64,000 nucleotides of DNA from Methanobrevibacter millerae (GTDB lineage Archaea > Methanobacteriota > Methanobacteria > Methanobacteriales > Methanobacteriaceae): contig NZ_CP011266.1 of NCBI RefSeq assembly GCF_001477655.1, positions 1,038,001 through 1,102,000 of the forward strand. Reading direction: 5' to 3'. A model generated the notes under the pieces. It had not been told where the DNA came from. It ran no database searches and was given only the letters and a program-made list of their open reading frames with translations. The first letter of the stretch is position 1. Each line of letters opens with the position of its first letter. The position numbers and the translations under genes were made by a program. Shown one piece after another: positions 1-64,000 of this stretch.

Positions 1-1161
1 TTTAATGTTAAAAATCCAATCAGGTTAGGAACACTTGTTAACCAGAGGGATATTGAAGTCAATGTTGAGGCAAATCCTATTTTGAATAGGCATTTGGCTG
101 TTTTGGCTATGACCGGTGCAGGTAAATCAAATACCGTTGCCGTTTTGATGGATCAGCTGCTCAGCTATAATGTTCCAATATTTGTATTTGATATGCACTG
201 CGAATATAGGGATGCAGAATTTCCCAACGGAAAAGTCAATGTTATCAGGCCGAAAATCAATCCGACATACATGACATTTCCTGAAATCAAAAGACTGGTC
301 AATATTCCAAATAATGCATATATCCAGGAAAGACACTTCAGACAGGCATTCAACCAGGCTAAAAAAGAGATTAAAGAGGGAACAGAACATACATATAAAT
401 TGTTGGATGCAATGTATGATATATTATATGCCAAATCTCAGGAGGAAGGTTCAGACAAGCAGATTGTTGATGTGATGAATAAGATTGAAGATTCCAAGGA
501 CAAGTACGGCAATCTCTTTGATAACAACATGAGCAATATTTTATCAAGTATTAAGGTAGGTCGTGTCAATGTTCTGGACTTAAGCCAGACTGGTGAATCA
601 GTATCCGAAGTTCTTGTAAGCCATATCATGAGAAATGCTCTTCAGAGAAGAAAAAATGCAGTTCATGGCAGTTCTGATGATACACTGGATCATCCGGTAT
701 TTTTCATTATTGAGGAAGCCCACATTTTGGCTCCGAACAAACGTGATTCACAGTCCAAATACTGGATTCAAAGGGTTGCAAGGGAAGGCCGTAAGTTCGG
801 TCTGGGATTATGTCTTGTAAGCCAGTCTCCAAAGACAGTCGACCATGACGCACTCTCTCAGATGAACAATATGATAATATTAAGGCTTGTCGAACCTGAA
901 GACCAGAGGCATGTTCAGTCAGCTTCAGAATCCCTTTCAAAGGACCTTATCAATCAGCTGCCTTCACTGAATGTTGGGGAAGCTATTGTATTGGGACTGA
1001 TGAGCAAGGTGCCGACTCTGGTTAAAATCGATGAGTTCATGGGTCGCCGTACCGGTGGAGATTTGGACATTGTCGGTGATTTGGCCAATTATAATCAGAC
1101 CCAGGAAGATGAAATTAGACATCAGGAACAGGAAAGCCTTGATTTAGGTTATGATTATTAG
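1..1161 (+). CDS. herA: HerA-type bipolar DNA translocase/helicase ATPase (5' end outside window)
   Basis: The frame is open from base 1, so the N-terminus (HAS barrel) lies outside the window; the first in-window start codon, TTG at 82, is internal. HerA is a hexameric DNA-pumping ATPase that works with the NurA nuclease and Mre11-Rad50 in resection of double-strand breaks. Visible features are the Walker A motif GAGKSNT about 30 residues after base 82, the Walker B stretch FFIIEEAH, and the conserved arginine/QSP region (REGRKF...LVSQSP) typical of HerA/FtsK-like ATPases. It is followed by mre11 and rad50 on the same strand after about 125 bases containing a promoter-like TATA sequence. A nurA gene may lie just upstream, outside the window. 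Confidence 0.9.
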   Translation, partial: FNVKNPIRLGTLVNQRDIEVNVEANPILNRHLAVLAMTGAGKSNTVAVLMDQLLSYNVPIFVFDMHCEYRDAEFPNGKVNVIRPKINPTYMTFPEIKRLVNIPNNAYIQERHFRQAFNQAKKEIKEGTEHTYKLLDAMYDILYAKSQEEGSDKQIVDVMNKIEDSKDKYGNLFDNNMSNILSSIKVGRVNVLDLSQTGESVSEVLVSHIMRNALQRRKNAVHGSSDDTLDHPVFFIIEEAHILAPNKRDSQSKYWIQRVAREGRKFGLGLCLVSQSPKTVDHDALSQMNNMIILRLVEPEDQRHVQSASESLSKDLINQLPSLNVGEAIVLGLMSKVPTLVKIDEFMGRRTGGDLDIVGDLANYNQTQEDEIRHQEQESLDLGYDY

Positions 1162-1253
1162 TTAAGGTCAATATTGCTTTTAATGTAACATAAGTCTTAA
1201 ATAATTGATAAATTAAATCATTACATATTAAATACTTTACAAGTGTTTAAATT

Positions 1254-1265
1254 GGTTATATACAA
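1254..1265 (+). promoter_or_regulatory. TATA-like promoter of mre11-rad50
   Basis: The sequence GGTTATATAC lies 24-33 bases before the mre11 ATG, after an AT-rich gap behind herA. The distance fits an archaeal TATA box serving a very short leader that still contains AAAGGTAAT as ribosome binding site. The call rests on position and composition only. Confidence 0.4.
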
Positions 1266-1285
1266 AAATTAAAAAAGGTAATATA

Positions 1286-2443
1286 ATGAAATTTGCACAT
1301 TTAGCAGACACTCATTTAGGTTATCGCCAGTTCGGTTTATATGAACGTGAAAAAGACTTTTATGAAGTGTTTGAAAAGATAATTGATAGGATAATAGAGG
1401 AAAAAGTTGATTTTGTAATACACAGCGGGGATTTGTTTGACAATTCAAGACCATCTCCAATGGCTCTTTTGACATTTCAAAAGGGTTTGATAAAGCTTAA
1501 AAATGCAAACATTCCAGTTTATGCTATTGCAGGAAACCATGACAGTGTATTGCGAAAGAATTCTATTCCTCCACAGGTGCTGTTTAAAAAATTCGGTTTG
1601 AAAGTCATAAGTCCAATCAATACTAACTACATGTATAAGGATGTTTTTATTGCAGGTCTTCCGTTTTATCCATCATCACAGGACAAGAACCTTAAGCACA
1701 AGCTTTCAGAATTGTCAAAAAAGGCTGCAAATCATGAAAAGTCCATTCTCGTATTGCACCAGGGCATAGACAAATACTTTAACCTGCAGTATGAACTGGA
1801 AATAGGTGACATTCCGGACAATTTCACATATTATGCGATGGGACACCTTCACAATTATATCAACGATGACTTTGGAAATGGTAAACTCGTATATCCAGGA
1901 TCCAGTGAGGTCTGGAAAACAACAGAGCTTGGAGATTATAGAAAAAACGGCAAGGGTTTTGTCATTGTAGATATGGACGGTACAAAACCATCCGTGGAAA
2001 GGATAAAAATTGACCTTCCCCGTGAGTTCATTGAAAAGACACTTGACTATGATAACCTTGGAAGCGGCGTTGATGCCATAAAACAGACAATAAAGAGTTT
2101 CGACAAAAAGCCTGTTTTAAACCTGACGGTCAATAATGTCACTTCAACAAGCACTGCATATGAAATAATTAATAATGAGCTTGAAGATTTGGCTTTAATG
2201 ATCAGGCCTAAATTCATCACACCCGGTGAGGAAAACATTGATTTAATCATTGATAAGGAAAATGCCTTAGGTCCTATTGAGGTTTTATCCTCAAGACTGG
2301 AAAGCTATGATGATGAGGATGTAACCAAATTTGCAACAGAGCTGTATAATCTGCTTTCAAAAGACAAGAATGAAGAAGCCATGGAGTTGGTGGATGAGTT
2401 TTATCGTGAAAAGTATCCCATTGAAGAGGTAGAGGAGGATTAA
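1286..2443 (+). CDS. mre11: DNA double-strand break repair nuclease Mre11
   Basis: Mn-dependent calcineurin-like phosphoesterase that forms the MR complex with Rad50 and opens or resects broken DNA ends. The phosphoesterase motifs appear in order: ADTHLG near residue 7, HSGDLFD near 48, AGNHD near 84, LHQGID near 156 and GHLHNY near 181. Length (385 aa) is normal for archaeal Mre11, and the acidic C-terminal tail fits the Rad50-binding region. The start has AAAGGTAAT upstream. The stop codon is only two bases from the rad50 start, so the two are translationally coupled. The order herA-mre11-rad50 is the classical archaeal repair operon. Confidence 0.96.
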   Translation: MKFAHLADTHLGYRQFGLYEREKDFYEVFEKIIDRIIEEKVDFVIHSGDLFDNSRPSPMALLTFQKGLIKLKNANIPVYAIAGNHDSVLRKNSIPPQVLFKKFGLKVISPINTNYMYKDVFIAGLPFYPSSQDKNLKHKLSELSKKAANHEKSILVLHQGIDKYFNLQYELEIGDIPDNFTYYAMGHLHNYINDDFGNGKLVYPGSSEVWKTTELGDYRKNGKGFVIVDMDGTKPSVERIKIDLPREFIEKTLDYDNLGSGVDAIKQTIKSFDKKPVLNLTVNNVTSTSTAYEIINNELEDLALMIRPKFITPGEENIDLIIDKENALGPIEVLSSRLESYDDEDVTKFATELYNLLSKDKNEEAMELVDEFYREKYPIEEVEED

Positions 2444-2445
2444 TA

Positions 2446-5196
2446 ATGATTTTTAAACGCTTAAGATTAAAGAATTTCAAATCCTATGCAAGTGAAATTA
2501 TTAATTTTGATAAGGGAATCACAGTTATAGTCGGTGAAAATGGTGCCGGTAAATCCTCAATTTTTGAAGCAATCAGCTTTGCTTTATTTAAACAGCACAC
2601 CGCAGGAAAGATAGGTGATTTGGTTAGAAACAATACTGAAAATATGAGCGTTGAGCTTGATTTCGTATCAAGAGGAAAGGAATACAGGATAATCCGTGAC
2701 AAGACCAAATCCAAAACAGTATCCAGACTTCTCACCAAGACTTCAAGCGACAGTGAATTCATGTCATTATGTTCCGGAGAGCGAGAAGTGTCAGACAACA
2801 TTCAGGCAATACTGGAAATGGATGCAAATCTCTTTTTGAATGCAATTTATGTGAGGCAGGGTGAAATTGCAGAACTTGTTGACAAGACTCCTGCAGAAAA
2901 GAAACTGTTGATTGGAAGATTGCTTGGTCTTGATTCATTGGAAACTGCCTGGAATAATATGATTCCATTAATCAGAGAATATGAAAACAAGCTTTCAGAA
3001 ATAAAAGGTAAGTTATATTCCAAGGATGCATTGAAAGAGGAATATGAAACCAAATCCAAGGAATTAAATGCATTGAAATCAAGAGGTCACGAATTGGAAT
3101 CACAAATTGAAGAGGTTAAAAACCTTATAAGTGAAATTTCCGAAAGCAAACGTGATATGGAACGTGAAAAGGAAATCTATGAAACTCAAATGAATAATCT
3201 CTCCAATGAAAAGCAGACACTTGAAAGACTTGAAAAGGATAAGCATCAGCTTCAGGAAAATCTTGATAGAATACGCGAATCAGAAGCGGAAATCGAACGC
3301 CTGGAGAAATATGTATCCAAACTTGATGTTTACCTTGACTTTGAAAAATCTGTTGTCAGCATCCAGTCATTAAAAGAGTCAGAAATCGAAATTGAAGATA
3401 AAATAGATTCCATAAAAGAACAGAAACATTTGATTCATGCCAAAAAAGAAGGATATAACAATTATCTAAAATCAGATGAACTAATTACTAAATTGACTAA
3501 TCAAAAAATCGATTTGGAGAAGGAATTGGCTACTATCACTCAACTTGAAAAGGACAAAAAAAAGCTTTTGCATAGCATAGAATCTGACAGGAATGATATT
3601 GAGGAATTTTTCTCTCTTTCAAAAGAAAAACTCTTGGACTATGGTGTTTCACAGGATGAGCTTGCCGAAGTTGATGATTTAAAGAAATTAAGCGACTCTA
3701 CAAATAAATTACTTGAAGACATTTCAACCAAAATCGAAGATCTGACTAATGACATCAATTCCAAAAAGGAAAATATCGTTGTATTCAAGCAGGCTATTGC
3801 CTCTGCTGAAAAGCCATTGGAAGAATTGGCCGATGTTGAAAACAAATGTCCTGTTTGTCAGTCAGACATTGATGATGCTAAAAAAGAGGAACTGATTTCC
3901 CAGTATAAAAGTGACATTGAGGAAAATACCAAATCCATTTCTGAAACTGAAGAGACAATCAGGCTTTTTGACAAAAACAAGGACAGCTTCAAGGAAAAAG
4001 AATCCAAAGTTAAAAAATTGTCCGAAGATATTTTGGAATACAAATACAAGTTTTCCAACCTTCAAAAGGACTTGCAGCGTTTATGCGAGATTGATGAAGG
4101 TTTGGATGCAAAGGAATACATCGGAAACAAGCTAGGTGAATTGATTTTGGAAATTGCAAGAGAAAAGGAAAATCGCGAAAGCTTCAAGCAAGACCATGAG
4201 GATTATAACAAATCAAAAGGTGCTTTGGATGTTTTAGGCAGCCAGACTGAAGCCGAATACAAACTAAAGCAAATTAAAAATGAGATTGATGTCCATGTTA
4301 AAAACATCAAATTGGCTATTGAAAACGACCCTCATTTAAGTGGGGATATGGATAATCTTGAGCTCAAGCAGCGTATTGACGATTTGAAGGAAAAGAACGA
4401 GCAGTACAATCAGCTCAAGGGATTTGTCAAAAACAAGAATACTGTCGTTTCCCAATTCGAATCCGTCAAGGAAGACATAGGTGTTTCAAACAATCAGCTT
4501 GAAATCATCCAGAATAAGATAAATGCATCAACTTATGATAAGGAAAAATACGAACAGATTACTTATCGTGATGAGATGTATTCCAGAAGACATGAATCAT
4601 TTACCAATGAGCTGTCAGAAATCAAGGGAAGGGCAAGAGAGCTTATCAATGTTCACAAGTCCCTGGCTGAAAAGATCAAGAACAATGACAGATTCCAACA
4701 GGAATATGATAACATTTCACAATATCTTGTTTTGCTAAAGGATATTCGTGAATTATATGGTAAAAACGGAATCCAAAAAGAATTGAGGAATAATTCAAGA
4801 CCTATCATCCAGAAAAACACTAAAAAATTCTTTGATGATTTTAACTTCAACTATTCTGATTTGCTCTTGGATGAGGATTATAATGTTGTTGTAAGGGGTC
4901 CTGAAGGTGAATCCAGCATGTCAATGGTCAGTGGTGGTGAAAAAATAGCTATTGCATTGGCTTTAAGATTAGGTATCACTAAGTCAATGGCTAAAGGTGA
5001 TTTGGAAACTATCCTCCTGGATGAACCTACAATTCATTTGGATGATGCCAGAAGACAGGAATTAATCAATCTGTTAAAAGAGATGTCACTGCTTCCTCAA
5101 ATGATTATAGTAACTCACGAAAATCAGTTGGAAAGTGCTGCGGATAATCTCATTAAGGTAGAAAAAGAAAATGGAATTTCAAAAATAGTAAATTAA
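2446..5196 (+). CDS. rad50: DNA double-strand break repair ATPase Rad50
   Basis: SMC-like ABC ATPase that bridges DNA ends and controls Mre11. Walker A GENGAGKSS is at residues 30-38. Long heptad-rich coiled coils flank a zinc hook CPVC at residues 468-471. The C-terminal head has the signature MVSGGEKIA and the Walker B/D-loop LLDEPTIHLD. At 916 aa it has the usual archaeal length, with the hook near the middle. It ends inside a hairpin shared with the convergent TIR-like gene. I recall Rad50 and Mre11 of Methanothermobacter as neighbouring loci MTH540/MTH541, with the TIR-like MTH538 close by, so the arrangement seems conserved. Confidence 0.97.
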   Translation: MIFKRLRLKNFKSYASEIINFDKGITVIVGENGAGKSSIFEAISFALFKQHTAGKIGDLVRNNTENMSVELDFVSRGKEYRIIRDKTKSKTVSRLLTKTSSDSEFMSLCSGEREVSDNIQAILEMDANLFLNAIYVRQGEIAELVDKTPAEKKLLIGRLLGLDSLETAWNNMIPLIREYENKLSEIKGKLYSKDALKEEYETKSKELNALKSRGHELESQIEEVKNLISEISESKRDMEREKEIYETQMNNLSNEKQTLERLEKDKHQLQENLDRIRESEAEIERLEKYVSKLDVYLDFEKSVVSIQSLKESEIEIEDKIDSIKEQKHLIHAKKEGYNNYLKSDELITKLTNQKIDLEKELATITQLEKDKKKLLHSIESDRNDIEEFFSLSKEKLLDYGVSQDELAEVDDLKKLSDSTNKLLEDISTKIEDLTNDINSKKENIVVFKQAIASAEKPLEELADVENKCPVCQSDIDDAKKEELISQYKSDIEENTKSISETEETIRLFDKNKDSFKEKESKVKKLSEDILEYKYKFSNLQKDLQRLCEIDEGLDAKEYIGNKLGELILEIAREKENRESFKQDHEDYNKSKGALDVLGSQTEAEYKLKQIKNEIDVHVKNIKLAIENDPHLSGDMDNLELKQRIDDLKEKNEQYNQLKGFVKNKNTVVSQFESVKEDIGVSNNQLEIIQNKINASTYDKEKYEQITYRDEMYSRRHESFTNELSEIKGRARELINVHKSLAEKIKNNDRFQQEYDNISQYLVLLKDIRELYGKNGIQKELRNNSRPIIQKNTKKFFDDFNFNYSDLLLDEDYNVVVRGPEGESSMSMVSGGEKIAIALALRLGITKSMAKGDLETILLDEPTIHLDDARRQELINLLKEMSLLPQMIIVTHENQLESAADNLIKVEKENGISKIVN

Positions 5197-5207
5197 TTTT
5201 ACTATTT
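5183..5207. terminator. Bidirectional hairpin terminator between rad50 and the TIR-like gene
   Basis: A perfect 10-bp inverted repeat (AAATAGTAAA / TTTACTATTT) with a five-base loop spans both stop codons of two convergent genes. Its AT-rich arms and position fit a shared transcription end in both directions. Confidence 0.55.
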
Positions 5208-5607
5208 ATTCCATCATTTCATCTGAATTTTTTATGGAATCGACTATGCAGTTTGCATTCCATCCGACAATTGTTGCAGCTTTTTGTTCTAGTTCTTCGG
5301 GAACTTCTTCAAGTCCGTATGGTCTTACAAGGACTATTGGAATATTGTATTCCTGGGCTGCATCAACCAGTTCGTCTATTTTTTCCTTGTTGTCTTTGTA
5401 TAATCCTGCAAGTATGATTACTCCATCCACTTTTTTAAAGAACTCTTCGCCTGCAGTTGAATATGATGGAGATATTGATTCTTTCCATAGGAAATCTGTT
5501 TTTGAGAATAATTTTTCAGTGAATTGACCGTATTCCTTGTTTTTATCAATCCCATTGCTTATAATCAAATTATAAATTTTATCGTCTTTATCATCTTCAA
5601 ACATCAT
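5206..5607 (-). CDS. MTH538-type TIR-like (DUF1863/ThsB-like) protein
   Basis: Small (133 aa) single-domain protein with a flavodoxin/TIR-like fold expected from the pattern VDGVIILAGLY...KIDELVDAA...IPIVLVRPYG...IVGWN...IVDSI. This matches the MTH538 family, in which hydrophobic strands alternate with helices and the GWN motif lies near the end. Relatives include bacterial TIR proteins of the Thoeris defence system, but a NADase role is not shown here. The usual catalytic Glu region (WIxxEIxxA) is represented by KIDELVDAA, so a glutamate is present. It is convergent with rad50 and has its own upstream region shared with the divergent Mur ligase. No signal peptide or membrane segment is visible. 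Confidence 0.7.
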   Translation of the reverse strand: MMFEDDKDDKIYNLIISNGIDKNKEYGQFTEKLFSKTDFLWKESISPSYSTAGEEFFKKVDGVIILAGLYKDNKEKIDELVDAAQEYNIPIVLVRPYGLEEVPEELEQKAATIVGWNANCIVDSIKNSDEMME

Positions 5608-5680
5608 TTCACCTAAAAAAATATATTTAATTAAGTAGTTAAATTAATAATATATTTTATAGTAATTTATTTTAAGGTTT

Positions 5681-6973
5681 ATGTTTTTTATGAGAGCGGC
5701 GGTTATTGGTTTAGGTGTTGAAGGTAAAAAGGCAGTTAATTCACTTTTGAAACATGGTTGGGAAGTTTATGCTAGTGATTTGAATAGTAATATTGATTTG
5801 TCTGATTTGGACTTGCCAGGCATTTCCCTGAATTTTTTAGATGGTGGAGAAACATTTTCAATTGTTTCAGATACTTTAACTTTGGATTTGGGTTTTACCA
5901 ATTCACAGGCCATTGATGAATGTGATGCGATTGCCATCAGTCCAAGTATGTATGGTGGCTCTTTTGCTACTAAACTGTTGAGTGAAGGCGATTTGTTGAG
6001 TGATGTCCTATCCAATCACAAGAAGATATTTTCAATAGGCATTACTGGAACCAATGGTAAGACCACTACTGTTCACATGCTGAAATCCATTTTGGAAAAT
6101 GCTGGAAAGAAAGTTCTAGTTGGGGGAAACGGTGGTGGAGGCTTTTCAGGATATTATGATTTGATGCTTGAGGCTGAAAACGGAGACTATGATGTAATTC
6201 TTGTTGAGGTCTGTGACATGACTTTGGATTTCTGCAGCTATGCATTTGATTTTGATATTGTGGGATTGACAAATATCGGAAACGACCACATGGATGTTCA
6301 CAAGACAATTGCAAACTATAAGGATTCCCTGGTTAGATTTTTCACAGGAAAAGAGATTTTCACAGCATATAATCAGGACTTCAACAGTGATTTCAAGGAT
6401 GTCTCTTCAAAGCACATATCTTATTTTGAATATCAGGATGAATTGAAGGTTTTCGGTAAATTCAACAGGCTTAATGCAGGTCTTGCTATGGCGATTGCAG
6501 CTGAATTGAAGATACCAAAAGATGTTATCAAAGATACATTGTCTGATTTTGAAGCTGTCAGTGGTCGTTTGGATGTTTATAAGATTAATGACGCATTGGT
6601 TTATGTTGGAAAAACAGACAATTCAGATGCATTGAAATCTGTCCTGTCAGAAAAGGATTTCTATGCAATTTTTATTGGCACTCCAAGATCCCATGAGTCA
6701 CACAGGCTAGACATTGTTGATGAAGCTGTCAAATATAATCCTGAAGTCATTGTAGTTTTCCCAGGACTGGACGATAATCTTGATTTACTTTTATACCGTC
6801 TTAATTACTTGAAATACAGGGGACGTGTTTTAACTGCAACTTCTTTGGATGATATAATTGCTTATGTTGCAGAATTTTCACATGAGGAGGCAATGCTTAT
6901 TGGTGGAAACGGTCAGGAAGCAATTATTAATATTCAAGAAAGGATTAAACTCATTTCTGAAAAACTTTCATAA
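5681..6973 (+). CDS. Mur ligase family protein (probable pseudomurein peptide ligase)
   Basis: ATP-dependent amide ligase of the MurC/D/E/F superfamily. An N-terminal Rossmann-like domain (AVIGLGVEGKKA) is followed by the P-loop GITGTNGKTTT near residue 125, the Mur motif NIGNDHMDVH, and a C-terminal ligase domain. At 430 aa it is the size of MurC/MurD. Methanobacteriales make pseudomurein and no murein, so the likely job is adding an amino acid to the pseudomurein peptide; the substrate cannot be read from sequence. Two starts are possible: ATG 5681, only two bases after AAGGT, or ATG 5690, eleven bases after it, which gives the cleaner N-terminus MRAAVIG. The downstream gene is VanW-like and membrane-anchored. 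Confidence 0.82.
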   Translation: MFFMRAAVIGLGVEGKKAVNSLLKHGWEVYASDLNSNIDLSDLDLPGISLNFLDGGETFSIVSDTLTLDLGFTNSQAIDECDAIAISPSMYGGSFATKLLSEGDLLSDVLSNHKKIFSIGITGTNGKTTTVHMLKSILENAGKKVLVGGNGGGGFSGYYDLMLEAENGDYDVILVEVCDMTLDFCSYAFDFDIVGLTNIGNDHMDVHKTIANYKDSLVRFFTGKEIFTAYNQDFNSDFKDVSSKHISYFEYQDELKVFGKFNRLNAGLAMAIAAELKIPKDVIKDTLSDFEAVSGRLDVYKINDALVYVGKTDNSDALKSVLSEKDFYAIFIGTPRSHESHRLDIVDEAVKYNPEVIVVFPGLDDNLDLLLYRLNYLKYRGRVLTATSLDDIIAYVAEFSHEEAMLIGGNGQEAIINIQERIKLISEKLS

Positions 6974-6974
6974 A

Positions 6975-6990
6975 CATTATATATAAATAG
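6975..6990 (+). promoter_or_regulatory. TATA-box region upstream of the VanW-like gene
   Basis: The stretch ATTATATATAAATAG follows the Mur ligase stop and lies about 50 bases before the ATG at 7040, which is preceded by GGGTG. It would give a leader of roughly 30 bases. It separates this gene from the Mur ligase transcription unit. Confidence 0.4.
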
Positions 6991-7039
6991 TAATAACTTT
7001 ATATTTATATATTGTATAACATATTAGGGTGTTTATTAA

Positions 7040-8296
7040 ATGAGTACTAAATGGAGAAATACATCAGTTAAAATTGTTTTAATTTTATTTGTTGTTTGTA
7101 TAATGCTATTTGCATTTTCTTTTGTAAATCATACTTCATTTACTGGTAAATCATTTGCAGAGGCTTATGGTTTGCCAATCGGACAATCAATGTTTGATGG
7201 AGATTCAATATTGGATGATAAAGCTCCTGTTGAAGTTCCATTGCTTGGAAATCCATTATTTATTGTTCATGAAATCACAACCCTTGATTTGAAGGGTCTT
7301 TTAATGACTTTAACTACTGGTTATGTTCCTTTTGATTATTCAACAATATCCTCTGAAGGTATTGATTCCTATGGAAATGCTCGCGGTTTTGAAGGTCCGG
7401 GTTATTTAACTTTGGATGGTGATAAGTTGGCTGTTAAGGCTCCGGATAATTATATATGGGGTTACAGTTCACCGTATAAGGTCTTGACAAAAACTAATAG
7501 TGGGGTGGATGTTGTCGAAAACGGCACTGTTGTTCAATCAGTTCCTACAGACAAAATCAAGGAATTGAATTTCCATAACGATTTCTATAATGTTACGTCA
7601 ATCTTGAACTGGTATAACAATGATGCAACTGTTGGATCAAACTTTACATTGGAAAAAGGTATTGTAGGATTTTCAGATGGAAGAAACAATATCAGTTATA
7701 GTGATGTCGAACGTATTTTCGGTAAAAATGTATCAGATTATGTGGACGCATATCCTGCAGGCTCTCCAATTGTACTGTATATGGGAAATACCACTGAAGT
7801 TGCTGCTGAAGATTATTATACATACTTGGGATCACACCCTGAATATGGAGATAGTGTAAGGGAATACAATGCAAGGCAATTTGTAGAAGCATGGAATAAT
7901 ACTGTCATTCCACCACATTCTTCTGGAAATGGACATGACTATGTTTCATTCGGTTCTGCAGCTGATGCTTCTGCTCCTGGAGGAAGTGCAGCTCACGGTG
8001 TTTGTCCACCTGCAAGAGCTTTAAGGGCAGCAGTATTGGGTGAAGGTTTCAGTTTACCTGTAGGTATGGATGGGTCTGAAAATGCAGTATTGTTCGGTTA
8101 CAACCCTGCAAGAGATATTAAAGTAACTAATACTCATGATTTCCCAGTTAAAATTATAATGTGGACTCAAGGTGAAGGTACTGGTATGGCGATTTATGCT
8201 AAACTTATTAGATATGTGCCTACAGACCAAGTCAATACCAGTAATCTGACTACCAATGCCACAATTTCTCAGGATATAGGTAATTCATCTACCTAA
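7040..8296 (+). CDS. Membrane-anchored protein with VanW-like C-terminal domain
   Basis: 418 aa. A short basic N-terminus is followed by one strong hydrophobic segment (about residues 11-30) without an obvious cleavage site, so it is probably an N-terminally anchored extracellular protein. The C-terminal third (GVCPPARALRAAVL..., FGYNPARDIKVTNTHDFPVKI..., AIYAKLI) follows the layout of VanW domains, which read GVCQVSTTLYNAALL, then RDATV...NNTDYPI, then an IYG-like strand. VanW proteins accompany peptidoglycan remodelling in bacteria, but their activity is unresolved. Standing next to a Mur ligase, this one may act on pseudomurein; that is inference. The middle 250 residues are not recognised. 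Confidence 0.55.
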   Translation: MSTKWRNTSVKIVLILFVVCIMLFAFSFVNHTSFTGKSFAEAYGLPIGQSMFDGDSILDDKAPVEVPLLGNPLFIVHEITTLDLKGLLMTLTTGYVPFDYSTISSEGIDSYGNARGFEGPGYLTLDGDKLAVKAPDNYIWGYSSPYKVLTKTNSGVDVVENGTVVQSVPTDKIKELNFHNDFYNVTSILNWYNNDATVGSNFTLEKGIVGFSDGRNNISYSDVERIFGKNVSDYVDAYPAGSPIVLYMGNTTEVAAEDYYTYLGSHPEYGDSVREYNARQFVEAWNNTVIPPHSSGNGHDYVSFGSAADASAPGGSAAHGVCPPARALRAAVLGEGFSLPVGMDGSENAVLFGYNPARDIKVTNTHDFPVKIIMWTQGEGTGMAIYAKLIRYVPTDQVNTSNLTTNATISQDIGNSST

Positions 8297-8314
8297 TCTC
8301 TTCTTTTTTTTATT

Positions 8315-8926
8315 ATGTCAATTTCAGCCATTATCACAGCAGCAGGAAAGAATTCCAGAATGCGAAAAGACCAGATTTCCAGAAATCTGGAAGTTAAAAA
8401 TAAGCTTATTTTACCATTCAACAATAAGACTGTTTTGGAGACAACAATTGACAATACATTATCTGCAAATATTGATGAATGCATTGTGGTACTTGGCCAT
8501 TATAGTGATGAAATAATTGAAGCTATTTCTGATAATTACAAAGACTCGGTTAAGTTCATTATAAACAATCCCTGTGATGTAGGTTTGTCCACTTCATTGT
8601 ACAATGGTTTATCAAATCTGACCTCAGATTTTGCACTGTGCGTTACCGGAGACCAGCCAACCGTATCAACAGAAACATTCAACAGAATGATTGATGTATT
8701 GTATAAATGTGAAAATCCATTTAATACAATTTCAATATTGAGAAGAAGAAAGACAGGTTTGCTTGATACCGCAGAAGGACTTGGAATGCCTTTTGCAGCT
8801 CCAAGAGTCAATCTCATGAAATACCTTGAAAACGAGGACGATAATCTAAATCCAATTTTAAGAAAAATATTTGCTGATGGCTATACATTTTACGGAATAA
8901 AAGAAAAAATAAAAAAGAGTTATTGA
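8315..8926 (+). CDS. MobA/MocA-like nucleotidyltransferase
   Basis: 203 aa with the glycosyltransferase-A/NTP-transferase N-terminus AIITAAGKNSRM, a downstream lysine (NKLILPF), and the metal-binding motif VTGDQPTV near residue 110. GDQP is characteristic of the MocA/MobA-like branch that transfers CMP or GMP to molybdopterin or related cofactors. The family also includes nucleotide-sugar pyrophosphorylases, so the substrate is open. It begins 18 bases after the VanW-like gene with no visible ribosome binding site, only a T-rich stretch, which suggests either a leaderless message or coupling to the preceding gene. Confidence 0.7.
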   Translation: MSISAIITAAGKNSRMRKDQISRNLEVKNKLILPFNNKTVLETTIDNTLSANIDECIVVLGHYSDEIIEAISDNYKDSVKFIINNPCDVGLSTSLYNGLSNLTSDFALCVTGDQPTVSTETFNRMIDVLYKCENPFNTISILRRRKTGLLDTAEGLGMPFAAPRVNLMKYLENEDDNLNPILRKIFADGYTFYGIKEKIKKSY

Positions 8927-8955
8927 ATATCAATCATTATGATGATTATCTGGAA

Positions 8956-9645
8956 TTAAGCCATTGATTCAAGTCCGGAAATCATATCATCTATTTTTTC
9001 AGCGCTGATGCCGATAGTCATTTCATTGTCCTTAATATCAGCAGCCTTTCTGGAACCGTCACAGCCTAATGTAAAGTTAAATCCGCCTGAAATATATGGA
9101 TTTGCAAAGGCGTCTCCACATAATGACTGAATACCGGCAAAACTAGGATTGACTTTATCTCCAGATGAATAAACGATACTTTGTGCAAGTTTCATTCCGC
9201 CGACAGGTTCAGTTATTACCTGAATGACATCTGCCTTAAAGTCAGCTTCATCAAGAGGGGCATATATCATTCCCCAGTGTTTATCTTCAACAATTGATAG
9301 TTTTGAAGTTACACTTTTTGCGGTTTCCAAATCCTTGAATCTTCCTAATGAAAAGTATTTTTCACCGTTCGCCAATTTTTCAGGCATGTCTCTTAATCCG
9401 ATTGCTCCTGCTCCACCAAGACACATTTGCTCTTCGACTGTGGAATAGAATTTTTCACCGAGTGATGCTTTTCTAACCATTTCACAGTGTCTTACCTTTT
9501 GATCAATTAATTCGAATCCTTCAGGAACATCATCTTCACTTTCAATCAGTTTCATAGCTACAGGTTTGCAAGTCAATTTAACTTTTGAAGCTATAACTTC
9601 AGCATATTTTTGATTTTTTTCTAAATCACTACTCATATTACTCAC
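8956..9645 (-). CDS. DUF169 family protein
   Basis: 229 aa. The sequence has the DUF169 hallmarks: an N-terminal KPVAMKLIES segment, a cysteine-containing middle (HCEMVRKAS, EQMCLGGAGAIGL), and a C-terminal FTLGCDGSRKAA...NEMTIGI. DUF169 proteins are common in methanogens and other anaerobes and are functionally uncharacterised. The conserved cysteines suggest metal or cofactor contact. No signal peptide or membrane segment is seen. It is codirectional with the nuclease gene that starts at 10866 and ends 18 bases before this one. Confidence 0.8.
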   Translation of the reverse strand: MSNMSSDLEKNQKYAEVIASKVKLTCKPVAMKLIESEDDVPEGFELIDQKVRHCEMVRKASLGEKFYSTVEEQMCLGGAGAIGLRDMPEKLANGEKYFSLGRFKDLETAKSVTSKLSIVEDKHWGMIYAPLDEADFKADVIQVITEPVGGMKLAQSIVYSSGDKVNPSFAGIQSLCGDAFANPYISGGFNFTLGCDGSRKAADIKDNEMTIGISAEKIDDMISGLESMA

Positions 9646-9663
9646 CTATTTATTAGTTTATCA

Positions 9664-10866
9664 TTATGGAATTTTAAACTCTTCGTTTTTATTTTTGTTA
9701 TTTTTACAGAAAGTCCTGAAGTCGCATGCGCTACATGTTCTCTCTTCTGCCTCAGCATTCCATGCATCCTGTATTTTGCTCCCGTTTATTTCTTTTATTA
9801 TTGATGTTTCAATCTTTTCAACAACATCATCGAATTTTTCCAGCGCTTCATTGATTTTATTTTCATTGATTGGAATGATTCTGATTGATCTGTCGATTTT
9901 GAATTTTTCACTTAATTTGGGCATTTCAGCATCTTCGCTCCAGTTTTCAATCAGTTCAATATCATCTCTGTATTCCTCTGAGTCACCTACATCAGTCAGA
10001 TGGTAATACAGGTCTTCTTTTATCAGTTTCAAATCCTCGATTGATGGTACAAGTTCATTCAGATAAAAGATTATGCCTGCTATTGGCTTTTTGCCTTCCT
10101 GCTTTTGCCTAAGCCATGAATATGTTAAAATCTGTCTTTCATGATAATCCCAGTTTTCGTTGCCGCTTCCCGAAACGTCACATGGGGGCCTTTTCATTCC
10201 TTTATAGTCTATGATAATTTCATATTCGTCTTCGCCATATTCACTGACAAGTTTGTTAAACTCATCGTTTTGTTTTAGGTATTTGACAATTTTGTTGTCT
10301 TCATTAATGTTGACAAGACTCAAAACATCTATCACTCCGTTGATTCCATAATATTTTGAACGCTTGTCGTTTTTGGTGTATGGCATGTCCCTAAGACCCT
10401 TTATCAAAACTTCAGCAGAATCCATCAATGGGAATAGGTCTGAACCCCACACGTTAATTGCCTTTTCAGCCCTTGCGCTTGCAAGCTTTTTGTGGTCATA
10501 TTCGTTTAAATCCTCAATTTCCATTTCAATTTCCGGATGGTTAATTGTAAAGAAATGATTTGCAGGAGGATAAAGACCTCTAATCTGAAGTCTCAAATCA
10601 ATAATGTCTTCAATGGGCCTGATGTCTTTTTTCCAATCCCATGGAAACGGTGTTTTATCGTTTTCCCATTTCATGTATGCCTCTTCCATAACTCCATGAA
10701 TGAACTCTCCAAACCAAAGCTGAACAGGCATTGAAGGGGGAAGAGTTCCCTTATTCTGGTATCTGTACTGCAGACCGCAGGTAAGGTATGACAATAAATC
10801 TCCGGTCAGGCTGTATTCAGGAATCATATACGGTTTTGACTTTGATGACAATCTCATTAAATTCAC
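9664..10866 (-). CDS. PD-(D/E)XK nuclease with Fe-S cluster (AddB/Cas4-like)
   Basis: 400 aa RecB-family nuclease. The active-site strand is EIIIDYKGMKRPP (D...xxK). Four cysteines match the AddB/Cas4 iron-sulfur staple: one in YLTCGLQYRY near residue 31 and three at the C-terminus in CSACDFRTFC (CxxC then Cx5C), which closes the domain. Such nucleases degrade single strands or resect ends in company with a helicase. The start lies four bases after the stop of the UvrD-type helicase, so the two almost certainly form a helicase-nuclease pair analogous to AddAB. It has no helicase motifs of its own. Confidence 0.82.
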   Translation of the reverse strand: MNLMRLSSKSKPYMIPEYSLTGDLLSYLTCGLQYRYQNKGTLPPSMPVQLWFGEFIHGVMEEAYMKWENDKTPFPWDWKKDIRPIEDIIDLRLQIRGLYPPANHFFTINHPEIEMEIEDLNEYDHKKLASARAEKAINVWGSDLFPLMDSAEVLIKGLRDMPYTKNDKRSKYYGINGVIDVLSLVNINEDNKIVKYLKQNDEFNKLVSEYGEDEYEIIIDYKGMKRPPCDVSGSGNENWDYHERQILTYSWLRQKQEGKKPIAGIIFYLNELVPSIEDLKLIKEDLYYHLTDVGDSEEYRDDIELIENWSEDAEMPKLSEKFKIDRSIRIIPINENKINEALEKFDDVVEKIETSIIKEINGSKIQDAWNAEAEERTCSACDFRTFCKNNKNKNEEFKIP

Positions 10867-10870
10867 CCTT

Positions 10871-13312
10871 TTATATTAAATAAATTTCCTTAAATCCTTT
10901 CTGATGTTCGTCTCTGCTCCATCCCAAAGCGACATTCGGTATGGATTTATGTTTTTGCTTATATGAATAGCCGTCAATGGCCTTGTTCAATCCAACGAGT
11001 ATCAAAATATGTTCAGCTCTTGAAAATGCAACAAAATAAAGTCTTGTCAAATCATCAAAGGACTTGTCTTTTTCGCTTCTTTCATCTTCTCCAAGTTCAC
11101 TGTACTTTCTAATGCTTTCCTCCATGACAGTGTAGCCGGGTTCCTTTTTGGGAAATCTCAGATTTTGGGTTCTCACGTCATTATTTTTGAACTTGGATCC
11201 TACATCAACAATGACCATAGGGAACTCCAAACCCTTTGACTGGTGGATGGACATGATATTCAGCCTGTTTGAAGGAAGGGTTTCAAGCAATGCCTCATCG
11301 ATTGCCACGTCTCCTGTTGCAATAGGCAGGAAAATGTTCCATATTGCTTCAAGAATGGATGCTTTTTCCTCTTCAGGGGATGTGAACATGATATTGGCTG
11401 AGTATTTGTTGAAAAATCCTGTCTGTGTAATGGATTGTGTTATTGCTTCAAGATAAACCACTCCCTCTGCATCCTCCTGCAAAAAGTCTAGCCAGGTAAC
11501 GAGCTTATATGCAAGCTCCATCAGATTTGCCCTGTTCGGCCATTTTTCATATCCTCTGGGATTTCTTCTCTGCCAGTCAATTATGAAGGTATTCAAATCA
11601 AATGGGTTGTGAGGCTCAGGATTCAATTTAATATATTCTCTTGCTTCATATCTCCAGCGTTGCATATTTCTTTTACCAAGATTTGGAATCTGCTTATCTG
11701 AATTTTGTATTTTGGATTCGGGATCAATGCATTCAAGCATCAAACCGCAGAATATTGCAACTTCTTTAATTTCCTGAAGGTCACGTCCGCGAGGGTTAAA
11801 CACTTCAATAGGCTTTCTCAATCTTTTCAGCTGGTTTCTTAAATGCCCATTTAAAGTATGGGTTCCTGATTTCATTTCTTTTGGTGAAAATGTTAACAAG
11901 GCCATATCTGATGCTGATCCTTCTTCCTCATCCAATTTGATGCTTATGTTATCAATGTCTTTGGCCTTTTCTGCACTGTCTTTTTTCAGCTGTTTTAACT
12001 CTTCGGGAGTTCTGCATCTTTCAAGTCTTTTGAAGTATTCATCATCAATGACTCTATTGACCTTTAAAGTAGTTTCACCATTATTAATCAAATCGCTTAC
12101 AAGCTTTGCAAGGTCTTTGGATAGCATTTGAAGATTGTTTCTGAACAGTCCTAAAATTGGCATGTTGTACTTTTCAAGGTCAGGTGCAATGATTTTGGGC
12201 TTGTCCTCTACTCTTGCATGCTGGTATTCACCATCAAGCTCAACAAACTGATTGCAGTGATTGATAATATTTCTGCTGGATCGGTAATTGGTTCTTAAGT
12301 TGATTTCCCTGACGTCAATTCCAAGTTTTTCTCTAACCCTTGACTTGAAATTTGTAAAAAGATCAACTGTTGCTCCCCTGAAACGGTAAAGTGATTGGTC
12401 ATCATCACCTACAACTGAAATGCTTCCGCCATTTGCAATTGCTGATTGGGCCATTGTAAAGTAGATTTCTTCCTGAATCAGGTTTGTGTCCTGATATTCG
12501 TCAATCAGGATAATTTTCAGGTCATCTAAAAAGATATCCATTTTGCCGCTTCTGAGTGAGTCTAGAAATTTTGACTCAAGCATTGTAAAATCAATAATGT
12601 TTCTGCTTTTAAGCTCCTCTTCGTATTCCTTTATGCAGTCAAGTGCAATTCTTGCACCTCCTCCTTCACCGACATTGGCATAAAATTCATCAAAATCGAT
12701 TTGATCGAAATACATTCTGTTTTTAAACTGAAGTAAGATTTCACTCATTTGGGAAGCTTCTTTGAGTTTGTCTTTTGTGGTGAAGCTTTTAAGATATCCC
12801 TGAAGGTTTTCATCAAGATATCGGTTGTCTTTTAGCAGTATCTTGACCATTGCGAATTTGGCAACAAATTCTTCAATAACTACTTCCTGGTTTGTTCCAG
12901 GTTCCTTGTGAACACGCAACAGCTCTTGAGCTATGCTGTCTGTTGTTCCGATAGTCAATTGGTTAAAATCAATTCTGTTGATTGCTATCAGCAGGTCAAA
13001 ATCATCACCAGCATTGTCGATTAGGTAGTTTTTGATTTCATCACCCCATCCGAGAATACGGGAGTAGAGTTCATCTGCTGCCTTTTTTGTAAATGTCGTT
13101 GCAAGTATTTCATTTGGCTTAATGTCATCTACAAAAATGTATTTCAATATCTTAAGCACGATTACAGTTGTTTTTCCAGATCCAGGACCTGCTACAATAA
13201 AAAGTCCTTCATTTGCTTTTGAAAGAATAGCTTCTTGTTGGTCATGGTTAGATGAAATATCTCTTTTTAAAATATTCACTACTATATCTTCAAATTCCTC
13301 ATAACTAATCAT
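10871..13312 (-). CDS. UvrD/PcrA/AddA-like superfamily 1 DNA helicase
   Basis: 813 aa. The motifs run in order: Q-motif NHDQQEAIL, motif I VAGPGSGKTTV near residue 41, Ia ATTFTKKAADEL, II LIDEYQDTN, III VVGDDDQSLYRFRG, IV NYRSSRNI, V MSIHQSKGLEFPMV, and VI LYFVAFSRAE. This gives a 3'-5' translocase of the UvrD class. Motif II is DEYQD, as in UvrD. A long insertion sits in domain 2B. It lacks a fused nuclease domain; the separate Fe-S nuclease immediately downstream supplies it. Likely roles are recombination or repair. It is transcribed divergently from the MrfA-like helicase at 13467. Confidence 0.9.
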   Translation of the reverse strand: MISYEEFEDIVVNILKRDISSNHDQQEAILSKANEGLFIVAGPGSGKTTVIVLKILKYIFVDDIKPNEILATTFTKKAADELYSRILGWGDEIKNYLIDNAGDDFDLLIAINRIDFNQLTIGTTDSIAQELLRVHKEPGTNQEVVIEEFVAKFAMVKILLKDNRYLDENLQGYLKSFTTKDKLKEASQMSEILLQFKNRMYFDQIDFDEFYANVGEGGGARIALDCIKEYEEELKSRNIIDFTMLESKFLDSLRSGKMDIFLDDLKIILIDEYQDTNLIQEEIYFTMAQSAIANGGSISVVGDDDQSLYRFRGATVDLFTNFKSRVREKLGIDVREINLRTNYRSSRNIINHCNQFVELDGEYQHARVEDKPKIIAPDLEKYNMPILGLFRNNLQMLSKDLAKLVSDLINNGETTLKVNRVIDDEYFKRLERCRTPEELKQLKKDSAEKAKDIDNISIKLDEEEGSASDMALLTFSPKEMKSGTHTLNGHLRNQLKRLRKPIEVFNPRGRDLQEIKEVAIFCGLMLECIDPESKIQNSDKQIPNLGKRNMQRWRYEAREYIKLNPEPHNPFDLNTFIIDWQRRNPRGYEKWPNRANLMELAYKLVTWLDFLQEDAEGVVYLEAITQSITQTGFFNKYSANIMFTSPEEEKASILEAIWNIFLPIATGDVAIDEALLETLPSNRLNIMSIHQSKGLEFPMVIVDVGSKFKNNDVRTQNLRFPKKEPGYTVMEESIRKYSELGEDERSEKDKSFDDLTRLYFVAFSRAEHILILVGLNKAIDGYSYKQKHKSIPNVALGWSRDEHQKGFKEIYLI

Positions 13313-13466
13313 TGTAATCCCTAGTTTTTTTATTATATTTTATTTATTTTTTTAATAGTTAATAAATTAATTGAGAGAGCATTTGACAAGTAATAAATAT
13401 TCACAATAATTTTAAATATTACATTCAAACAATATAATATCTATATAACTAATTTTATTGATTATT

Positions 13467-16361
13467 ATGTTAGATTCTCCGATTGATGCATTTAAAAATG
13501 ATGTTAGGTTTAGAGACCACATTGCTCATGTTGAAACTATACCTGCTAAAAAGGCCAGTTTCAAAAAAATACCTGACTTGAATGACACAATCGTTGATTA
13601 TCTTGACTCTAAAGACATCAAACTGTATAATCATCAGGCAGATACATATGAAGCTATAAAAAGAGATGAAAATGTCATTCTTACAACGACCACTGCTTCG
13701 GGAAAGACTCTCGCTTTCAATCTACCCATTATGGATTCTCTTATTGAGGATGAAAAGGCAACAGCTCTTTATATTTATCCGGCTAAGGCGTTGTCAAATG
13801 ACCAGTTGAATGTATTGAAGGATTTGGAAAGCGATTTGGGAATAGACATCAAGCCAAGAACCTATGATGGAGACACTCCAAAGTCCCAGAGATACAATAT
13901 CCGCCAGAAGTCAAGAGTTATACTGACCAATCCATACCAGCTTCATCTGATTCTGTCATGGCATCATCAGTGGGAGAGATTCTATCGCAATTTAAAGTAT
14001 ATTGTAATTGATGAGGCTCATTATTACAGGGGAGTTTTCGGTTCGAATGTTGCATTTCTAATCAGGAGACTTAAAAGGATAGCCAACTTTTACGGGTCTG
14101 ATCCTCAGTTTATATTGTCTTCAGCAACGCTTGCAAATCCTCTGGAGCTTGCAAACAAGTTGACCGGTGAGGAATTTACACTGGTGGACAATGATACGTC
14201 ACCTTGTGGTGAAAAGGATTTCATTTTATTCAATCCATTTAAAAATTACAGAAATTCCGCTGAATCGTCAGCTCCGTCAATTCACGTTGTAACGGCAGAC
14301 ATCTTCAGATATCTGATGCTTAAAAACATTCAGACATTATGCTTTACCGTTTCACGAAAGATTACTGAACTGATTGCCATGTGGTCCAAAAAGGATGCAA
14401 AACTGACTGACGGTAAGCTGGACAACTCTCGTATTGCAGCATATCGTGCAGGTTACAGGCCTGAAGAGAGACGTGAAATAGAGGACGGCTTAAAGTCAGG
14501 AAAATATTTGGGTGTTACATGTACAAATGCTCTGGAGCTTGGAATAGATATCGGTTCACTTGATGCTGTAATTATCTCAGGTTTTCCCGGAACAATGATG
14601 TCAACCTGGCAGCAGAGCGGAAGGGCCGGAAGAAGCAATCAGAAGTCACTTGCAATTTTATTAGCATTTGAAAACCAGCTGGACCAATATTACATGAACA
14701 ATCCGAAGGCATTTTTCTCAAAGCCACAGGAAAAGGCCATCATTGACCTGTCCAATCCTATATTGCAAGAAGCTCATCTGTTATGTGCTGCTAATGAACT
14801 TCCTTTAAAGAAAGGGGAAGCCCTCAAATATTTCAACATTTCCGATGATGTACTGGATGAAATGGTAAGAAAAGATGATTTGTACCTCTCAAGGGTTGGA
14901 AACTACACATACAAGTATGATGACAATCCCGCATTTGACCATTCACTTGACCAGATATCATCAGAAGAGTTCAAGATAATGAACAACGGCAGACTTTTGG
15001 AGACAATGGAACGATCACAGGTTTACCGTGAAGCTCATGAGGGGGCTATTCTTATAAACAAGGGTGAAACCTATACTGTTGATAATATCAATTTGAAATC
15101 AGGCTTTGTAAATGTATCCAAGAAAAACGTTGACTATCATACTATGGTGTTAAATGACACTGAAGTAAATGTCGTATCTAAGGAATTCAAAAGAAAATAT
15201 GGTGATTTGACAATCCATTTCGGTGAATTGAATGTTAAAAAGGACTATTATAAATATAAAAAGATGCAGCATTCAAGAGTTTTGGGAATGTATCCTCTAG
15301 ATTTGCCGCCGCTTAAATTCAAGACAAAAGGATTGTGGTTTACAATACCTCAAAGCGTAAAGGATGAATTGAAAAGAATGTTCCCTGATGAAGATGAGGT
15401 ATTTGAAGGAGGTCTTCACGGAGCAGAACATGCGTTGATTGGGCTATTTCCGCTTCAGGTGATGTGTGACCGCTTTGATATAGGTGGAATGTCAACTGCA
15501 TATCACAAGGACACTGAAGATGCAACAATCTTTATTTATGACGGATATGAAGGCGGAATTGGAATATGTGAAAAGGCAGTTGATGTATTTGTTGAGCTAT
15601 TGGAATCAACATTGGATTTGATAAAGGGATGCAAATGCAGAAACGGTTGTCCGTCATGCATTTACTCACCTAAATGTGGTAATGATAACAAGCCGCTTCA
15701 CAAAAAGGCAACTGAATATATATTGCAGTATATGCTTGATGAAACCCAGAAAAACAACTCCAAGGTCGTAACTGAAGAGGTAAAAGTTAATGATGATGAT
15801 TTATATGCTCAGGCATTGAACTTTTACACTGAACATCAGTACTCACAGTCCAAGGATCTTCTTCATGAGATACTCAACGACGAACCGGATAACTTAAATG
15901 CAAATCTGTTAATGGCTCATGTTTTATATGAACAGGGAATTGATGATGTTGCAACTTATTATGCAAGAAAGGCTTTGAAAATTTCTCCATCCAATACTAA
16001 TGCGGCTGATTTATTGCAGAAACTGCAGTTCACTCCGGCAAAAGTTGAATTTGTAAATAAAAAAGTGGATAAAACTGAAGAAATAGTTTCTGATGTTGAG
16101 ACTGATAAATCATTTGATGATGTTGATACATTGTATGAAGAGGCATATGATCTGTTCAATCAGGGAGATTTGGATGGTGCCCGTGAATTGCTTGAAGAGC
16201 TCTTGGCTATTGATGATACTCATGTTGAAGCAACAGCACTGATGGGTTTTGTATATCGTATGGGTGGTGTCTTTCCAAAAGCTGTTGAATATGCAAGAAA
16301 GGCATCAAAGCTTGATAAAAATAATGATATGGTACGTGAATTAATAAAAGAGTTATCTTAA
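13467..16361 (+). CDS. MrfA-like DEAD/DEAH helicase (DUF1998) fused to C-terminal TPR repeats
   Basis: The start is taken as ATG 13467, since the TTG three codons earlier adds nothing conserved. A TATA-like ATCTATATAACT ends about 17 bases upstream, suggesting a leaderless message. Motif I is TTTTASGKTLAF, motif II IDEAHYY and motif III LSSATL. The helicase C-terminal domain has ELGIDIG and QQSGRAGR. Residues about 690-740 hold the four-cysteine zinc site GCKCRNGCPSCIYSPKCG typical of DUF1998/MrfA and Hrq1 repair helicases. After about residue 770 two blocks of tetratricopeptide repeats follow (YAQALNFYTEHQYSQSKDLL; YEEAYDLFNQGDLDGARELL). MrfA-type enzymes are 3'-5' helicases for mitomycin-type damage in bacteria. 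The TPR tail is unusual and suggests a partner-binding function. Confidence 0.85.
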   Translation: MLDSPIDAFKNDVRFRDHIAHVETIPAKKASFKKIPDLNDTIVDYLDSKDIKLYNHQADTYEAIKRDENVILTTTTASGKTLAFNLPIMDSLIEDEKATALYIYPAKALSNDQLNVLKDLESDLGIDIKPRTYDGDTPKSQRYNIRQKSRVILTNPYQLHLILSWHHQWERFYRNLKYIVIDEAHYYRGVFGSNVAFLIRRLKRIANFYGSDPQFILSSATLANPLELANKLTGEEFTLVDNDTSPCGEKDFILFNPFKNYRNSAESSAPSIHVVTADIFRYLMLKNIQTLCFTVSRKITELIAMWSKKDAKLTDGKLDNSRIAAYRAGYRPEERREIEDGLKSGKYLGVTCTNALELGIDIGSLDAVIISGFPGTMMSTWQQSGRAGRSNQKSLAILLAFENQLDQYYMNNPKAFFSKPQEKAIIDLSNPILQEAHLLCAANELPLKKGEALKYFNISDDVLDEMVRKDDLYLSRVGNYTYKYDDNPAFDHSLDQISSEEFKIMNNGRLLETMERSQVYREAHEGAILINKGETYTVDNINLKSGFVNVSKKNVDYHTMVLNDTEVNVVSKEFKRKYGDLTIHFGELNVKKDYYKYKKMQHSRVLGMYPLDLPPLKFKTKGLWFTIPQSVKDELKRMFPDEDEVFEGGLHGAEHALIGLFPLQVMCDRFDIGGMSTAYHKDTEDATIFIYDGYEGGIGICEKAVDVFVELLESTLDLIKGCKCRNGCPSCIYSPKCGNDNKPLHKKATEYILQYMLDETQKNNSKVVTEEVKVNDDDLYAQALNFYTEHQYSQSKDLLHEILNDEPDNLNANLLMAHVLYEQGIDDVATYYARKALKISPSNTNAADLLQKLQFTPAKVEFVNKKVDKTEEIVSDVETDKSFDDVDTLYEEAYDLFNQGDLDGARELLEELLAIDDTHVEATALMGFVYRMGGVFPKAVEYARKASKLDKNNDMVRELIKELS

Positions 16362-16395
16362 AAAAAATTATGGTGATGATTGGTTTTTTAGTAGT

Positions 16396-17535
16396 TTAGC
16401 CATAAGCACTGAATCCTTCTTCAAAGTGTTCACATGCTTTTTCAAGTTCCTCTGGTATGTCAATGTGCTGTGTACAGTAGTCGATACATGTTCCACAGTA
16501 TGTACAGTCATCTGCAGGCACTTTTTCATCACCTAACTTGTCAAAGTAGTTTCTGTAGATATTTGATTCAGGCTGATTTTTACTTTTGTTGAACAGTGAG
16601 AAGTACTCTGGAATTGGAATCATTTCAGGACAAGCATCAACACAGTATCCGCATTCACTGCATGGAACAGCTAAATTGGAATGAAGCTTATCAGCCATTT
16701 TTTCCAGAAATTCACTTTCCTCATCAGTCAATACCTCGAAGTTTTCAAAGGTATCGCAGTTGTCAAGCAAGTCATCCATATTTCTCATTCCGCTTAAGAC
16801 AATCTTAACATGTTCAAGGGATGCACAGAACCTTAATGCAAAACTGGCTATAGATTTATCTGGATTAAATTCCTTAAAGTCATCTTCAATTTCTTTTGGA
16901 GGATTTACAATTACTCCACCTTTCAACGGTTCCATTACATAAACATCAAGGCCATGTTCAACACATAAGTCATAGCATTTGTGTGCTTCAATAGCTTTAT
17001 CTTCCCAGTCAAGGTAGTTCAACTCCAGTTGGACTATATCAAAAATGTCCCCGTATTTGTCGAGAACTTCACTTAGTAATGAACTATTGTCGTGAAAGCT
17101 GAAACCTATTTTTTTAGCTATTCCATTTTCTTTCATCTTTTTAACATATTCAAATGTATTTGCATTTTCAGCCAGTTTATACCATGGAACATTGATGTTG
17201 TGTATGAAAAATACATCAAAATAATCTATTCCTAATCTTTCAAGCATTTCATTGACAAACTTGTCATTGTCCTCTTCGGATGTCAATGCCCATGTAGGCA
17301 TCTTGTCACAGATTTTAAATGACTCTCTTGGATATCTTTCAACTACTGCCTTTCTGATAGCTACTTCGGATACTCCGTTGTGGTAAGCATATGAAGTATC
17401 AAAATAGTTGAATCCTTTTTCCATATAGACATCAACCATCTGATTGAACAGTTCCTGGTCTACTTTTGTTGGATCGTTTTCATCTGTTTGCGGAAGCCTC
17501 ATGCATCCAAAACCGAATTTTTCTTTAAATGTCAT
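16396..17535 (-). CDS. Aldo/keto reductase with C-terminal ferredoxin domain
   Basis: 379 aa. An AKR TIM barrel starts with KFGFGCMRLPQ and carries the tetrad region DTSYAYHNG (Asp, Tyr), the lysine in ICDKMP and the histidine in FFIHNI. It is followed by two cysteine clusters, CSECGYCVDACP and CTYCGTCIDYC, that would hold [4Fe-4S] centres. This architecture is frequent in methanogens and clostridia (COG1453). The physiological substrate is unknown; ferredoxin-type electron input or output is implied by the clusters. It is convergent with the MrfA-like gene and divergent from hypA. Confidence 0.9.
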   Translation of the reverse strand: MTFKEKFGFGCMRLPQTDENDPTKVDQELFNQMVDVYMEKGFNYFDTSYAYHNGVSEVAIRKAVVERYPRESFKICDKMPTWALTSEEDNDKFVNEMLERLGIDYFDVFFIHNINVPWYKLAENANTFEYVKKMKENGIAKKIGFSFHDNSSLLSEVLDKYGDIFDIVQLELNYLDWEDKAIEAHKCYDLCVEHGLDVYVMEPLKGGVIVNPPKEIEDDFKEFNPDKSIASFALRFCASLEHVKIVLSGMRNMDDLLDNCDTFENFEVLTDEESEFLEKMADKLHSNLAVPCSECGYCVDACPEMIPIPEYFSLFNKSKNQPESNIYRNYFDKLGDEKVPADDCTYCGTCIDYCTQHIDIPEELEKACEHFEEGFSAYG

Positions 17536-17703
17536 ATTATTATCCCTCTATTAATTAAGTAATATTTTTATTGAATAAATTATATAAATGTTGTTAATTG
17601 CAACAATAGTTATTACTTAAAATATATTCTGATATTAAATACTTTTATTAATAAACAAAACCATATTTATAATATTAATATTTATTAGATAGGTGTAGTA
17701 AAA

Positions 17704-18081
17704 ATGCATGAATTATCAATGGCTCAAGGAATAATAAATGCAGTAATAGAAACTGCAGAAAGTAATAATGCAACTGAAGTCAATGAGGTTACCATTGAAC
17801 TTGGAAGACTGGCTATGGTTAATCCGGAGCAGTTGGAATTTATATTAGGAGTTTTAGTTGAAAATACAATTTTGGAAGATGCAAAAATTGTCTTTGAAGA
17901 AATTCCTGTAGAAATTGACTGTCATGACTGCAATTTCCATGGAAAGGCAATAATTGATGATAAAGATCATTATGCTCCAATGGTTAAATGTCCTGAGTGT
18001 GATAGTTTTGCAATTGAAATCCTTAATGGTAAGGATATTGTAGTTAAAAATATTGTTATTGAAAAACCTGATGATGACTAA
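17704..18081 (+). CDS. hypA: Hydrogenase nickel incorporation protein HypA
   Basis: 125 aa. It starts with MHELSMAQ, whose His2 is the nickel ligand. Two CxxC pairs (CHDC and CPEC) form the structural zinc site. HypA hands nickel to [NiFe]-hydrogenase large subunits during maturation together with HypB. AGGTG lies upstream of the ATG. The gap to hypB is 17 bases and includes AGAGGTGAAAG. Any methanogen growing on hydrogen needs it for its Mvh, Frh, Eha/Ehb hydrogenases, none of which is in this window. Confidence 0.96.
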   Translation: MHELSMAQGIINAVIETAESNNATEVNEVTIELGRLAMVNPEQLEFILGVLVENTILEDAKIVFEEIPVEIDCHDCNFHGKAIIDDKDHYAPMVKCPECDSFAIEILNGKDIVVKNIVIEKPDDD

Positions 18082-18098
18082 ATGATAGAGGTGAAAGA

Positions 18099-18752
18099 AT
18101 GCATCAAGTAGCAGACGTAGAAGTAGCAAAAAATATTATGGATGCTAATAAAAAATTAGCAGAAAAAAACAAAAAAAATTTAGAAGATAAAGGAATATTC
18201 TGTGTTGATTTTGTTGGAGCTATCGGTTCTGGTAAAACCACATTGGTAGAAGAAATCATTGACAATACTGATTATAAAATTGGTGTTTTGGCAGGAGATG
18301 TAATCTCCAAATTTGATGCTGGAAGAATAGAAAAACATGATGTTCCTGTTGTTGGTCTAAACACTGGAAAAGAATGTCACCTTGATGCTCATTTGGTAGG
18401 TCACGGTATTGAAGACTTGCCATTGGATGACTTGGATATGCTTATAATTGAAAATGTAGGTAACTTAATCTGTCCTGTGGACTTTGAATTAGGTTCACAT
18501 TTAAGAATTGTTGTTGTAAGTGTCACTGAAGGAGACGACACTGTTGAAAAACACCCAATTATTTTCCAAACTTCAGATGCTGTAGTCATTAACAAAGTTG
18601 ACTTGGCTGATGCAGTTGGAGCAGATGCAGACAAGATGGTTGCAGATGCTTTAAAATTAAACCCTAATATTAAAGTCATTAAATCCAGTTTAAAAGAAGG
18701 TACTGGATTAGATGAAATCATTGAATGTATTGAAGAAGCAATGAACAAATAA
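18099..18752 (+). CDS. hypB: Hydrogenase nickel incorporation GTPase HypB
   Basis: 217 aa SIMIBI-class GTPase. The P-loop is GAIGSGKTT near residue 40, a metal-site region CHLDAHLVGHGIEDL follows, then the switch II-like ENVGNLICPVDFELG and the base-specificity motif NKVDLAD. There is no N-terminal polyhistidine stretch, so it is the short archaeal form without nickel storage. It works with HypA in GTP-driven nickel insertion. It is followed after six bases by a DUF354 gene whose ribosome binding site lies in the gap. Confidence 0.96.
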   Translation: MHQVADVEVAKNIMDANKKLAEKNKKNLEDKGIFCVDFVGAIGSGKTTLVEEIIDNTDYKIGVLAGDVISKFDAGRIEKHDVPVVGLNTGKECHLDAHLVGHGIEDLPLDDLDMLIIENVGNLICPVDFELGSHLRIVVVSVTEGDDTVEKHPIIFQTSDAVVINKVDLADAVGADADKMVADALKLNPNIKVIKSSLKEGTGLDEIIECIEEAMNK

Positions 18753-18766
18753 ATCTGGTGATTTTA

Positions 18767-19798
18767 TTGAAAATTTGGATTGATATTTCTAATGCACCTC
18801 ATGTAAGGTTCTTCAAGGATGTAATAAAATACCTTGAAGCTGAAGGTGAAGACTTGATTGTAACTGCAAGGCAATTTGGAGATATTCATAAGCTGATGAA
18901 TATGTATGATATAGACTTCATATCTGTTGGAAAACATGGTGTAAGCTTATATGATAAATTAAGGGAGAGTACTTCAAGAGTTTATAATCTTGTTGATATT
19001 ATCGCTGATGAAAATGTGGATGTTGCCCTTAGCAAGCATTCCATTGAACTTCCTAGAATATCTTTCGGTTTAGGAATTCCAAGCCTTTATGTTTTAGACA
19101 ATGAACATGCTCTTGCAGCAAACAAATTAACATTGCCTTTATGTGACAGAATTATCACTCCAAGAAAAATAGATTTTTGGAAACTGATGAAATTTGGAGC
19201 TGATCCTAATACTATTATTCCATACAACGGTACTTCAGAACTGATGCACTTCAAAAGCTTTAACTATAATGATGATGTTTTCAAGGATTTGAATCTAAAA
19301 CTTGAACATGAAAAAACAATCTTGATGAGACCGGAGCCTTCTCTTGCTTCTTATTTAGATGCAGATTGTAGAAAATCTGTTTTATCCCCAATTGTTGATG
19401 AGTTAAAGGAACATGCTAATATTTTAATATTGCCTAGATTTAAAGAACAGGCAGAAATATTTGAAGGAATTGACCATGTAACTATTCTGGAGCCTCCTGT
19501 TGACACATCAAGTCTTATGAAAAAATGTGATTTGGTTATAGGTGCTGGAGGAACAATGAACAGGGAAGCAGCTATTTTGCAGACTCCTGTTATTTCATGT
19601 TATCCTGGTGATACATTGTCAGTTGATCAGTACTATATAGATAGCGGATTGATGTACAGGTCAATTAATCCTAATCAGGTCATTTCCAAAGCATTGGAGT
19701 TTTTAAACAATCCTCATGAAAGAATTGACCTAAAAACAGATGATTTATTCCAGATTATTATAGATAACTTATATGATTTAGGAAAAAACGGCAAATAG
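18767..19798 (+). CDS. DUF354 family protein (glycosyltransferase-B-like fold)
   Basis: I choose TTG 18767 as start, because GGTGAT at 18757-18762 is a perfect ribosome binding site for it. The GTG at 18758 is part of that site. This gives the family's usual beginning, KIWIDISNAPHVRFF. DUF354 proteins resemble the GT-B glycosyltransferase fold (UDP-GlcNAc epimerase/MurG-like); here LVIGAGGTMNREAAILQTPVI is the typical donor-binding segment. The substrate is unknown. It sits at the end of the hypAB operon, but a functional connection to hydrogenase maturation is not evident. Confidence 0.8.
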   Translation: MKIWIDISNAPHVRFFKDVIKYLEAEGEDLIVTARQFGDIHKLMNMYDIDFISVGKHGVSLYDKLRESTSRVYNLVDIIADENVDVALSKHSIELPRISFGLGIPSLYVLDNEHALAANKLTLPLCDRIITPRKIDFWKLMKFGADPNTIIPYNGTSELMHFKSFNYNDDVFKDLNLKLEHEKTILMRPEPSLASYLDADCRKSVLSPIVDELKEHANILILPRFKEQAEIFEGIDHVTILEPPVDTSSLMKKCDLVIGAGGTMNREAAILQTPVISCYPGDTLSVDQYYIDSGLMYRSINPNQVISKALEFLNNPHERIDLKTDDLFQIIIDNLYDLGKNGK

Positions 19799-20432
19799 TT
19801 TTTCCTATTTAATTTTTCTTTTTTTTATCATAATTCTAATTAGAAATGATATATTTAAAATAGCTTGATTACAAGAATTATTATCCAACAAAGTCATAAT
19901 ATAAAACACCTATTTTTTCAAAAAATCAATAAATAAGAGTGTTAAACATTCATAAAAATAATACGGTTAATGTTTTAGTTTTGTTATTTTTGATTACTAT
20001 ATTTCTTTTTATATATTCATAATTAACCATTTATAATTAAAAAATTAAAAAACTTTTTTTATTTAAAATAGCATAAATATTGATATCACAGTATGTGTTA
20101 TATAAACATGACAAATGTTAAAGATGTTTTACCAGTATTTAAATATATTGTTTGTAATTTTGTCATTAAATAATCCAAATTTTTTATTTGATTTTAATTT
20201 AAATTACAATAAAATTCTTAATCATGATAAATAATTTAATTATCATTTAATTTATTAAAATATTAGTTAAATAATTTTATTTGATGATTATTTTTTATTT
20301 AATTAATTTTGTTAAAAATAGTAAAGTTTATATACTATGTCATATAACATTAACATAAGTAATTATATTTTTACATAATTGCTTATGTACTTAAATACTT
20401 TTTGCAAAAATGAATTAATTATATGGATTATT
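19799..20432. other. AT-rich intergenic region, no gene seen
   Basis: About 630 bases, very rich in A and T, with stops in all frames. It begins with a T-run (TTTTTCTTTTTTTT) that could end the hypAB-DUF354 transcript. Near its right end it holds a TATA-like GTTTATATAC at 20327-20336 and the dyad described separately. A 21-codon frame near 20112 is not supported by anything else. I see no RNA gene or repeat array here. Confidence 0.6.
20353..20388. promoter_or_regulatory. Inverted repeat, probable operator of the XRE-type regulator
   Basis: Arms of 14 bases (ACATAAGTAATTAT and ATAATTGCTTATGT) match with a single mismatch across an 8-base spacer. The dyad begins about 20 bases after the TATA-like GTTTATATAC, so it covers the expected transcription start, and it ends 44 bases before the regulator's ATG. 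Such a position is expected for repression, most simply by the adjacent helix-turn-helix protein itself. The pairing is seen; the binding is inferred. Confidence 0.5.
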
Positions 20433-20663
20433 ATGAAGACCATGATTAAATATTTAAGACAAGAACTCAAAATGAGTCAAAAAGAACTTGGGGATAAAGT
20501 TGGAGTGACCAGACAGACCATAAACTCTTTGGAAAATGGCAGGTACAATCCATCTTTATTTTTGGCACATGACATTACCCGAGTTTTAAATAAAATGATA
20601 TTTAAAGAAAATCGAGAGGAATATTTTGTTATAGAGGACATATTTATATTCGATGATTATTAG
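20433..20663 (+). CDS. XRE/Cro-type helix-turn-helix regulator
   Basis: About 76 aa from ATG 20433. The frame extends upstream, but those residues (rich in hydrophobics) overlap the promoter region and are not family-like. The HTH is MSQKELGDKVGVTRQTINSLENGRYNPS, the classical HTH_3 pattern of small anaerobe regulators. The C-terminal tail ends acidic and aromatic (IEDIFIFDDY). Genes of this type often precede membrane proteins of unknown function and repress their own operon. Two DUF4013 genes and an ABC transporter follow on the same strand; the first begins 11 bases after this stop. Confidence 0.85.
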   Translation: MKTMIKYLRQELKMSQKELGDKVGVTRQTINSLENGRYNPSLFLAHDITRVLNKMIFKENREEYFVIEDIFIFDDY

Positions 20664-20674
20664 GAGTTAATAAA

Positions 20675-21406
20675 ATGATTTTAGATATATTTAAGGATGC
20701 ACTGGAATATTCAGCACAAGACTGGAAGACTTTAGTAATATTAGGTGTAATCGCTTTATTCAGCTTCTTATTACTACCAGTTTTTTTAATTACTGGATAT
20801 AATTATAGGGTTATAAATACCGCAGTAAATGGAGTTATCAATGGAAGAGATCCGTTACCTGGATTTGATGATTTAGTAGCCATGTTTGTAGATGGAGTAA
20901 AACTTGTTGTAGTTCAAATTGCTTACATGATTATTCCTATTGCAATATTTTTAGTGGTTATAGCAATTTCATCTCAATTATCTGGTGGATGGGCTTTAGT
21001 ATTGGTTGTTATAGGATTTTTAATTGCATTGATTGCTGGTATAATTGCATATTTGATGCTTCAAATAGGAGTATGTCACATGATATACAATGATGGCCAG
21101 TTGTCAAAAGCATTTGCATTTAGTGAAATCAAAGAGATAATTGATGAAATAGGTTGGTTTGACTGCATTTTAACATATGTTGGATTAGTAATTATAACTT
21201 GTGTAATTTCAACTGTTGTATCTACAATTATTGGATTTGTATTTACTGCATTTGGCTTTTCAGGATTAATGTTGGGTATTAATACATCTGGTGTATTCCT
21301 GTTAGGAATGTTGATTAACATATCAGTTGCAATGTTTTTCGTTGGACCATACTTAAGCATATTCAATTCCAGATCTATTGGATTATTATACTCACTACAT
21401 CTATAG
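20675..21406 (+). CDS. DUF4013 multi-pass membrane protein (first copy)
   Basis: 243 aa, mostly hydrophobic, with five to six predicted membrane segments. A loop carries the family motif GRDPLPGFDDLVAMFVDGVK. DUF4013 proteins are plentiful in Methanobrevibacter and Methanosphaera and have no known activity. The upstream AGGAGTTAATAAAATG gives a good ribosome binding site, 11 bases after the regulator gene. The second copy starts 9 bases after this stop, so both are translated from one message. Confidence 0.8.
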   Translation: MILDIFKDALEYSAQDWKTLVILGVIALFSFLLLPVFLITGYNYRVINTAVNGVINGRDPLPGFDDLVAMFVDGVKLVVVQIAYMIIPIAIFLVVIAISSQLSGGWALVLVVIGFLIALIAGIIAYLMLQIGVCHMIYNDGQLSKAFAFSEIKEIIDEIGWFDCILTYVGLVIITCVISTVVSTIIGFVFTAFGFSGLMLGINTSGVFLLGMLINISVAMFFVGPYLSIFNSRSIGLLYSLHL

Positions 21407-21415
21407 GCGATTAAA

Positions 21416-22249
21416 ATGTCAAGCATGACAGATTATGTTGTTGAGGGATTAAAATATCCCTTCAATGACATAAAAAAGCTATTATGTTTTGGTGCAATAT
21501 TTGCAATTTTAAATTTAATATCAATTGCTATCAATACAAAAAATCTTGATATATATAGGGTGGTTGTTAGGCAAGCTAGACAAACTAATGCTTCAATGTT
21601 TTCTCTTAAATTTACACAATTGCCTGCAAATGACATTTATCTTGCAATTATTTTGACAATTATCTGTTTTATAATATTATTGTTCATTATGGGATATCAA
21701 TATAAAATTGTAAAATTTTCAATTAATGAAAGTGATAGCCTCCCAGGATTTGCTGACATATCAAATATATTTGTAAATGGAATTAAATTTCTTGCTGTAG
21801 GAGTTGCATATAACATTATTCCTACAATCGTATTAACGATTGGGGTAGTACTGTTGGAAAATTCATCTATGGGGTTAGTTATTACATTTATTGCATTTGT
21901 TTTATATTTAATATCTTTTTTCTTTATGATAATGGCATTAGGTAATATGGTTGCAAAGGATAGTATTAAAAAAGCATTTGATTTAAATGAAATAATCTGT
22001 AAAATAGATAATATTGGATGGGTAAGGTATGTTGGAATAATCATATTTACTGTTATAATATTTATGATTGTTTATGCTTTTGCAGGATTGTTACTAGGAT
22101 TTATAACTATATTGTTTGCAAGGGTTTTTTATCAGGCAATAGTTGTATCAGCATTCATGGGTATTATTCAGGGATTATTTATAACTGCTTATACTACTGT
22201 ATTCTTTAATAGGGTTTGCGGATCAATATACAGGCAATCAATTAAATAG
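21416..22249 (+). CDS. DUF4013 multi-pass membrane protein (second copy)
   Basis: 277 aa paralogue of the preceding gene, with the matching loop ESDSLPGFADISNIFVNGIK and the same spacing of membrane segments. The two are clearly divergent in sequence, so the duplication is old. The stop is followed immediately by a hairpin and T-run, which ends the regulator-DUF4013 unit before the ABC genes. Function unknown; regulator plus membrane proteins plus exporter suggests an envelope-stress or self-protection unit. Confidence 0.78.
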   Translation: MSSMTDYVVEGLKYPFNDIKKLLCFGAIFAILNLISIAINTKNLDIYRVVVRQARQTNASMFSLKFTQLPANDIYLAIILTIICFIILLFIMGYQYKIVKFSINESDSLPGFADISNIFVNGIKFLAVGVAYNIIPTIVLTIGVVLLENSSMGLVITFIAFVLYLISFFFMIMALGNMVAKDSIKKAFDLNEIICKIDNIGWVRYVGIIIFTVIIFMIVYAFAGLLLGFITILFARVFYQAIVVSAFMGIIQGLFITAYTTVFFNRVCGSIYRQSIK

Positions 22250-22271
22250 TTTAAATATTTTTAAACATTTT
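22249..22271 (+). terminator. Hairpin and T-run after the DUF4013 pair
   Basis: GTTTAAA and TTTAAAC pair across a four-base loop and are followed by ATTTTTT and then a longer T-run. The hairpin overlaps the stop codon of the second DUF4013 gene. It would separate this unit at least partly from the ABC transporter genes. Confidence 0.5.
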
Positions 22272-22311
22272 TTATTCTTTTTTTTTAATAGATTTATGGG
22301 GGAGTTTAGTT

Positions 22312-23241
22312 ATGGTGGAATATGCTATCGAAACAGTTAATTTGTCAAAAAAATATTCCAATAGTTTCGTTGTAAATTCAGTAAACATGCATGTTGAAAA
22401 AGGTAAGATATATGGTCTTTTAGGTAAAAATGGAGCTGGAAAAACTACAACAATGTGCATGCTTTTAAATCTTACATATCCAAGTGATGGAGAAATATTT
22501 CTTTTTGGAAAAAATCCGATTGAATATTCAAATGAAATTTATTCTAAAATAGGTTCTATTATTGAAACTCCAGGATTTTATGAGAATTTGACTGCTTATG
22601 AAAACCTTCGAGTTATTGCTGAGTTAAGAGGGAATTATAATCATCAAAATATAGAATCAGTTCTTGAAATGGTTAATTTAAGTGATGCCAAATCTAAAAG
22701 ATTCAAGGATTTCTCATTGGGTATGAAACAGCGTTTGGGAATAGCGGCATCTATTATGCATAGTCCTGATTTACTGATTCTGGATGAACCAATCAATGGT
22801 CTTGATCCATTTGGAATTAAGGAGATTAGAACATTGCTCAAACGTTTGTCTCATGAATGTGGAATAACAATTTTAATTTCATCACATATATTGAGTGAAA
22901 TAGAAAATATTGCTGATGTAATAGGATTCATGGATAATGGAATTTTAATTGAAGAGATTTCAAGAGATGATTTGCATGATATGCTTAATAAATATGTTGA
23001 ATTTGAAGTATCCGATGTTGAATTAGCTATTTATATTTTAAAACAATTGGAACTTAATGAAAATGAAGATTTCAGTTTTGATAAGGATGGTATTGGGGGA
23101 GTAATTCGTTTGTATAGTCATTTAGATATGAGAGATAAGTTTAATTCCATATTTGTTAAAGCGGGTATGGATGTAAAAAAAGTAAATTTGCATGAAGAGA
23201 ATTTGGAGGAATTTTTTACGCGTTTTGTTTCTAATAATTAA
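22312..23241 (+). CDS. ABC transporter ATP-binding protein (BcrA/lantibiotic-immunity type)
   Basis: 309 aa. Walker A is GLLGKNGAGKTTT near residue 37, Q-loop region IIETPGFYENLTAYENL, signature FSLGMKQRLGIA, Walker B LLILDEPINGLDPFG, and H-loop SSHILSEIE. The short N-terminal ATPase plus an extra C-terminal domain is typical of the CcmA/BcrA branch serving ABC-2 permeases in bacitracin or lantibiotic resistance. It pairs with the permease that starts 12 bases downstream. The substrate is not predictable. Neighbouring DUF4013 genes may be part of the same envelope module. Confidence 0.92.
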   Translation: MVEYAIETVNLSKKYSNSFVVNSVNMHVEKGKIYGLLGKNGAGKTTTMCMLLNLTYPSDGEIFLFGKNPIEYSNEIYSKIGSIIETPGFYENLTAYENLRVIAELRGNYNHQNIESVLEMVNLSDAKSKRFKDFSLGMKQRLGIAASIMHSPDLLILDEPINGLDPFGIKEIRTLLKRLSHECGITILISSHILSEIENIADVIGFMDNGILIEEISRDDLHDMLNKYVEFEVSDVELAIYILKQLELNENEDFSFDKDGIGGVIRLYSHLDMRDKFNSIFVKAGMDVKKVNLHEENLEEFFTRFVSNN

Positions 23242-23252
23242 GGAGGAATTTG

Positions 23253-23978
23253 ATGTTAACTTTTATTAAGATAGAATTTTTAAAACTTAAAAGATCTAAA
23301 ATATTCTTATTGAGTTTAATTGGAGCAGTACTTCCTCCATTGTTAATGTTTATCGCGGTAACATCTTTTGATGAAGGACATAGTTTTGAAATGCTATTTG
23401 CAAATGTAAATATGTATATGTCAGCAATGTTTGCTGTTTTAATTTTTGCAATAATCATATCTTACCTATTTGGTAGGGAATATAACGAGCATACTCTAAA
23501 AACAATTTTAACAATTCCTGTGTCCAGGGGAAAATTTTTGTTAAGTAAATATGCTATGTTTTTTGTATGGATTGTTATTTTATCAATATTTACTAGTTTT
23601 TCAACACTTATATTTGGTTTTGCTGCAGGTCTTGAAGGATTTAGCATAGGAATGTTTATGGATAGTTTTTTACAACTTCTCTATTCAAATGTATTGTTGT
23701 TTTTGACATTTTCTCCATTTGTATTCATTTCTTTGTTAATAACAAACATGGTTCCTGCGATGATTGGTGGTGCTGGATTAGCTTTAGTTAATTTGATGGT
23801 ATATGGTCAGAACTGGGCTCCGTTCGTGCCTTGGGTGTGTCCATATTTAATAGCATCCGGTGAAATAGCTGAGTATAGTACAAGCATTACTTTATCTTAT
23901 GGTATTATTTTAGCCACATTTTTCATTGGATTATCTATTTCATATATGTACTTCACAAAAACTGATGTCGCACTTTAA
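23253..23978 (+). CDS. ABC-2 type permease subunit
   Basis: About 241 aa. ATG 23253 is preferred over the TTG one codon earlier, because AAGGAGGAATTTG places the ribosome binding site well. The N-terminus (IEFLKLKRSKIFLLSL) is the typical amphipathic start of BcrB/ABC-2 permeases. About six membrane segments follow. It forms the membrane half of the exporter with the preceding ATPase. Its stop lies just before a strong hairpin at 23985 that resembles a transposon tail and could also end this transcript. Confidence 0.88.
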   Translation: MLTFIKIEFLKLKRSKIFLLSLIGAVLPPLLMFIAVTSFDEGHSFEMLFANVNMYMSAMFAVLIFAIIISYLFGREYNEHTLKTILTIPVSRGKFLLSKYAMFFVWIVILSIFTSFSTLIFGFAAGLEGFSIGMFMDSFLQLLYSNVLLFLTFSPFVFISLLITNMVPAMIGGAGLALVNLMVYGQNWAPFVPWVCPYLIASGEIAEYSTSITLSYGIILATFFIGLSISYMYFTKTDVAL

Positions 23979-23984
23979 CTTTAT

Positions 23985-24030
23985 TGTGCAAGAATTCTCC
24001 GGCTTCTTTAAGCCGGGGATGAATTGCACA
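23985..24030 (+). repeat. Orphan hairpin resembling the right end of a tnpB (IS200/IS605-type) element
   Basis: A 46-base imperfect palindrome has outer arms TGTGCAA/TTGCACA and an inner stem CCGGCTT-CTTT-AAGCCGG. The inner part (AAGAATTCTCCGGCTTCTTTAAGC) closely resembles the tail just after the tnpB stop at 27834-27859, read in the same direction. No tnpB precedes it here; the ABC permease does. It may be what is left of an excised or decayed element, or a relative reused as terminator for the ABC operon. Confidence 0.5.
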
Positions 24031-24118
24031 TTTTAGTGGATAGTGTCTATATTTTTTTTATGTGGATGGAGTGATGCGTTAGATAGGATTGGACGATTGC
24101 TCGTCCGCACCCTCTTAA

Positions 24119-24152
24119 GAACCGTACGTGTCCGTTTCCAAACATACGGCTC
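24119..24152 (-). ncRNA. Group II intron domain V (catalytic hairpin)
   Basis: On the minus strand this is exactly 34 bases. It begins GAGCCGTATG and ends ACGTACGGTTC, the canonical domain V pairing with the AGC catalytic triad in the lower stem and a GGAAAC-type tip. Domain VI follows at once as the stem GGACGA-GCAA-TCGTCC (24106-24091) with unpaired adenines near its 3' side for the branch point. Confidence 0.85.
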
Positions 24153-24188
24153 AAGCAGAACTTTATCCGAAAGTTCAGTCATGATATT

Positions 24189-25682
24189 TCATCGATTCAT
24201 GAAGTAGTTCTCTTTACTTTTGTCATATGGTGAATTATTGTGTGTTATCATTTTATGTCGCTTAATCTTAGTCCAACTCATTTTAATTAAATGATTCTCT
24301 TGTTTAGGACCAGTTAGTACCCATTTTCCACGATGATATCCATCATCGTATTCTGGGAAATATTTTCTTTTAATCCATTTCCAACCTTTATTTTGGTGCA
24401 AACGGCGCAAAAACTTATATATTTTGTTCCATATATAGTAATCCATATCAGAAAATATCTTTTTAGCAACAGTAGGTTTCCAATAATTGGCAGTGCCAAT
24501 TATTAAAGGGTTTAAAGAGTCTATCAGACTGTCCACGTTGTCTCCGTGATGCCATCTGACTCTTTCAGACACTTTAGCTTTAAAATTTTTGATACTATCT
24601 TTTGATGGTTTAATCAAACATTTTAAACCTTTATTAGTTTTATATTGTCTGAAATTGAATCCTAGAAAATCAAATCCTTCAGAAATGTGTGTAATTTTAG
24701 TTTTATCTTCTGCAAGTACCAATCCTCTCTCGGAAAGGTAGTTTTCAAGAATTTTAGGTACTTTTTCGATGTCTTCTTTAGTTCTTGCGAAAATAACGAA
24801 ATCATCGGCATATCGAGTAACACGATATTTTCCTTTAGTTTCATAAAATTCTTTGGTTTCACCATTTCGTATTTGAGTTCTCTTCTTGTAAGAGATGTTT
24901 AAATAGTCTTCAAGTCCAGTTAAAGCAATATTTGCCAGTAAAGGTGAAAGTAATCCTCCTTGAGGAGTACCACTCGTGGTCCTATTAAACACACCATTAT
25001 CAACGTATCCTGCTTTTAAGTACCTTTCTACCAGTTTAATCAATGGAAAACCTCTAATTTTACTTAAAATAAACTCGTGAGATAAATTATTGAAGCAATC
25101 TTTAAAATCACCTTCAAATACTTCACAAAATTTATTGTTGTGGATAATGTTAAATATTCGTTCTACGGCGTCATGGACTCCTCTTTTCGGCCTAAACCCA
25201 TAACTGATGGGTTCAAAATTGACCTCCATTTGAGGTTCCAATGCCATGCGAATAATTTCTTGATAAACCCTATCAATAACAGTAGGAATTCCCAAAGGGC
25301 GTAATTTACCATTTTTCTTACGAATATAATGTCTATACGCAGGTTTAGGAACATGTTTAGATATATTCCTAGTTTTGAGTTTATCAACTAATTCTCCACG
25401 TTGTTTATCAGTTTTGATGACTTTTCCATCGATTCCAGGTGTTCTTTTACCTTTATTAATTTGTGTAACACGTTTAACTGCCATTAAAATGGCAGATGTA
25501 CTTCTCACCAATATTCTTTGTAAATCTCGTACTTTTCTTGAATCTCCTATGCTTTCGGCATGATATATCCGTTTCTGTAACTTATCTATATACTTCTCGA
25601 CCTTGTACCAATTGATACAAGACCAATCCGTAGCGTATTGTGCTGTGGACTCATAAACATCATTGTTTTGAGCGTATCTCAT
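24189..25682 (-). CDS. ltrA: Group II intron reverse transcriptase/maturase
   Basis: 497 aa intron-encoded protein. The RT domain starts near residue 75 with KGKRTPGIDG. It contains RPLGIPTVIDRVYQ, YGFRPKRG, the palm TPQGGLLSPLLANI and the active site YADDF near residue 290. The maturase/X domain covers roughly residues 350-450 (SLNPLIIGTANYWK...). There is no C-terminal HNH endonuclease motif, so it is probably an endonuclease-minus type that primes at replication forks or nicks. The protein helps fold and mobilise its own intron. The catalytic residues are intact and the frame is unbroken. Bacterial-type introns of this kind are widespread in gut methanogens by transfer. Confidence 0.95.
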   Translation of the reverse strand: MRYAQNNDVYESTAQYATDWSCINWYKVEKYIDKLQKRIYHAESIGDSRKVRDLQRILVRSTSAILMAVKRVTQINKGKRTPGIDGKVIKTDKQRGELVDKLKTRNISKHVPKPAYRHYIRKKNGKLRPLGIPTVIDRVYQEIIRMALEPQMEVNFEPISYGFRPKRGVHDAVERIFNIIHNNKFCEVFEGDFKDCFNNLSHEFILSKIRGFPLIKLVERYLKAGYVDNGVFNRTTSGTPQGGLLSPLLANIALTGLEDYLNISYKKRTQIRNGETKEFYETKGKYRVTRYADDFVIFARTKEDIEKVPKILENYLSERGLVLAEDKTKITHISEGFDFLGFNFRQYKTNKGLKCLIKPSKDSIKNFKAKVSERVRWHHGDNVDSLIDSLNPLIIGTANYWKPTVAKKIFSDMDYYIWNKIYKFLRRLHQNKGWKWIKRKYFPEYDDGYHRGKWVLTGPKQENHLIKMSWTKIKRHKMITHNNSPYDKSKENYFMNR

Positions 25683-26322
25683 CTTATCACTAATCCTTTG
25701 AATAAATTACTTATTTTCCGTTTTATATTCACGTTTTCCACCAATCAGAAGTCTGCCATGTTATCCATGCCACACACGAAGGTGTGGTATCCATTATAGT
25801 TATTATTCCCACTATTTCCTATTGTCTTTCGACTGTTAATGGCTTTTGCTTTCTCTGATATCCATTACCTCCCAAGGAATTAGGCTTCATTTACAATCCG
25901 CTTACTCACAGATAGTTGTGAGATCTTGTGAGGCTTACCAAGTTGATCTACTTCAGAAGCGAATGAATTAAGGTTCAATCTATACTCCGGCAAATTACTG
26001 TAAGGTTATGACTAAATAATCACGTAATCATTGATTATTTCTATGAATTTGCTATTCAATAGTAGTTAAATTAAGTTTAACGTTGCATTCTACCTATTGG
26101 CTTGATTTACGAAGCTTACAATTGTTCACTTACGTTAACCTTTTTCACTCTTTCCCTAGCACATAAGTACAATGAATGCTTTATACTTATTTATGCATAA
26201 TATCATGCAACCTCATAATCAATTACTCGATTATGAGTTTCAATGGGGAAAATCCCGTCATAACTGGGATTGAAATAAGATTTCACTGATTTAAATGGGA
26301 AATAGACCCTAGCTTGTCGCAC
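25683..26322 (-). ncRNA. Group II intron ribozyme 5' part (domains I-III)
   Basis: About 640 bases without an open frame between the maturase start and the 5' splice site. It begins GTGCG and contains the candidate EBS1 GATTAC at 26029-26024. Several short inverted repeats are visible, for example ACGTAATCATTGATTAT near 26022-26038. The detailed fold was not computed. Confidence 0.7.
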
Positions 26323-26576
26323 GATTACTTTTCAAATGCTTTCGGATAAATGCCATATAATATGTAGGTTTATAATATGTAATATAGAAAGATGGGGGAA
26401 AAACTTCAATAAGTTAATTTTTTTCCTTTTTTTTTTAAGCACGGTTTCATAATAATTTTTTAAAAAAAACAATCCTTTTAGTGATTATATTTTTTTTAGT
26501 CACTAGGATGATGTTTTTTTTTTAGGATTTTTTTTATAATTTTAATAAAATGTGGAAAAAAAGATGTTGAAAAAAA

Positions 26577-27833
26577 ATGTGCGATAAAACTTTTATTTTA
26601 ACGGATAAGGTTGAATTTGTTCCTGATGAAGAGATGGAAAAGGAATTATGGTTTAATATTAATGCCAGTGCTTTTGTGTACAATAAAACATTGGAATATA
26701 GTATTTACCGTGAAAATCTAGTTAAAGAATTCGCAATAGGCAACAAATTTAAAGTAAACCGCACATACACACAAAAAATAGTTAAAACATTAAAAAAACA
26801 TTATCCTTTTCTAGAAGATGCTGATTCTACCTGCCTTCAAGCATCCACTGATAGACTAATAAAAGCCTATGAAGGATATTATGACCACAGAACCGGCGCT
26901 CCAAGATTTAAAAAACGTAAAAAAAATCCTGTAACTTCTATTACTCTTCGAAACAATTTTTATGATACCAAAGAAGGTAATGTAGGGGCTATTAGGTGGT
27001 TGTCTGAAAATGAATTACGAGTGACTAAACTGGGAAAAATAACCGTTAAGCATAGAAGACACATCAAAGGTAAAATTAAAGAGGCTACATTAAAATATGA
27101 AAACGGACGCTGGTACGTATGTATAGTATACGAATTAGATGAAAATAGACATGGTGAATTTTCCTATGGAGGATTATATGTCGGAATAGATGTTGGAATA
27201 ACTGACTTTTTAACATTTTCCAACGGAAAAGTGATAGCCAAACCTGACCTGAAGAAAATAAACGGAAGAATACAGTATTACCAACAAAAACTCGACGGCA
27301 AAAAAGAAGGCGGATCCAACTGGAAAAAAACACTAAAAAAACTCCACAAATGGATAAGAAAGAAAAACAACGTAGTAAACGACTATTACCATAAAATATC
27401 CTATAATATAGTCAAACACTGCCAATTCATAGCCATGGAAACACTCAACATTCGAGGAATGATTAAAGGTAACTTAAGCCGAAGCATACATGAAATCGGA
27501 TGGGGAAAACTCATAGAAATGATAAAATACAAAGCAGAATTATATGGTCGTGAATTCGTACAAATCGATCGTTGGTTTCCATCGAGCAAAAAATGCCATG
27601 TTTGTGGAGAAATCAATCACGACTTAGGTCGTGAAGAAAGAGAATGGGAATGTCCCCATTGTCATGCAGTACATCAAAGAGATGTAAATGCTGCAAAAAA
27701 CATTTTAGACGAAGGTCTACGCGCCACTGGTTCAATGGTGCTATGCTTAGTAGATTTCATGCCTAATAGTCAAGGAAAATCCATATATTATTATGAATGG
27801 AAATGCTTTGACGAAAAAATAGGCATGGCCTAA
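26577..27833 (+). CDS. tnpB: RNA-guided endonuclease TnpB family protein
   Basis: 418 aa. The RuvC-like core has the first aspartate in YVGIDVGITDF near residue 205, the glutamate in FIAMETLNIRGM near 285, and the last aspartate in HQRDVNAAKNIL near 370. The zinc finger CHVC...CPHC lies between the last two. All catalytic positions are present, so the nuclease could be active. TnpB proteins are RNA-guided DNA nucleases, ancestors of Cas12, that keep their own element in place. The guide RNA normally overlaps the 3' end of the gene and the right end of the element, which here would be around 27700-27860. Confidence 0.93.
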   Translation: MCDKTFILTDKVEFVPDEEMEKELWFNINASAFVYNKTLEYSIYRENLVKEFAIGNKFKVNRTYTQKIVKTLKKHYPFLEDADSTCLQASTDRLIKAYEGYYDHRTGAPRFKKRKKNPVTSITLRNNFYDTKEGNVGAIRWLSENELRVTKLGKITVKHRRHIKGKIKEATLKYENGRWYVCIVYELDENRHGEFSYGGLYVGIDVGITDFLTFSNGKVIAKPDLKKINGRIQYYQQKLDGKKEGGSNWKKTLKKLHKWIRKKNNVVNDYYHKISYNIVKHCQFIAMETLNIRGMIKGNLSRSIHEIGWGKLIEMIKYKAELYGREFVQIDRWFPSSKKCHVCGEINHDLGREEREWECPHCHAVHQRDVNAAKNILDEGLRATGSMVLCLVDFMPNSQGKSIYYYEWKCFDEKIGMA

Positions 27834-27837
27834 GAAT

Positions 27838-27859
27838 CTTCGGCTTCTACAAGCCGGAG
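27838..27859 (+). ncRNA. Right-end hairpin, likely part of the TnpB guide (omega/re) RNA
   Basis: CTTCGGCTT pairs with AAGCCGGAG across the loop CTAC, with one G-T pair, starting five bases after the tnpB stop. In characterised elements the guide RNA runs through this region and its guide starts just past the element end, here possibly at or after AGGTTCAAATAG. The RNA itself is inferred by analogy. Confidence 0.5.
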
Positions 27860-27891
27860 AGGTTCAAATAGTATATTTATGATGTGATATT

Positions 27892-28168
27892 ATGAATGAT
27901 TTTGAGAATCAAAAGTTCTGTCAATCTTGTGCAATGCAATTAGCTGAGGATAAACTCTTTGGAACTAAATGAGGATGGTACAAAAAATGAAGAGTATTAT
28001 ATTTATTGCTTTAAAAATGGTGAATTTACATCAGACATGTCAATGGATGGAATGATGAATTTCTGCATTGGAAAAATGGTTGAGGTTCACCCTGAAATTG
28101 ATGTAAATGAAGCATCTTCAATGATGAAAGAAATATTTCCAAAATTGAAAAGATGGGCAAATGATTAA
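27892..28168 (+). pseudogene. Zinc-ribbon protein gene broken by a single-base frameshift
   Basis: The reading frame from ATG 27892 gives MNDFENQKFCQSCAMQL...KLFGTK and stops at 27970. The frame one base over, from 27959, continues with NEDGTKNEEYYIYCFKNGEF...MNFCIGKM to the stop at 28168. Deleting one A of the AAA at 27967-27969 restores GTNEDGTKNEEYYIYC, the standard sequence of the small putative zinc-ribbon family (FCQSCGMP...GTNxDGSKNxEYCxYC). Four cysteines (two CxxC-like pairs) would bind zinc. This is either a real mutation or a sequencing error in a short A-run. It lies directly beside the tnpB element. Confidence 0.8.
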
Positions 28169-28282
28169 TTACCATCATTTTTTTATTTTTCTTAATTTTT
28201 AAAGTCAGTAATTTCATGCTTTAACAGTAGTTAATCAAAAAGTATTTTATATAAAAAATCAATATATTTAATTAATAGAATA

Positions 28283-28302
28283 ATTATATTATAAATTATA
28301 CT
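28283..28302 (+). promoter_or_regulatory. TATA-box region of tRNA-Ala
   Basis: The stretch ATTATATTATAAATTATAC lies about 20-40 bases before the tRNA 5' end, where an archaeal box A is expected. No other gene separates them. Confidence 0.45.
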
Positions 28303-28322
28303 TTTTATGTATTATTTTATGT

Positions 28323-28395
<73 letters not shown>

Positions 28396-28433
28396 TTCTA
28401 ATTTATTTAATTAATGAAAATTGTGATTTAAAT

Positions 28434-29516
28434 ATGATATTAATAGCTCAAAATCATTTACAGCTAATATTGGAAATAGGGATAATGATATTCATCTTAC
28501 TGGTATTTATCCTTAATTTAGTTCCATTATCTTTAAGCGTAGTAACTTTTCTATCTCTGTTCTTGGCTGGAGGATTCACTCTTCTTTTCGGAGCGGATAT
28601 TGCATTGCTTGTAGTATCTTCAAGTCAGGCAGAGTTTACGCACCCATTCGGTCCAATTGCACTTTTAGGTGCGGTGACTGCTTTAGCATCGCTGAAAGTG
28701 ATGAAAACGTCGGGGGTTGACGTTAGACCTCTTAGAAGATTTGTAATTTTATTCATTGCGGGTATTACTATTTTCGGTGGATTAATGCACAGGTCTTTTC
28801 TTTTATTATGGATATTAGGTTTATTTATTGGTTATACAATATTGTCCAAATCATTCAGGGAAAAATCTATATTCACTGCTAAAAGAATTTTAATCTTTTT
28901 GGGAGTTGCTGTTGCAGGATTTTTAAGTTTGGAAGTTATTGCAAGAGTTAGTGGAATGACAATCTTTTCACCTATGTTGAGATTGGGTAGGATTGAGCAG
29001 TATTCAACATCAAGTGTAAAAATGGTATTGAATAATATTCAGCTTATAGGACACAATGGAAACGCTTCTTACTGGGGAGCTGAAGGAACAGCATTCGCTG
29101 AAGGTTACATTACACTTCCTATGCAATTGGTTTTATTCTTTGGTCTACCGTTCCCAATGTTCTTTGGTATATTGGTTAACCAAAAGGATACAGTCGATTA
29201 TATGCTTCCGGGTATTTTAGGTTATGGATTTGACTTCGGATATTTGGGTCTTATAGGTTTAGTTGTATTTGTTTTAGGAACTATAATTATTGGTTTTAAA
29301 ATATTGGCTATGTACAGAGAGAAAAGGGAGAAAAACAGTAAAAAATACTTAGGTAAAGAAGTATTGTTAACCGGTGCATTAGCAGCTTTCTGTTCACAGT
29401 CATTAATTGGTTTATTTATCTTTAATAGGACTATTAACGGTACTGCACTTTTATCATTCATGTTCTTGGGATGTCTTATATTGGCAAATGCAGTTACCTT
29501 GAAATCAAGAACATAA
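28434..29516 (+). CDS. Multi-pass membrane protein, conserved in Methanobacteriales, function unknown
   Basis: About 360 aa from ATG 28434, which has GTGAT seven bases upstream. The frame stays open further back, but that part runs through the tRNA-Ala gene and cannot be coding. Around nine hydrophobic segments are visible. A soluble loop in the middle has YWGAEGTAFAEGYITLP, and a basic stretch (MYREKREKNSKKYLGKE) lies near the end. I do not recognise the family. Its stop is 16 bases before the DUF1890 gene, so it probably belongs to the same operon as DUF1890, DUF1894 and the methionine synthase. Confidence 0.7.
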   Translation: MILIAQNHLQLILEIGIMIFILLVFILNLVPLSLSVVTFLSLFLAGGFTLLFGADIALLVVSSSQAEFTHPFGPIALLGAVTALASLKVMKTSGVDVRPLRRFVILFIAGITIFGGLMHRSFLLLWILGLFIGYTILSKSFREKSIFTAKRILIFLGVAVAGFLSLEVIARVSGMTIFSPMLRLGRIEQYSTSSVKMVLNNIQLIGHNGNASYWGAEGTAFAEGYITLPMQLVLFFGLPFPMFFGILVNQKDTVDYMLPGILGYGFDFGYLGLIGLVVFVLGTIIIGFKILAMYREKREKNSKKYLGKEVLLTGALAAFCSQSLIGLFIFNRTINGTALLSFMFLGCLILANAVTLKSRT

Positions 29517-29532
29517 TTTGGGAGAGTATTAT

Positions 29533-29991
29533 ATGAAAGCTTTAATTTTATTGGGGTGTCCGGAAACCCCTTCACAAACTCCAATGGCAGTTTATGCTTT
29601 TAGCAAATTGACAAAATTGGGATATGATGTTACAATAGCTGCTAATCCTGCAGCTGCTAAATTGGTTAAAGTATCAGACCCTGAAGGTTTTTACAATTTG
29701 AACATTGTTGATTTGGAAAGAACTTTGGGTGAAGTCAGTGAAGGAGATTATGATTTGCTGGTTGGTTTTGTTCACAAGGATGCCGCAGCGGCATTTTTCG
29801 TAACATTTGATCAGATATTGAATACCAAATCCATTGCTTTGGTCTTTGAAAGAGATTTGGATTTAGTTGGTCAGTTTGTTGAAATGATTGAAGAAAGCGG
29901 AAGCAAAGCTAACATTTATGCTGTAAGAGCATTCCACAATCCTTCCCCGATTAAGATTAATTTTGATAAAGCTTTAAAGGAGTTGGAATAA
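29533..29991 (+). CDS. DUF1890 family protein
   Basis: 152 aa from ATG 29533, preceded by GGGAGAGTATTAT; the TTG at 29518 lies in front of that site. The start MKALILLGCPETPSQTPMAVYAF is the family signature. The pattern resembles a Rossmann-like fold with a conserved cysteine in the first loop. DUF1890 is restricted to methanogens and usually stands beside DUF1894, as here (two-base gap). No function is established; placement before a corrinoid-dependent methionine synthase suggests a role in methyl transfer or its regulation. Confidence 0.85.
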   Translation: MKALILLGCPETPSQTPMAVYAFSKLTKLGYDVTIAANPAAAKLVKVSDPEGFYNLNIVDLERTLGEVSEGDYDLLVGFVHKDAAAAFFVTFDQILNTKSIALVFERDLDLVGQFVEMIEESGSKANIYAVRAFHNPSPIKINFDKALKELE

Positions 29992-29992
29992 G

Positions 29993-30298
29993 ATGTCATT
30001 CTGTTTAGATACTTATCTTCAGCAATCTGACAATTATGAAATTCATGCATCAAAAGCAGGTTTTAAGGACTGTGCAATGATTATCCGTTTTAAAGCTGAT
30101 GAAATTGTATATGTAAAGCCAGGCGATGAAGTCTTAGGAGTTCGCGTCATCGGAATTCCACCTATTCCTATTGGAATCGATGATGAGAAGGGAACTGTTT
30201 TCATTCCATATACAAAACCATGTCACGGTACTTCTGTAGTGGAATTGCCTATTGATGCTGAAGAAATTAACAATATAAGAAAATTGAATACTCAATAA
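29993..30298 (+). CDS. DUF1894 family protein
   Basis: 101 aa. A compact beta-rich protein with VYVKPGDEVLGVRVIGIPPIPIG and PYTKPCHGTSVVELP, typical of the methanogen family DUF1894. There are three cysteines, one in the C-terminal KPCHGT motif. It is tightly placed between DUF1890 (one-base gap) and the methionine synthase (nine-base gap). The methanogen-only distribution and fixed neighbourhood are known; the activity is not. Confidence 0.85.
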   Translation: MSFCLDTYLQQSDNYEIHASKAGFKDCAMIIRFKADEIVYVKPGDEVLGVRVIGIPPIPIGIDDEKGTVFIPYTKPCHGTSVVELPIDAEEINNIRKLNTQ

Positions 30299-30307
30299 GT
30301 GATTTTT

Positions 30308-31252
30308 ATGCGTTCCACAGTTGTCGGTAGTTATCCCGTTGAATTAAAAGAGGCTTCTGGCTTTAAAGATAAACTGCTTAAATCTGTTGGAGCATATGAT
30401 CCTTTTAAGGATTCAATTAAGCAGGCTGTATTTTCTCAACTTGATGCCGGTGTCGATATAATATCCGACGGACAGGTAAGGGGAGATATGGTTTCTAGTT
30501 TTTCAAAATTTATTCCCGGATTTAAGATTGAGGATGGAAATACATTCATTGTTTCAAAAATCAGAAATCCTACCGGTGAAATTTCAGTTAAGGACTTGCT
30601 TTATGCTAAAAATTTAATTAAAGAGTATTATAATGGCAACATTCCTGAAGGTAAGGGAATCAAGGGAATTGTCACAGGTCCTTCAACCATTATTCATTCA
30701 TCAAGAATCACTTCTTTTTATAAGGAAAAGGATGATGCCATAATTGATTTGGCACACAGTCTAAAAAAGGAAGTGGATGCAATTGAAAACAAAGTAAAAC
30801 CTGTATATATTCAGGTGGATGAACCATTTTTATCAACCGGTATGGTAAATATGAAAGTTGCACGTGAAGCTATTGAAATATTGCACGAGAATTTAAGCAT
30901 TCCATTGGCTATGCATGTTTGCGGTACTCTTCAAGATGCATATAAAGACCTTTCAAAATTCAATGTTGAAATTTTGGATTTTGAATTTGCAGGAAACAAC
31001 GTTAATTTAGATATCCTGGAAAAAAATATATCTTTATTCAAAGGCAAAAAAATAGGATTCGGATGCATTGATTCATCTAAAAATGAAGTTGACTCCGAAC
31101 AGGAAACCGAAGAGCTGATATTAAAAGGAATTGATATTGTTGGTGAGGATAATATTTTACTTGATCCGGATTGCGGATTAAGAAGGGCACCGATGGATGT
31201 GGCATTTAAAAAATTAAAATTAATGAATGATATTAAAAATCATTACATGTAA
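30308..31252 (+). CDS. Methionine synthase, core MetE type (MTH775/MesB-like)
   Basis: About 314 aa from ATG 30308; the GTG at 30299 is the start of its ribosome binding site GTGATT. It is a single MetE C-terminal barrel: MRSTVVGSYP at the start, substrate loop YIQVDEPFLSTG, and the zinc ligands MHVCG and DPDCGLR. Such short forms in methanogens transfer a methyl group to homocysteine from a corrinoid donor rather than from methyl-tetrahydrofolate, which methanogens lack. It overlaps the convergent OYE-like gene by ten bases. Companions DUF1890 and DUF1894 may contribute the methyl donor or its control. Confidence 0.85.
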   Translation: MRSTVVGSYPVELKEASGFKDKLLKSVGAYDPFKDSIKQAVFSQLDAGVDIISDGQVRGDMVSSFSKFIPGFKIEDGNTFIVSKIRNPTGEISVKDLLYAKNLIKEYYNGNIPEGKGIKGIVTGPSTIIHSSRITSFYKEKDDAIIDLAHSLKKEVDAIENKVKPVYIQVDEPFLSTGMVNMKVAREAIEILHENLSIPLAMHVCGTLQDAYKDLSKFNVEILDFEFAGNNVNLDILEKNISLFKGKKIGFGCIDSSKNEVDSEQETEELILKGIDIVGEDNILLDPDCGLRRAPMDVAFKKLKLMNDIKNHYM

Positions 31253-32328
31253 CTTTTTTTATTTTCAACGTCCCACGTTGCAGGCCTGTTAATAAAGCAG
31301 GTACTTGTTTTTTTCCAGTAACAGTTGTTGCAGAGTTTGCATTTGCTTTCTGCTTCATCATCCATTTGCCAGTCAATTAAAAAACTAGGGTCATATACAA
31401 ATGGTCTTTGCATTGAGATAAAGTCAATGTTGGTTTCATTTAGAATTTTATTAATTTGGGATTTGCTGTTGACTCCACCGCCCATTATGACCGGAATGTT
31501 AACGCTGTCAATTATTCTTTCACATTCTTCAGTCAATAGATTTATTTTTTCAACTTTCATGTCATGAATTTCAGGGGAAGTCCTGTCAATATTTTCCTTT
31601 GAGAAATACTGTGGAGAGCGTGGTCTTGTGATTTGAAGGCTGTCAACGCCAAATTTTTCAAGCAATTTAGCTATTTCAATAGTGTCTTCAATAGTAGATC
31701 CTCCAGCCTGAATATCAAAGGCATTTAGTCTGCAGTTGATATGCAGGTTAGTAGTTTGTTTTATGACTTTAATCATTTCAAGAACGATTCTCAAACGGTT
31801 CAAAGTATTTCCACCATACTTGTCAGTTCTCTTATTGAATGACGGGCTTATGAATCTGGTCAGGAAATAATAATTTCCCAATGCAATTTGCACACCGTCA
31901 AAACCTGCATAATCTATTTTCTGGCAGACTTTAATGAAATCCGTCTGAATTTTTCTTATGTCTTCAATGGATACATCCTCAACACGCATATTGTGCTCGG
32001 CATGCTTGTTGAACTGCACGAATCCGAGCTGTGCAAAGATTGGAACATCATAAACATGTACAAGATCAGTCAAATCTTTCATTTCACGAACAAACCTTCT
32101 GAAATGTGGTGTATGGGAATATTTTGAAAAGGCATCCCTTGGATACAGAGATATCAGTTCAGTAATTATCAATCCAACACCGCTTGCAGCGAGGTTTTCG
32201 TAACGGTTATATATTTCGGGAGTCAAGTTTCCTGATTGTTCCCTTTCAGACTCCCATAAGCCGGTTCTTACAATACGGCTGTTAAGGTTTAAATCTCCAA
32301 ATTTACAAAAATCAAATAAATCTTTCAT
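31243..32328 (-). CDS. Old-yellow-enzyme family NADH:flavin oxidoreductase
   Basis: 361 aa FMN TIM barrel. It begins FCKFGDLNLNSRIVRTG, has the active-site region FAQLGFVQFNKHAE, and the FMN-binding loops GFDGVQIALGNYYFLTRFISPSFNKRTD and PVIMGGGVNS. A C-terminal cluster CKLCNNCYWKKTSTC could hold an Fe-S centre, as in 2,4-dienoyl-CoA reductase relatives, but the further flavoprotein domain of those enzymes is absent. The substrate is unknown. It is convergent with the methionine synthase and divergent from the GNAT pair. Confidence 0.88.
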   Translation of the reverse strand: MKDLFDFCKFGDLNLNSRIVRTGLWESEREQSGNLTPEIYNRYENLAASGVGLIITELISLYPRDAFSKYSHTPHFRRFVREMKDLTDLVHVYDVPIFAQLGFVQFNKHAEHNMRVEDVSIEDIRKIQTDFIKVCQKIDYAGFDGVQIALGNYYFLTRFISPSFNKRTDKYGGNTLNRLRIVLEMIKVIKQTTNLHINCRLNAFDIQAGGSTIEDTIEIAKLLEKFGVDSLQITRPRSPQYFSKENIDRTSPEIHDMKVEKINLLTEECERIIDSVNIPVIMGGGVNSKSQINKILNETNIDFISMQRPFVYDPSFLIDWQMDDEAESKCKLCNNCYWKKTSTCFINRPATWDVENKKSYM

Positions 32329-32373
32329 GTATAATATTATAAGTAAAAATACTATAAAAGCATATATTATATT

Positions 32374-32856
32374 ATGAATAACTTAACATTCAGAAATGCA
32401 TCCGAAAGTGATGTCGGTTTGATTTTGGAATATATCAAAAAACTGGCAGATTATGAAAATCGCTTGGATGAAGTAATTGCAACAGAAGACAGTTTAAGAA
32501 AATGGATTTTTGATAAAAAACAGGCTGAAGTCATTTTTGCTCTTGAAGATGGAAAGGAAATAGGCTTTGCATTATTTTTCTTAAGCTTTTCAACTTACAT
32601 ATCCAATGTCAATCTGCATCTGGAGGATTTGTATATAGATCCTGAATATCGCGCAAAGGGATATGGAAAAGCATTGCTTAAAAGATTAGCCCAAATTGTC
32701 ATTGAAAGAGGTTACGGCAGATTTGAATGGACATGTTTAGACTGGAATCAGCCAAGCATTGACTTTTATTTGTCTTTGGGCGCTGAAAAGAAGGATTGGA
32801 ATGTTTTTCATTTGACCGGCGAGAATTTGAAAAAACTTGTGGATGATGTGGAATGA
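32374..32856 (+). CDS. GNAT acetyltransferase, diamine (SSAT)-like
   Basis: 160 aa. The order is that of spermidine/spermine N1-acetyltransferases: LTFRNASESDVGLIL, IGFALFFLSFSTY, LEDLYIDPEYRAKGYGKALL (acetyl-CoA loop), FEWTCLDWNQPSIDFYLSLGA. It acetylates small amines such as polyamines or thialysine in related proteins. The ATG follows an AT-rich promoter closely, so the message may be leaderless. The next GNAT gene starts inside its last codons. Confidence 0.88.
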   Translation: MNNLTFRNASESDVGLILEYIKKLADYENRLDEVIATEDSLRKWIFDKKQAEVIFALEDGKEIGFALFFLSFSTYISNVNLHLEDLYIDPEYRAKGYGKALLKRLAQIVIERGYGRFEWTCLDWNQPSIDFYLSLGAEKKDWNVFHLTGENLKKLVDDVE

Positions 32857-33305
32857 TGGAATGGAAGCTGAAGAAATTTGATGATTTGACTTCTGATGAA
32901 TTATACGGAATCCTTAAGCTGAGAAGTGAGGTTTTTGTTGTGGAACAGGACTGCGTCTATCAGGATTTGGATGATAAGGACCAGCTTTCCTATCACTTAT
33001 TTCTTGAAAATGATGGTGAAACTGTTGCCGTTTCAAGATTTATTCCTGAAAACGTTTCATATGAAGAAATGTCAATCGGAAGGGTTGTCGTAAAGGAAAA
33101 TTTTAGAGGTCAGGGATTGTCAAAAATCATGATGAAAAAGGCAATTGATTTCATTGTCGATGATTTGGGCAAAAGCGAAATCAGACTTTCAGGTCAGGCT
33201 TATTTAGTTGATTTTTATGAGAATTTAGGATTTAAAAAAGTTTCTGATGTGTATATGGAAGACAATATTGAACATTTTGAATTCCTGTACTGTGACGGTG
33301 AGTAA
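32853..33305 (+). CDS. ElaA-like GNAT acetyltransferase
   Basis: 150 aa. KLRSEVFVVEQDCVYQDLDDKDQLSYHL is the ElaA hallmark, followed by the acetyl-CoA motif VVVKENFRGQGLSKIMM and SGQAYLVDFYENLGF. The substrate is unknown. It overlaps the preceding GNAT by four bases (ATGA), so the two are translationally coupled. The adhesin gene follows two bases after its stop. Confidence 0.88.
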   Translation: MMEWKLKKFDDLTSDELYGILKLRSEVFVVEQDCVYQDLDDKDQLSYHLFLENDGETVAVSRFIPENVSYEEMSIGRVVVKENFRGQGLSKIMMKKAIDFIVDDLGKSEIRLSGQAYLVDFYENLGFKKVSDVYMEDNIEHFEFLYCDGE

Positions 33306-33307
33306 AT

Positions 33308-35749
33308 ATGAAGAGATTATTGATTTTATTTATATTATTTTTTGTGTCAATCGCTTGTGTTTCTGCAAGTGATGATTTAAATGCAACAGATAGCTTAAGC
33401 ATATCTGATAGTGATGAGATTATAAATTCAGGCGATTTTTCCCAATTGCAGAATTTAATTAATGCGGCAGGTGAAGGAGATACGATTTCACTGGCTACTG
33501 ATTATGTCGGCGGCGGTGAGATAAATGTCAATAAGCAGTTAACCATTGACGGAAACGGTCACAGCATCGATGCATCACATGCCTCAAGAATATTCATGAT
33601 TAATGCAGACAATGTTGTTTTGAAAAATTTAAGACTTCTCAATGCTAATACTGACATGTGGGGAGGAGCTATATATTGTGAACATCCTTTGACAATAGAT
33701 AATTGTGAATTCATAAGTAATCATGCCAAATACAAAGGAGGAGCATTATACAGTTTTACAGAATTAACTGTTATAAATACGATATTCAGTAAAAATTCTG
33801 CTGAAAATGGTGGTGCGGTATATTTAGAATCTTCACATGCTCTTTTTAAAAATGTAAAATTTTTAGAAAATCAGGCAGACTGGAGTTCAGGTGCATTATT
33901 ATCATTATATGAATCCAACACTACTGTTGAAGGATGTATTTTTATTAATAATTATGCAACTCAATATTCCGATGCTGTTTGTGGAAATAATTATTTGAAT
34001 ATCATAAATTCAAATTTTGTCTCAGACAGGAATAATTTGGAATTCATATATTATTTTGATGATTGGGATGGCCGGGATGGCAATTTATATTTAATGAACA
34101 ATGAAATGACATCTTCATATCCATGGGATATATATTATCGAGGTGACACACCAATATCTTCTCCAATCTATTTGAAGTTTGAAAATCATACTGTTAAATC
34201 TGGAGATATGATTAAAGTTGGCAACATTTATGATGATGTGGGAAATACAATACAAATTGATTTATCCAATCCGATAACTCTTGAAGTTTATGATAAAAAC
34301 AATAATCTTGTTGAAAAGACCAATCCGTCATTCAATAAGGATTCAGGATATGCTTATACTGTTAATCTAAAAGATGGAATTTACAGGCTATCCGGCAGCA
34401 TTTCCAAAGATATTTCAAGTGACTGCACTGTCATTGAAGGTATTTTGAAAGTGGGCAATACTGATGAAAAGTTCAACGCCAAAGTCACAACCTCATCAAA
34501 GAAAAACAAGTCCGGTGTCGTATTGACATCTGTGTTAGAGCCTGCATCAGCAACAGGAATTATCACTTTCAATATAAACGATAAGAACTACACTTCAACA
34601 GTTATAAATGGAAAAGCCAGTATAACCATATCAGATTTGGAAAATGGGACCTATGCTGTAAGGACATTCTATTCCGGTGATAATATATTCAATGCAGCAA
34701 CTGCACAGGACATAACTGTAATTGTCGGACCGTCTGATATTGTAATCCGTGCCGATAACCTGACCAAGTACTTTGGAGGTCCTGAAAGATTTGCAGTATC
34801 ACTAACAGATAAGCAGGGCACTCCAATATCAGGCCAGAATGTAATCATTTCAATCAATAGCCAATCCTATGAAAGAATAACTAATTCAAATGGACAGGCA
34901 AGCATTGCAGTTAATTTAAACAGTGGAGTTTACGATGCATTAGTCGAATATGATGGTGAAGAAATCTCATCAACAGTAACTGTCAAGTCAACAGTTTCCG
35001 GCAAGGACATAACAAAAATATATAAAAACCAGACACAGTATTATGCCACATTCATCGACACGAAAGGTAATCTTCTTAAGAATACTGAAGTCGAGTTTAA
35101 TATCAACGGTGTGTACTATAAAAGAACAACCGACAGCAATGGTGTTGCAAAAATGAACATTAATCTTAATCCTAACACATATATCATTACAGCTAAAAAT
35201 CCTAATTCCGGCGAACAGTATACCAACAGGGTTACTGTTCTTGCGAATATGGACCAGAATAATGATTTGACTAAATATTATAGGAATGATTCACAGTATA
35301 CCATCAGGTTGCTTGATGATGAGGGTAACCCTGTAGGCGCAAATGAAACCGTTGTGTTCAATATTAATGGGGTGTTCTACACGAGATATACCAATGCAAG
35401 CGGTGTTGTAAAGCTTAACATTAATTTGGCTCCTGGAGATTATATTTTAACTGCAGAATATAAGGGACTTAAGACATCAAATAAGATTAAGGTATTGTCT
35501 ATATTAAGTGCAGAAGACTTGAAAATGTCCTATAGGGATGGATCTAAATTCGTTGCAACTCTTTTGGATGGTCAGGGTCATGCTTTTTCAGGCCAGAATA
35601 TAACATTCAATATCAATGGTGTTTTCTATACAAGAATGACTGACGGTAATGGTGTGGCCAGATTGAACATCAATCTGATGAGTGGTGAATATATTATTAC
35701 AAGTTCGTATAACGGATTGAACATAGCAAATAAGGTTACAATAAGTTAA
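33308..35749 (+). CDS. Adhesin-like secreted protein (beta-helix plus Ig-like repeats)
   Basis: 813 aa. An N-terminal signal peptide (about residues 1-21, ending SVSA-like CVSAS) is followed by a right-handed parallel beta-helix of pectate-lyase-like repeats (about residues 45-270: NADNVVLKNLRLLNAN, GGAIYCEHPLTIDNCEF, GGALYSFTELTVINTIF, GGAVYLESSHALFKNV). Ig-like beta-sandwich repeats fill the C-terminal half. The last four share FNINGVxYxR and LNINLxxGxYIxTA. There is no C-terminal membrane anchor or sortase-like motif, so wall attachment is unclear. Methanobrevibacter carries many such proteins for contact with other microbes or host. It sits directly behind two GNAT genes and ends in a strong terminator. 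Confidence 0.88.
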   Translation: MKRLLILFILFFVSIACVSASDDLNATDSLSISDSDEIINSGDFSQLQNLINAAGEGDTISLATDYVGGGEINVNKQLTIDGNGHSIDASHASRIFMINADNVVLKNLRLLNANTDMWGGAIYCEHPLTIDNCEFISNHAKYKGGALYSFTELTVINTIFSKNSAENGGAVYLESSHALFKNVKFLENQADWSSGALLSLYESNTTVEGCIFINNYATQYSDAVCGNNYLNIINSNFVSDRNNLEFIYYFDDWDGRDGNLYLMNNEMTSSYPWDIYYRGDTPISSPIYLKFENHTVKSGDMIKVGNIYDDVGNTIQIDLSNPITLEVYDKNNNLVEKTNPSFNKDSGYAYTVNLKDGIYRLSGSISKDISSDCTVIEGILKVGNTDEKFNAKVTTSSKKNKSGVVLTSVLEPASATGIITFNINDKNYTSTVINGKASITISDLENGTYAVRTFYSGDNIFNAATAQDITVIVGPSDIVIRADNLTKYFGGPERFAVSLTDKQGTPISGQNVIISINSQSYERITNSNGQASIAVNLNSGVYDALVEYDGEEISSTVTVKSTVSGKDITKIYKNQTQYYATFIDTKGNLLKNTEVEFNINGVYYKRTTDSNGVAKMNINLNPNTYIITAKNPNSGEQYTNRVTVLANMDQNNDLTKYYRNDSQYTIRLLDDEGNPVGANETVVFNINGVFYTRYTNASGVVKLNINLAPGDYILTAEYKGLKTSNKIKVLSILSAEDLKMSYRDGSKFVATLLDGQGHAFSGQNITFNINGVFYTRMTDGNGVARLNINLMSGEYIITSSYNGLNIANKVTIS

Positions 35750-35779
35750 AGAATTGAATCTTTAACTTATTTTTTTTTA
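35741..35779 (+). terminator. Intrinsic-type terminator of the adhesin gene
   Basis: A perfect 12-bp inverted repeat (ATAAGTTAAAGA / TCTTTAACTTAT, six-base loop) is followed by nine T residues. The adhesin stop codon lies in the left arm. The convergent glnK stop lies at the end of the T-run. Confidence 0.75.
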
Positions 35780-36115
35780 AACTGCCTTGTTTCCCCTTTC
35801 GCCGGTTCTAATTCTTATAACTTCTTCTACATCGGATACAAATATTTTACCGTCTCCAACTTCTCCCGTTCTTGCGCTATCAATTATGATATCTATAATT
35901 TCATCCAAATCTTCTTCTTTTACTATCAGTTCAACTCTTGTTTTTGGAATCAGATCAATACAGTAACTGGAACCTCTGTATGATTCTTTTATCCCTATTT
36001 GTCTTCCTCTTCCTTTTACGGTTGAAACATTCATTCCTTCACAACCGGCTGTTAAAAGGGCTGTTTTAACAAGTTCGAATCTTTCTTCACGTATGACCGC
36101 AATAATTCTTTTCAT
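35777..36115 (-). CDS. glnK: Nitrogen regulatory protein P-II (GlnK type)
   Basis: 112 aa PII trimer subunit. It begins KRIIAVIREERFELVKTAL. The T-loop region is GRGRQIGIKESYRGSSYCIDLIPK, and the ligand-binding C-terminal part TGEVGDGKIFVSDVEEVIRIRTGE is intact. GlnK senses 2-oxoglutarate and ATP/ADP and plugs the ammonium channel when nitrogen is sufficient. It lies 15 bases after amt in the same operon under a probable NrpR operator. Confidence 0.95.
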   Translation of the reverse strand: MKRIIAVIREERFELVKTALLTAGCEGMNVSTVKGRGRQIGIKESYRGSSYCIDLIPKTRVELIVKEEDLDEIIDIIIDSARTGEVGDGKIFVSDVEEVIRIRTGERGNKAV

Positions 36116-36130
36116 ATTATCTCCTCAAAT

Positions 36131-37339
36131 TTAAAGTCTGTATCCGGATTCCTCATGCAATGCAGTATCCAATCCAGTAATTTCTTCGTTGTCTTCCACT
36201 CTTAATCCTATAGTAATATCTAATGCTTTTGCTATTATTAAACTTACTGCAAACGTATATATTGCCGTTGCAACAACAGCTATAATCTGTATTGTCAACT
36301 GTCCGGGATTTCCGTAAAAGAGTCCTGCAACTCCGTTTATTGCAGGTGAAGCAAATAATCCTGTTGCTATCAGTCCCCATACTCCTGAAAGTCCGTGAAC
36401 TCCAAATACATCCAGTGCATCATCGTATCCGAATCTTGTTTTAAGGTTGTAGATTGCATAGTATGATATTAATGATGCTACAATACCGATTACTATTGAA
36501 CCTGAAAGGCCAACGAAACCTGCTGCAGGAGTAATTGCAACTAATCCTGCAACTGCACCAGTGATTGCACCTAAGACTGTTGGTTTTCCTACATTTATCG
36601 TATCTAAAATTACCCATGCAATCATTGCGGCTGCTGCTGCGGTATTTGATACAAGTATTGCTGAACCTGCCAGTCCGTTAGCTGCAAGTGCGGATCCTCC
36701 GTTGAATCCCATCCATCCGAACCACAGAAATCCTGCGCCTAAAATTGAATATCCCAGGTTATGTGGGAGAAGTGATGTATCTTTTCTTTTTCCGAGAATG
36801 AGTGCTAATGCAAGTGCTGAAAAACCGGAATTGACTTCTACAGCCACACCTCCTGCAAAATCTATTGCACCCATATTCATCAGCCATCCTCCACCCCATA
36901 TCCAGTGGCATACTGGGATGTATACAAGGCTAACCCATAATATGGTGAATATAATCCATGATTTGGTTTTCATTCTTCCGACTATTGAACCAGATACGAT
37001 TGCTGCAGTCAGTGCTGCAAAGGTTAGTTCAAATCCTGCAAATACGTATGTCGGTATAGTATCTGTCAGTGAATTTACTCCTATTCCTTCCATTAATAGA
37101 TTTTCCGGTATTCCTATAAATCCAAGCAAAGTTGATGATGAAAATGAAAGCTGATATCCGTATAGAATCCAAATTAGGCTAGCTATTGAAAAAGCTATTA
37201 ATGATAGAAACATTGTATTTAACACGTTTTTTCTTTTTGATAATCCTCCATAAAAAAATGCTATCCCTGGAATTGTCATTAGCAGAACCATTATTGTTGA
37301 AACGAGCATCCAGGCTGTATTTCCTGTACTTAAAACCAT
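36131..37339 (-). CDS. amt: Ammonium transporter Amt
   Basis: About 402 aa from ATG 37339. GTGAT lies four bases upstream, and the frame's further 14 codons would overlap the operator. Eleven membrane segments are expected. Amt motifs are present: [30 protein letters not shown], the pore-lining [19 protein letters not shown] (first histidine replaced by Glu as in some Amts), [16 protein letters not shown] and [13 protein letters not shown]. It imports ammonium under nitrogen limitation. The gene precedes glnK, the standard pairing. Confidence 0.94.
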
Positions 37340-37372
37340 AATTATCACAACATATATTAAGCTTCGGAAGGT

Positions 37373-37386
37373 GGAAGCCATCTTCC
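37373..37386. promoter_or_regulatory. NrpR operator (GGAA-N6-TTCC) of amt-glnK
   Basis: GGAAGCCATCTTCC matches exactly the NrpR consensus GGAAN6TTCC known from Methanococcus nitrogen genes. It is embedded in a wider palindrome TCGGAAG...CTTCCGA (37364-37388). It lies between the TATA box at 37411-37420 and the amt ATG at 37339, at or just after the expected transcription start, where bound NrpR would block transcription when nitrogen is plentiful. The nrpR gene itself is not in the window. Confidence 0.8.
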
Positions 37387-37410
37387 GACATAAAATATTT
37401 TGTAAAAACT

Positions 37411-37420
37411 ACTATATAAA
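37411..37420 (-). promoter_or_regulatory. TATA box of amt-glnK
   Basis: On the minus strand TTTATATAGT lies about 25 bases before the outer edge of the NrpR operator and about 75 before the ATG. It is the only good TATA match in the interval between amt and cobM. Confidence 0.6.
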
Positions 37421-37474
37421 TGTTAAATGTTTTTTAAAAATAATTAGAAAAATAAAAAATTGTTCAAAAAAGAG

Positions 37475-37497
37475 TTTTCCCTAAATGTTAGGGAAAA
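37475..37497 (-). terminator. Intrinsic-type terminator after cobM
   Basis: A perfect 10-bp stem TTTTCCCTAA / TTAGGGAAAA with a three-base loop lies five bases beyond the cobM stop. On the minus strand it is followed by CTCTTTTTT. It insulates cobM from the amt promoter. Confidence 0.7.
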
Positions 37498-37502
37498 TAA
37501 AT

Positions 37503-38255
37503 TTATCTGTATTCATGTTTGAAATTAGCATCATATAGCTTGGATGGTGTAAAGTCACCCGGGTCTAGGACATCTCCAACTACAATCATTGCAGTCTTCG
37601 TAATATTGGCATCTTTAACTTTGCCTGCAATATCCTTTAAGGTTCCTCTAATTATTTCCTGGTCTGGCCATGTTGCCTTTTTGACCACTGCCACTGGGGT
37701 GTCTTCAGTGTAGCCTTCAAGCAGTTCATCGACTACCTTGTCAATCATTGATATTCCAAGGAAAATGCACATTGTCGCATTATGTTTTGAAAAGCTTCTG
37801 ATGCTTTCCAGCTCTTTTTTGGGTGTTCTTCCGGCAGGCCGCGTAATGATGACACTTTGTGAAACTTCAGGAATTGTCAGCTCTGCTTCAAGAGCACTTG
37901 CCGTTCCAAATAATGAGCTTACTCCAGGAATTATTTCGTATTCAATGTTAAGTTTCTTCAATTCACGAATCTGTTCTCCAATAGCTCCGTATATTGCAGG
38001 ATCTCCAGTGTGAACACGTGCAACAAGCTTGTCTTCTTCAATTGCCTTTGCCATAATGTCAATGGTTTCTTCAAGATTCAAATAAGCACTATTGTGAACA
38101 TCGCAATTTTCTTTTCTTGGAGCCAATACATCTTTGTTAACAAGGGAACCTGCATAGATAATAACATCCGCTTTTTCAATAACTTTTCTTCCTTTAACTG
38201 TAATCAGATCAGGGTCCCCGGGGCCTGCTCCAATAAAAATAACTTTAACTGTCAT
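37503..38255 (-). CDS. cobM: Cobalt-precorrin-4 C11-methyltransferase
   Basis: 250 aa SAM-dependent uroporphyrin-III methylase-family enzyme. It begins VIFIGAGPGDPDLITVKG, then VIIYAGSLV, VARVHTGDPAIYGAIGEQ, EIIPGVSSLFGTASAL and VSQSVIITRPAGRTP, which are specific for CobM/CbiF. It adds the C11 methyl in corrin ring synthesis. Corrinoids are needed by methanogens for the Mtr methyltransferase and the methionine synthase. It appears to be a single-gene unit, with a TATA-like sequence (AATATATACTAG) close upstream and a terminator behind. Confidence 0.95.
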   Translation of the reverse strand: MTVKVIFIGAGPGDPDLITVKGRKVIEKADVIIYAGSLVNKDVLAPRKENCDVHNSAYLNLEETIDIMAKAIEEDKLVARVHTGDPAIYGAIGEQIRELKKLNIEYEIIPGVSSLFGTASALEAELTIPEVSQSVIITRPAGRTPKKELESIRSFSKHNATMCIFLGISMIDKVVDELLEGYTEDTPVAVVKKATWPDQEIIRGTLKDIAGKVKDANITKTAMIVVGDVLDPGDFTPSKLYDANFKHEYR

Positions 38256-38302
38256 AAATATTGTTTTATTTAATCTAGTATATATTTATTGTCTGGGATA
38301 AT

Positions 38303-38343
38303 TTTACTCATTAAAGACATTATTGCCTTTAAAAATGAGTAAA
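38303..38343. promoter_or_regulatory. Large dyad between cobM and the pilin-like genes
   Basis: TTTACTCATT pairs with AATGAGTAAA (10 bp, perfect), and inside it AAAG pairs with CTTT across ten bases. The dyad lies 31 bases before the ATG of the first pilin-like gene. It could be an operator or a 5' leader hairpin. It has none of the conserved elements of a cobalamin riboswitch. The pairing is seen; its role is unknown. Confidence 0.4.
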
Positions 38344-38373
38344 TTTTATTAATTTTAAAGATAACTTAAAATT

Positions 38374-38769
38374 ATGGACAATCAAGGTTTCATATCTGTA
38401 GAATTTTTATTTTCATTATTTATCATATTAATAGTGGCTACTGGATTGATTGTTTATTCTCAAAATACTATCAATTCCAGTTTAAATATTGAATCTGAGT
38501 TTAACCACAGGCTGATTCTGGATGATGTAGCAAATACACTCAATCAGGTTGATTCCAATGGTGAATTTTATTCAAAATATATAAAATTACCCAAAACCAA
38601 TAAAAATTATGTGCTGATATTGGAAAAGAATAAATTGACTATAGAATATGATGATAAAAAAGGTGAAATGGCGGTTCCTTTTATTGAACCATATTCAACC
38701 TATAAAATGTATCCTGGCCGTATATATCTAATAGAAAAAACACATGAGGGGAAAATTTTGATAAAATGA
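38374..38769 (+). CDS. Pilin-like protein with class III signal peptide (first of two)
   Basis: 131 aa. The N-terminus NQGFISVEFLFSLFIILIVATG fits archaeal type IV pilins: a short leader, glutamate at position +5 after the cleavage glycine/glutamine region, then a hydrophobic helix. The remaining 100 residues have no recognised domain. Such proteins are processed by prepilin peptidases and assembled by a PilB/PilC-type machine elsewhere in the genome. The last codons overlap the start of the next gene. Confidence 0.65.
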   Translation: MDNQGFISVEFLFSLFIILIVATGLIVYSQNTINSSLNIESEFNHRLILDDVANTLNQVDSNGEFYSKYIKLPKTNKNYVLILEKNKLTIEYDDKKGEMAVPFIEPYSTYKMYPGRIYLIEKTHEGKILIK

Positions 38770-39266
38770 TTCTTGAAAGTAGAGGACAGATAAGTGCAGA
38801 ATATTTGCTGCTGTTAGGTTCATTGATTGTTATTTTGATGATTTCTATATCTTTTATAGCATCCCAAAATGAACTGACAATGGCAATGGTGGCAGCAAGA
38901 AGTGGAGTGAATGAAGGAAGCCTTTATGCATCTAGTGCAATCTACCCGTCGGATACATTCAACGACTATTCCAAAAAGGGCTATGAAATTTTAATTCCAT
39001 CTTCGGTTGAAATAGTAAATATCAGCTATACTGATATGGGTCATGACCCAAACTTTGACAAGCAGAAAATTCAATTCATGGTTTATGCCCATTCATCAAA
39101 GGAGTTGGATAAAAAAGAACTTGATTCTATAGGTGACCGGATAAATTATAATTTGAGAAAATCCCTAGCTCTGACTTTTGAGACTGCCGGTTCAACAAAC
39201 AAACTTTTCAATCCGGTTTTTTCAAAGCATTATATTTTCACAACAGCAAATGTTAAATGGATTTAG
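38766..39266 (+). CDS. Pilin-like protein with class III signal peptide (DUF361 type)
   Basis: 166 aa. SRGQISAEYLLLLGSLIVILM is the QxSxEY-type class III signal peptide (DUF361), processed by the EppA peptidase in methanogens. The mature part is predicted mostly beta and has no known domain. The ATG overlaps the preceding stop as ATGA, so both proteins are made in fixed ratio and may form a minor pilin pair. It is followed after 26 bases by an unrelated CMD-family gene. Confidence 0.75.
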   Translation: MILESRGQISAEYLLLLGSLIVILMISISFIASQNELTMAMVAARSGVNEGSLYASSAIYPSDTFNDYSKKGYEILIPSSVEIVNISYTDMGHDPNFDKQKIQFMVYAHSSKELDKKELDSIGDRINYNLRKSLALTFETAGSTNKLFNPVFSKHYIFTTANVKWI

Positions 39267-39292
39267 AATATATAATTTAGTAGGTGTAAAAT

Positions 39293-39676
39293 ATGGAAGA
39301 CAGATTTGAAAAAGGCATGAACATATTAAAAATCACAAATGAGGAAACTATTGAAGACATATTTAAAGAGCTTGAGGATATCGCTCCTGATTTAGGACGT
39401 TTCATTGTTGAATTTCCATACTCAGAAATTTATACAAGAAAAGAAGTTGATTTGAAAACTCGGGAGTTATGTACTGTAGCTGCATTGACCGCTATTGGAA
39501 CAATTCCTCAGCTTAAGGACCATATCAATGCTGCTTTGGCTGTTGGAAATACTCCCCGTGAAATTGTTGAAATTATAATGCAGATGTCTGCTTATGCAGG
39601 TTTTCCAAAGGCTATTAATGGTATAATGGCAGCAAAAGAGGTTTTTAAACAAAAAGACTTGCTTCCAGTGGAGTGA
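39293..39676 (+). CDS. Carboxymuconolactone decarboxylase (CMD) family protein
   Basis: 127 aa, all-helical. The core is [54 protein letters not shown], very close to the standard CMD pattern. A single cysteine replaces the CxxC pair of the AhpD peroxidase branch, so a peroxidase role is unlikely. Members in methanogens are uncharacterised. AGGTG stands upstream. A small hypothetical gene follows four bases later. Confidence 0.88.
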
Positions 39677-39680
39677 ATTT

Positions 39681-40049
39681 ATGTATTCTGAAGAAGAAAA
39701 GAAAACATTGATGAAAGAGCTTAAGGAAATGGAATCACTTAAGGTGGATACAGGAAGTGAAGGTGAAATCCTGCAGAATGACATTATTGACTTTATCACT
39801 GAAGGCAATGGAGATAAATATGATTTGATTTCAAGAATAGAACTGTTCACATATGCTTTCAAGTTGTTTTCTAGAAAAGAAGTAACTTTAAGTGATAATC
39901 AATTTATTGTATATTTAAATGATTCTATTTTGGATTATGAAAAAATTGAATTGATAAAAAAAGATTTTAATAAATTTGAACTGGTTATAGAAGCGGTTGA
40001 AGATAATAATGAAATATTGATAAATTTGAATTTTACATATCATTATTAA
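39681..40049 (+). CDS. Hypothetical protein
   Basis: 122 aa, acidic, no signal peptide or membrane segment. The N-terminal half looks helical and charged (SEEEKKTLMKELKEMESLK). The C-terminal part alternates hydrophobic and acidic residues as in beta strands. I recognise no family. It is coupled to the CMD gene (GTGAATTTATG) and overlaps the stop of the convergent tatD by four bases. Confidence 0.6.
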   Translation: MYSEEEKKTLMKELKEMESLKVDTGSEGEILQNDIIDFITEGNGDKYDLISRIELFTYAFKLFSRKEVTLSDNQFIVYLNDSILDYEKIELIKKDFNKFELVIEAVEDNNEILINLNFTYHY

Positions 40050-40807
40050 ATTTTAAAAACTTTTCTTGCATTGTTGGTAGTAATGCTATCAACAGTTTCT
40101 ATATCTTCATTTTGAATTTCAGCTATTTTTTTAACTGCCTTGACTACATTTGCAGGTTCATTTCTCTCTTCTTTTGTCATGGCTAAATAAGGACTGTCAG
40201 TTTCAGTTAATATGTGGTCGAGAGAAATGTTTTTGATTAATTCCTGATGTGCTTTTGAGTAGCAGAGCATTGTAGAAAAGCTCATGAAGTAATTGTCCTT
40301 TTCCATTATTCTTCTGGCAGTTTTTAAACTTCCGCTGTAGCAGTGAAATATTACATATGGAATATCCTCATAGTCAAGCACGATATTCAGCGCTTTTTTT
40401 TCACAGTCCCTTACATGCATAAGCAACGGAACCTTATAATCGTTAGCTATTTCAATAAAGCTCAAAAAGATTTCTTTCTGTTTTTCACGTAATGCCTTAT
40501 CCTTGACGTAAAAATAGTCCATTCCCACTTCTCCAATTGCAACAATGTTATTGATGTTATCAATCAGATGGGTGTGTGCCTGTTTCAATTCTTCATCACT
40601 ACAATTCTGTGAAGATACTGGGTGATAGCCAAAAGACGGATAGATAAATCCTTCATATTTTGAACATAAATTCAAAACTCCTTGATTACTTTCATATCCT
40701 ATTCCAGATACTATTACTGCATCCAATTTGTCTTTTGCACGGGCAATGACTTCACTACGGTCTTTATCATATTCTTCAAAGTCAATATGGCAATGTGTAT
40801 CTATCAT
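40046..40807 (-). CDS. tatD: TatD family metal-dependent hydrolase (DNase)
   Basis: 253 aa TIM barrel. The metal ligands appear in order: MIDTHCHIDF (HxH), VGEVGMDYF (Glu), LMHVRD (His), IFHCYSG (His) and LTETDSPYL (Asp). TatD proteins are Mg-dependent 3'-5' exonucleases with roles in DNA repair or decay. It starts three bases after the uppS stop on the same strand, so they share a message. Confidence 0.92.
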   Translation of the reverse strand: MIDTHCHIDFEEYDKDRSEVIARAKDKLDAVIVSGIGYESNQGVLNLCSKYEGFIYPSFGYHPVSSQNCSDEELKQAHTHLIDNINNIVAIGEVGMDYFYVKDKALREKQKEIFLSFIEIANDYKVPLLMHVRDCEKKALNIVLDYEDIPYVIFHCYSGSLKTARRIMEKDNYFMSFSTMLCYSKAHQELIKNISLDHILTETDSPYLAMTKEERNEPANVVKAVKKIAEIQNEDIETVDSITTNNARKVFKI

Positions 40808-40810
40808 TTC

Positions 40811-41575
40811 TTATACTCCAAATCTTCTTTCTCTTGCCTGGTATGACCTTATAGCCCTTAAAAAATCAACTTTTCTCAGTTCAGGCCATAATGTTTCACA
40901 GAAGTACAGCTCTGAATATGATGATTGCCATAACAGGAATCCGCTTAGGCGTTCTTCACCGCTGGTTCTTATGATAAGATTCGGATCATCGATTCCTTCG
41001 GTGTAGAGGTTTTTGCTAACCAATTCCTCATCAACATCATCGACTGTAATCTTTCCTTCCTGAACGTCTTTGATAATCTTTTTGAATGAATCGATAATTT
41101 CAAGTCTTCCATCATAACCGATAGCCAAGTTTAAGAATCTTTTATTGTAATTTTTTGTAGCCTCTTCAGCTTCGTCTATAGCTTCTTTCACGTCATCTGG
41201 AAGAAGTTCAGTTCTTCCGACAACTTTGACCCTAACTTCATTTTTATGGATTTTTTCATGGTCTACTAATCTTTTGAAGTTAATTACAAAAAGCCTCATC
41301 AATCCTTCAACTTCATTTTGTGGTCTATTGAAGTTTTCAGTTGAAAATGCATATACTGTAATTATTTCAATTCCAAGTTCAATGCTCCAGTCCAAAACAT
41401 TTTCTAAAGTATCTACTCCAAGCTCATGACCTTTAATGACATCTATATTTCCTTGGAGTTTGGCAAACCTTCTGTTACCGTCCATAATGATAGCTACATG
41501 TTTCGGCATTTTATTTGGATCCAAGTCCCTTGATATGTACCAATCATATAGTCTATAAATTATATTTTCTCCCAT
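40811..41575 (-). CDS. uppS: cis-Prenyltransferase (polyprenyl diphosphate synthase)
   Basis: 254 aa. [14 protein letters not shown] carries the catalytic aspartate. [17 protein letters not shown] and the C-terminal [31 protein letters not shown] complete the UppS family pattern. It condenses isopentenyl units in cis to make the lipid carrier for pseudomurein precursors and protein N-glycosylation. Length is normal. It precedes tatD in a two-gene operon. Confidence 0.94.
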
Positions 41576-41624
41576 TTGTATTACCCGAAAGTTGTTATTA
41601 TATAATATATGTTATTTGTTGTTT

Positions 41625-42341
41625 TTAAATATTGGCTAATTTGTATGCTAATTTCAAGCTTCTCAAATATCCATTTGTATTTTGGTCACGGCTTGTGTCA
41701 ATGTAAATGCTGTTTATACCAAAGGTAACAGCTCCACAGCTTGGCCAGGAATTTACTAAAACCAATGTTCTAAATATTATGTTCCCTATAATTCCATCAG
41801 GAGCTATTATAACATTACATTTATCTTTTATAGCTTTTTCAATCAGAATATAATGGTTTTTCACTTCAAAATCACTATTCTTTCTAATCAAATCAGTTAA
41901 CATTTCACTTTCATCGATGGATTGGGATATTTCCTCACTTCTTCCATAATCTCCCTTTCTACCGGATGCCATAACTGCAATTTTTGGCTTTTTGGATTGC
42001 TTTTTTAGAAATTCTCCACAATGTATGGCTATTTTCAGCTTGTCCTCAAGTGTTGTTCCCTCATCAATTCCGACTGGAGTCAGGAGAAATTCAACATTGT
42101 TGCCGTTGACATATGTTGCTCTGGATATGTCGCTGAATTTAGCATTAAGCTGTTTCATGACACTTGATGCAGGCAAAGATCCTCTTATTACTGCATCTAC
42201 TTTTTCATTTAATATTGCATTGACCAAATCGTTGTCATTGTCAGCCAGTTCTATTTCAACATCATCTTTTTCTTGTTTAAAAATTTCGCATGCTTGGATA
42301 ATGTCTTTGTTTTTTCCTATTCCGACAGTAATTTTTATCAT
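41625..42341 (-). CDS. mtxX: MtxX-type methanogenesis marker protein 4
   Basis: 238 aa. It resembles the phosphate acetyl/butyryltransferase fold (KITVGIGKNKDIIQACEIF; VDAVIRGSLPAS; IAVMASGRKGDYGRS; IAPDGIIGNIIFRTLVLVNSWPSCGAVTFG) in the form annotated as MtxX/methanogenesis marker 4. It occurs in nearly all methanogens; the function is not settled. It is divergent from a small winged-helix regulator across about 150 bases of promoter DNA. Confidence 0.8.
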   Translation of the reverse strand: MIKITVGIGKNKDIIQACEIFKQEKDDVEIELADNDNDLVNAILNEKVDAVIRGSLPASSVMKQLNAKFSDISRATYVNGNNVEFLLTPVGIDEGTTLEDKLKIAIHCGEFLKKQSKKPKIAVMASGRKGDYGRSEEISQSIDESEMLTDLIRKNSDFEVKNHYILIEKAIKDKCNVIIAPDGIIGNIIFRTLVLVNSWPSCGAVTFGINSIYIDTSRDQNTNGYLRSLKLAYKLANI

Positions 42342-42488
42342 TAATATTAATTGTGCCTAAAATGTTATTTATATATTATTCCATTTTTCTTTTTAATTTT
42401 GCATTATTATTATTGAACATATCTGTGCAATGAATTAAAATTACTCAAAATTGTACAATAAATTTAATATACTATAAATATTATAATA

Positions 42489-42767
42489 ATGTTTATGAAA
42501 GAGGAAGAAATTTTACATTCATTAGGTTATGTGATGGCATCATCATACAGGCTCAGTGTTATAAAATATATAGGCAATGGTGTAAAAATACCATCAGACA
42601 TTGCAAAAAAAATAGGTGTTAGAACAAATCATATATCAAATGTTTTAGCTGATTTAAAAGAAAATGGTTTGGTTGTTTGTTTAAACGAAGATGCCCATAA
42701 AGGTAGATTATATAAAAATACTGAATTATCATTAGAGATTTTAAAATATTTAAAAGAAATGGATTAA
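42489..42767 (+). CDS. Small winged-helix transcriptional regulator
   Basis: 92 aa (or 90 from ATG 42495, which lacks an obvious ribosome binding site too). SSYRLSVIKYIGNGVKIPSDIAKKIGVRTNHISNVLADLKENGLVVCLNE is an ArsR/MarR-like winged helix with the wing in HKGRLYKNTEL. A TATA-like ATATACTATAAATATT lies close upstream, so the message may be nearly leaderless. Targets are unknown; divergent mtxX and the convergent cyclic-DPG synthetase are the immediate neighbours. Confidence 0.8.
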   Translation: MFMKEEEILHSLGYVMASSYRLSVIKYIGNGVKIPSDIAKKIGVRTNHISNVLADLKENGLVVCLNEDAHKGRLYKNTELSLEILKYLKEMD

Positions 42768-42787
42768 AAAAATAAAAAAGTATATGA

Positions 42788-44158
42788 TTAGTTAAAATCA
42801 TCAATAGCATTATTTACCAATTCAATAACACTATCTCCTAAATCAGGATACTTATCGCTTATGGCTATTGGAATGTTATCACAGTATACCACTTCAAGAC
42901 CTGCATTGATTGCATCTTTTGTTGCTACATCTACAGCAGCGGCTTTAAGTTCGGTTAACATCACATCAGCCTTATCCATATACTTTTCCATATCTTCTTT
43001 TAAAAGTGGTCTGTTGGATAAGTGGGATGTGGTTCCAACAACTTCACATGAATATTTTTCTTCTAAATAATCAACTAATTTGTCTTTTACTTCTTCAGGA
43101 GCTGTTGTTGCAAACAGTACTTTTTTACCTGAAATGTCTTCTAACGGTTTAGGTCTAAACACTGTAGAAATTACGGTCGCATCAGGATTTATTTCACTGA
43201 TGAATTTCTCAATTTCAGCTATTTTTTCTTTGCTTGCCATAGGCTCTTCACACATGGTTAATATAATTAAATCACCTAGTGAAATTCTATATGGCCCAAA
43301 ATATGTTGTTAAATTGCTTGTAGGTTGGTTTGCTCCAATCAACACTATTTTTTTATTTGTCTTAATTGGTGGTATAGCAGCTCCACTTCCTTCAAATATT
43401 GCAAATTTGGAGTCTACTTTGTTAGCTAGTATTGCACCTTTTTTCATATTTGTTAAAAAGACTTCACCTGCCATACCTCCACCACAGCGTCTGCATCCTA
43501 TTGTCAATATTCTGCTCATCAACGCATCTTCCCAATGATCGCTTGCAGCATGAACTCCTTTCTGTGATTGCTCTAGTAAAAATTCTGCAGAAATTTCAAG
43601 CTCTTCTCCATGAACGATTTCAGGTTCTTCAGGACCTCCTCTTCCCATAGCTATAACACATGGTTCATAACCTTTTTTATCGATTAATCTGGAGACAAAA
43701 CCTGAAACAGCTGTTTTTCCAATACGTTTTCCGGTTCCTAAAATTGTGATGGATGGCTTTTTCATAACGTCATATTCACTGTGAGGTTCAAATTTAAAGT
43801 CCGGACCTTGGTATGTAATTCCTTCATTCAAAACTTTGCATGCTATTTTGAATCTTTTAGGATAATCCAGGATAGGCTCATCACTTAAATCCATTACCGT
43901 ATCAATGTCATATTCTCTAATCATGTCCACGATAATGTCATAAGGTATATCCTTATCTTTAGCAAATTGAACTGGGACGCCTAACACTTCTGAGTATGAC
44001 TCTTCACTATCATCTCTTAATTTTTCAGTTCCGCCAATAAAAACAACAGCGGTTATGTCAATATGCTCTAAATTGTTTAAGGTATCTATTGCTTCTTGTG
44101 TGACTGGCAGGTAATGTTCACCATCAACAAGGCAAAGTGTTTTGATTAAGTTAGTCAT
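42788..44158 (-). CDS. cpgS: Cyclic 2,3-diphosphoglycerate synthetase
   Basis: 456 aa. A helical and Rossmann-like N-terminal half ([17 protein letters not shown]) is followed by a P-loop ATP-binding domain [18 protein letters not shown] near residue 134, and conserved [23 protein letters not shown] and [10 protein letters not shown]. It closes 2,3-diphosphoglycerate into the cyclic form that Methanobacteriales accumulate as phosphate/carbon store and protein stabiliser. Length fits the family. The gene seems monocistronic. Confidence 0.93.
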
Positions 44159-44228
44159 GATTAATTATTTTTAGATGGTATTATTAAAATATGTTGGTGG
44201 CTAATTAAAAAAGAGTAGTTAAAGAAAA

Positions 44229-44516
44229 TTAAGCTATGTTAATTTCTTTTTCTGAACGGGTAACTAAATCTGCTAAAGAATTACGTACATTATCTGGAAT
44301 GGAATGATTGTCTTTATCAGCAATTACCTCAGATATAATTTTACAAAGGACAAAAATTGCATGTTTATGTTCAGCTTTAGTTTTATGGATATGATGCGGA
44401 CTTATTTTTAGAGATATATATTCGCTGCAATCGTTAGAAATTTGATTATCTTCTTCTAAATATTTTAAAACATAAACCAAAAATTGATGTAATTGTATCA
44501 TTTCATCTTTATACAT
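44229..44516 (-). CDS. UPF0058 family protein
   Basis: 95 aa small helical protein. YKDEMIQLHQFLVYVLKYLE and SPHHIHKTKAEHKHAIFVLCKIISE are the family signature, with many histidines that could bind metal. It is found across euryarchaea, function unknown. It is followed upstream by about 230 AT-rich bases with no gene. Confidence 0.88.
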   Translation of the reverse strand: MYKDEMIQLHQFLVYVLKYLEEDNQISNDCSEYISLKISPHHIHKTKAEHKHAIFVLCKIISEVIADKDNHSIPDNVRNSLADLVTRSEKEINIA

Positions 44517-44748
44517 AATAACCTAACCTATATGTTAATTAATTCTAAATATTATTTGAATTAATTATGATTTCAATCTCCTAAAATTATGAATATTATT
44601 AATATTATTTTTAATCATATTTAAATATGAGCATAAAAGTAACTTATTTTTTCATTTTTTTGTTTTCATTACTGTTATGAATATTATTGATTAATGCAAA
44701 TTCTATTTTTTTTAATTTAATGCTTGATGTTAAACTTTTTTTGAAAAG

Positions 44749-45477
44749 TTATTTTTCATGATTTATTTTGACATTAAATTCCGGACTTTCGACAATTTTA
44801 GGTAGTTTTCCAACTGTTCCAACATTTTCATCAGATATGATTAACACTCCATTGAAAAATTCCCTGTACTCTTCAGCTATTTCAAGGGCATTTGAAATCT
44901 TGCTTTCACTGTCTTCGCCTGTAACTTCATTAGCTATTCTGGTTGCAAGTCCGTCAGCAACAGAAGGACTTTTTGATATCACACTAACACTGTCTGACTG
45001 TCCAAAGCTTATTGAATGGCCAATCTTTCCTGATGATGTGCATATTCCTAATGGTTTCTTTCTTGGTTTGATTTTAAAAGCGATGCTGTTTCCTAAAATT
45101 TTATTATTAGAATATATTCCGCACAGTACTGTTTTGTCGTTGATAATAGCAATGTCCCCACCATTTTCTACAATGGAATAATCTGATCCTTTATCTATTA
45201 AATAGTTTAAACTCATTTCAGAAATCGTTCCTGCAACACATGCCATAGGGCCTACATCAGCCTTTGCAGATGATTCATACATCTTCAAAACAATGGGACT
45301 TAATCCATCACTTTTATATTTTAATGGTTCTATGGATAACAAAAAATCCAGATTCATTGAGATGTATCTTTTCAAATCCTGCCTTATCCTATAGATATAA
45401 TGCTTTAAATCAGCACCATCCAAATCACTGGTAAGATGGATATGTGTCTGGTCAATGTCAATCTCTTCAAAATACAT
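44749..45477 (-). CDS. UPF0280 (COG2122) ApbE-like protein
   Basis: About 242 aa from ATG 45477; seven extra codons upstream are promoter-like (ATATATATTATAATTATATA) and not conserved. Motifs are [38 protein letters not shown] and [12 protein letters not shown], matching the ApbE-like fold of UPF0280. COG2122 proteins have been tied genetically to homocysteine/sulfide assimilation in Methanosarcina together with COG1900 (DUF39) proteins. A COG1900 member lies at 46399, which supports a shared sulfur role. It is divergent from comA. Confidence 0.85.
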
Positions 45478-45578
45478 ATATATTATAATTATATACAACT
45501 TCTTTTTAATAATATCTAAAATTATTAATAATATATTATATAATATCTATTTTTATAACCCAAAAAGAATGTGATAAT

Positions 45579-46352
45579 TTGAAAGCATTTGATTTTTTAT
45601 TAAATAAGCGAGAAGAAAAACCAAGAAGCAATGGAATAACTATGGTTTTGGATAAGGGTTTAGGCCTTGAGACTGCAGAAAGCTTGATGAATATTTCCGG
45701 CGAGTATGTTGATTATCTGAAATTTGGATGGGGAACTTCCATCATTCATGATGAGGACATTATCAAAGCCAAGGTTGAAATGTATAAAAGTCATGATATA
45801 ATTCCATATACTGGAGGAACACTGTTTGAACTGGCTTTCATGAATGATAAACTTGATGAATTCTTTAAAAGAGCTCATGAATTAGGTTTTCCAGCTATTG
45901 AAATATCTGACGGTTCCATTAATTTAGCTCATGAGGATAAACTTGATTCAATCAGAAAAGCTAAAGATGAAGGTTTCATAGTATTATCTGAAGTTGGTAA
46001 AAAGGATCCTAATCTTGATAAGGAACTTACATTGGATGAAAGAATCAGTTTTATGCAATCTGAACTTGATGCAGGTTCATCTTTAATAATTGTAGAGGCT
46101 AGGGAAGGCGGAAAAAACATTGGAATATTTGATGCATCAGGAAACGCCAAGGAAGATGAAATCGATTATATTTTAGATAATTTTGATGGAGATAAAATAT
46201 TATGGGAAGCTCCTAACAAGGACCAGCAGGTATTTTTTATTTTAAAACTTGGAAATACAGTTAATTTAGGTAATGTTTCAAGCGATGACATAACTTCTCT
46301 TGAGACTTTAAGACAGGGTCTGAGGGGAGATACTGTAGGAAAAATCAATTAG
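45579..46352 (+). CDS. comA: Phosphosulfolactate synthase ComA
   Basis: 257 aa. The start is TTG 45579, with GTGAT at 45571 as ribosome binding site. The enzyme adds sulfite to phosphoenolpyruvate, the first step of coenzyme M synthesis in methanogens. The TIM-barrel sequence shows the ComA pattern GITMVLDKGLG, YLKFGWGTSI, YTGGTLFE, EISDGSINL, LSEVGKKD, IIVEAREGG, LRQGLRGDT. Presence of comA suggests the organism makes its own coenzyme M, unlike M. ruminantium. It heads a cluster with a DUF39 protein and an Hdr-like complex. Confidence 0.95.
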   Translation: MKAFDFLLNKREEKPRSNGITMVLDKGLGLETAESLMNISGEYVDYLKFGWGTSIIHDEDIIKAKVEMYKSHDIIPYTGGTLFELAFMNDKLDEFFKRAHELGFPAIEISDGSINLAHEDKLDSIRKAKDEGFIVLSEVGKKDPNLDKELTLDERISFMQSELDAGSSLIIVEAREGGKNIGIFDASGNAKEDEIDYILDNFDGDKILWEAPNKDQQVFFILKLGNTVNLGNVSSDDITSLETLRQGLRGDTVGKIN

Positions 46353-46398
46353 TTTATATTTTTACATGCCAAAAAAATAATAAAATAATCAGAAGGTT

Positions 46399-47655
46399 AT
46401 GGAATTGAAAAAGAGAGATATAAACCAAATCAATAAAAGAATTGATGATGGTGAAGCTAACATTTATACTGCAGAGGAGTTTAAAAAACTCATTAAAGAA
46501 GATAATGCTCCAAGCTTTGATGAGGTAGATGTAGTTACAACCGGAACATGTGGAGTCATGAGTGGAACCGCAGCCATTTTAAACTTCATTGTCAGTGAAC
46601 CTGGAGAGTTCATAAGAGCAGATAAAGTTTATTTAAATGGAGTTCCTGCTTATGCAGGGCCTTGTCCTAATGAATGGTTAGGTGAAGTTGATGTAATACT
46701 TCATGGAACATCACATTCAATAAACGATGAAGGATACGGTGGAGGATTTTTACTTAAAGATATAATGGAAGGAAAATCCGTAGACGTGAGAGTGGAAAGC
46801 GTAGATGGAAAGACAATTGAAAATACTATTACGAAAAGTGACATAAATAGAGCCCAAATTATAGGCTCACGTATGGCATTTAAAAACTACACAGCTTTTA
46901 CCAATCCGAATTCTGAAGCGGTTTCATCAATATTTGCCGCAACTCCTCTTGAAGGAAACCTTTCAGGCTTGACGTTTTCGGGATGTGGTGATTTGAATCC
47001 TTTGGAAAATGATTTGCCTCACAATGTCATTAAAACAGGTAAAAAAGTTTTATTGAATGATGCTGAAGCGTTCATTTTAGGAGATGGAACCAGATCAAAT
47101 CCTCAAAAGCCAAATCTCATGCTTTCAGGGGACCTGACACAGATGGATTCATACTACTTTGGAGGGTTTAAAACAGGTCAGGGTGGTGAAATATTTAACA
47201 CAGTAGCTATACCGATTCCTGTATTGAATGAAGAAATTTACAATAATCTGCTTATTTGCGATAGTGATGTTACTCTGCCTGTAGCTGATATCAAAGGTCG
47301 TCATTTGCCGCTGGCTGAAACCAATTATTATGAGCTATGGGGAACATATGACTTAAGGCCTCAATATGACAGAGCAAAATGTTCGGTTTGTGATTCATGT
47401 GAAGTTGAAAATGTCTGTCCTACAAATGCATTTTCTAACCAGCGCCTGGATTTAAGTCGCTGCTTTGGATGTGGAATGTGCGCCAACTTCTGCAGTCATG
47501 ATGCATTTGACATGAATACGGGCAGTGTAGATTTGAAAATTAACGAAAAAGATGTTAATATTCCTATTATTTGCAGACAATCAGACAGATTAAGAGCAAA
47601 CAAGCTATCACTTAAATTAAAGAAAATGATTAAATCAGGCGAATTTAAATTGTGA
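46399..47655 (+). CDS. DUF39 protein with ferredoxin domain (ComF / methanogenesis marker 16 type)
   Basis: 418 aa. The N-terminal 330 residues are COG1900/DUF39, with VVTTGTCGVMSGTAAIL, YAGPCPNEWLG, LTFSGCGDLNPL and GDGTRSNPQKPN. Cysteines in GTCG and PCPNEW are candidate sulfur carriers. The C-terminal part carries two Fe-S clusters CSVCDSCEVENVCP and CFGCGMCANFCS. COG1900 proteins are implicated in sulfur transfer to aspartate semialdehyde (homocysteine), and one member (MJ1681, ComF) in reductive thiolation of sulfoacetaldehyde to coenzyme M. Position 46 bases after comA favours the ComF role; this is inference. Such a reaction needs electrons, for which the following hdrCBA genes are candidates. 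Confidence 0.82.
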   Translation: MELKKRDINQINKRIDDGEANIYTAEEFKKLIKEDNAPSFDEVDVVTTGTCGVMSGTAAILNFIVSEPGEFIRADKVYLNGVPAYAGPCPNEWLGEVDVILHGTSHSINDEGYGGGFLLKDIMEGKSVDVRVESVDGKTIENTITKSDINRAQIIGSRMAFKNYTAFTNPNSEAVSSIFAATPLEGNLSGLTFSGCGDLNPLENDLPHNVIKTGKKVLLNDAEAFILGDGTRSNPQKPNLMLSGDLTQMDSYYFGGFKTGQGGEIFNTVAIPIPVLNEEIYNNLLICDSDVTLPVADIKGRHLPLAETNYYELWGTYDLRPQYDRAKCSVCDSCEVENVCPTNAFSNQRLDLSRCFGCGMCANFCSHDAFDMNTGSVDLKINEKDVNIPIICRQSDRLRANKLSLKLKKMIKSGEFKL

Positions 47656-47664
47656 GGTATTTTC

Positions 47665-48267
47665 ATGACTTCAAAGCAAAATATTGATGATTCACCAGTA
47701 GATTTTGCAGAAAAAATCATTATGGATGTAAAAAACTCCAAGGATGAAGGGGTCTTAAAGTGTGTACAGTGCGGAATGTGCACATCAACCTGTCCTGCAG
47801 CCCGCCACTCTGATTATAATCCTCGTGATATAATTGAAAGGGTTTTGGCTGGTGATGAATCAATTTTACAGGATGATTTGATTTGGAATTGCTTTTATTG
47901 CTATACCTGCCATAGCGTATGTCCCGTTGGAAATAGCGTATGTGAGGTAAATCAAATACTAAAACAAATTGCAATATCTAGACAAATCGGTTATGATAAG
48001 TTATATGAATATATGGGCTTTGCGGATTCATATTTCACTGCAGCCATAGGTGCAATTCCTGAGATATTTTTTGACGACATTAAAAACGATGTTCCAGGAT
48101 GGTGGGAATTCAGAACTAATTTGGGAGAAATACGTGAAGAATTGGAATTGGATCCTCCATTAATGCCACCAAAGGAAACCATTGATGAGGTAAGCAAAAT
48201 ATTGACAATTACAGGTTTTAAAGAAAAAATTGAAAAAATAAGGGCATCACAGGAGGCAGAAAAATGA
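47665..48267 (+). CDS. hdrC: Heterodisulfide reductase-like subunit C (HdrC)
   Basis: 200 aa. Two classical [4Fe-4S] motifs are present, CVQCGMCTSTCP near residue 33 and CFYCYTCHSVCP near residue 75, as in HdrC. All eight ligands are there. HdrC passes electrons between HdrA and the disulfide-reducing HdrB. It starts nine bases after the DUF39 gene. The stop overlaps the hdrB start (ATGA). Length is close to canonical. Confidence 0.9.
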   Translation: MTSKQNIDDSPVDFAEKIIMDVKNSKDEGVLKCVQCGMCTSTCPAARHSDYNPRDIIERVLAGDESILQDDLIWNCFYCYTCHSVCPVGNSVCEVNQILKQIAISRQIGYDKLYEYMGFADSYFTAAIGAIPEIFFDDIKNDVPGWWEFRTNLGEIREELELDPPLMPPKETIDEVSKILTITGFKEKIEKIRASQEAEK

Positions 48268-49205
48268 AATCTATTCCGGATAAGGATATATTGCTTTTTA
48301 GAAGCTGTCTTGTAAGCGTAGAGTATCCAGGTATTGAGTCATCTACAAAATTTGTCTTTGACAAGCTGGGCATTGACTATGCAATATCAGAAAAGCAAAC
48401 CTGCTGCACGGGATTAGGCCATTATTCAGATGTGTTTGACCAGGTTGACACATCAGCCATAGGGGCTCGTAATTTCAAAATAGCAAAAGAAATAAATAGG
48501 CCGAATCTTGTAATGATGTGCGCTACATGTTATGCAATCAATAAGAAGTCCGTCAAGCTATTGAATAAAAAGGATGATTTGAGAAATCACATCAATCAGT
48601 TGTTTGAAGAAAACGGCTTGAGCCATTTGAAATATGAAAAGGATGATTTGCTTCCAACTGAAAACATATTTCATGTAGTGGATATTTTATATAATAAGAT
48701 TTCAGAAATTCCAAATCATATTAAATATGATTTAAGCGACTATAAGATAGCTACTCACCATGGATGCCACTACTGTAAGGTTCACTATGAGGATACCATT
48801 GCAGGATTTAGGGATCCTAATATTTTGGATGAATTGGTTGAAGCCTGCGGATGCAAAAGCATTGGTTGGTATGACCATAAACGTGCAACATGCGGAACAG
48901 GATTCAGGCAAAGGTATTCAAATCCTGATTTGTCATTTACTGCAACTGCTGATAAGATGAACGCACTGGACGATGAGGAAGTGGAGATTGTTGTTCATTT
49001 ATGTCCGAATTGTCATATTCAGTTTGACCGCTATCAGCCGTTGATATCAAAAAGAGAAGGTAGAGAGTTTAAGGCTATTCATTTAAATATTGCACAATTT
49101 ATCGCAATTGCTATGGGCGGTGATTTCGATAAGGTAATTGGTGTTAAAGCTCATACTACACCAATTGAATCTGTGATAAATGACCTAAGGGAGGTTAAAA
49201 AATGA
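48264..49205 (+). CDS. hdrB: Heterodisulfide reductase-like subunit B (HdrB), second CCG motif incomplete
   Basis: 313 aa with two CCG domains. The first is complete: C15, C47-C48-TG, C86-x2-C89. The second has C168, then T209-C210-G instead of Cys-Cys-Gly, then C247-x2-C250. The 36-residue spacing from 210 to 247 shows the alignment is right and one cysteine is replaced by threonine. In canonical HdrB the five cysteines of each motif hold a noncubane [4Fe-4S] cluster that splits the CoM-S-S-CoB bond. The altered second site may hold a normal cubane. It overlaps hdrC and hdrA by four bases each. Confidence 0.85.
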   Translation: MKSIPDKDILLFRSCLVSVEYPGIESSTKFVFDKLGIDYAISEKQTCCTGLGHYSDVFDQVDTSAIGARNFKIAKEINRPNLVMMCATCYAINKKSVKLLNKKDDLRNHINQLFEENGLSHLKYEKDDLLPTENIFHVVDILYNKISEIPNHIKYDLSDYKIATHHGCHYCKVHYEDTIAGFRDPNILDELVEACGCKSIGWYDHKRATCGTGFRQRYSNPDLSFTATADKMNALDDEEVEIVVHLCPNCHIQFDRYQPLISKREGREFKAIHLNIAQFIAIAMGGDFDKVIGVKAHTTPIESVINDLREVKK

Positions 49206-51502
49206 GAGATGATTTGAAAGTTGGTGTGTTTTTATGTGAATGTGGAGGAAATATTTCAGACATTATTGATTTGGATGAAGTAAGGGATTCCCTTGATGTT
49301 GAATTTATCGGTCAGTTTGAAAACTTATGCTCACTTAACGGCCGTAAGATAATACGTGATGCAATTTTTGATCATGATTTGGATAGGGTTGTAATTGCAG
49401 CATGCTCACCTATAAGTCATGAAAAGACATTTCAGGATTATGTAAAACCTCTTAATCCTTATTTGATGGATATGGCAAATATTCGTGAACAATGTTCATG
49501 GGTTCACTCTGATAAGAAAAAAGCAACTCATAAGGCTGTTACTTTGATAAAGGCATCCATTGAAAAGGTAAAGCAGTCTGATGCTGTAGATCCTATTTAC
49601 TGCCAGACTCCTGATGAAGTGGCTGTAATCGGTGGTGGAATTGCCGGTATGAATGCCGCATTATCTCTTGCAAAGCAGGGAACAAAAGTTACTCTTATTG
49701 AACAGTCTCCCTCAATAGGCGGACATATGGCAAAAATCGGAAAGGTATTCTCTCCGGTTAAAATTGCAGAAGAATGTGGGATGTGTCTATTGAATCCGAT
49801 ATTAAATGAACTTGTATGGAATGAAAATATTACTGTTTTGACAAATTCAAAGGTTATAGAATCCGAAAGAAGAGCTGGAACATATAATCTAATCGTTGAA
49901 AAATCACCAAGGTATGTCGATACTGAAAGATGCATTGCATGCGGAAATTGTGCACAGGTCTGTGAAGTCGATGTAGCGGATGACTGGAATGATGGACTTT
50001 CCACAAGAAAAGCAATCTATAGACCATTTGGTCAGTCATATCCTGAAAGTTATGTCATTGACATGGATAACTGTACTAAATGCAGCAATTGTGTTAAGGT
50101 ATGTAATATGAGAGCAATTAAGCTCAGAGGAAGGTCTGAAAGAATCCCTCTCCAGGTCGGTTCGATTATTGTTGCAACAGGCCACAAACTGTTTGACATG
50201 AACAAAAGGCCTGAATATGGATATACAAGGTATGATGATGTCATAACCCAGTCAGAATTGGGACGTATTACGGGTGTCAACGGTCCGACAAAGGGAAAGC
50301 TATTAAAGTCAAATGGTGAAGTTCCAAAAAGGGTTGTCATGATACAATGTGTAGGATCAAGGGACGAAAAGCCTGATGGACATAGGTACTGCTCTAAAAT
50401 ATGCTGTACGGTAGCACTTAAAAATGCAAATATCATAAAGCACAAGTATCCGGACACAGATGTTGTAATATGCTATACTGATGTAAGAACTCCGGGGATG
50501 TTTGAGAAATACTACAAGCACACACAGGAAAATGAAGTCAGGTTTATCAGGGGAAGACCTGGTGAAGTCGTTAAGAAAGGAGACAACTTTATTGTAAGAA
50601 CCGAAGATACACTTAAAGGTGAGTTCATTGAAATTGAAGCAGATATGGTTGTTCTTTCAACAGCTATGGAACCTTCAGACGGTACCCGTGAAATTGCTGA
50701 AATATTGAATATCGGAACTACTGAAGACGGATTCATCAAGGAATCACATCCAAAAATCAAGCCGGTTGCAACTGATGTTCAGGGAATATTCGTTTGTGGA
50801 ACAGCACAGGATCCAAAGGATATTACTGAATCAATCATGCAGGCAACAGCATCAGCATCCAAAGTATCTGAATACAATTATGGAGGGGTGGAAATAGAAC
50901 CGTTCATTGCAGAAATCGACAAGGAAAAATGTATACTTTGCGGTGACTGTATAATCAGATGCAAATACAAATCAATGAGCATTCAAAACGATGAGGTTTA
51001 TATTGACCCGATGGCATGTACAGGATGCGGTAAATGTCTTGTTGGATGTCACCAAAAGGCTATCCATGTTAACGGTAATATTGATGAAAAGATTACTGCA
51101 ACCATTAAGGGAGTACTAAATAATAAAAAAGAAGGCGAACGTATGATATTGGTCTTTTTAGACAATATTGGATATACTGCAGCAGATAATATTGGAGTAA
51201 ACCGTTTGTCATATCCTGAATCCATACATATCATTAAGGTAATTTCAGTCAATCGTGTAAGGCCAAATCATATCAAATACGCTTTAGACAATGGGGCTGA
51301 CGGTATCTTTATCGGCGAGTTTCCTGGTGATTTGATGTATGATGAGGTTGAACGTAAAGTTACACGGATTAAAGAAACTTTAGAAGAGTTAAATGAGAAC
51401 CCTGAACAAATAATGTTTTCAAAGGTTTACATCCCATACTTTACGGGACTTGCTCGTAAATTAACTGATTTTGACAAAAAAATTGAAGAATTGAATCTTT
51501 AA
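49202..51502 (+). CDS. hdrA: HdrA-like flavoprotein with C-terminal cysteine-free MvhD-like domain
   Basis: 766 aa, about 100 longer than standard HdrA. It starts KVGVFLCECGGNI with the HdrA-specific region IREQCSWVH. The FAD site is VIGGGIAGMNAAL near residue 141. An inserted ferredoxin pair follows (CIACGNCAQVC, CTKCSNCVKVC). Two C-terminal clusters (CILCGDCIIRC, CTGCGKCLVGC) lead to a domain at about 645-766 (MILVFLDNIGYTAADNIGVNR, IIKVISVNRV, GEFPGDLMYDE) that follows MvhD/FlpD. It has lost all [2Fe-2S] cysteines of the usual CCNWC, CSGR and CHPGDC sites. The fold resembles HdrA2-type fusions of Methanosarcina. Loss of the cluster would prevent electron entry from the Mvh hydrogenase by the usual route. 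Confidence 0.85.
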   Translation: MRDDLKVGVFLCECGGNISDIIDLDEVRDSLDVEFIGQFENLCSLNGRKIIRDAIFDHDLDRVVIAACSPISHEKTFQDYVKPLNPYLMDMANIREQCSWVHSDKKKATHKAVTLIKASIEKVKQSDAVDPIYCQTPDEVAVIGGGIAGMNAALSLAKQGTKVTLIEQSPSIGGHMAKIGKVFSPVKIAEECGMCLLNPILNELVWNENITVLTNSKVIESERRAGTYNLIVEKSPRYVDTERCIACGNCAQVCEVDVADDWNDGLSTRKAIYRPFGQSYPESYVIDMDNCTKCSNCVKVCNMRAIKLRGRSERIPLQVGSIIVATGHKLFDMNKRPEYGYTRYDDVITQSELGRITGVNGPTKGKLLKSNGEVPKRVVMIQCVGSRDEKPDGHRYCSKICCTVALKNANIIKHKYPDTDVVICYTDVRTPGMFEKYYKHTQENEVRFIRGRPGEVVKKGDNFIVRTEDTLKGEFIEIEADMVVLSTAMEPSDGTREIAEILNIGTTEDGFIKESHPKIKPVATDVQGIFVCGTAQDPKDITESIMQATASASKVSEYNYGGVEIEPFIAEIDKEKCILCGDCIIRCKYKSMSIQNDEVYIDPMACTGCGKCLVGCHQKAIHVNGNIDEKITATIKGVLNNKKEGERMILVFLDNIGYTAADNIGVNRLSYPESIHIIKVISVNRVRPNHIKYALDNGADGIFIGEFPGDLMYDEVERKVTRIKETLEELNENPEQIMFSKVYIPYFTGLARKLTDFDKKIEELNL

Positions 51503-51644
51503 TTTTTTTCTATTTTTTAGATTTTCTTATTTTTTAATTAATTATATATATTAATTAAATCATATTATTAGTACTTAAAAGGTTTAATCACTATTGATTT
51601 CTTATAAGTGTAAACATTTTGAAATTAAATGGGGGGTTTTTATA
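51503..51644 (+). promoter_or_regulatory. Leader and promoter region of the giant adhesin
   Basis: After the hdrA stop a T-rich stretch (TTTTTTTCTATTTTTTAG) may end the hdr transcript. TATA-like ATTATATATATTAATTAAATC lies at about 51541-51561. GGGGGG at 51631-51636 is the obvious purine-rich ribosome binding site. No in-frame ATG or GTG occurs between it and the signal peptide. Confidence 0.45.
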
Positions 51645-54600
51645 ATTATATATAAAAAATTTTTAATATTGGGTTTAATTATTACTCTTTTTGTATCAAT
51701 TTCTTCTGTATCGGCAATTGATTCTCAACAAAGTGATAATTTAACACTGTTAAGTCATGAAAAACAAGTAATTGAAATTCCGAATAATAATATTAGAACA
51801 AATGAAAATATCACACTGCCTGAAGATAATGCTGTTTTAGGCGTTTCAAATTCGGATGATGTTTTGGGTGGAACTAGACAAGACTTATCTAATAAAATAT
51901 CTTCGGCTAGTTCTGGTTCTACAGTATATTTGGATGATGATTATTTATTTACAACGGGTTCTCAATCTAGTTCAGGTATTTATATTTATAGTAATGACCT
52001 TGTAATTGATGGTGATGGACATACCATTGATGCAAATGGTTTGGGTAGAATATTTAATGTTCCATCATATATTTCAAATATAACTTTTAAAAATATAGTT
52101 TTTAAAAATGCTTACTATAATAGTAACGGTGCTGCTATTAACTTTTTAGGTGCAAATTTAACTATAATTAATTGTACTTTTGATAATAATACTGCACGTT
52201 CTTCTAGAGGTGGAGCAATATTTGTTAATTATTATGAGGGTTCCGTAACTAATATTATCAATTCATCTTTTAATAAAAACAATGCTGGTTCTGATGGGGG
52301 TGCAATCTATTTATCTAATCCTAATAATCAGCAACATTCATGTTATTTGAACATAGAAGGATGTAATTTTACAGAAAACTCTGATACCGGTTCATTAGGT
52401 GGTGGAGCTATTTATATTCACAGGTCTTATGAAACCACTATCAGATCATCAAAATTTATCCGAAACACTGCTTTGGGTGAGGGTGGTGCAATAAGATATT
52501 CTGGAACGACTAGTATATATGATTCTGAATTTTATGAAAATTCTGCTTCTCATGGGGGAGCTCTCTGTTATGGTCAAGCAGTTGATTTGAAACTTGAAAA
52601 CATTATTTTTGTTAATAATTCAGCAAGTAATCAGGGAGGTTCAATGAAAGTTCGTTTTATTGAAGCAAATAATATAACTATTATTAATTCTACTGCTAAC
52701 TCTGGAGGAGCAATATTTTCCAGATCAGGTACTGCTGAAATACAGAACTCTAGAATCATAAATGCTTCTGCAACTCAAGGAGGATCAATATTTATTCATA
52801 ATGAAGTCTCCACTTTCCTTGGAAGCAATCTCGATATAAGCAATACTCAAGCAGTCCAAGGTGGTGCGATATATTCAGATATTGGAGGTACAATGAATAT
52901 TGTAGACTCTTCTATAGATAATGCAAGTGCAAATTATGGTGGTGCAGTATATATCAATAAAGGTAAAGCCACTATTTCATCATCTACTATTGAAAATTCC
53001 ACTGCAACTCTTGGAGGTGGAGCAGTTTATGTCAAATCAAATAATGTCGAAATAAAAAATTCATTAATTAAAAATAATACCGCTCCTATAGGTGGGGGCG
53101 TTTATTGGAATGGAAATAATGGTAAGATTTCAGAGACTGACTTTGTAGATAACTCTGGTGAAAACGGTTCTTCCATTTACTGGGCTGCTGACAATGGTAT
53201 TGTTGAAAAATCCACTTTCAATGATAATAATGTGACAACAGGTTCTATTCATTGGCATGGTGATAACGGACAGATTGTAGACAATAAATTATTGTCTGAC
53301 AAAGGAATTTATTTATGTGAACATTCTTCTAATGCTACATTAAAACAAAATACAGAACTTGCTCCTGAAGGAGGTAACTATTCTGTTTATATAGGAAATA
53401 CATCAACTGCTAATTTGATTGAAAATAATTTCAATAACCTAATTAATAATAATGGTAAGATTTTAACTCAAGTTTATATTACTTCATTAGATAATATTAC
53501 TGTTATTTCAGGTAATGATTCAATGATTATTTATACTTCAATTGTTGATGATAATGGAAACTATTTTGATGGTATAAAAAATATTGTAAATGTATATGAC
53601 AATCAGAATTTACCTACCACATATAATGGAACTCATTTTATATCTAATATAGATAATATTAAAATAGGTGAACATAGGGTTCATGCTATAGGATATGATT
53701 CAAATAATTTTGCAAACATTACAGTTAAAAGTGGTGGAATATTATATTTAGTATTAAACCTTACTGTAGAGCAGGTTAACTATGGTGAAACTGTAACAAT
53801 TACTTTAGATGTTGTTAATACTACTTATAATGATACAGTTGATATAGCGGTTAATGATGTTCACTATAATGTAACTTTGATTAACGGTACTGCTGTATTG
53901 GTATTGCATAATTTAGCTCCAAATACCTATGATATAGTTGCTTCATTTAATGAATATAATCAATCATTATCAACGGATGTAGAAATTAAAGTTGTACTAC
54001 GTAATTCAACTATTAATGTTACTGCTAATAATGTATATTATGGTAATGTAACTACGATAACTGTTAATACTACAAATGGTACTACAGGTAATGTATTCTT
54101 ATTTGTAAATAATAAAATGTATACTATTAATCTTATTAATAGTACTGGACAATATAATTTAACTAATCTAGCTGGTGGTAACTATACTGTTTTTGCATTT
54201 TATAATGGTGATGTATTGTTTGATAGTTCATATAATGAAACTACATTCACTGTATATAAATATAATACTCCAATTAATATTACAGTTAATGATATATATG
54301 CAGGTCAGATAGCTACTATTGACGTTAAATTCCCTGAGGATATAAATGGTAAAGCATATGTTTATGTTAATGATAATGAATATGTTTATTATAATAAAAC
54401 ATCAATAACTATATATGAAAGTGATTTGCCTGCAGGTAATATTACTGTAAGAGTATATCATGATGGTAATGAAAAGTATTATGAAAACAATACTGTTACA
54501 TATTTCAATGTAACTAAAAAGAACATGACTATTATCGTTCAGACTGCAGATATAATGGTTGGTGAAAATGCAACTATTTCTGTTATTATACCTGCTGATG

Positions 54601-57600
54601 CTAAAGGGCATGTGACACTAAATGTAAATGGTACACAATACTATGAATATGCAAATGGTACTGTGGCTAAATTCATTATTGGTGGCCTTGCAAGAGGATC
54701 ATATAATATTACAGCCGTTTATCAGGAAGGTCCATTATATAACACTGCAAATGCAACATCTTCATTTAATGTAAATTATGTTCGTGCATATGACTTTAAT
54801 GTATCCGCATCAGCAGACAATGACCTAAATGTATATGTTGATATATCCCTCCCTAGTGATATTGATGGAGATGTCTATGTTAACATAAATGGTACAAACT
54901 ATACTGCATCAATGAGTAAAGGAAAGGATATTGTAACAATTCCTGGTCTTTTGGGCGGAAGTTATAATGGTACCGTTTATATTGTAAACGACAGTAAATA
55001 TTTAAGTTCAAATAGAACATTCACTGTTAACCTGATAAGGAACACTCCTACCATCACTGTTGATTATAACAGTACAATTTATGTTGATGATGATGCTATA
55101 ATTAAGGTAACAACTGACAGTGATGCAACAGGAAATATTACAATTACAATAAACAATACAAATTACACTAAAGAGATTGAAAATGGTGTAGCCACATTCA
55201 ATATCACAGGTTTATCATGGAATAACTACCGCTTTAATGTAACTTATTCAGGTGATAGAAAATACTCTTCCGATATAAAGGATTATCCATTGAATGTAAT
55301 CAGAATTTCTAATTATTATGCCGAACTCTATGCTGCAGATATTTATGTGGGAGACAATGCAACAATTGTTGTTAAAATTGAAGAAGATGCAACCGGTAAT
55401 GTTACAATTATCATTAATGGAACAACTCATATTTTCAAAGTAGAAAATGGATATGGATCTGTAAATGTCACTGGTTTGCTTTCCGGAAATCATATAATTG
55501 ATGCAACTTATGCTGGTGATAATAAATATGAACCTCGTCATGGTGTATTTGAAGAGTTCCATGTAAGAAAAATCTCCGATTATGAGTTCACTCCATCTGG
55601 TGAGACAAATCAAAGCAATGCGAACATAACAGTTTCCCTACCGGATGATGCTACAGGTTATGTTAATATTACTGTTAACGGCATAACCTATCCAGATATT
55701 GTTGTTGAAAATGGTCAAGCTAATTTAACCGTACCGGGCTTGGAACCTGGTAGGGAATATCCGGTAAAAGTTGATTATGGGGGTAATGAAAAATATGAAC
55801 AAATTTCCAAAAATATCACTTTAAACAGTCATAAGACTTTGGACTATAATTTCACTGTTGAAGGTGATACAATATATGTTGGTGATGTTGCTTATTTGAA
55901 AATATATCTTCCTGAAGCAAATACCACAGATAAAGTAAGTATAAAACTTGAAGATAATGATCCAATAGAAGTACTTGTTGGTAATGGTACTATTATTCGT
56001 CCTGTTAGTGGTCTGGCTGAAGGAAAATATTTTATTTTGGTAGAATATTTGGGTAATGAAAAATTTGAAGCTTCTTCAAAATCTACTGAAATTTTTGTAT
56101 CTAAGATAACTCAATATAAATTTGATATTGTAACAAATAGTCCTAATGTCGGAGAAAATTTAACAATTAATATTACTTTGCCTGATGATGCTAAAGGAAA
56201 TGTTACTGTACGCATCAATGAAGAAAATTACACTGCAAATATTACAAACGGTACAGTATACTTTGAAATTCCTAATTTGGCTTATGGAAAATATGACTTT
56301 ACAGCATATTATGTCGGTGATGATAAATATCATGATTCCCATAGAACTTCTGAAGCATTTGTAACTAAAGTTTATCCATATCAATTTGATGTAACTCCTG
56401 TTGATATTTATGTTGGAGAAAATGAAACCATTAAAATTGTTTTACCAAATGATGTCAATGGAAATGTAACTATTACAATTGATAACACTGAATATACTAA
56501 TAATATTGTCAATGTTGTTAATGGAACTGGATGGTTTAATGTAACAGGATTAAAAGAAGGAGTATACTCCCTATCCGTAAGTCTCAAAAATGATATTAAA
56601 TATCGAGATAATGCAGTTGCCTCCAGCTTTAAAGTTTCTCCTATTGAAGATTACTTATTTGAGGTTACTGTAAGCAATCCAAATTATGTAAGGGATAATA
56701 TTACATTTACTGTAGAATTGCCTACAAACGCCAGTGGAAATGTAAGTGTTATTCTATTTGGAAATGAATATCAGGGAACTGTTGAAAATGGTGTGGCTGT
56801 TGTTAATATCACTGCTCCATATTACGGTACATTCCCATACAGTGTAAGTTTTGAAGAAAAAGGAAAATACACATTAAAAACTCAAACCGGAAGTGTTGTA
56901 ATTTCTAAATTAAATGTTGATTTAAATCCTGAATTTAAATCCCCTGTTCAAGTAGATGAAAATGTAACATTTAAAGTTCAATTACCTAAAGACGCCACCG
57001 GAACAATTAATGTAATTACCCGTATGGTAACATATTCAGTGGAATTAGTAAATGGATCAGCTAACATTACCGTTCCGGGATATCCTTTGGCACAATCATA
57101 TTCCCCATCCATTTCATATAGTGGGGATGACAGATATAATGCAAATTCAACACCGGTTAATCTTGTCGTAATCAAAGTGTCCGACTATAATTTAACTGTA
57201 AATGTATCAGACATTAATGTTGGTCAAGTTGAAGTGGTTAATATAACTCTTCCTGCTGATGCAACAGAAGATATATTGATTTACGGTAATTTCAGTGAAA
57301 GAACATATTCCCAGCATATTAATGATGGTAATGTATCATTCAACATTACAGATTTGGCTGCCGGAACTTATAACATCACTGTATTATACCAGGGATTTAA
57401 TAAGTATGAAAGCAAAAATGTGACAAAAACATTTACTGTGAGTAAAGTCAACTCTACGATAGCTATTGAACTTGTAGGTAGGACTATTGTTGTAAGTCTA
57501 CCTGATGATGCAACAGGAAATGTTTCAATTAGCATTGGAGATATTAATGAGAATGTGACTATTGTAAATGGTAAGGCTACTTTGGATATAAGTAATGTAT

Positions 57601-60600
57601 ATCCTAATGAATATGTGGTAACTGCAAGTTATGCAGGCGATGGAAAATACTTGGAAAATACTACATATAAAACAATCACCCTACCTAAAGTCACTGATTA
57701 TTTAATAAATGTAACAGTTTCAGACATTATTGTTGGTGAAAATGCAACTGTAATAGTAAACCTTCCAACCGATGCAAATGGATATGCAAACATAACAGTA
57801 AATAACACTTCATATAATAATATTGAAGTTAAAAAAGGCATTGCAAAATTAAACGTGTCCAAATTATCTGTTGGAGATTATCTTGTAAAAGTTAATTTTA
57901 CAGACAATAAATATGCATTAAATTACAATTCCACTACATTTAGAGTAAATAAGATTAAAACTATTTTAACTCCTGTTATAACTGTTGAAGGCAGAAATAT
58001 TACTGTTGTAGTAGGAATTACAGAAAATGCTACTGGAAATATAACAATTTATGTTGACAATGTTCCAAAGGATTGTGAAATTATAGATAATAAAGTTACA
58101 TTAACTTTAAATAATACAATGCCTGGAGATCACCTTATTAAAGCATATTATGATGGTGATGTAAATCATACTAGCGCAGAAACTTCTTTCTATGCTGTAA
58201 CTGTTAATAAAATATCTGATTATGATTTAATTATTGATTTAATTAATATTATTACTGTAATTGAAAATAATACTATTACAGTCACTTTTCCTGATGAAGC
58301 ATCTGGAAGAGTAACTTTCAATTATAATGAGGAATTCATAGATGCTGAAATCAATACAGATACACATACTGCTACAGTAACACTTCCGTGGTTAAAAGAA
58401 GGTCAATATGATGTATATATTTCATATTCCGATGCATTATATGATTATGTTGAAAACTCAACTTCATTTACAGTTGTTAAATTAAATACAACTATTGATG
58501 TTGAAGTCAATAACATTACTAAAGAGTTATCTGAAATAATTAATATTACATTAAATGAAACTGCTACCGGTGATTTATACATTAATGTGAATGGTACTGT
58601 TTATCAGGTAACTTTGGATGATGGTGGAAAAGCTAACTTGACATTAATTAATTTGGCTGATGGAAATTACACCGCTGTAGTTAGCTATAATGGGGATGAC
58701 TTCTTTAATGTTAATTCTACTACAGTTTACTTCACAGTAAGTAAAATGCCTCTAAACATCACTATTAATGCTTCAAATATTATTGTAGGTAATGTTTTAG
58801 CTATAAAATTCAACATGTCTAGAGAAATAACTGATTTAGTAACTGTTCAAGTTGGTGAAACAAATTATACAACCTTCGTATACAAGGGAAACGGTAGTTT
58901 GGATGTTTATAATCTGACTGTTGGAGATTATGATATTATAGTTTACTATGCTGGAAGCGAAGATTATTTGAATGTTTCAAACAAAACAAATATTTCCGTA
59001 ATAGGTAAAAAAGCATCAAGTATTAATGTAACAGTTGAGGATATAACTGTTGGGGAAAATATTACAGTTTATGTAAATGCTACTAAAGGTATAAACGGTT
59101 CTGTCTATGTGACAATAGGCGGTTTAGCTTACACCCGTAATCTTGTCGATGGAGAAGTTAATTTCACTGTTTCAAATTTAACCGCTCGTGACTATGTAAT
59201 TTCAGCATTCTTCATGGGTAATGATGAATTTGATTTATGTAATACTACATCAAACTTTACTGTTCACAAGAAAAACCCTACTCTTGACTTATCTGTATCT
59301 GATATAGATATTTCTCAATTAGTTAATGTTTCCGTTAAAGTACCTAAAGATGCAACAGGACATGTTTTAATAAACATTAACGGTACTGATTTCTATGCTG
59401 ATATCATTAACGGAACTGCAAATTACACAATTCGTCCTTCTAATACAGGATATTTTGTAGTTAATGCAACTTACTTGGGTGATGATAATTATCTAAGCAA
59501 TATTACAAACGGATCTTATACCGTATTTAAGATTGATACAGGTATCAATATAACGGGTAAAGACATATTCGTCGGTCAAAATGTTACATTCAATATTACT
59601 TTAGGCGTTAACATTACGGAAGTTGTAATAATTAATGTGGCTAGTGAAACTGACAAGACCGGTAAAAACTATACTACTTTCGTTGAAAATGGAAACGGTA
59701 CATATACCGTATTTGATTTGCCTGAAGGTGAATACACCGTAACTGTCTACTTCCCAGGTAACACTAAATATGCTGCTGTAAACAACACTACAAACATTAA
59801 AGTAAATGCTAAGAAATCTTCTCAAATAACTGTTGAAGTATCTAACATTACAGTGGATGAGGATGTTGTCGTTTATGTAAATGTTACTGAAGGAGCTACC
59901 GGAAATGTTACTATAGTTATAGCTGGTGATACATATACCAAATCTTTAAACAATTCTAAAGCTAACTTTACAATTTCCGGACTTATTGCCCGTGATTATC
60001 ATATAACTGCATACTATCTTGGTGATGATTATTATTTAGATAGTGATTCAACAGCAGAATTTAGTGTAAATAAAAAACCTACATCAATTAATGCTACTGC
60101 TAAAGATATTTACTCCGGTGAATCAACTGTAATTAGTGTAAATATCACTGCTGGAGCAACTGGTGTTGTTTTAATTGATATTAACGGAACTAAATATTAT
60201 GCTAACATCACTAATGGTAAGGCTGACATATCCATTCATAATTTGGCTGTGGGAAAATACAATGTTACTCTAACTTATCCTGGTGATGATAAATTCAATT
60301 CAACTGAAGCAAAAACTAATTTCACTGTAAGCAAATTAACTCCAACAATTACTATTGACCTGCCTGGTGGAAATGATTATGCATTTGGCGATGCAGTTAC
60401 CATTCATATGACAGGTCCTAATAACGTAACTGGTGTTGTATATGTCACTGTTGAAATTGGTAATAATGTTAAAGTATACACTGCTTATATAAATAATGGT
60501 GAAGGTAATTTAACTATTGTCAAACCTGATTTTGGCATATATAATGTCTCTGCCCAATATCAGGAAAATTACATGTATTATTCAAATAAATCCAATAACT

Positions 60601-63600
60601 TGACTTTTGAAGTTTATGCAAGTGAGGGCAATCTTGATGTTCACACTGAAAAAATCAATGTTGGCGAAACTGAAAATATTGAAGTTATATTAAAAGGAAA
60701 TCATGCTGGAAACGTGACAATTTACATAGAGGGAGTTCCAACTAATGCATCATTCACTTATGATGTAGATAAAAATATTAGTAAAGCAGTTGTATCTCTA
60801 AAAGATTTATCATCAGGTGTTTATAATGTTAAAGCGACATATATTGAAACGGTTGATGGTAGGACATTATTCTATGAAGGAACTAGTGTATTTACAGTAT
60901 CAAAAATTGATTCTTCAATTTCAATTAATCCGATTAAAGACATTAAAGTTGGTGAAAATGTAACTATTGAATTTAATGTTTTACCTTCTGGTGTAAATGG
61001 TACTATTGATGTTTATGTTAACGGTAAGCATTATTCCGTAAATGTAACTAATCCTAAATTGACTATTTCCGGTTTGGGTGAAGGCATTATTCCGGTACGT
61101 GCAGTCTATAATGGTGATGACAAATATTTATCATCCACTAATGAAACTAACTTTACAGTCTACAAAAACTCTGTAACTCCTAAAATCGATGTAAATAATA
61201 TTCAAATCAATGAAACTGTTAATATTACAGTAACTTTACCTGAAGATGCTACCGGATATGTTTTGATTAACATCAATGGAACACATTTCTATGCGGATGT
61301 TATTAATGGTACCGCTAAATATATTATTCCTTCTACTAAATCAGGCACATTTTCCGTGAATGCAACATATTTGGGTGATGATAAGTATTACAGTAATTCC
61401 ACAACAGATTCATATGTAGTATCTAAACTCAAAATTGATATCACTGTTCAAGGTAATGACATCCCATTCGGCAGTGATGAAGAATTAACAATTACAGCTT
61501 CACAAAACTTAACCCATGTTATAATCCTTGAAGTTGATGGTAAAAATTACACATCCTTTGTTAAAGAGGGTAAAGGTAATTTCACTCTTAGGAATTTAAC
61601 TGCTGGTTTACACAATGTAACTGTTTACTTTGAAGGTGATTTAAGATATGATGCAGCACAAAATGATACCACATTCACTGTTGAATCAAGATCTGAATCA
61701 GATATTAATATAAATGTAAATAGTATTGTTATCGGTGATGATGTGGTGATTTATGCAAATGTTACTCCTGGTGCTACAGGCAGCGTTACAATTGTAGTGG
61801 CTGGTGATGCATATACCAAACCGTTGACTGGCGATAAAGTTAATTTCACATTATCCTCTTTATCTGCTCGTGATTACCATGTGACTGCATATTATTTCGG
61901 TGATAATAAGTACTTGCCAAGCAACACTACTGGAAAATTCACTGTTTATAAAAAGAACGCTGAATTAGGCCACAGTGTAACAAACACTACTGTTGGCAAT
62001 GTGGAATTTATAAATATTACATTACCAAAAGATGCTACAGGTTATGTCTTGTTGACTGTTGACGGTGCTCATTACTATGCAGATGTCATTGATGGTGTAG
62101 CTAAGTTTAATGTAACCGGTCTGCTTGTAGATGAGCATGACGTGAATGTTACTTATATGGGTGATAATAATTACAACATTTCATCAACTTCATTTAAAGT
62201 AAACATATCCAAAATCACAACATTAATAGAGATAGCTGGTGAAAACATTATTGTTGGCCAGGGCATTACATTAATCATAAAAACGTCTGAAGATATTTCT
62301 GACTTGGTAACTATTAATATTGGCAATAATAACTACACAACATTCATAAGTAAAGGTAAAGGTAATTTGACAGTTTATGATTTGAATGTTGGTAAGTATA
62401 CAGCTACTGTTTATTATAATGGTGATGATACTTATAATAAAGCTGAAAATAAAACTTCATTTGAAGTAACCAATAAAAAAGCTTCAAATGTATCAATATC
62501 TGTTAATAATATTGTTGTAGGTCAAGATGAAATCATTACCGTTAGGGTTACTGCCGGAGCTACAGGTAATGTAACTATTGTAATTAGAGGAAGGGGGTAT
62601 GTTGAAACATTAAATAATGGTGTGGCAAGATTCACTATTTCTGATTTATCCGCAAGGGATTATGAAGTTACAGCTATTTACAATGGTGATGAAAATTATT
62701 TGGCAAGTCAAAACACTGCTAAATTCACTGTAAGCAAATTAAATCTTGATGTTATTGTAACTGCTCAAAATATTACTGCAGGCAGCACTGAAAACATAGA
62801 AATTAATTTATCCGAAAACGAAAATGGTATTGTTTTAGTCAATGTAGGTTCCAATGGATATTATGTGAATATTACGGATGGTAATGGAGTATTAATATTA
62901 AATCACTTAAATGCAGGTGATTTTAATGTTTCTGCTGTATTTTTAGGTGATGACAAGTATAATTCCCAATCAAATGTAACTTCATTCACTGTTAAACCTG
63001 TTACTGATGAGGATATTAAAATCAATGTTGATGATGAAAATAAAACTATCATTATTGAAGTGCCAGGAAATCAAACAGGTAATGTGACTGTTATTATTGA
63101 TGGTAAAAACGTAACCGGAGAAGTTATTAATAATACTATTGTTGTTAACATTACTGATTTACTTCCGGGAAATCACACAATTGAAGTCATCTACGGTGAT
63201 AAAAACTACACTGTCTATGAGAATACAACTGATATTGTAATTCCAAAAGTCGATGATTATCCATTTGATGTGGATGTTGCTGTTGATGGCAATAATGTGG
63301 AATTTTCTGTAAATCTGCCAAAAGATACTAATGGTGTTGTTTTAGTTGATGTTGATGGTAAAGGTTACTACATGAATGTCACAAATGGTGCTGGTAAATT
63401 ACTATTAACTGACTTGAATAAGGGAACATATGATGTCGGTATTAAATATCCTGGTGATAATAAATATGCTGAAGTTAAAAAATCCACTTCATTCACTATT
63501 GAAAGCGGACGTGCCACTCCTATTGATATTAATGCAGAAGATATTAATGTTGGAGATAATTTAACAGTCAAGGTTATTGTTCCTGGTGATGCTAAAGGTA

Positions 63601-64000
63601 ATGCTGTTGTTGAAATTAATGGTAAAACTTATACTTCTCCAATCAACAACGGTATAGCTGAATTCAATATTCCAGGTTTGAATGAAGGTAATTATACAAT
63701 TAAAGCAACATTTGCCGGTGATGCTAAATATCCTGCTAATTCCACTTCAACTACGGTTCAAGTATCTAAAGTGAAAGATTATCCAATGAATGTCACTGTT
63801 GATGGAAAAGATATTACAATCAACCTTCCGGAAGATGCTGAAGGAAACGTTACCGTAATCGTTGATGGCAAGAATTATACAGCTAAAGCCGAAAATGGTA
63901 CTGCAACCATTAAAGTGGATGATTTAAAACCAGGAAAACATAACATAACAGTAAGTTACGGTGATGAGAAATATTCACCTAAAACAAACACTTCTATTAT
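51645..64000 (+). CDS. Giant adhesin-like protein (beta-helix plus about forty Ig-like repeats), 3' end outside window
   Basis: One frame stays open to the window end (more than 4,100 codons; checked at several points). I place the start at the ATT at 51645, eight bases after GGGGGG, giving (M)IYKKFLILGLIITLFVSISSVSA, a typical signal peptide. No ATG, GTG or TTG fits there; the nearest is TTG at 51594, upstream of the ribosome binding site, and TTG 51669 inside the signal. Residues about 80-600 form a parallel beta-helix (GGAIYLS, GGAIYIH, GGAVYINK, GGGAVYVK). From about 53,460 on come Ig-like repeats of about 90 residues, each with Y.V.A.Y.GD.KY and N-linked glycosylation sites. Expected at the cell surface, for binding to other cells. 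The wall anchor, if any, is outside the window. Confidence 0.85.
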   Translation, partial: MIYKKFLILGLIITLFVSISSVSAIDSQQSDNLTLLSHEKQVIEIPNNNIRTNENITLPEDNAVLGVSNSDDVLGGTRQDLSNKISSASSGSTVYLDDDYLFTTGSQSSSGIYIYSNDLVIDGDGHTIDANGLGRIFNVPSYISNITFKNIVFKNAYYNSNGAAINFLGANLTIINCTFDNNTARSSRGGAIFVNYYEGSVTNIINSSFNKNNAGSDGGAIYLSNPNNQQHSCYLNIEGCNFTENSDTGSLGGGAIYIHRSYETTIRSSKFIRNTALGEGGAIRYSGTTSIYDSEFYENSASHGGALCYGQAVDLKLENIIFVNNSASNQGGSMKVRFIEANNITIINSTANSGGAIFSRSGTAEIQNSRIINASATQGGSIFIHNEVSTFLGSNLDISNTQAVQGGAIYSDIGGTMNIVDSSIDNASANYGGAVYINKGKATISSSTIENSTATLGGGAVYVKSNNVEIKNSLIKNNTAPIGGGVYWNGNNGKISETDFVDNSGENGSSIYWAADNGIVEKSTFNDNNVTTGSIHWHGDNGQIVDNKLLSDKGIYLCEHSSNATLKQNTELAPEGGNYSVYIGNTSTANLIENNFNNLINNNGKILTQVYITSLDNITVISGNDSMIIYTSIVDDNGNYFDGIKNIVNVYDNQNLPTTYNGTHFISNIDNIKIGEHRVHAIGYDSNNFANITVKSGGILYLVLNLTVEQVNYGETVTITLDVVNTTYNDTVDIAVNDVHYNVTLINGTAVLVLHNLAPNTYDIVASFNEYNQSLSTDVEIKVVLRNSTINVTANNVYYGNVTTITVNTTNGTTGNVFLFVNNKMYTINLINSTGQYNLTNLAGGNYTVFAFYNGDVLFDSSYNETTFTVYKYNTPINITVNDIYAGQIATIDVKFPEDINGKAYVYVNDNEYVYYNKTSITIYESDLPAGNITVRVYHDGNEKYYENNTVTYFNVTKKNMTIIVQTADIMVGENATISVIIPADAKGHVTLNVNGTQYYEYANGTVAKFIIGGLARGSYNITAVYQEGPLYNTANATSSFNVNYVRAYDFNVSASADNDLNVYVDISLPSDIDGDVYVNINGTNYTASMSKGKDIVTIPGLLGGSYNGTVYIVNDSKYLSSNRTFTVNLIRNTPTITVDYNSTIYVDDDAIIKVTTDSDATGNITITINNTNYTKEIENGVATFNITGLSWNNYRFNVTYSGDRKYSSDIKDYPLNVIRISNYYAELYAADIYVGDNATIVVKIEEDATGNVTIIINGTTHIFKVENGYGSVNVTGLLSGNHIIDATYAGDNKYEPRHGVFEEFHVRKISDYEFTPSGETNQSNANITVSLPDDATGYVNITVNGITYPDIVVENGQANLTVPGLEPGREYPVKVDYGGNEKYEQISKNITLNSHKTLDYNFTVEGDTIYVGDVAYLKIYLPEANTTDKVSIKLEDNDPIEVLVGNGTIIRPVSGLAEGKYFILVEYLGNEKFEASSKSTEIFVSKITQYKFDIVTNSPNVGENLTINITLPDDAKGNVTVRINEENYTANITNGTVYFEIPNLAYGKYDFTAYYVGDDKYHDSHRTSEAFVTKVYPYQFDVTPVDIYVGENETIKIVLPNDVNGNVTITIDNTEYTNNIVNVVNGTGWFNVTGLKEGVYSLSVSLKNDIKYRDNAVASSFKVSPIEDYLFEVTVSNPNYVRDNITFTVELPTNASGNVSVILFGNEYQGTVENGVAVVNITAPYYGTFPYSVSFEEKGKYTLKTQTGSVVISKLNVDLNPEFKSPVQVDENVTFKVQLPKDATGTINVITRMVTYSVELVNGSANITVPGYPLAQSYSPSISYSGDDRYNANSTPVNLVVIKVSDYNLTVNVSDINVGQVEVVNITLPADATEDILIYGNFSERTYSQHINDGNVSFNITDLAAGTYNITVLYQGFNKYESKNVTKTFTVSKVNSTIAIELVGRTIVVSLPDDATGNVSISIGDINENVTIVNGKATLDISNVYPNEYVVTASYAGDGKYLENTTYKTITLPKVTDYLINVTVSDIIVGENATVIVNLPTDANGYANITVNNTSYNNIEVKKGIAKLNVSKLSVGDYLVKVNFTDNKYALNYNSTTFRVNKIKTILTPVITVEGRNITVVVGITENATGNITIYVDNVPKDCEIIDNKVTLTLNNTMPGDHLIKAYYDGDVNHTSAETSFYAVTVNKISDYDLIIDLINIITVIENNTITVTFPDEASGRVTFNYNEEFIDAEINTDTHTATVTLPWLKEGQYDVYISYSDALYDYVENSTSFTVVKLNTTIDVEVNNITKELSEIINITLNETATGDLYINVNGTVYQVTLDDGGKANLTLINLADGNYTAVVSYNGDDFFNVNSTTVYFTVSKMPLNITINASNIIVGNVLAIKFNMSREITDLVTVQVGETNYTTFVYKGNGSLDVYNLTVGDYDIIVYYAGSEDYLNVSNKTNISVIGKKASSINVTVEDITVGENITVYVNATKGINGSVYVTIGGLAYTRNLVDGEVNFTVSNLTARDYVISAFFMGNDEFDLCNTTSNFTVHKKNPTLDLSVSDIDISQLVNVSVKVPKDATGHVLININGTDFYADIINGTANYTIRPSNTGYFVVNATYLGDDNYLSNITNGSYTVFKIDTGINITGKDIFVGQNVTFNITLGVNITEVVIINVASETDKTGKNYTTFVENGNGTYTVFDLPEGEYTVTVYFPGNTKYAAVNNTTNIKVNAKKSSQITVEVSNITVDEDVVVYVNVTEGATGNVTIVIAGDTYTKSLNNSKANFTISGLIARDYHITAYYLGDDYYLDSDSTAEFSVNKKPTSINATAKDIYSGESTVISVNITAGATGVVLIDINGTKYYANITNGKADISIHNLAVGKYNVTLTYPGDDKFNSTEAKTNFTVSKLTPTITIDLPGGNDYAFGDAVTIHMTGPNNVTGVVYVTVEIGNNVKVYTAYINNGEGNLTIVKPDFGIYNVSAQYQENYMYYSNKSNNLTFEVYASEGNLDVHTEKINVGETENIEVILKGNHAGNVTIYIEGVPTNASFTYDVDKNISKAVVSLKDLSSGVYNVKATYIETVDGRTLFYEGTSVFTVSKIDSSISINPIKDIKVGENVTIEFNVLPSGVNGTIDVYVNGKHYSVNVTNPKLTISGLGEGIIPVRAVYNGDDKYLSSTNETNFTVYKNSVTPKIDVNNIQINETVNITVTLPEDATGYVLININGTHFYADVINGTAKYIIPSTKSGTFSVNATYLGDDKYYSNSTTDSYVVSKLKIDITVQGNDIPFGSDEELTITASQNLTHVIILEVDGKNYTSFVKEGKGNFTLRNLTAGLHNVTVYFEGDLRYDAAQNDTTFTVESRSESDININVNSIVIGDDVVIYANVTPGATGSVTIVVAGDAYTKPLTGDKVNFTLSSLSARDYHVTAYYFGDNKYLPSNTTGKFTVYKKNAELGHSVTNTTVGNVEFINITLPKDATGYVLLTVDGAHYYADVIDGVAKFNVTGLLVDEHDVNVTYMGDNNYNISSTSFKVNISKITTLIEIAGENIIVGQGITLIIKTSEDISDLVTINIGNNNYTTFISKGKGNLTVYDLNVGKYTATVYYNGDDTYNKAENKTSFEVTNKKASNVSISVNNIVVGQDEIITVRVTAGATGNVTIVIRGRGYVETLNNGVARFTISDLSARDYEVTAIYNGDENYLASQNTAKFTVSKLNLDVIVTAQNITAGSTENIEINLSENENGIVLVNVGSNGYYVNITDGNGVLILNHLNAGDFNVSAVFLGDDKYNSQSNVTSFTVKPVTDEDIKINVDDENKTIIIEVPGNQTGNVTVIIDGKNVTGEVINNTIVVNITDLLPGNHTIEVIYGDKNYTVYENTTDIVIPKVDDYPFDVDVAVDGNNVEFSVNLPKDTNGVVLVDVDGKGYYMNVTNGAGKLLLTDLNKGTYDVGIKYPGDNKYAEVKKSTSFTIESGRATPIDINAEDINVGDNLTVKVIVPGDAKGNAVVEINGKTYTSPINNGIAEFNIPGLNEGNYTIKATFAGDAKYPANSTSTTVQVSKVKDYPMNVTVDGKDITINLPEDAEGNVTVIVDGKNYTAKAENGTATIKVDDLKPGKHNITVSYGDEKYSPKTNTSI
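51900..53450 (+). repeat. Beta-helix repeat region of the giant adhesin
   Basis: About 500 residues of irregular 20-30-residue turns built around GGAI/GGAV followed by NSTF- or NSSF-like strands (for example NCTFDNNTA, NSSFNKNNAGSDGGAIYLS). This is the pattern of right-handed parallel beta-helices (polymorphic outer membrane/pectate-lyase type). The same fold begins the smaller adhesin at 33308. Confidence 0.75.
53460..64000 (+). repeat. Tandem Ig-like repeat array of the giant adhesin
   Basis: Roughly forty units of about 260-270 bases. Early units are joined by linkers of the form K[IV]xDYxF (for example KISDYEF, KVYPYQF, KVSDYNL). Units after about 58,740 are of another type and group in threes. 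The last two or three units before the window end return to the early type (KVDDYPFDV, KVKDYPMNV). DNA identity between units is modest except in short motifs, so the array is not a recent tandem duplication. Confidence 0.75.

What the first reader, a model, noticed from the sequence alone, without database searches (positions are those of the whole stretch)
23985..24030. Orphan tnpB-tail hairpin behind the ABC permease
The hairpin after the ABC operon and the tail of the tnpB element 3.8 kb away share AAGAAT-TCCGGCTTCT-AAGCCGG in the same orientation. The first has no tnpB in front. It could be a scar of an excised element, the second end of a larger composite that enclosed the group II intron, or a domesticated terminator. 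A guide-RNA-like piece without its nuclease could even be used in trans by the nearby TnpB.
Basis: partly seen in the sequence, partly recalled or inferred. Interest (0 to 1): 0.5.

Follow-up and report, generated by a model that had tools for sequence, protein, structure and literature searches.

The report
Transposon left end split by intron
The 'orphan' hairpin is the left tip of the same tnpB jumping gene that lies 2.5 kb away; a group II intron has landed between them, beside a DNA motif that this methane-making archaeon also carries in front of its DNA-repair genes.

Summary
The hairpin is real (46 nt, 23985-24030) and resembles the tnpB tail, but it is not an orphan. A second copy of the element in the same genome (Methanobrevibacter millerae SM9, by exact genome length) runs hairpin, tnpB, tail with no intron; window 23973-24076 and 26323-27867 match it on either side of a 2,245-bp antisense group II intron. 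So the hairpin is the left end (LE) of the IS200/IS605-type element 23980-27867, inserted after TTTAAC at the ABC permease's stop codon. None of 29 relatives has the hairpin behind this permease.

Why the intron sits there is the better story. Close relatives of this intron occupy 15 sites in 9 genomes, all one nucleotide from a 19-bp box (ATTACTTTTCAAATGCTCT); 10 of 10 distant introns do not. The box occurs in 67 of 67 genus genomes, precedes 10 of 10 tnpB genes here and 26 of 27 in relatives, and precedes uvrA, hef, hel308, hjc, RPA, MCM and topoVI-B. It looks like a promoter element of a repair/replication regulon that tnpB has joined. TnpB-less elements with omega-RNA-like tails exist in relatives.

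The parts
23974..23979 (+). TTTAAC insertion target, overlapping the stop codon (23976-23978) of the ABC permease; expected TAM of the TnpB
   Evidence: Same six bases before the intron-less twin and before 10 of 10 left ends of the subfamily
23980..27867 (+). Whole tnpB element, intron included; without the intron about 1.64 kb
   Evidence: Borders where window and twin L023 diverge
23985..24030 (+). The flagged hairpin = left end (LE) hairpin of the element
   Evidence: Fold; position in the twin directly before tnpB
24078..26322 (-). Group II intron, 2,245 bp, antisense to tnpB
   Evidence: Absent from the twin; 100% identical copy at C1:1296120-1298364; starts GTGCGAC
24078..24154 (-). Catalytic 3' part (domains V/VI) of the intron
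   Evidence: Rfam RF00029, 52.1 bits
24189..25682 (-). Intron-encoded reverse transcriptase/maturase, 497 aa, no endonuclease domain reported
   Evidence: RVT_N, RVT_1, GIIM and TIGR04416 over its cut-off
26014..26029 (-). Candidate EBS1 (GATTAC / GATTATTT) that can pair with the 5' exon
   Evidence: Intron positions 294-309; pairing inferred
26324..26342 (+). 19-bp box (ATTACTTTTCAAATGCTTT), promoter element of tnpB and landing site of the intron
26577..27833 (+). tnpB, 418 aa RNA-guided nuclease, intact
   Evidence: NF040570 guided_TnpB over its cut-off; Pfam OrfB_IS605 and Cas12f1-like_TNB; PDB relatives incl. 8bf8
27832..27867 (+). Right end (RE): AAGAAT + hairpin + TTCAA, presumed 3' part of the omega RNA
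   Evidence: 24 of 24 right ends in relatives stop at TTCAA with different flanks
27892..28168 (+). Zn_ribbon_2 gene, frameshifted; next to the permease in 19 of 29 relatives

Best explanation
The hairpin is the left transposon end (LE) of the tnpB element at 23980-27867. An IS200/IS605-type element with tnpB but no tnpA sits after TTTAAC at the stop codon of the ABC permease. LE and RE look alike because both carry the GAAT + hairpin module that a Y1 transposase (TnpA) reads on single-stranded DNA (mechanism recalled from IS608/ISDra2, not tested here); the genome's only TnpA, in another element with similar ends, would supply it in trans. Later a group II intron retrohomed into this copy: its RNA pairs with the complement of the 19-bp promoter box of tnpB and enters one nucleotide upstream of the box, so that LE and tnpB were pushed 2.2 kb apart while box and tnpB stayed together. 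Shown: element borders, empty and filled intron site, the box beside every close intron copy. Inferred: mobilisation in trans, EBS1 pairing, retrohoming, and that the box works as a promoter element.
For: Intron-less twin of the element in the same genome with matching borders. TTTAAC before 10 of 10 left ends and TTCAA at 24 of 24 right ends of the subfamily in other contigs. LE pattern in 40 of 67 genus genomes, reversed control 0. 0 of 29 relatives have the hairpin behind the permease and 19 of 29 keep permease and Zn-ribbon gene side by side. One Y1 TnpA in the genome with similar LE and RE. 15 of 15 close intron copies start one nucleotide from the box, 10 of 10 distant introns do not.
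Against: The window locus lacks about 40 bp that relatives have between permease and Zn-ribbon gene, box included, which a clean IS605-type insertion does not explain. No tnpA in the element. Of 30 LE loci, 3 have neither tnpB, intron nor omega-RNA part behind them. No RNA or protein experiment.
Confidence: 0.94

Rival explanations
1. The hairpin is a scar left by an excised or recombined tnpB element, unrelated to the tnpB 2.5 kb away.
For: A 46-bp hairpin that looks like a fusion of an LE left half with an RE right half, behind TTTAAC and ending in GGTTCAA, exists at C1:2263206-2263251.
Against: The window hairpin has a full LE right half (GGGGATGAATTGCAC) and 46 further bases that continue into the twin element; the rest of the element follows behind the intron.
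Confidence: 0.02
2. The hairpin serves as a terminator of the ABC operon (domesticated).
For: It is a strong stem 6 bp behind the permease stop codon.
Against: 0 of 29 relatives have it; it is followed by ATTTTAGTGG, not by a clear U run; it is the conserved LE of a mobile element. A side effect as terminator is not excluded.
Confidence: 0.03
3. The hairpin is a guide-RNA-like piece used in trans by TnpB.
For: TnpB-less elements with the 3' end of tnpB and RE exist in 9 of 67 genus genomes.
Against: Those carry the RE side; this hairpin is an LE without tnpB 3' sequence or TTCAA end.
Confidence: 0.01
4. Intron and tnpB element travel as one composite, so the intron-split state was inherited by transposition rather than made here.
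For: Intron-split tnpB elements occur twice here and in G049; the intron at G035:C90 has a 5' flank like the window element and a 3' flank like the other split element.
Against: The two split elements here belong to different tnpB lineages (28% identity) and a third intron copy sits before an integrase gene, not a tnpB; independent insertions beside one motif are simpler.
Confidence: 0.08

Closest known systems
IS200/IS605 family, tnpB-only (IS1341-like) elements; ISDra2 TnpB for the nuclease
   Same: Subterminal hairpins at both ends, insertion after a fixed short motif, right end TTCAA, TnpB with RuvC and zinc-finger regions
   Different: This copy is cut in two by a group II intron; its tnpB promoter carries a box shared with repair genes
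Group II introns that target mobile elements, for instance RmInt1 in ISRm2011-2 (recalled), and endonuclease-less introns in general
   Same: Reverse transcriptase/maturase without endonuclease domain; site-specific insertion into an IS-borne sequence
   Different: The target is a dispersed promoter-type motif found in front of many host genes, and insertion leaves the motif intact
IStrons (group I intron + IS200/605 ends; PMC4227781, seen in a search listing only)
   Same: Intron and tnpB element in one piece of DNA
   Different: Here a group II intron, antisense, inside the element's left part; not a fused unit, since the twin lacks it
Orc1-2 / ANTTTC damage-response element of Sulfolobales (PMC9738581, passages read)
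   Same: An archaeal promoter motif shared by DNA-damage-response genes
   Different: Here a 19-bp box of another sequence in a euryarchaeal genus; regulator and inducibility unknown

Membership tests
IS200/IS605 (tnpB-only element) | Subterminal hairpins (not inverted repeats) at both ends | tested here: met
   LE 23985-24030 and RE 27832-27867 in the same orientation
IS200/IS605 (tnpB-only element) | Insertion 3' of a fixed short target without duplication | tested here: met
   TTTAAC before 10 of 10 left ends; right flanks all different; TTTAAC or TTTATC before 28 of 30 LEs
IS200/IS605 (tnpB-only element) | TnpB of the guided nuclease family | tested here: met
   NF040570 274.6 bits over a cut-off of 100; PDB 8bf8, E 2.4e-35
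IS200/IS605 (tnpB-only element) | Mobilisation by a Y1 TnpA acting on both ends | not testable with these tools
   One TnpA in the genome with similar ends; binding needs experiment
Group II intron | Domain V, GUGYG 5' end and RT/maturase | tested here: met
   RF00029, GTGCG start, TIGR04416 341 bits over 300
Group II intron | EBS-IBS pairing with the target | tested here: inconclusive
   Candidate EBS1 at intron 294-309; no clear EBS2 found
IStron | Intron fused with the IS ends and inserted as one unit, group I intron | tested here: not met
   Intron is group II, antisense and absent from the twin element
Intrinsic terminator | GC stem followed by a U run, conserved behind the operon | tested here: not met
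   Stem followed by ATTTTAGTGG; absent in 29 of 29 relatives
DNA-damage regulon (SOS-like) | Shared promoter motif before repair genes | tested here: met
   Box before uvrA, hef, RPA, MCM, topoVI-B, UvrD-type (own genome), hel308, hjc (relatives)
DNA-damage regulon (SOS-like) | Induction by DNA damage through a known regulator | not testable with these tools
   No expression data

The most novel reading that the evidence does not exclude
Methanobrevibacter has an SOS-like regulon defined by a 19-bp promoter box. TnpB nucleases, TnpB-less omega-RNA elements and proviral integrases have all plugged into it, so that RNA-guided cutting and mobility are switched on together with homologous repair. 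A lineage of group II introns uses that regulatory box as its homing site, entering beside it without breaking it.
Probability: 0.45. Interest if true: 0.85.

Novelty: new variant of a known kind. Interest (0 to 1): 0.55.

Why it matters
The flagged hairpin itself is ordinary once explained. What explains it is less so: a mobile intron whose target is a regulatory motif, and a motif that ties tnpB to DNA-repair genes. If the box is damage-inducible, it would show how a transposon nuclease that makes double-strand breaks is timed with the repair machinery that turns breaks into element copies, and it would give gut and rumen methanogens a testable damage regulon. The TnpB-less elements with omega-RNA-like tails are natural candidates for guides acting in trans.

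Tried and rejected
Ungapped pattern searches for the LE core missed the RE (one-base gap and one differing base). The idea that the hairpin belongs to the ABC operon was tested with 29 relatives and dropped. The scar idea was dropped, though a scar-like hairpin was found elsewhere. Of 30 LE loci (one per genome) 13 are followed by tnpB, 8 reach a contig end within 300 nt, 5 turned out to be omega-RNA-only elements, 1 is followed by an intron and 3 (L119, L121, L123) remain unexplained. Covariation in the solo RNA alignment is weak: 1 of 32 predicted pairs has a double change. Three of 14 solo elements gave no RE with my expression. G040 carries a solo element although the TnpB search gave no hit there, so some solos may be fossils. 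One of 27 tnpB loci (L155) lacks the box. About ten own-genome boxes precede genes with no repair role that I can name. The LE core has no exact match in viral contigs. Literature: searches listed no paper that I recognised (titles and abstract starts only) as describing this box, this intron target or TnpB-less omega-RNA elements in methanogens; one search listed 20 of 51 papers, 15 of 220, 15 of 142, 12 of 491, 12 of 105, 20 of 65. Most subscription papers are not in that library.

Full report
WHERE. The window is bases 1,038,001-1,102,000 of a single 2,543,538-bp contig. Methanobrevibacter millerae SM9 is reported with exactly 2,543,538 bp (PMC4987999, passages read), so the host is taken to be that rumen methanogen. 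Order on the + strand: ABC ATPase, ABC-2 permease (ends 23978), hairpin, antisense group II intron, tnpB, tnpB tail, Zn-ribbon pseudogene, tRNA.

OBSERVATION. The hairpin at 23985-24030 folds far better than shuffles (z -5.8) and resembles the tnpB tail (local score 19 against a best of 14.5 in 2,000 composition shuffles). The wording of the shared core is slightly off (TTCGG in the tail, plus a one-base gap).

IT IS THE LEFT END OF THE TNPB ELEMENT. A search of the own genome with 221 bp around the hairpin finds 104 bp at 98% identity at C1:683486, and the window TnpB has a near-identical twin at C1:683830. Aligning the two loci gives window 23973-24076 = L023 2487-2590 and window 26323-27867 = L023 2592-4121, both 98%. 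The twin has hairpin, 0.3 kb, tnpB and tail in a row, with no intron. Both copies begin after TTTAAC and end at GGTTCAA, where the flanks diverge. In other Methanobrevibacter contigs (fetched) 10 of 10 left ends that my expression found follow TTTAAC, and 24 of 24 right ends stop at TTCAA with 24 different flanks (47 loci were scanned, many cut at contig ends). A general left-end pattern occurs in 40 of 67 genus genomes, with no hit of the reversed control; of 30 such loci, one per genome, 28 are preceded by TTTAAC or TTTATC. This is standard IS200/IS605 anatomy. The genome has one Y1 transposase, in an element with a similar LE and RE, so this tnpB-only element would be moved in trans (inference).

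THE LOCUS BEFORE THE ELEMENT. The permease was found in 49 of 67 genus genomes. In the 29 relatives fetched, the hairpin is never behind it; in 19 of 29 the permease is followed about 75 bp later by a Zn_ribbon_2 gene. In the window this gene lies beyond the element, is frameshifted and has lost about 40 bp in front, including the box that relatives carry there (12 relatives were put into that script, 11 appear in the alignment besides the window). The loss of those bases is not explained by a clean insertion.

WHY THE INTRON IS THERE. The 5' exon of the intron (minus strand) is the complement of ATTACTTTTCAAATGCTTT at 26324-26342, one base from the intron start. Relatives of the intron were sought in 67 genomes (matches in 30) and junctions were read for those fetched. 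Fifteen distinct copies that are 84-100% alike over their first 35-130 nt, in 9 genomes, all start one nucleotide from this box (0-4 mismatches of 19); six of the fifteen are fragments of 35-87 nt at contig ends. Ten distant introns (72-78% alike) with enough 5' exon have no box (9 or more mismatches). Within 168,492 background positions 7 lie within 4 mismatches, true boxes included. The intron enters upstream of the box, so box, TATA region and gene stay in one piece. A candidate EBS1 (GATTAC, GATTATTT) lies at intron positions 294-309; no clear EBS2 was found. The two full intron copies are 100% identical while the two copies of the window element are 98% identical, so the element duplication is likely older than the intron.

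THE BOX. In the own genome it has 36 matches with up to 3 mismatches, against 2 for the reversed control. A degenerate form with up to 1 mismatch occurs in 67 of 67 genus genomes, with zero control hits. Of the 30 own-genome sites fetched, 29 lie in front of an ORF in the same orientation. The best TATA-like octamer lies 9 nt behind the box in 14 of 30, whereas hits in the upstream control window are scattered. Ten of the 30 precede tnpB, and these are all 10 tnpB genes found in the genome, though three and two of them are near-identical copies. In other genomes 26 of 27 tnpB loci with upstream DNA (29 fetched) have the box within 3 mismatches, the reversed control never below 5. Family searches name, behind other own-genome boxes, a UvrD-type helicase, topoisomerase VI B, anaerobic ribonucleotide reductase, replication factor A, Hef, MCM, UvrA and a DEAD_2 helicase, and behind boxes in relatives Hel308 and Hjc. 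About ten own-genome boxes precede genes of other or unknown kind (YdjM, RhuM, Bro-N, Panacea, integrase and unnamed ones). In 29 viral contigs with the exact box, 16 have it 47-77 bp in front of a tyrosine-integrase-like ORF, by my reading of the sequences and not by a family search. I read the box as a promoter element of a repair/replication regulon; damage induction is a guess.

TNPB-LESS ELEMENTS. Five LE loci led to elements of 291-297 bp made of LE, box, TATA and then directly the 3' end of a tnpB of another lineage plus RE. A pattern for them matches 13 times in 8 of 67 genomes, control zero; with L124 there are 14 in 9 genomes. Eleven of 14 are complete from box to RE, with 11 different right flanks and no open frame above 68 codons. 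The omega-RNA-like part is strongly conserved; pair covariation is weak.

VERDICT. Hairpin: left end of an intron-split tnpB element, 0.94. Box as homing site of this intron lineage: strong by counts. Box as damage-responsive promoter: open, about even odds.

Noticed in passing
L025 (C1:2263206-2263251, -): A 46-bp solo hairpin behind TTTAAC that fuses the left half of an LE with the right half of an RE and ends in GGTTCAA: probably a deletion scar between the two element ends.
   Followed up: partly
L032 1268-3570 (C1:2273767-2276069): A second kind of group II intron, sense to tnpB, sits inside another LE, right behind its stem-loop (as group IIC introns do behind terminators, recalled).
   Followed up: partly
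L026 1501-5890 (C1:281500-285889) and L028 4421-9982 (C1:1694420-1699981): Tandem or nested arrays of 66-70% related group II introns lying one behind the other.
   Followed up: no
L293-L321 (viral contigs); L073 and L090 in the own genome: The box lies just in front of tyrosine-integrase-like genes in 16 of 29 viral contigs that hold it exactly; promoter or attachment site is open. In the own genome boxes at C1:547170 and C1:575499 share a CTAGGAAAAAAC-like tail and could bound an integrated element.
   Followed up: partly
L100, L110, L111, L118, L124, L233-L245: TnpB-less elements (LE, box, TATA, omega-RNA-like part, RE) in 9 of 67 genus genomes, one of them (G040) without any TnpB hit.
   Followed up: partly
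window 27892-28168: Zn_ribbon_2 gene behind the element has a one-base frameshift and has lost its own box-bearing promoter; a sequencing error for the frameshift is not excluded.
   Followed up: partly
window 13376-13394 (-): Another box in the window, in front of a UvrD-type helicase gene.
   Followed up: partly
L225 (G049:C39) and L112 (G032:C275): Two further LE hairpins with an antisense group II intron right behind them, as in the window.
   Followed up: partly
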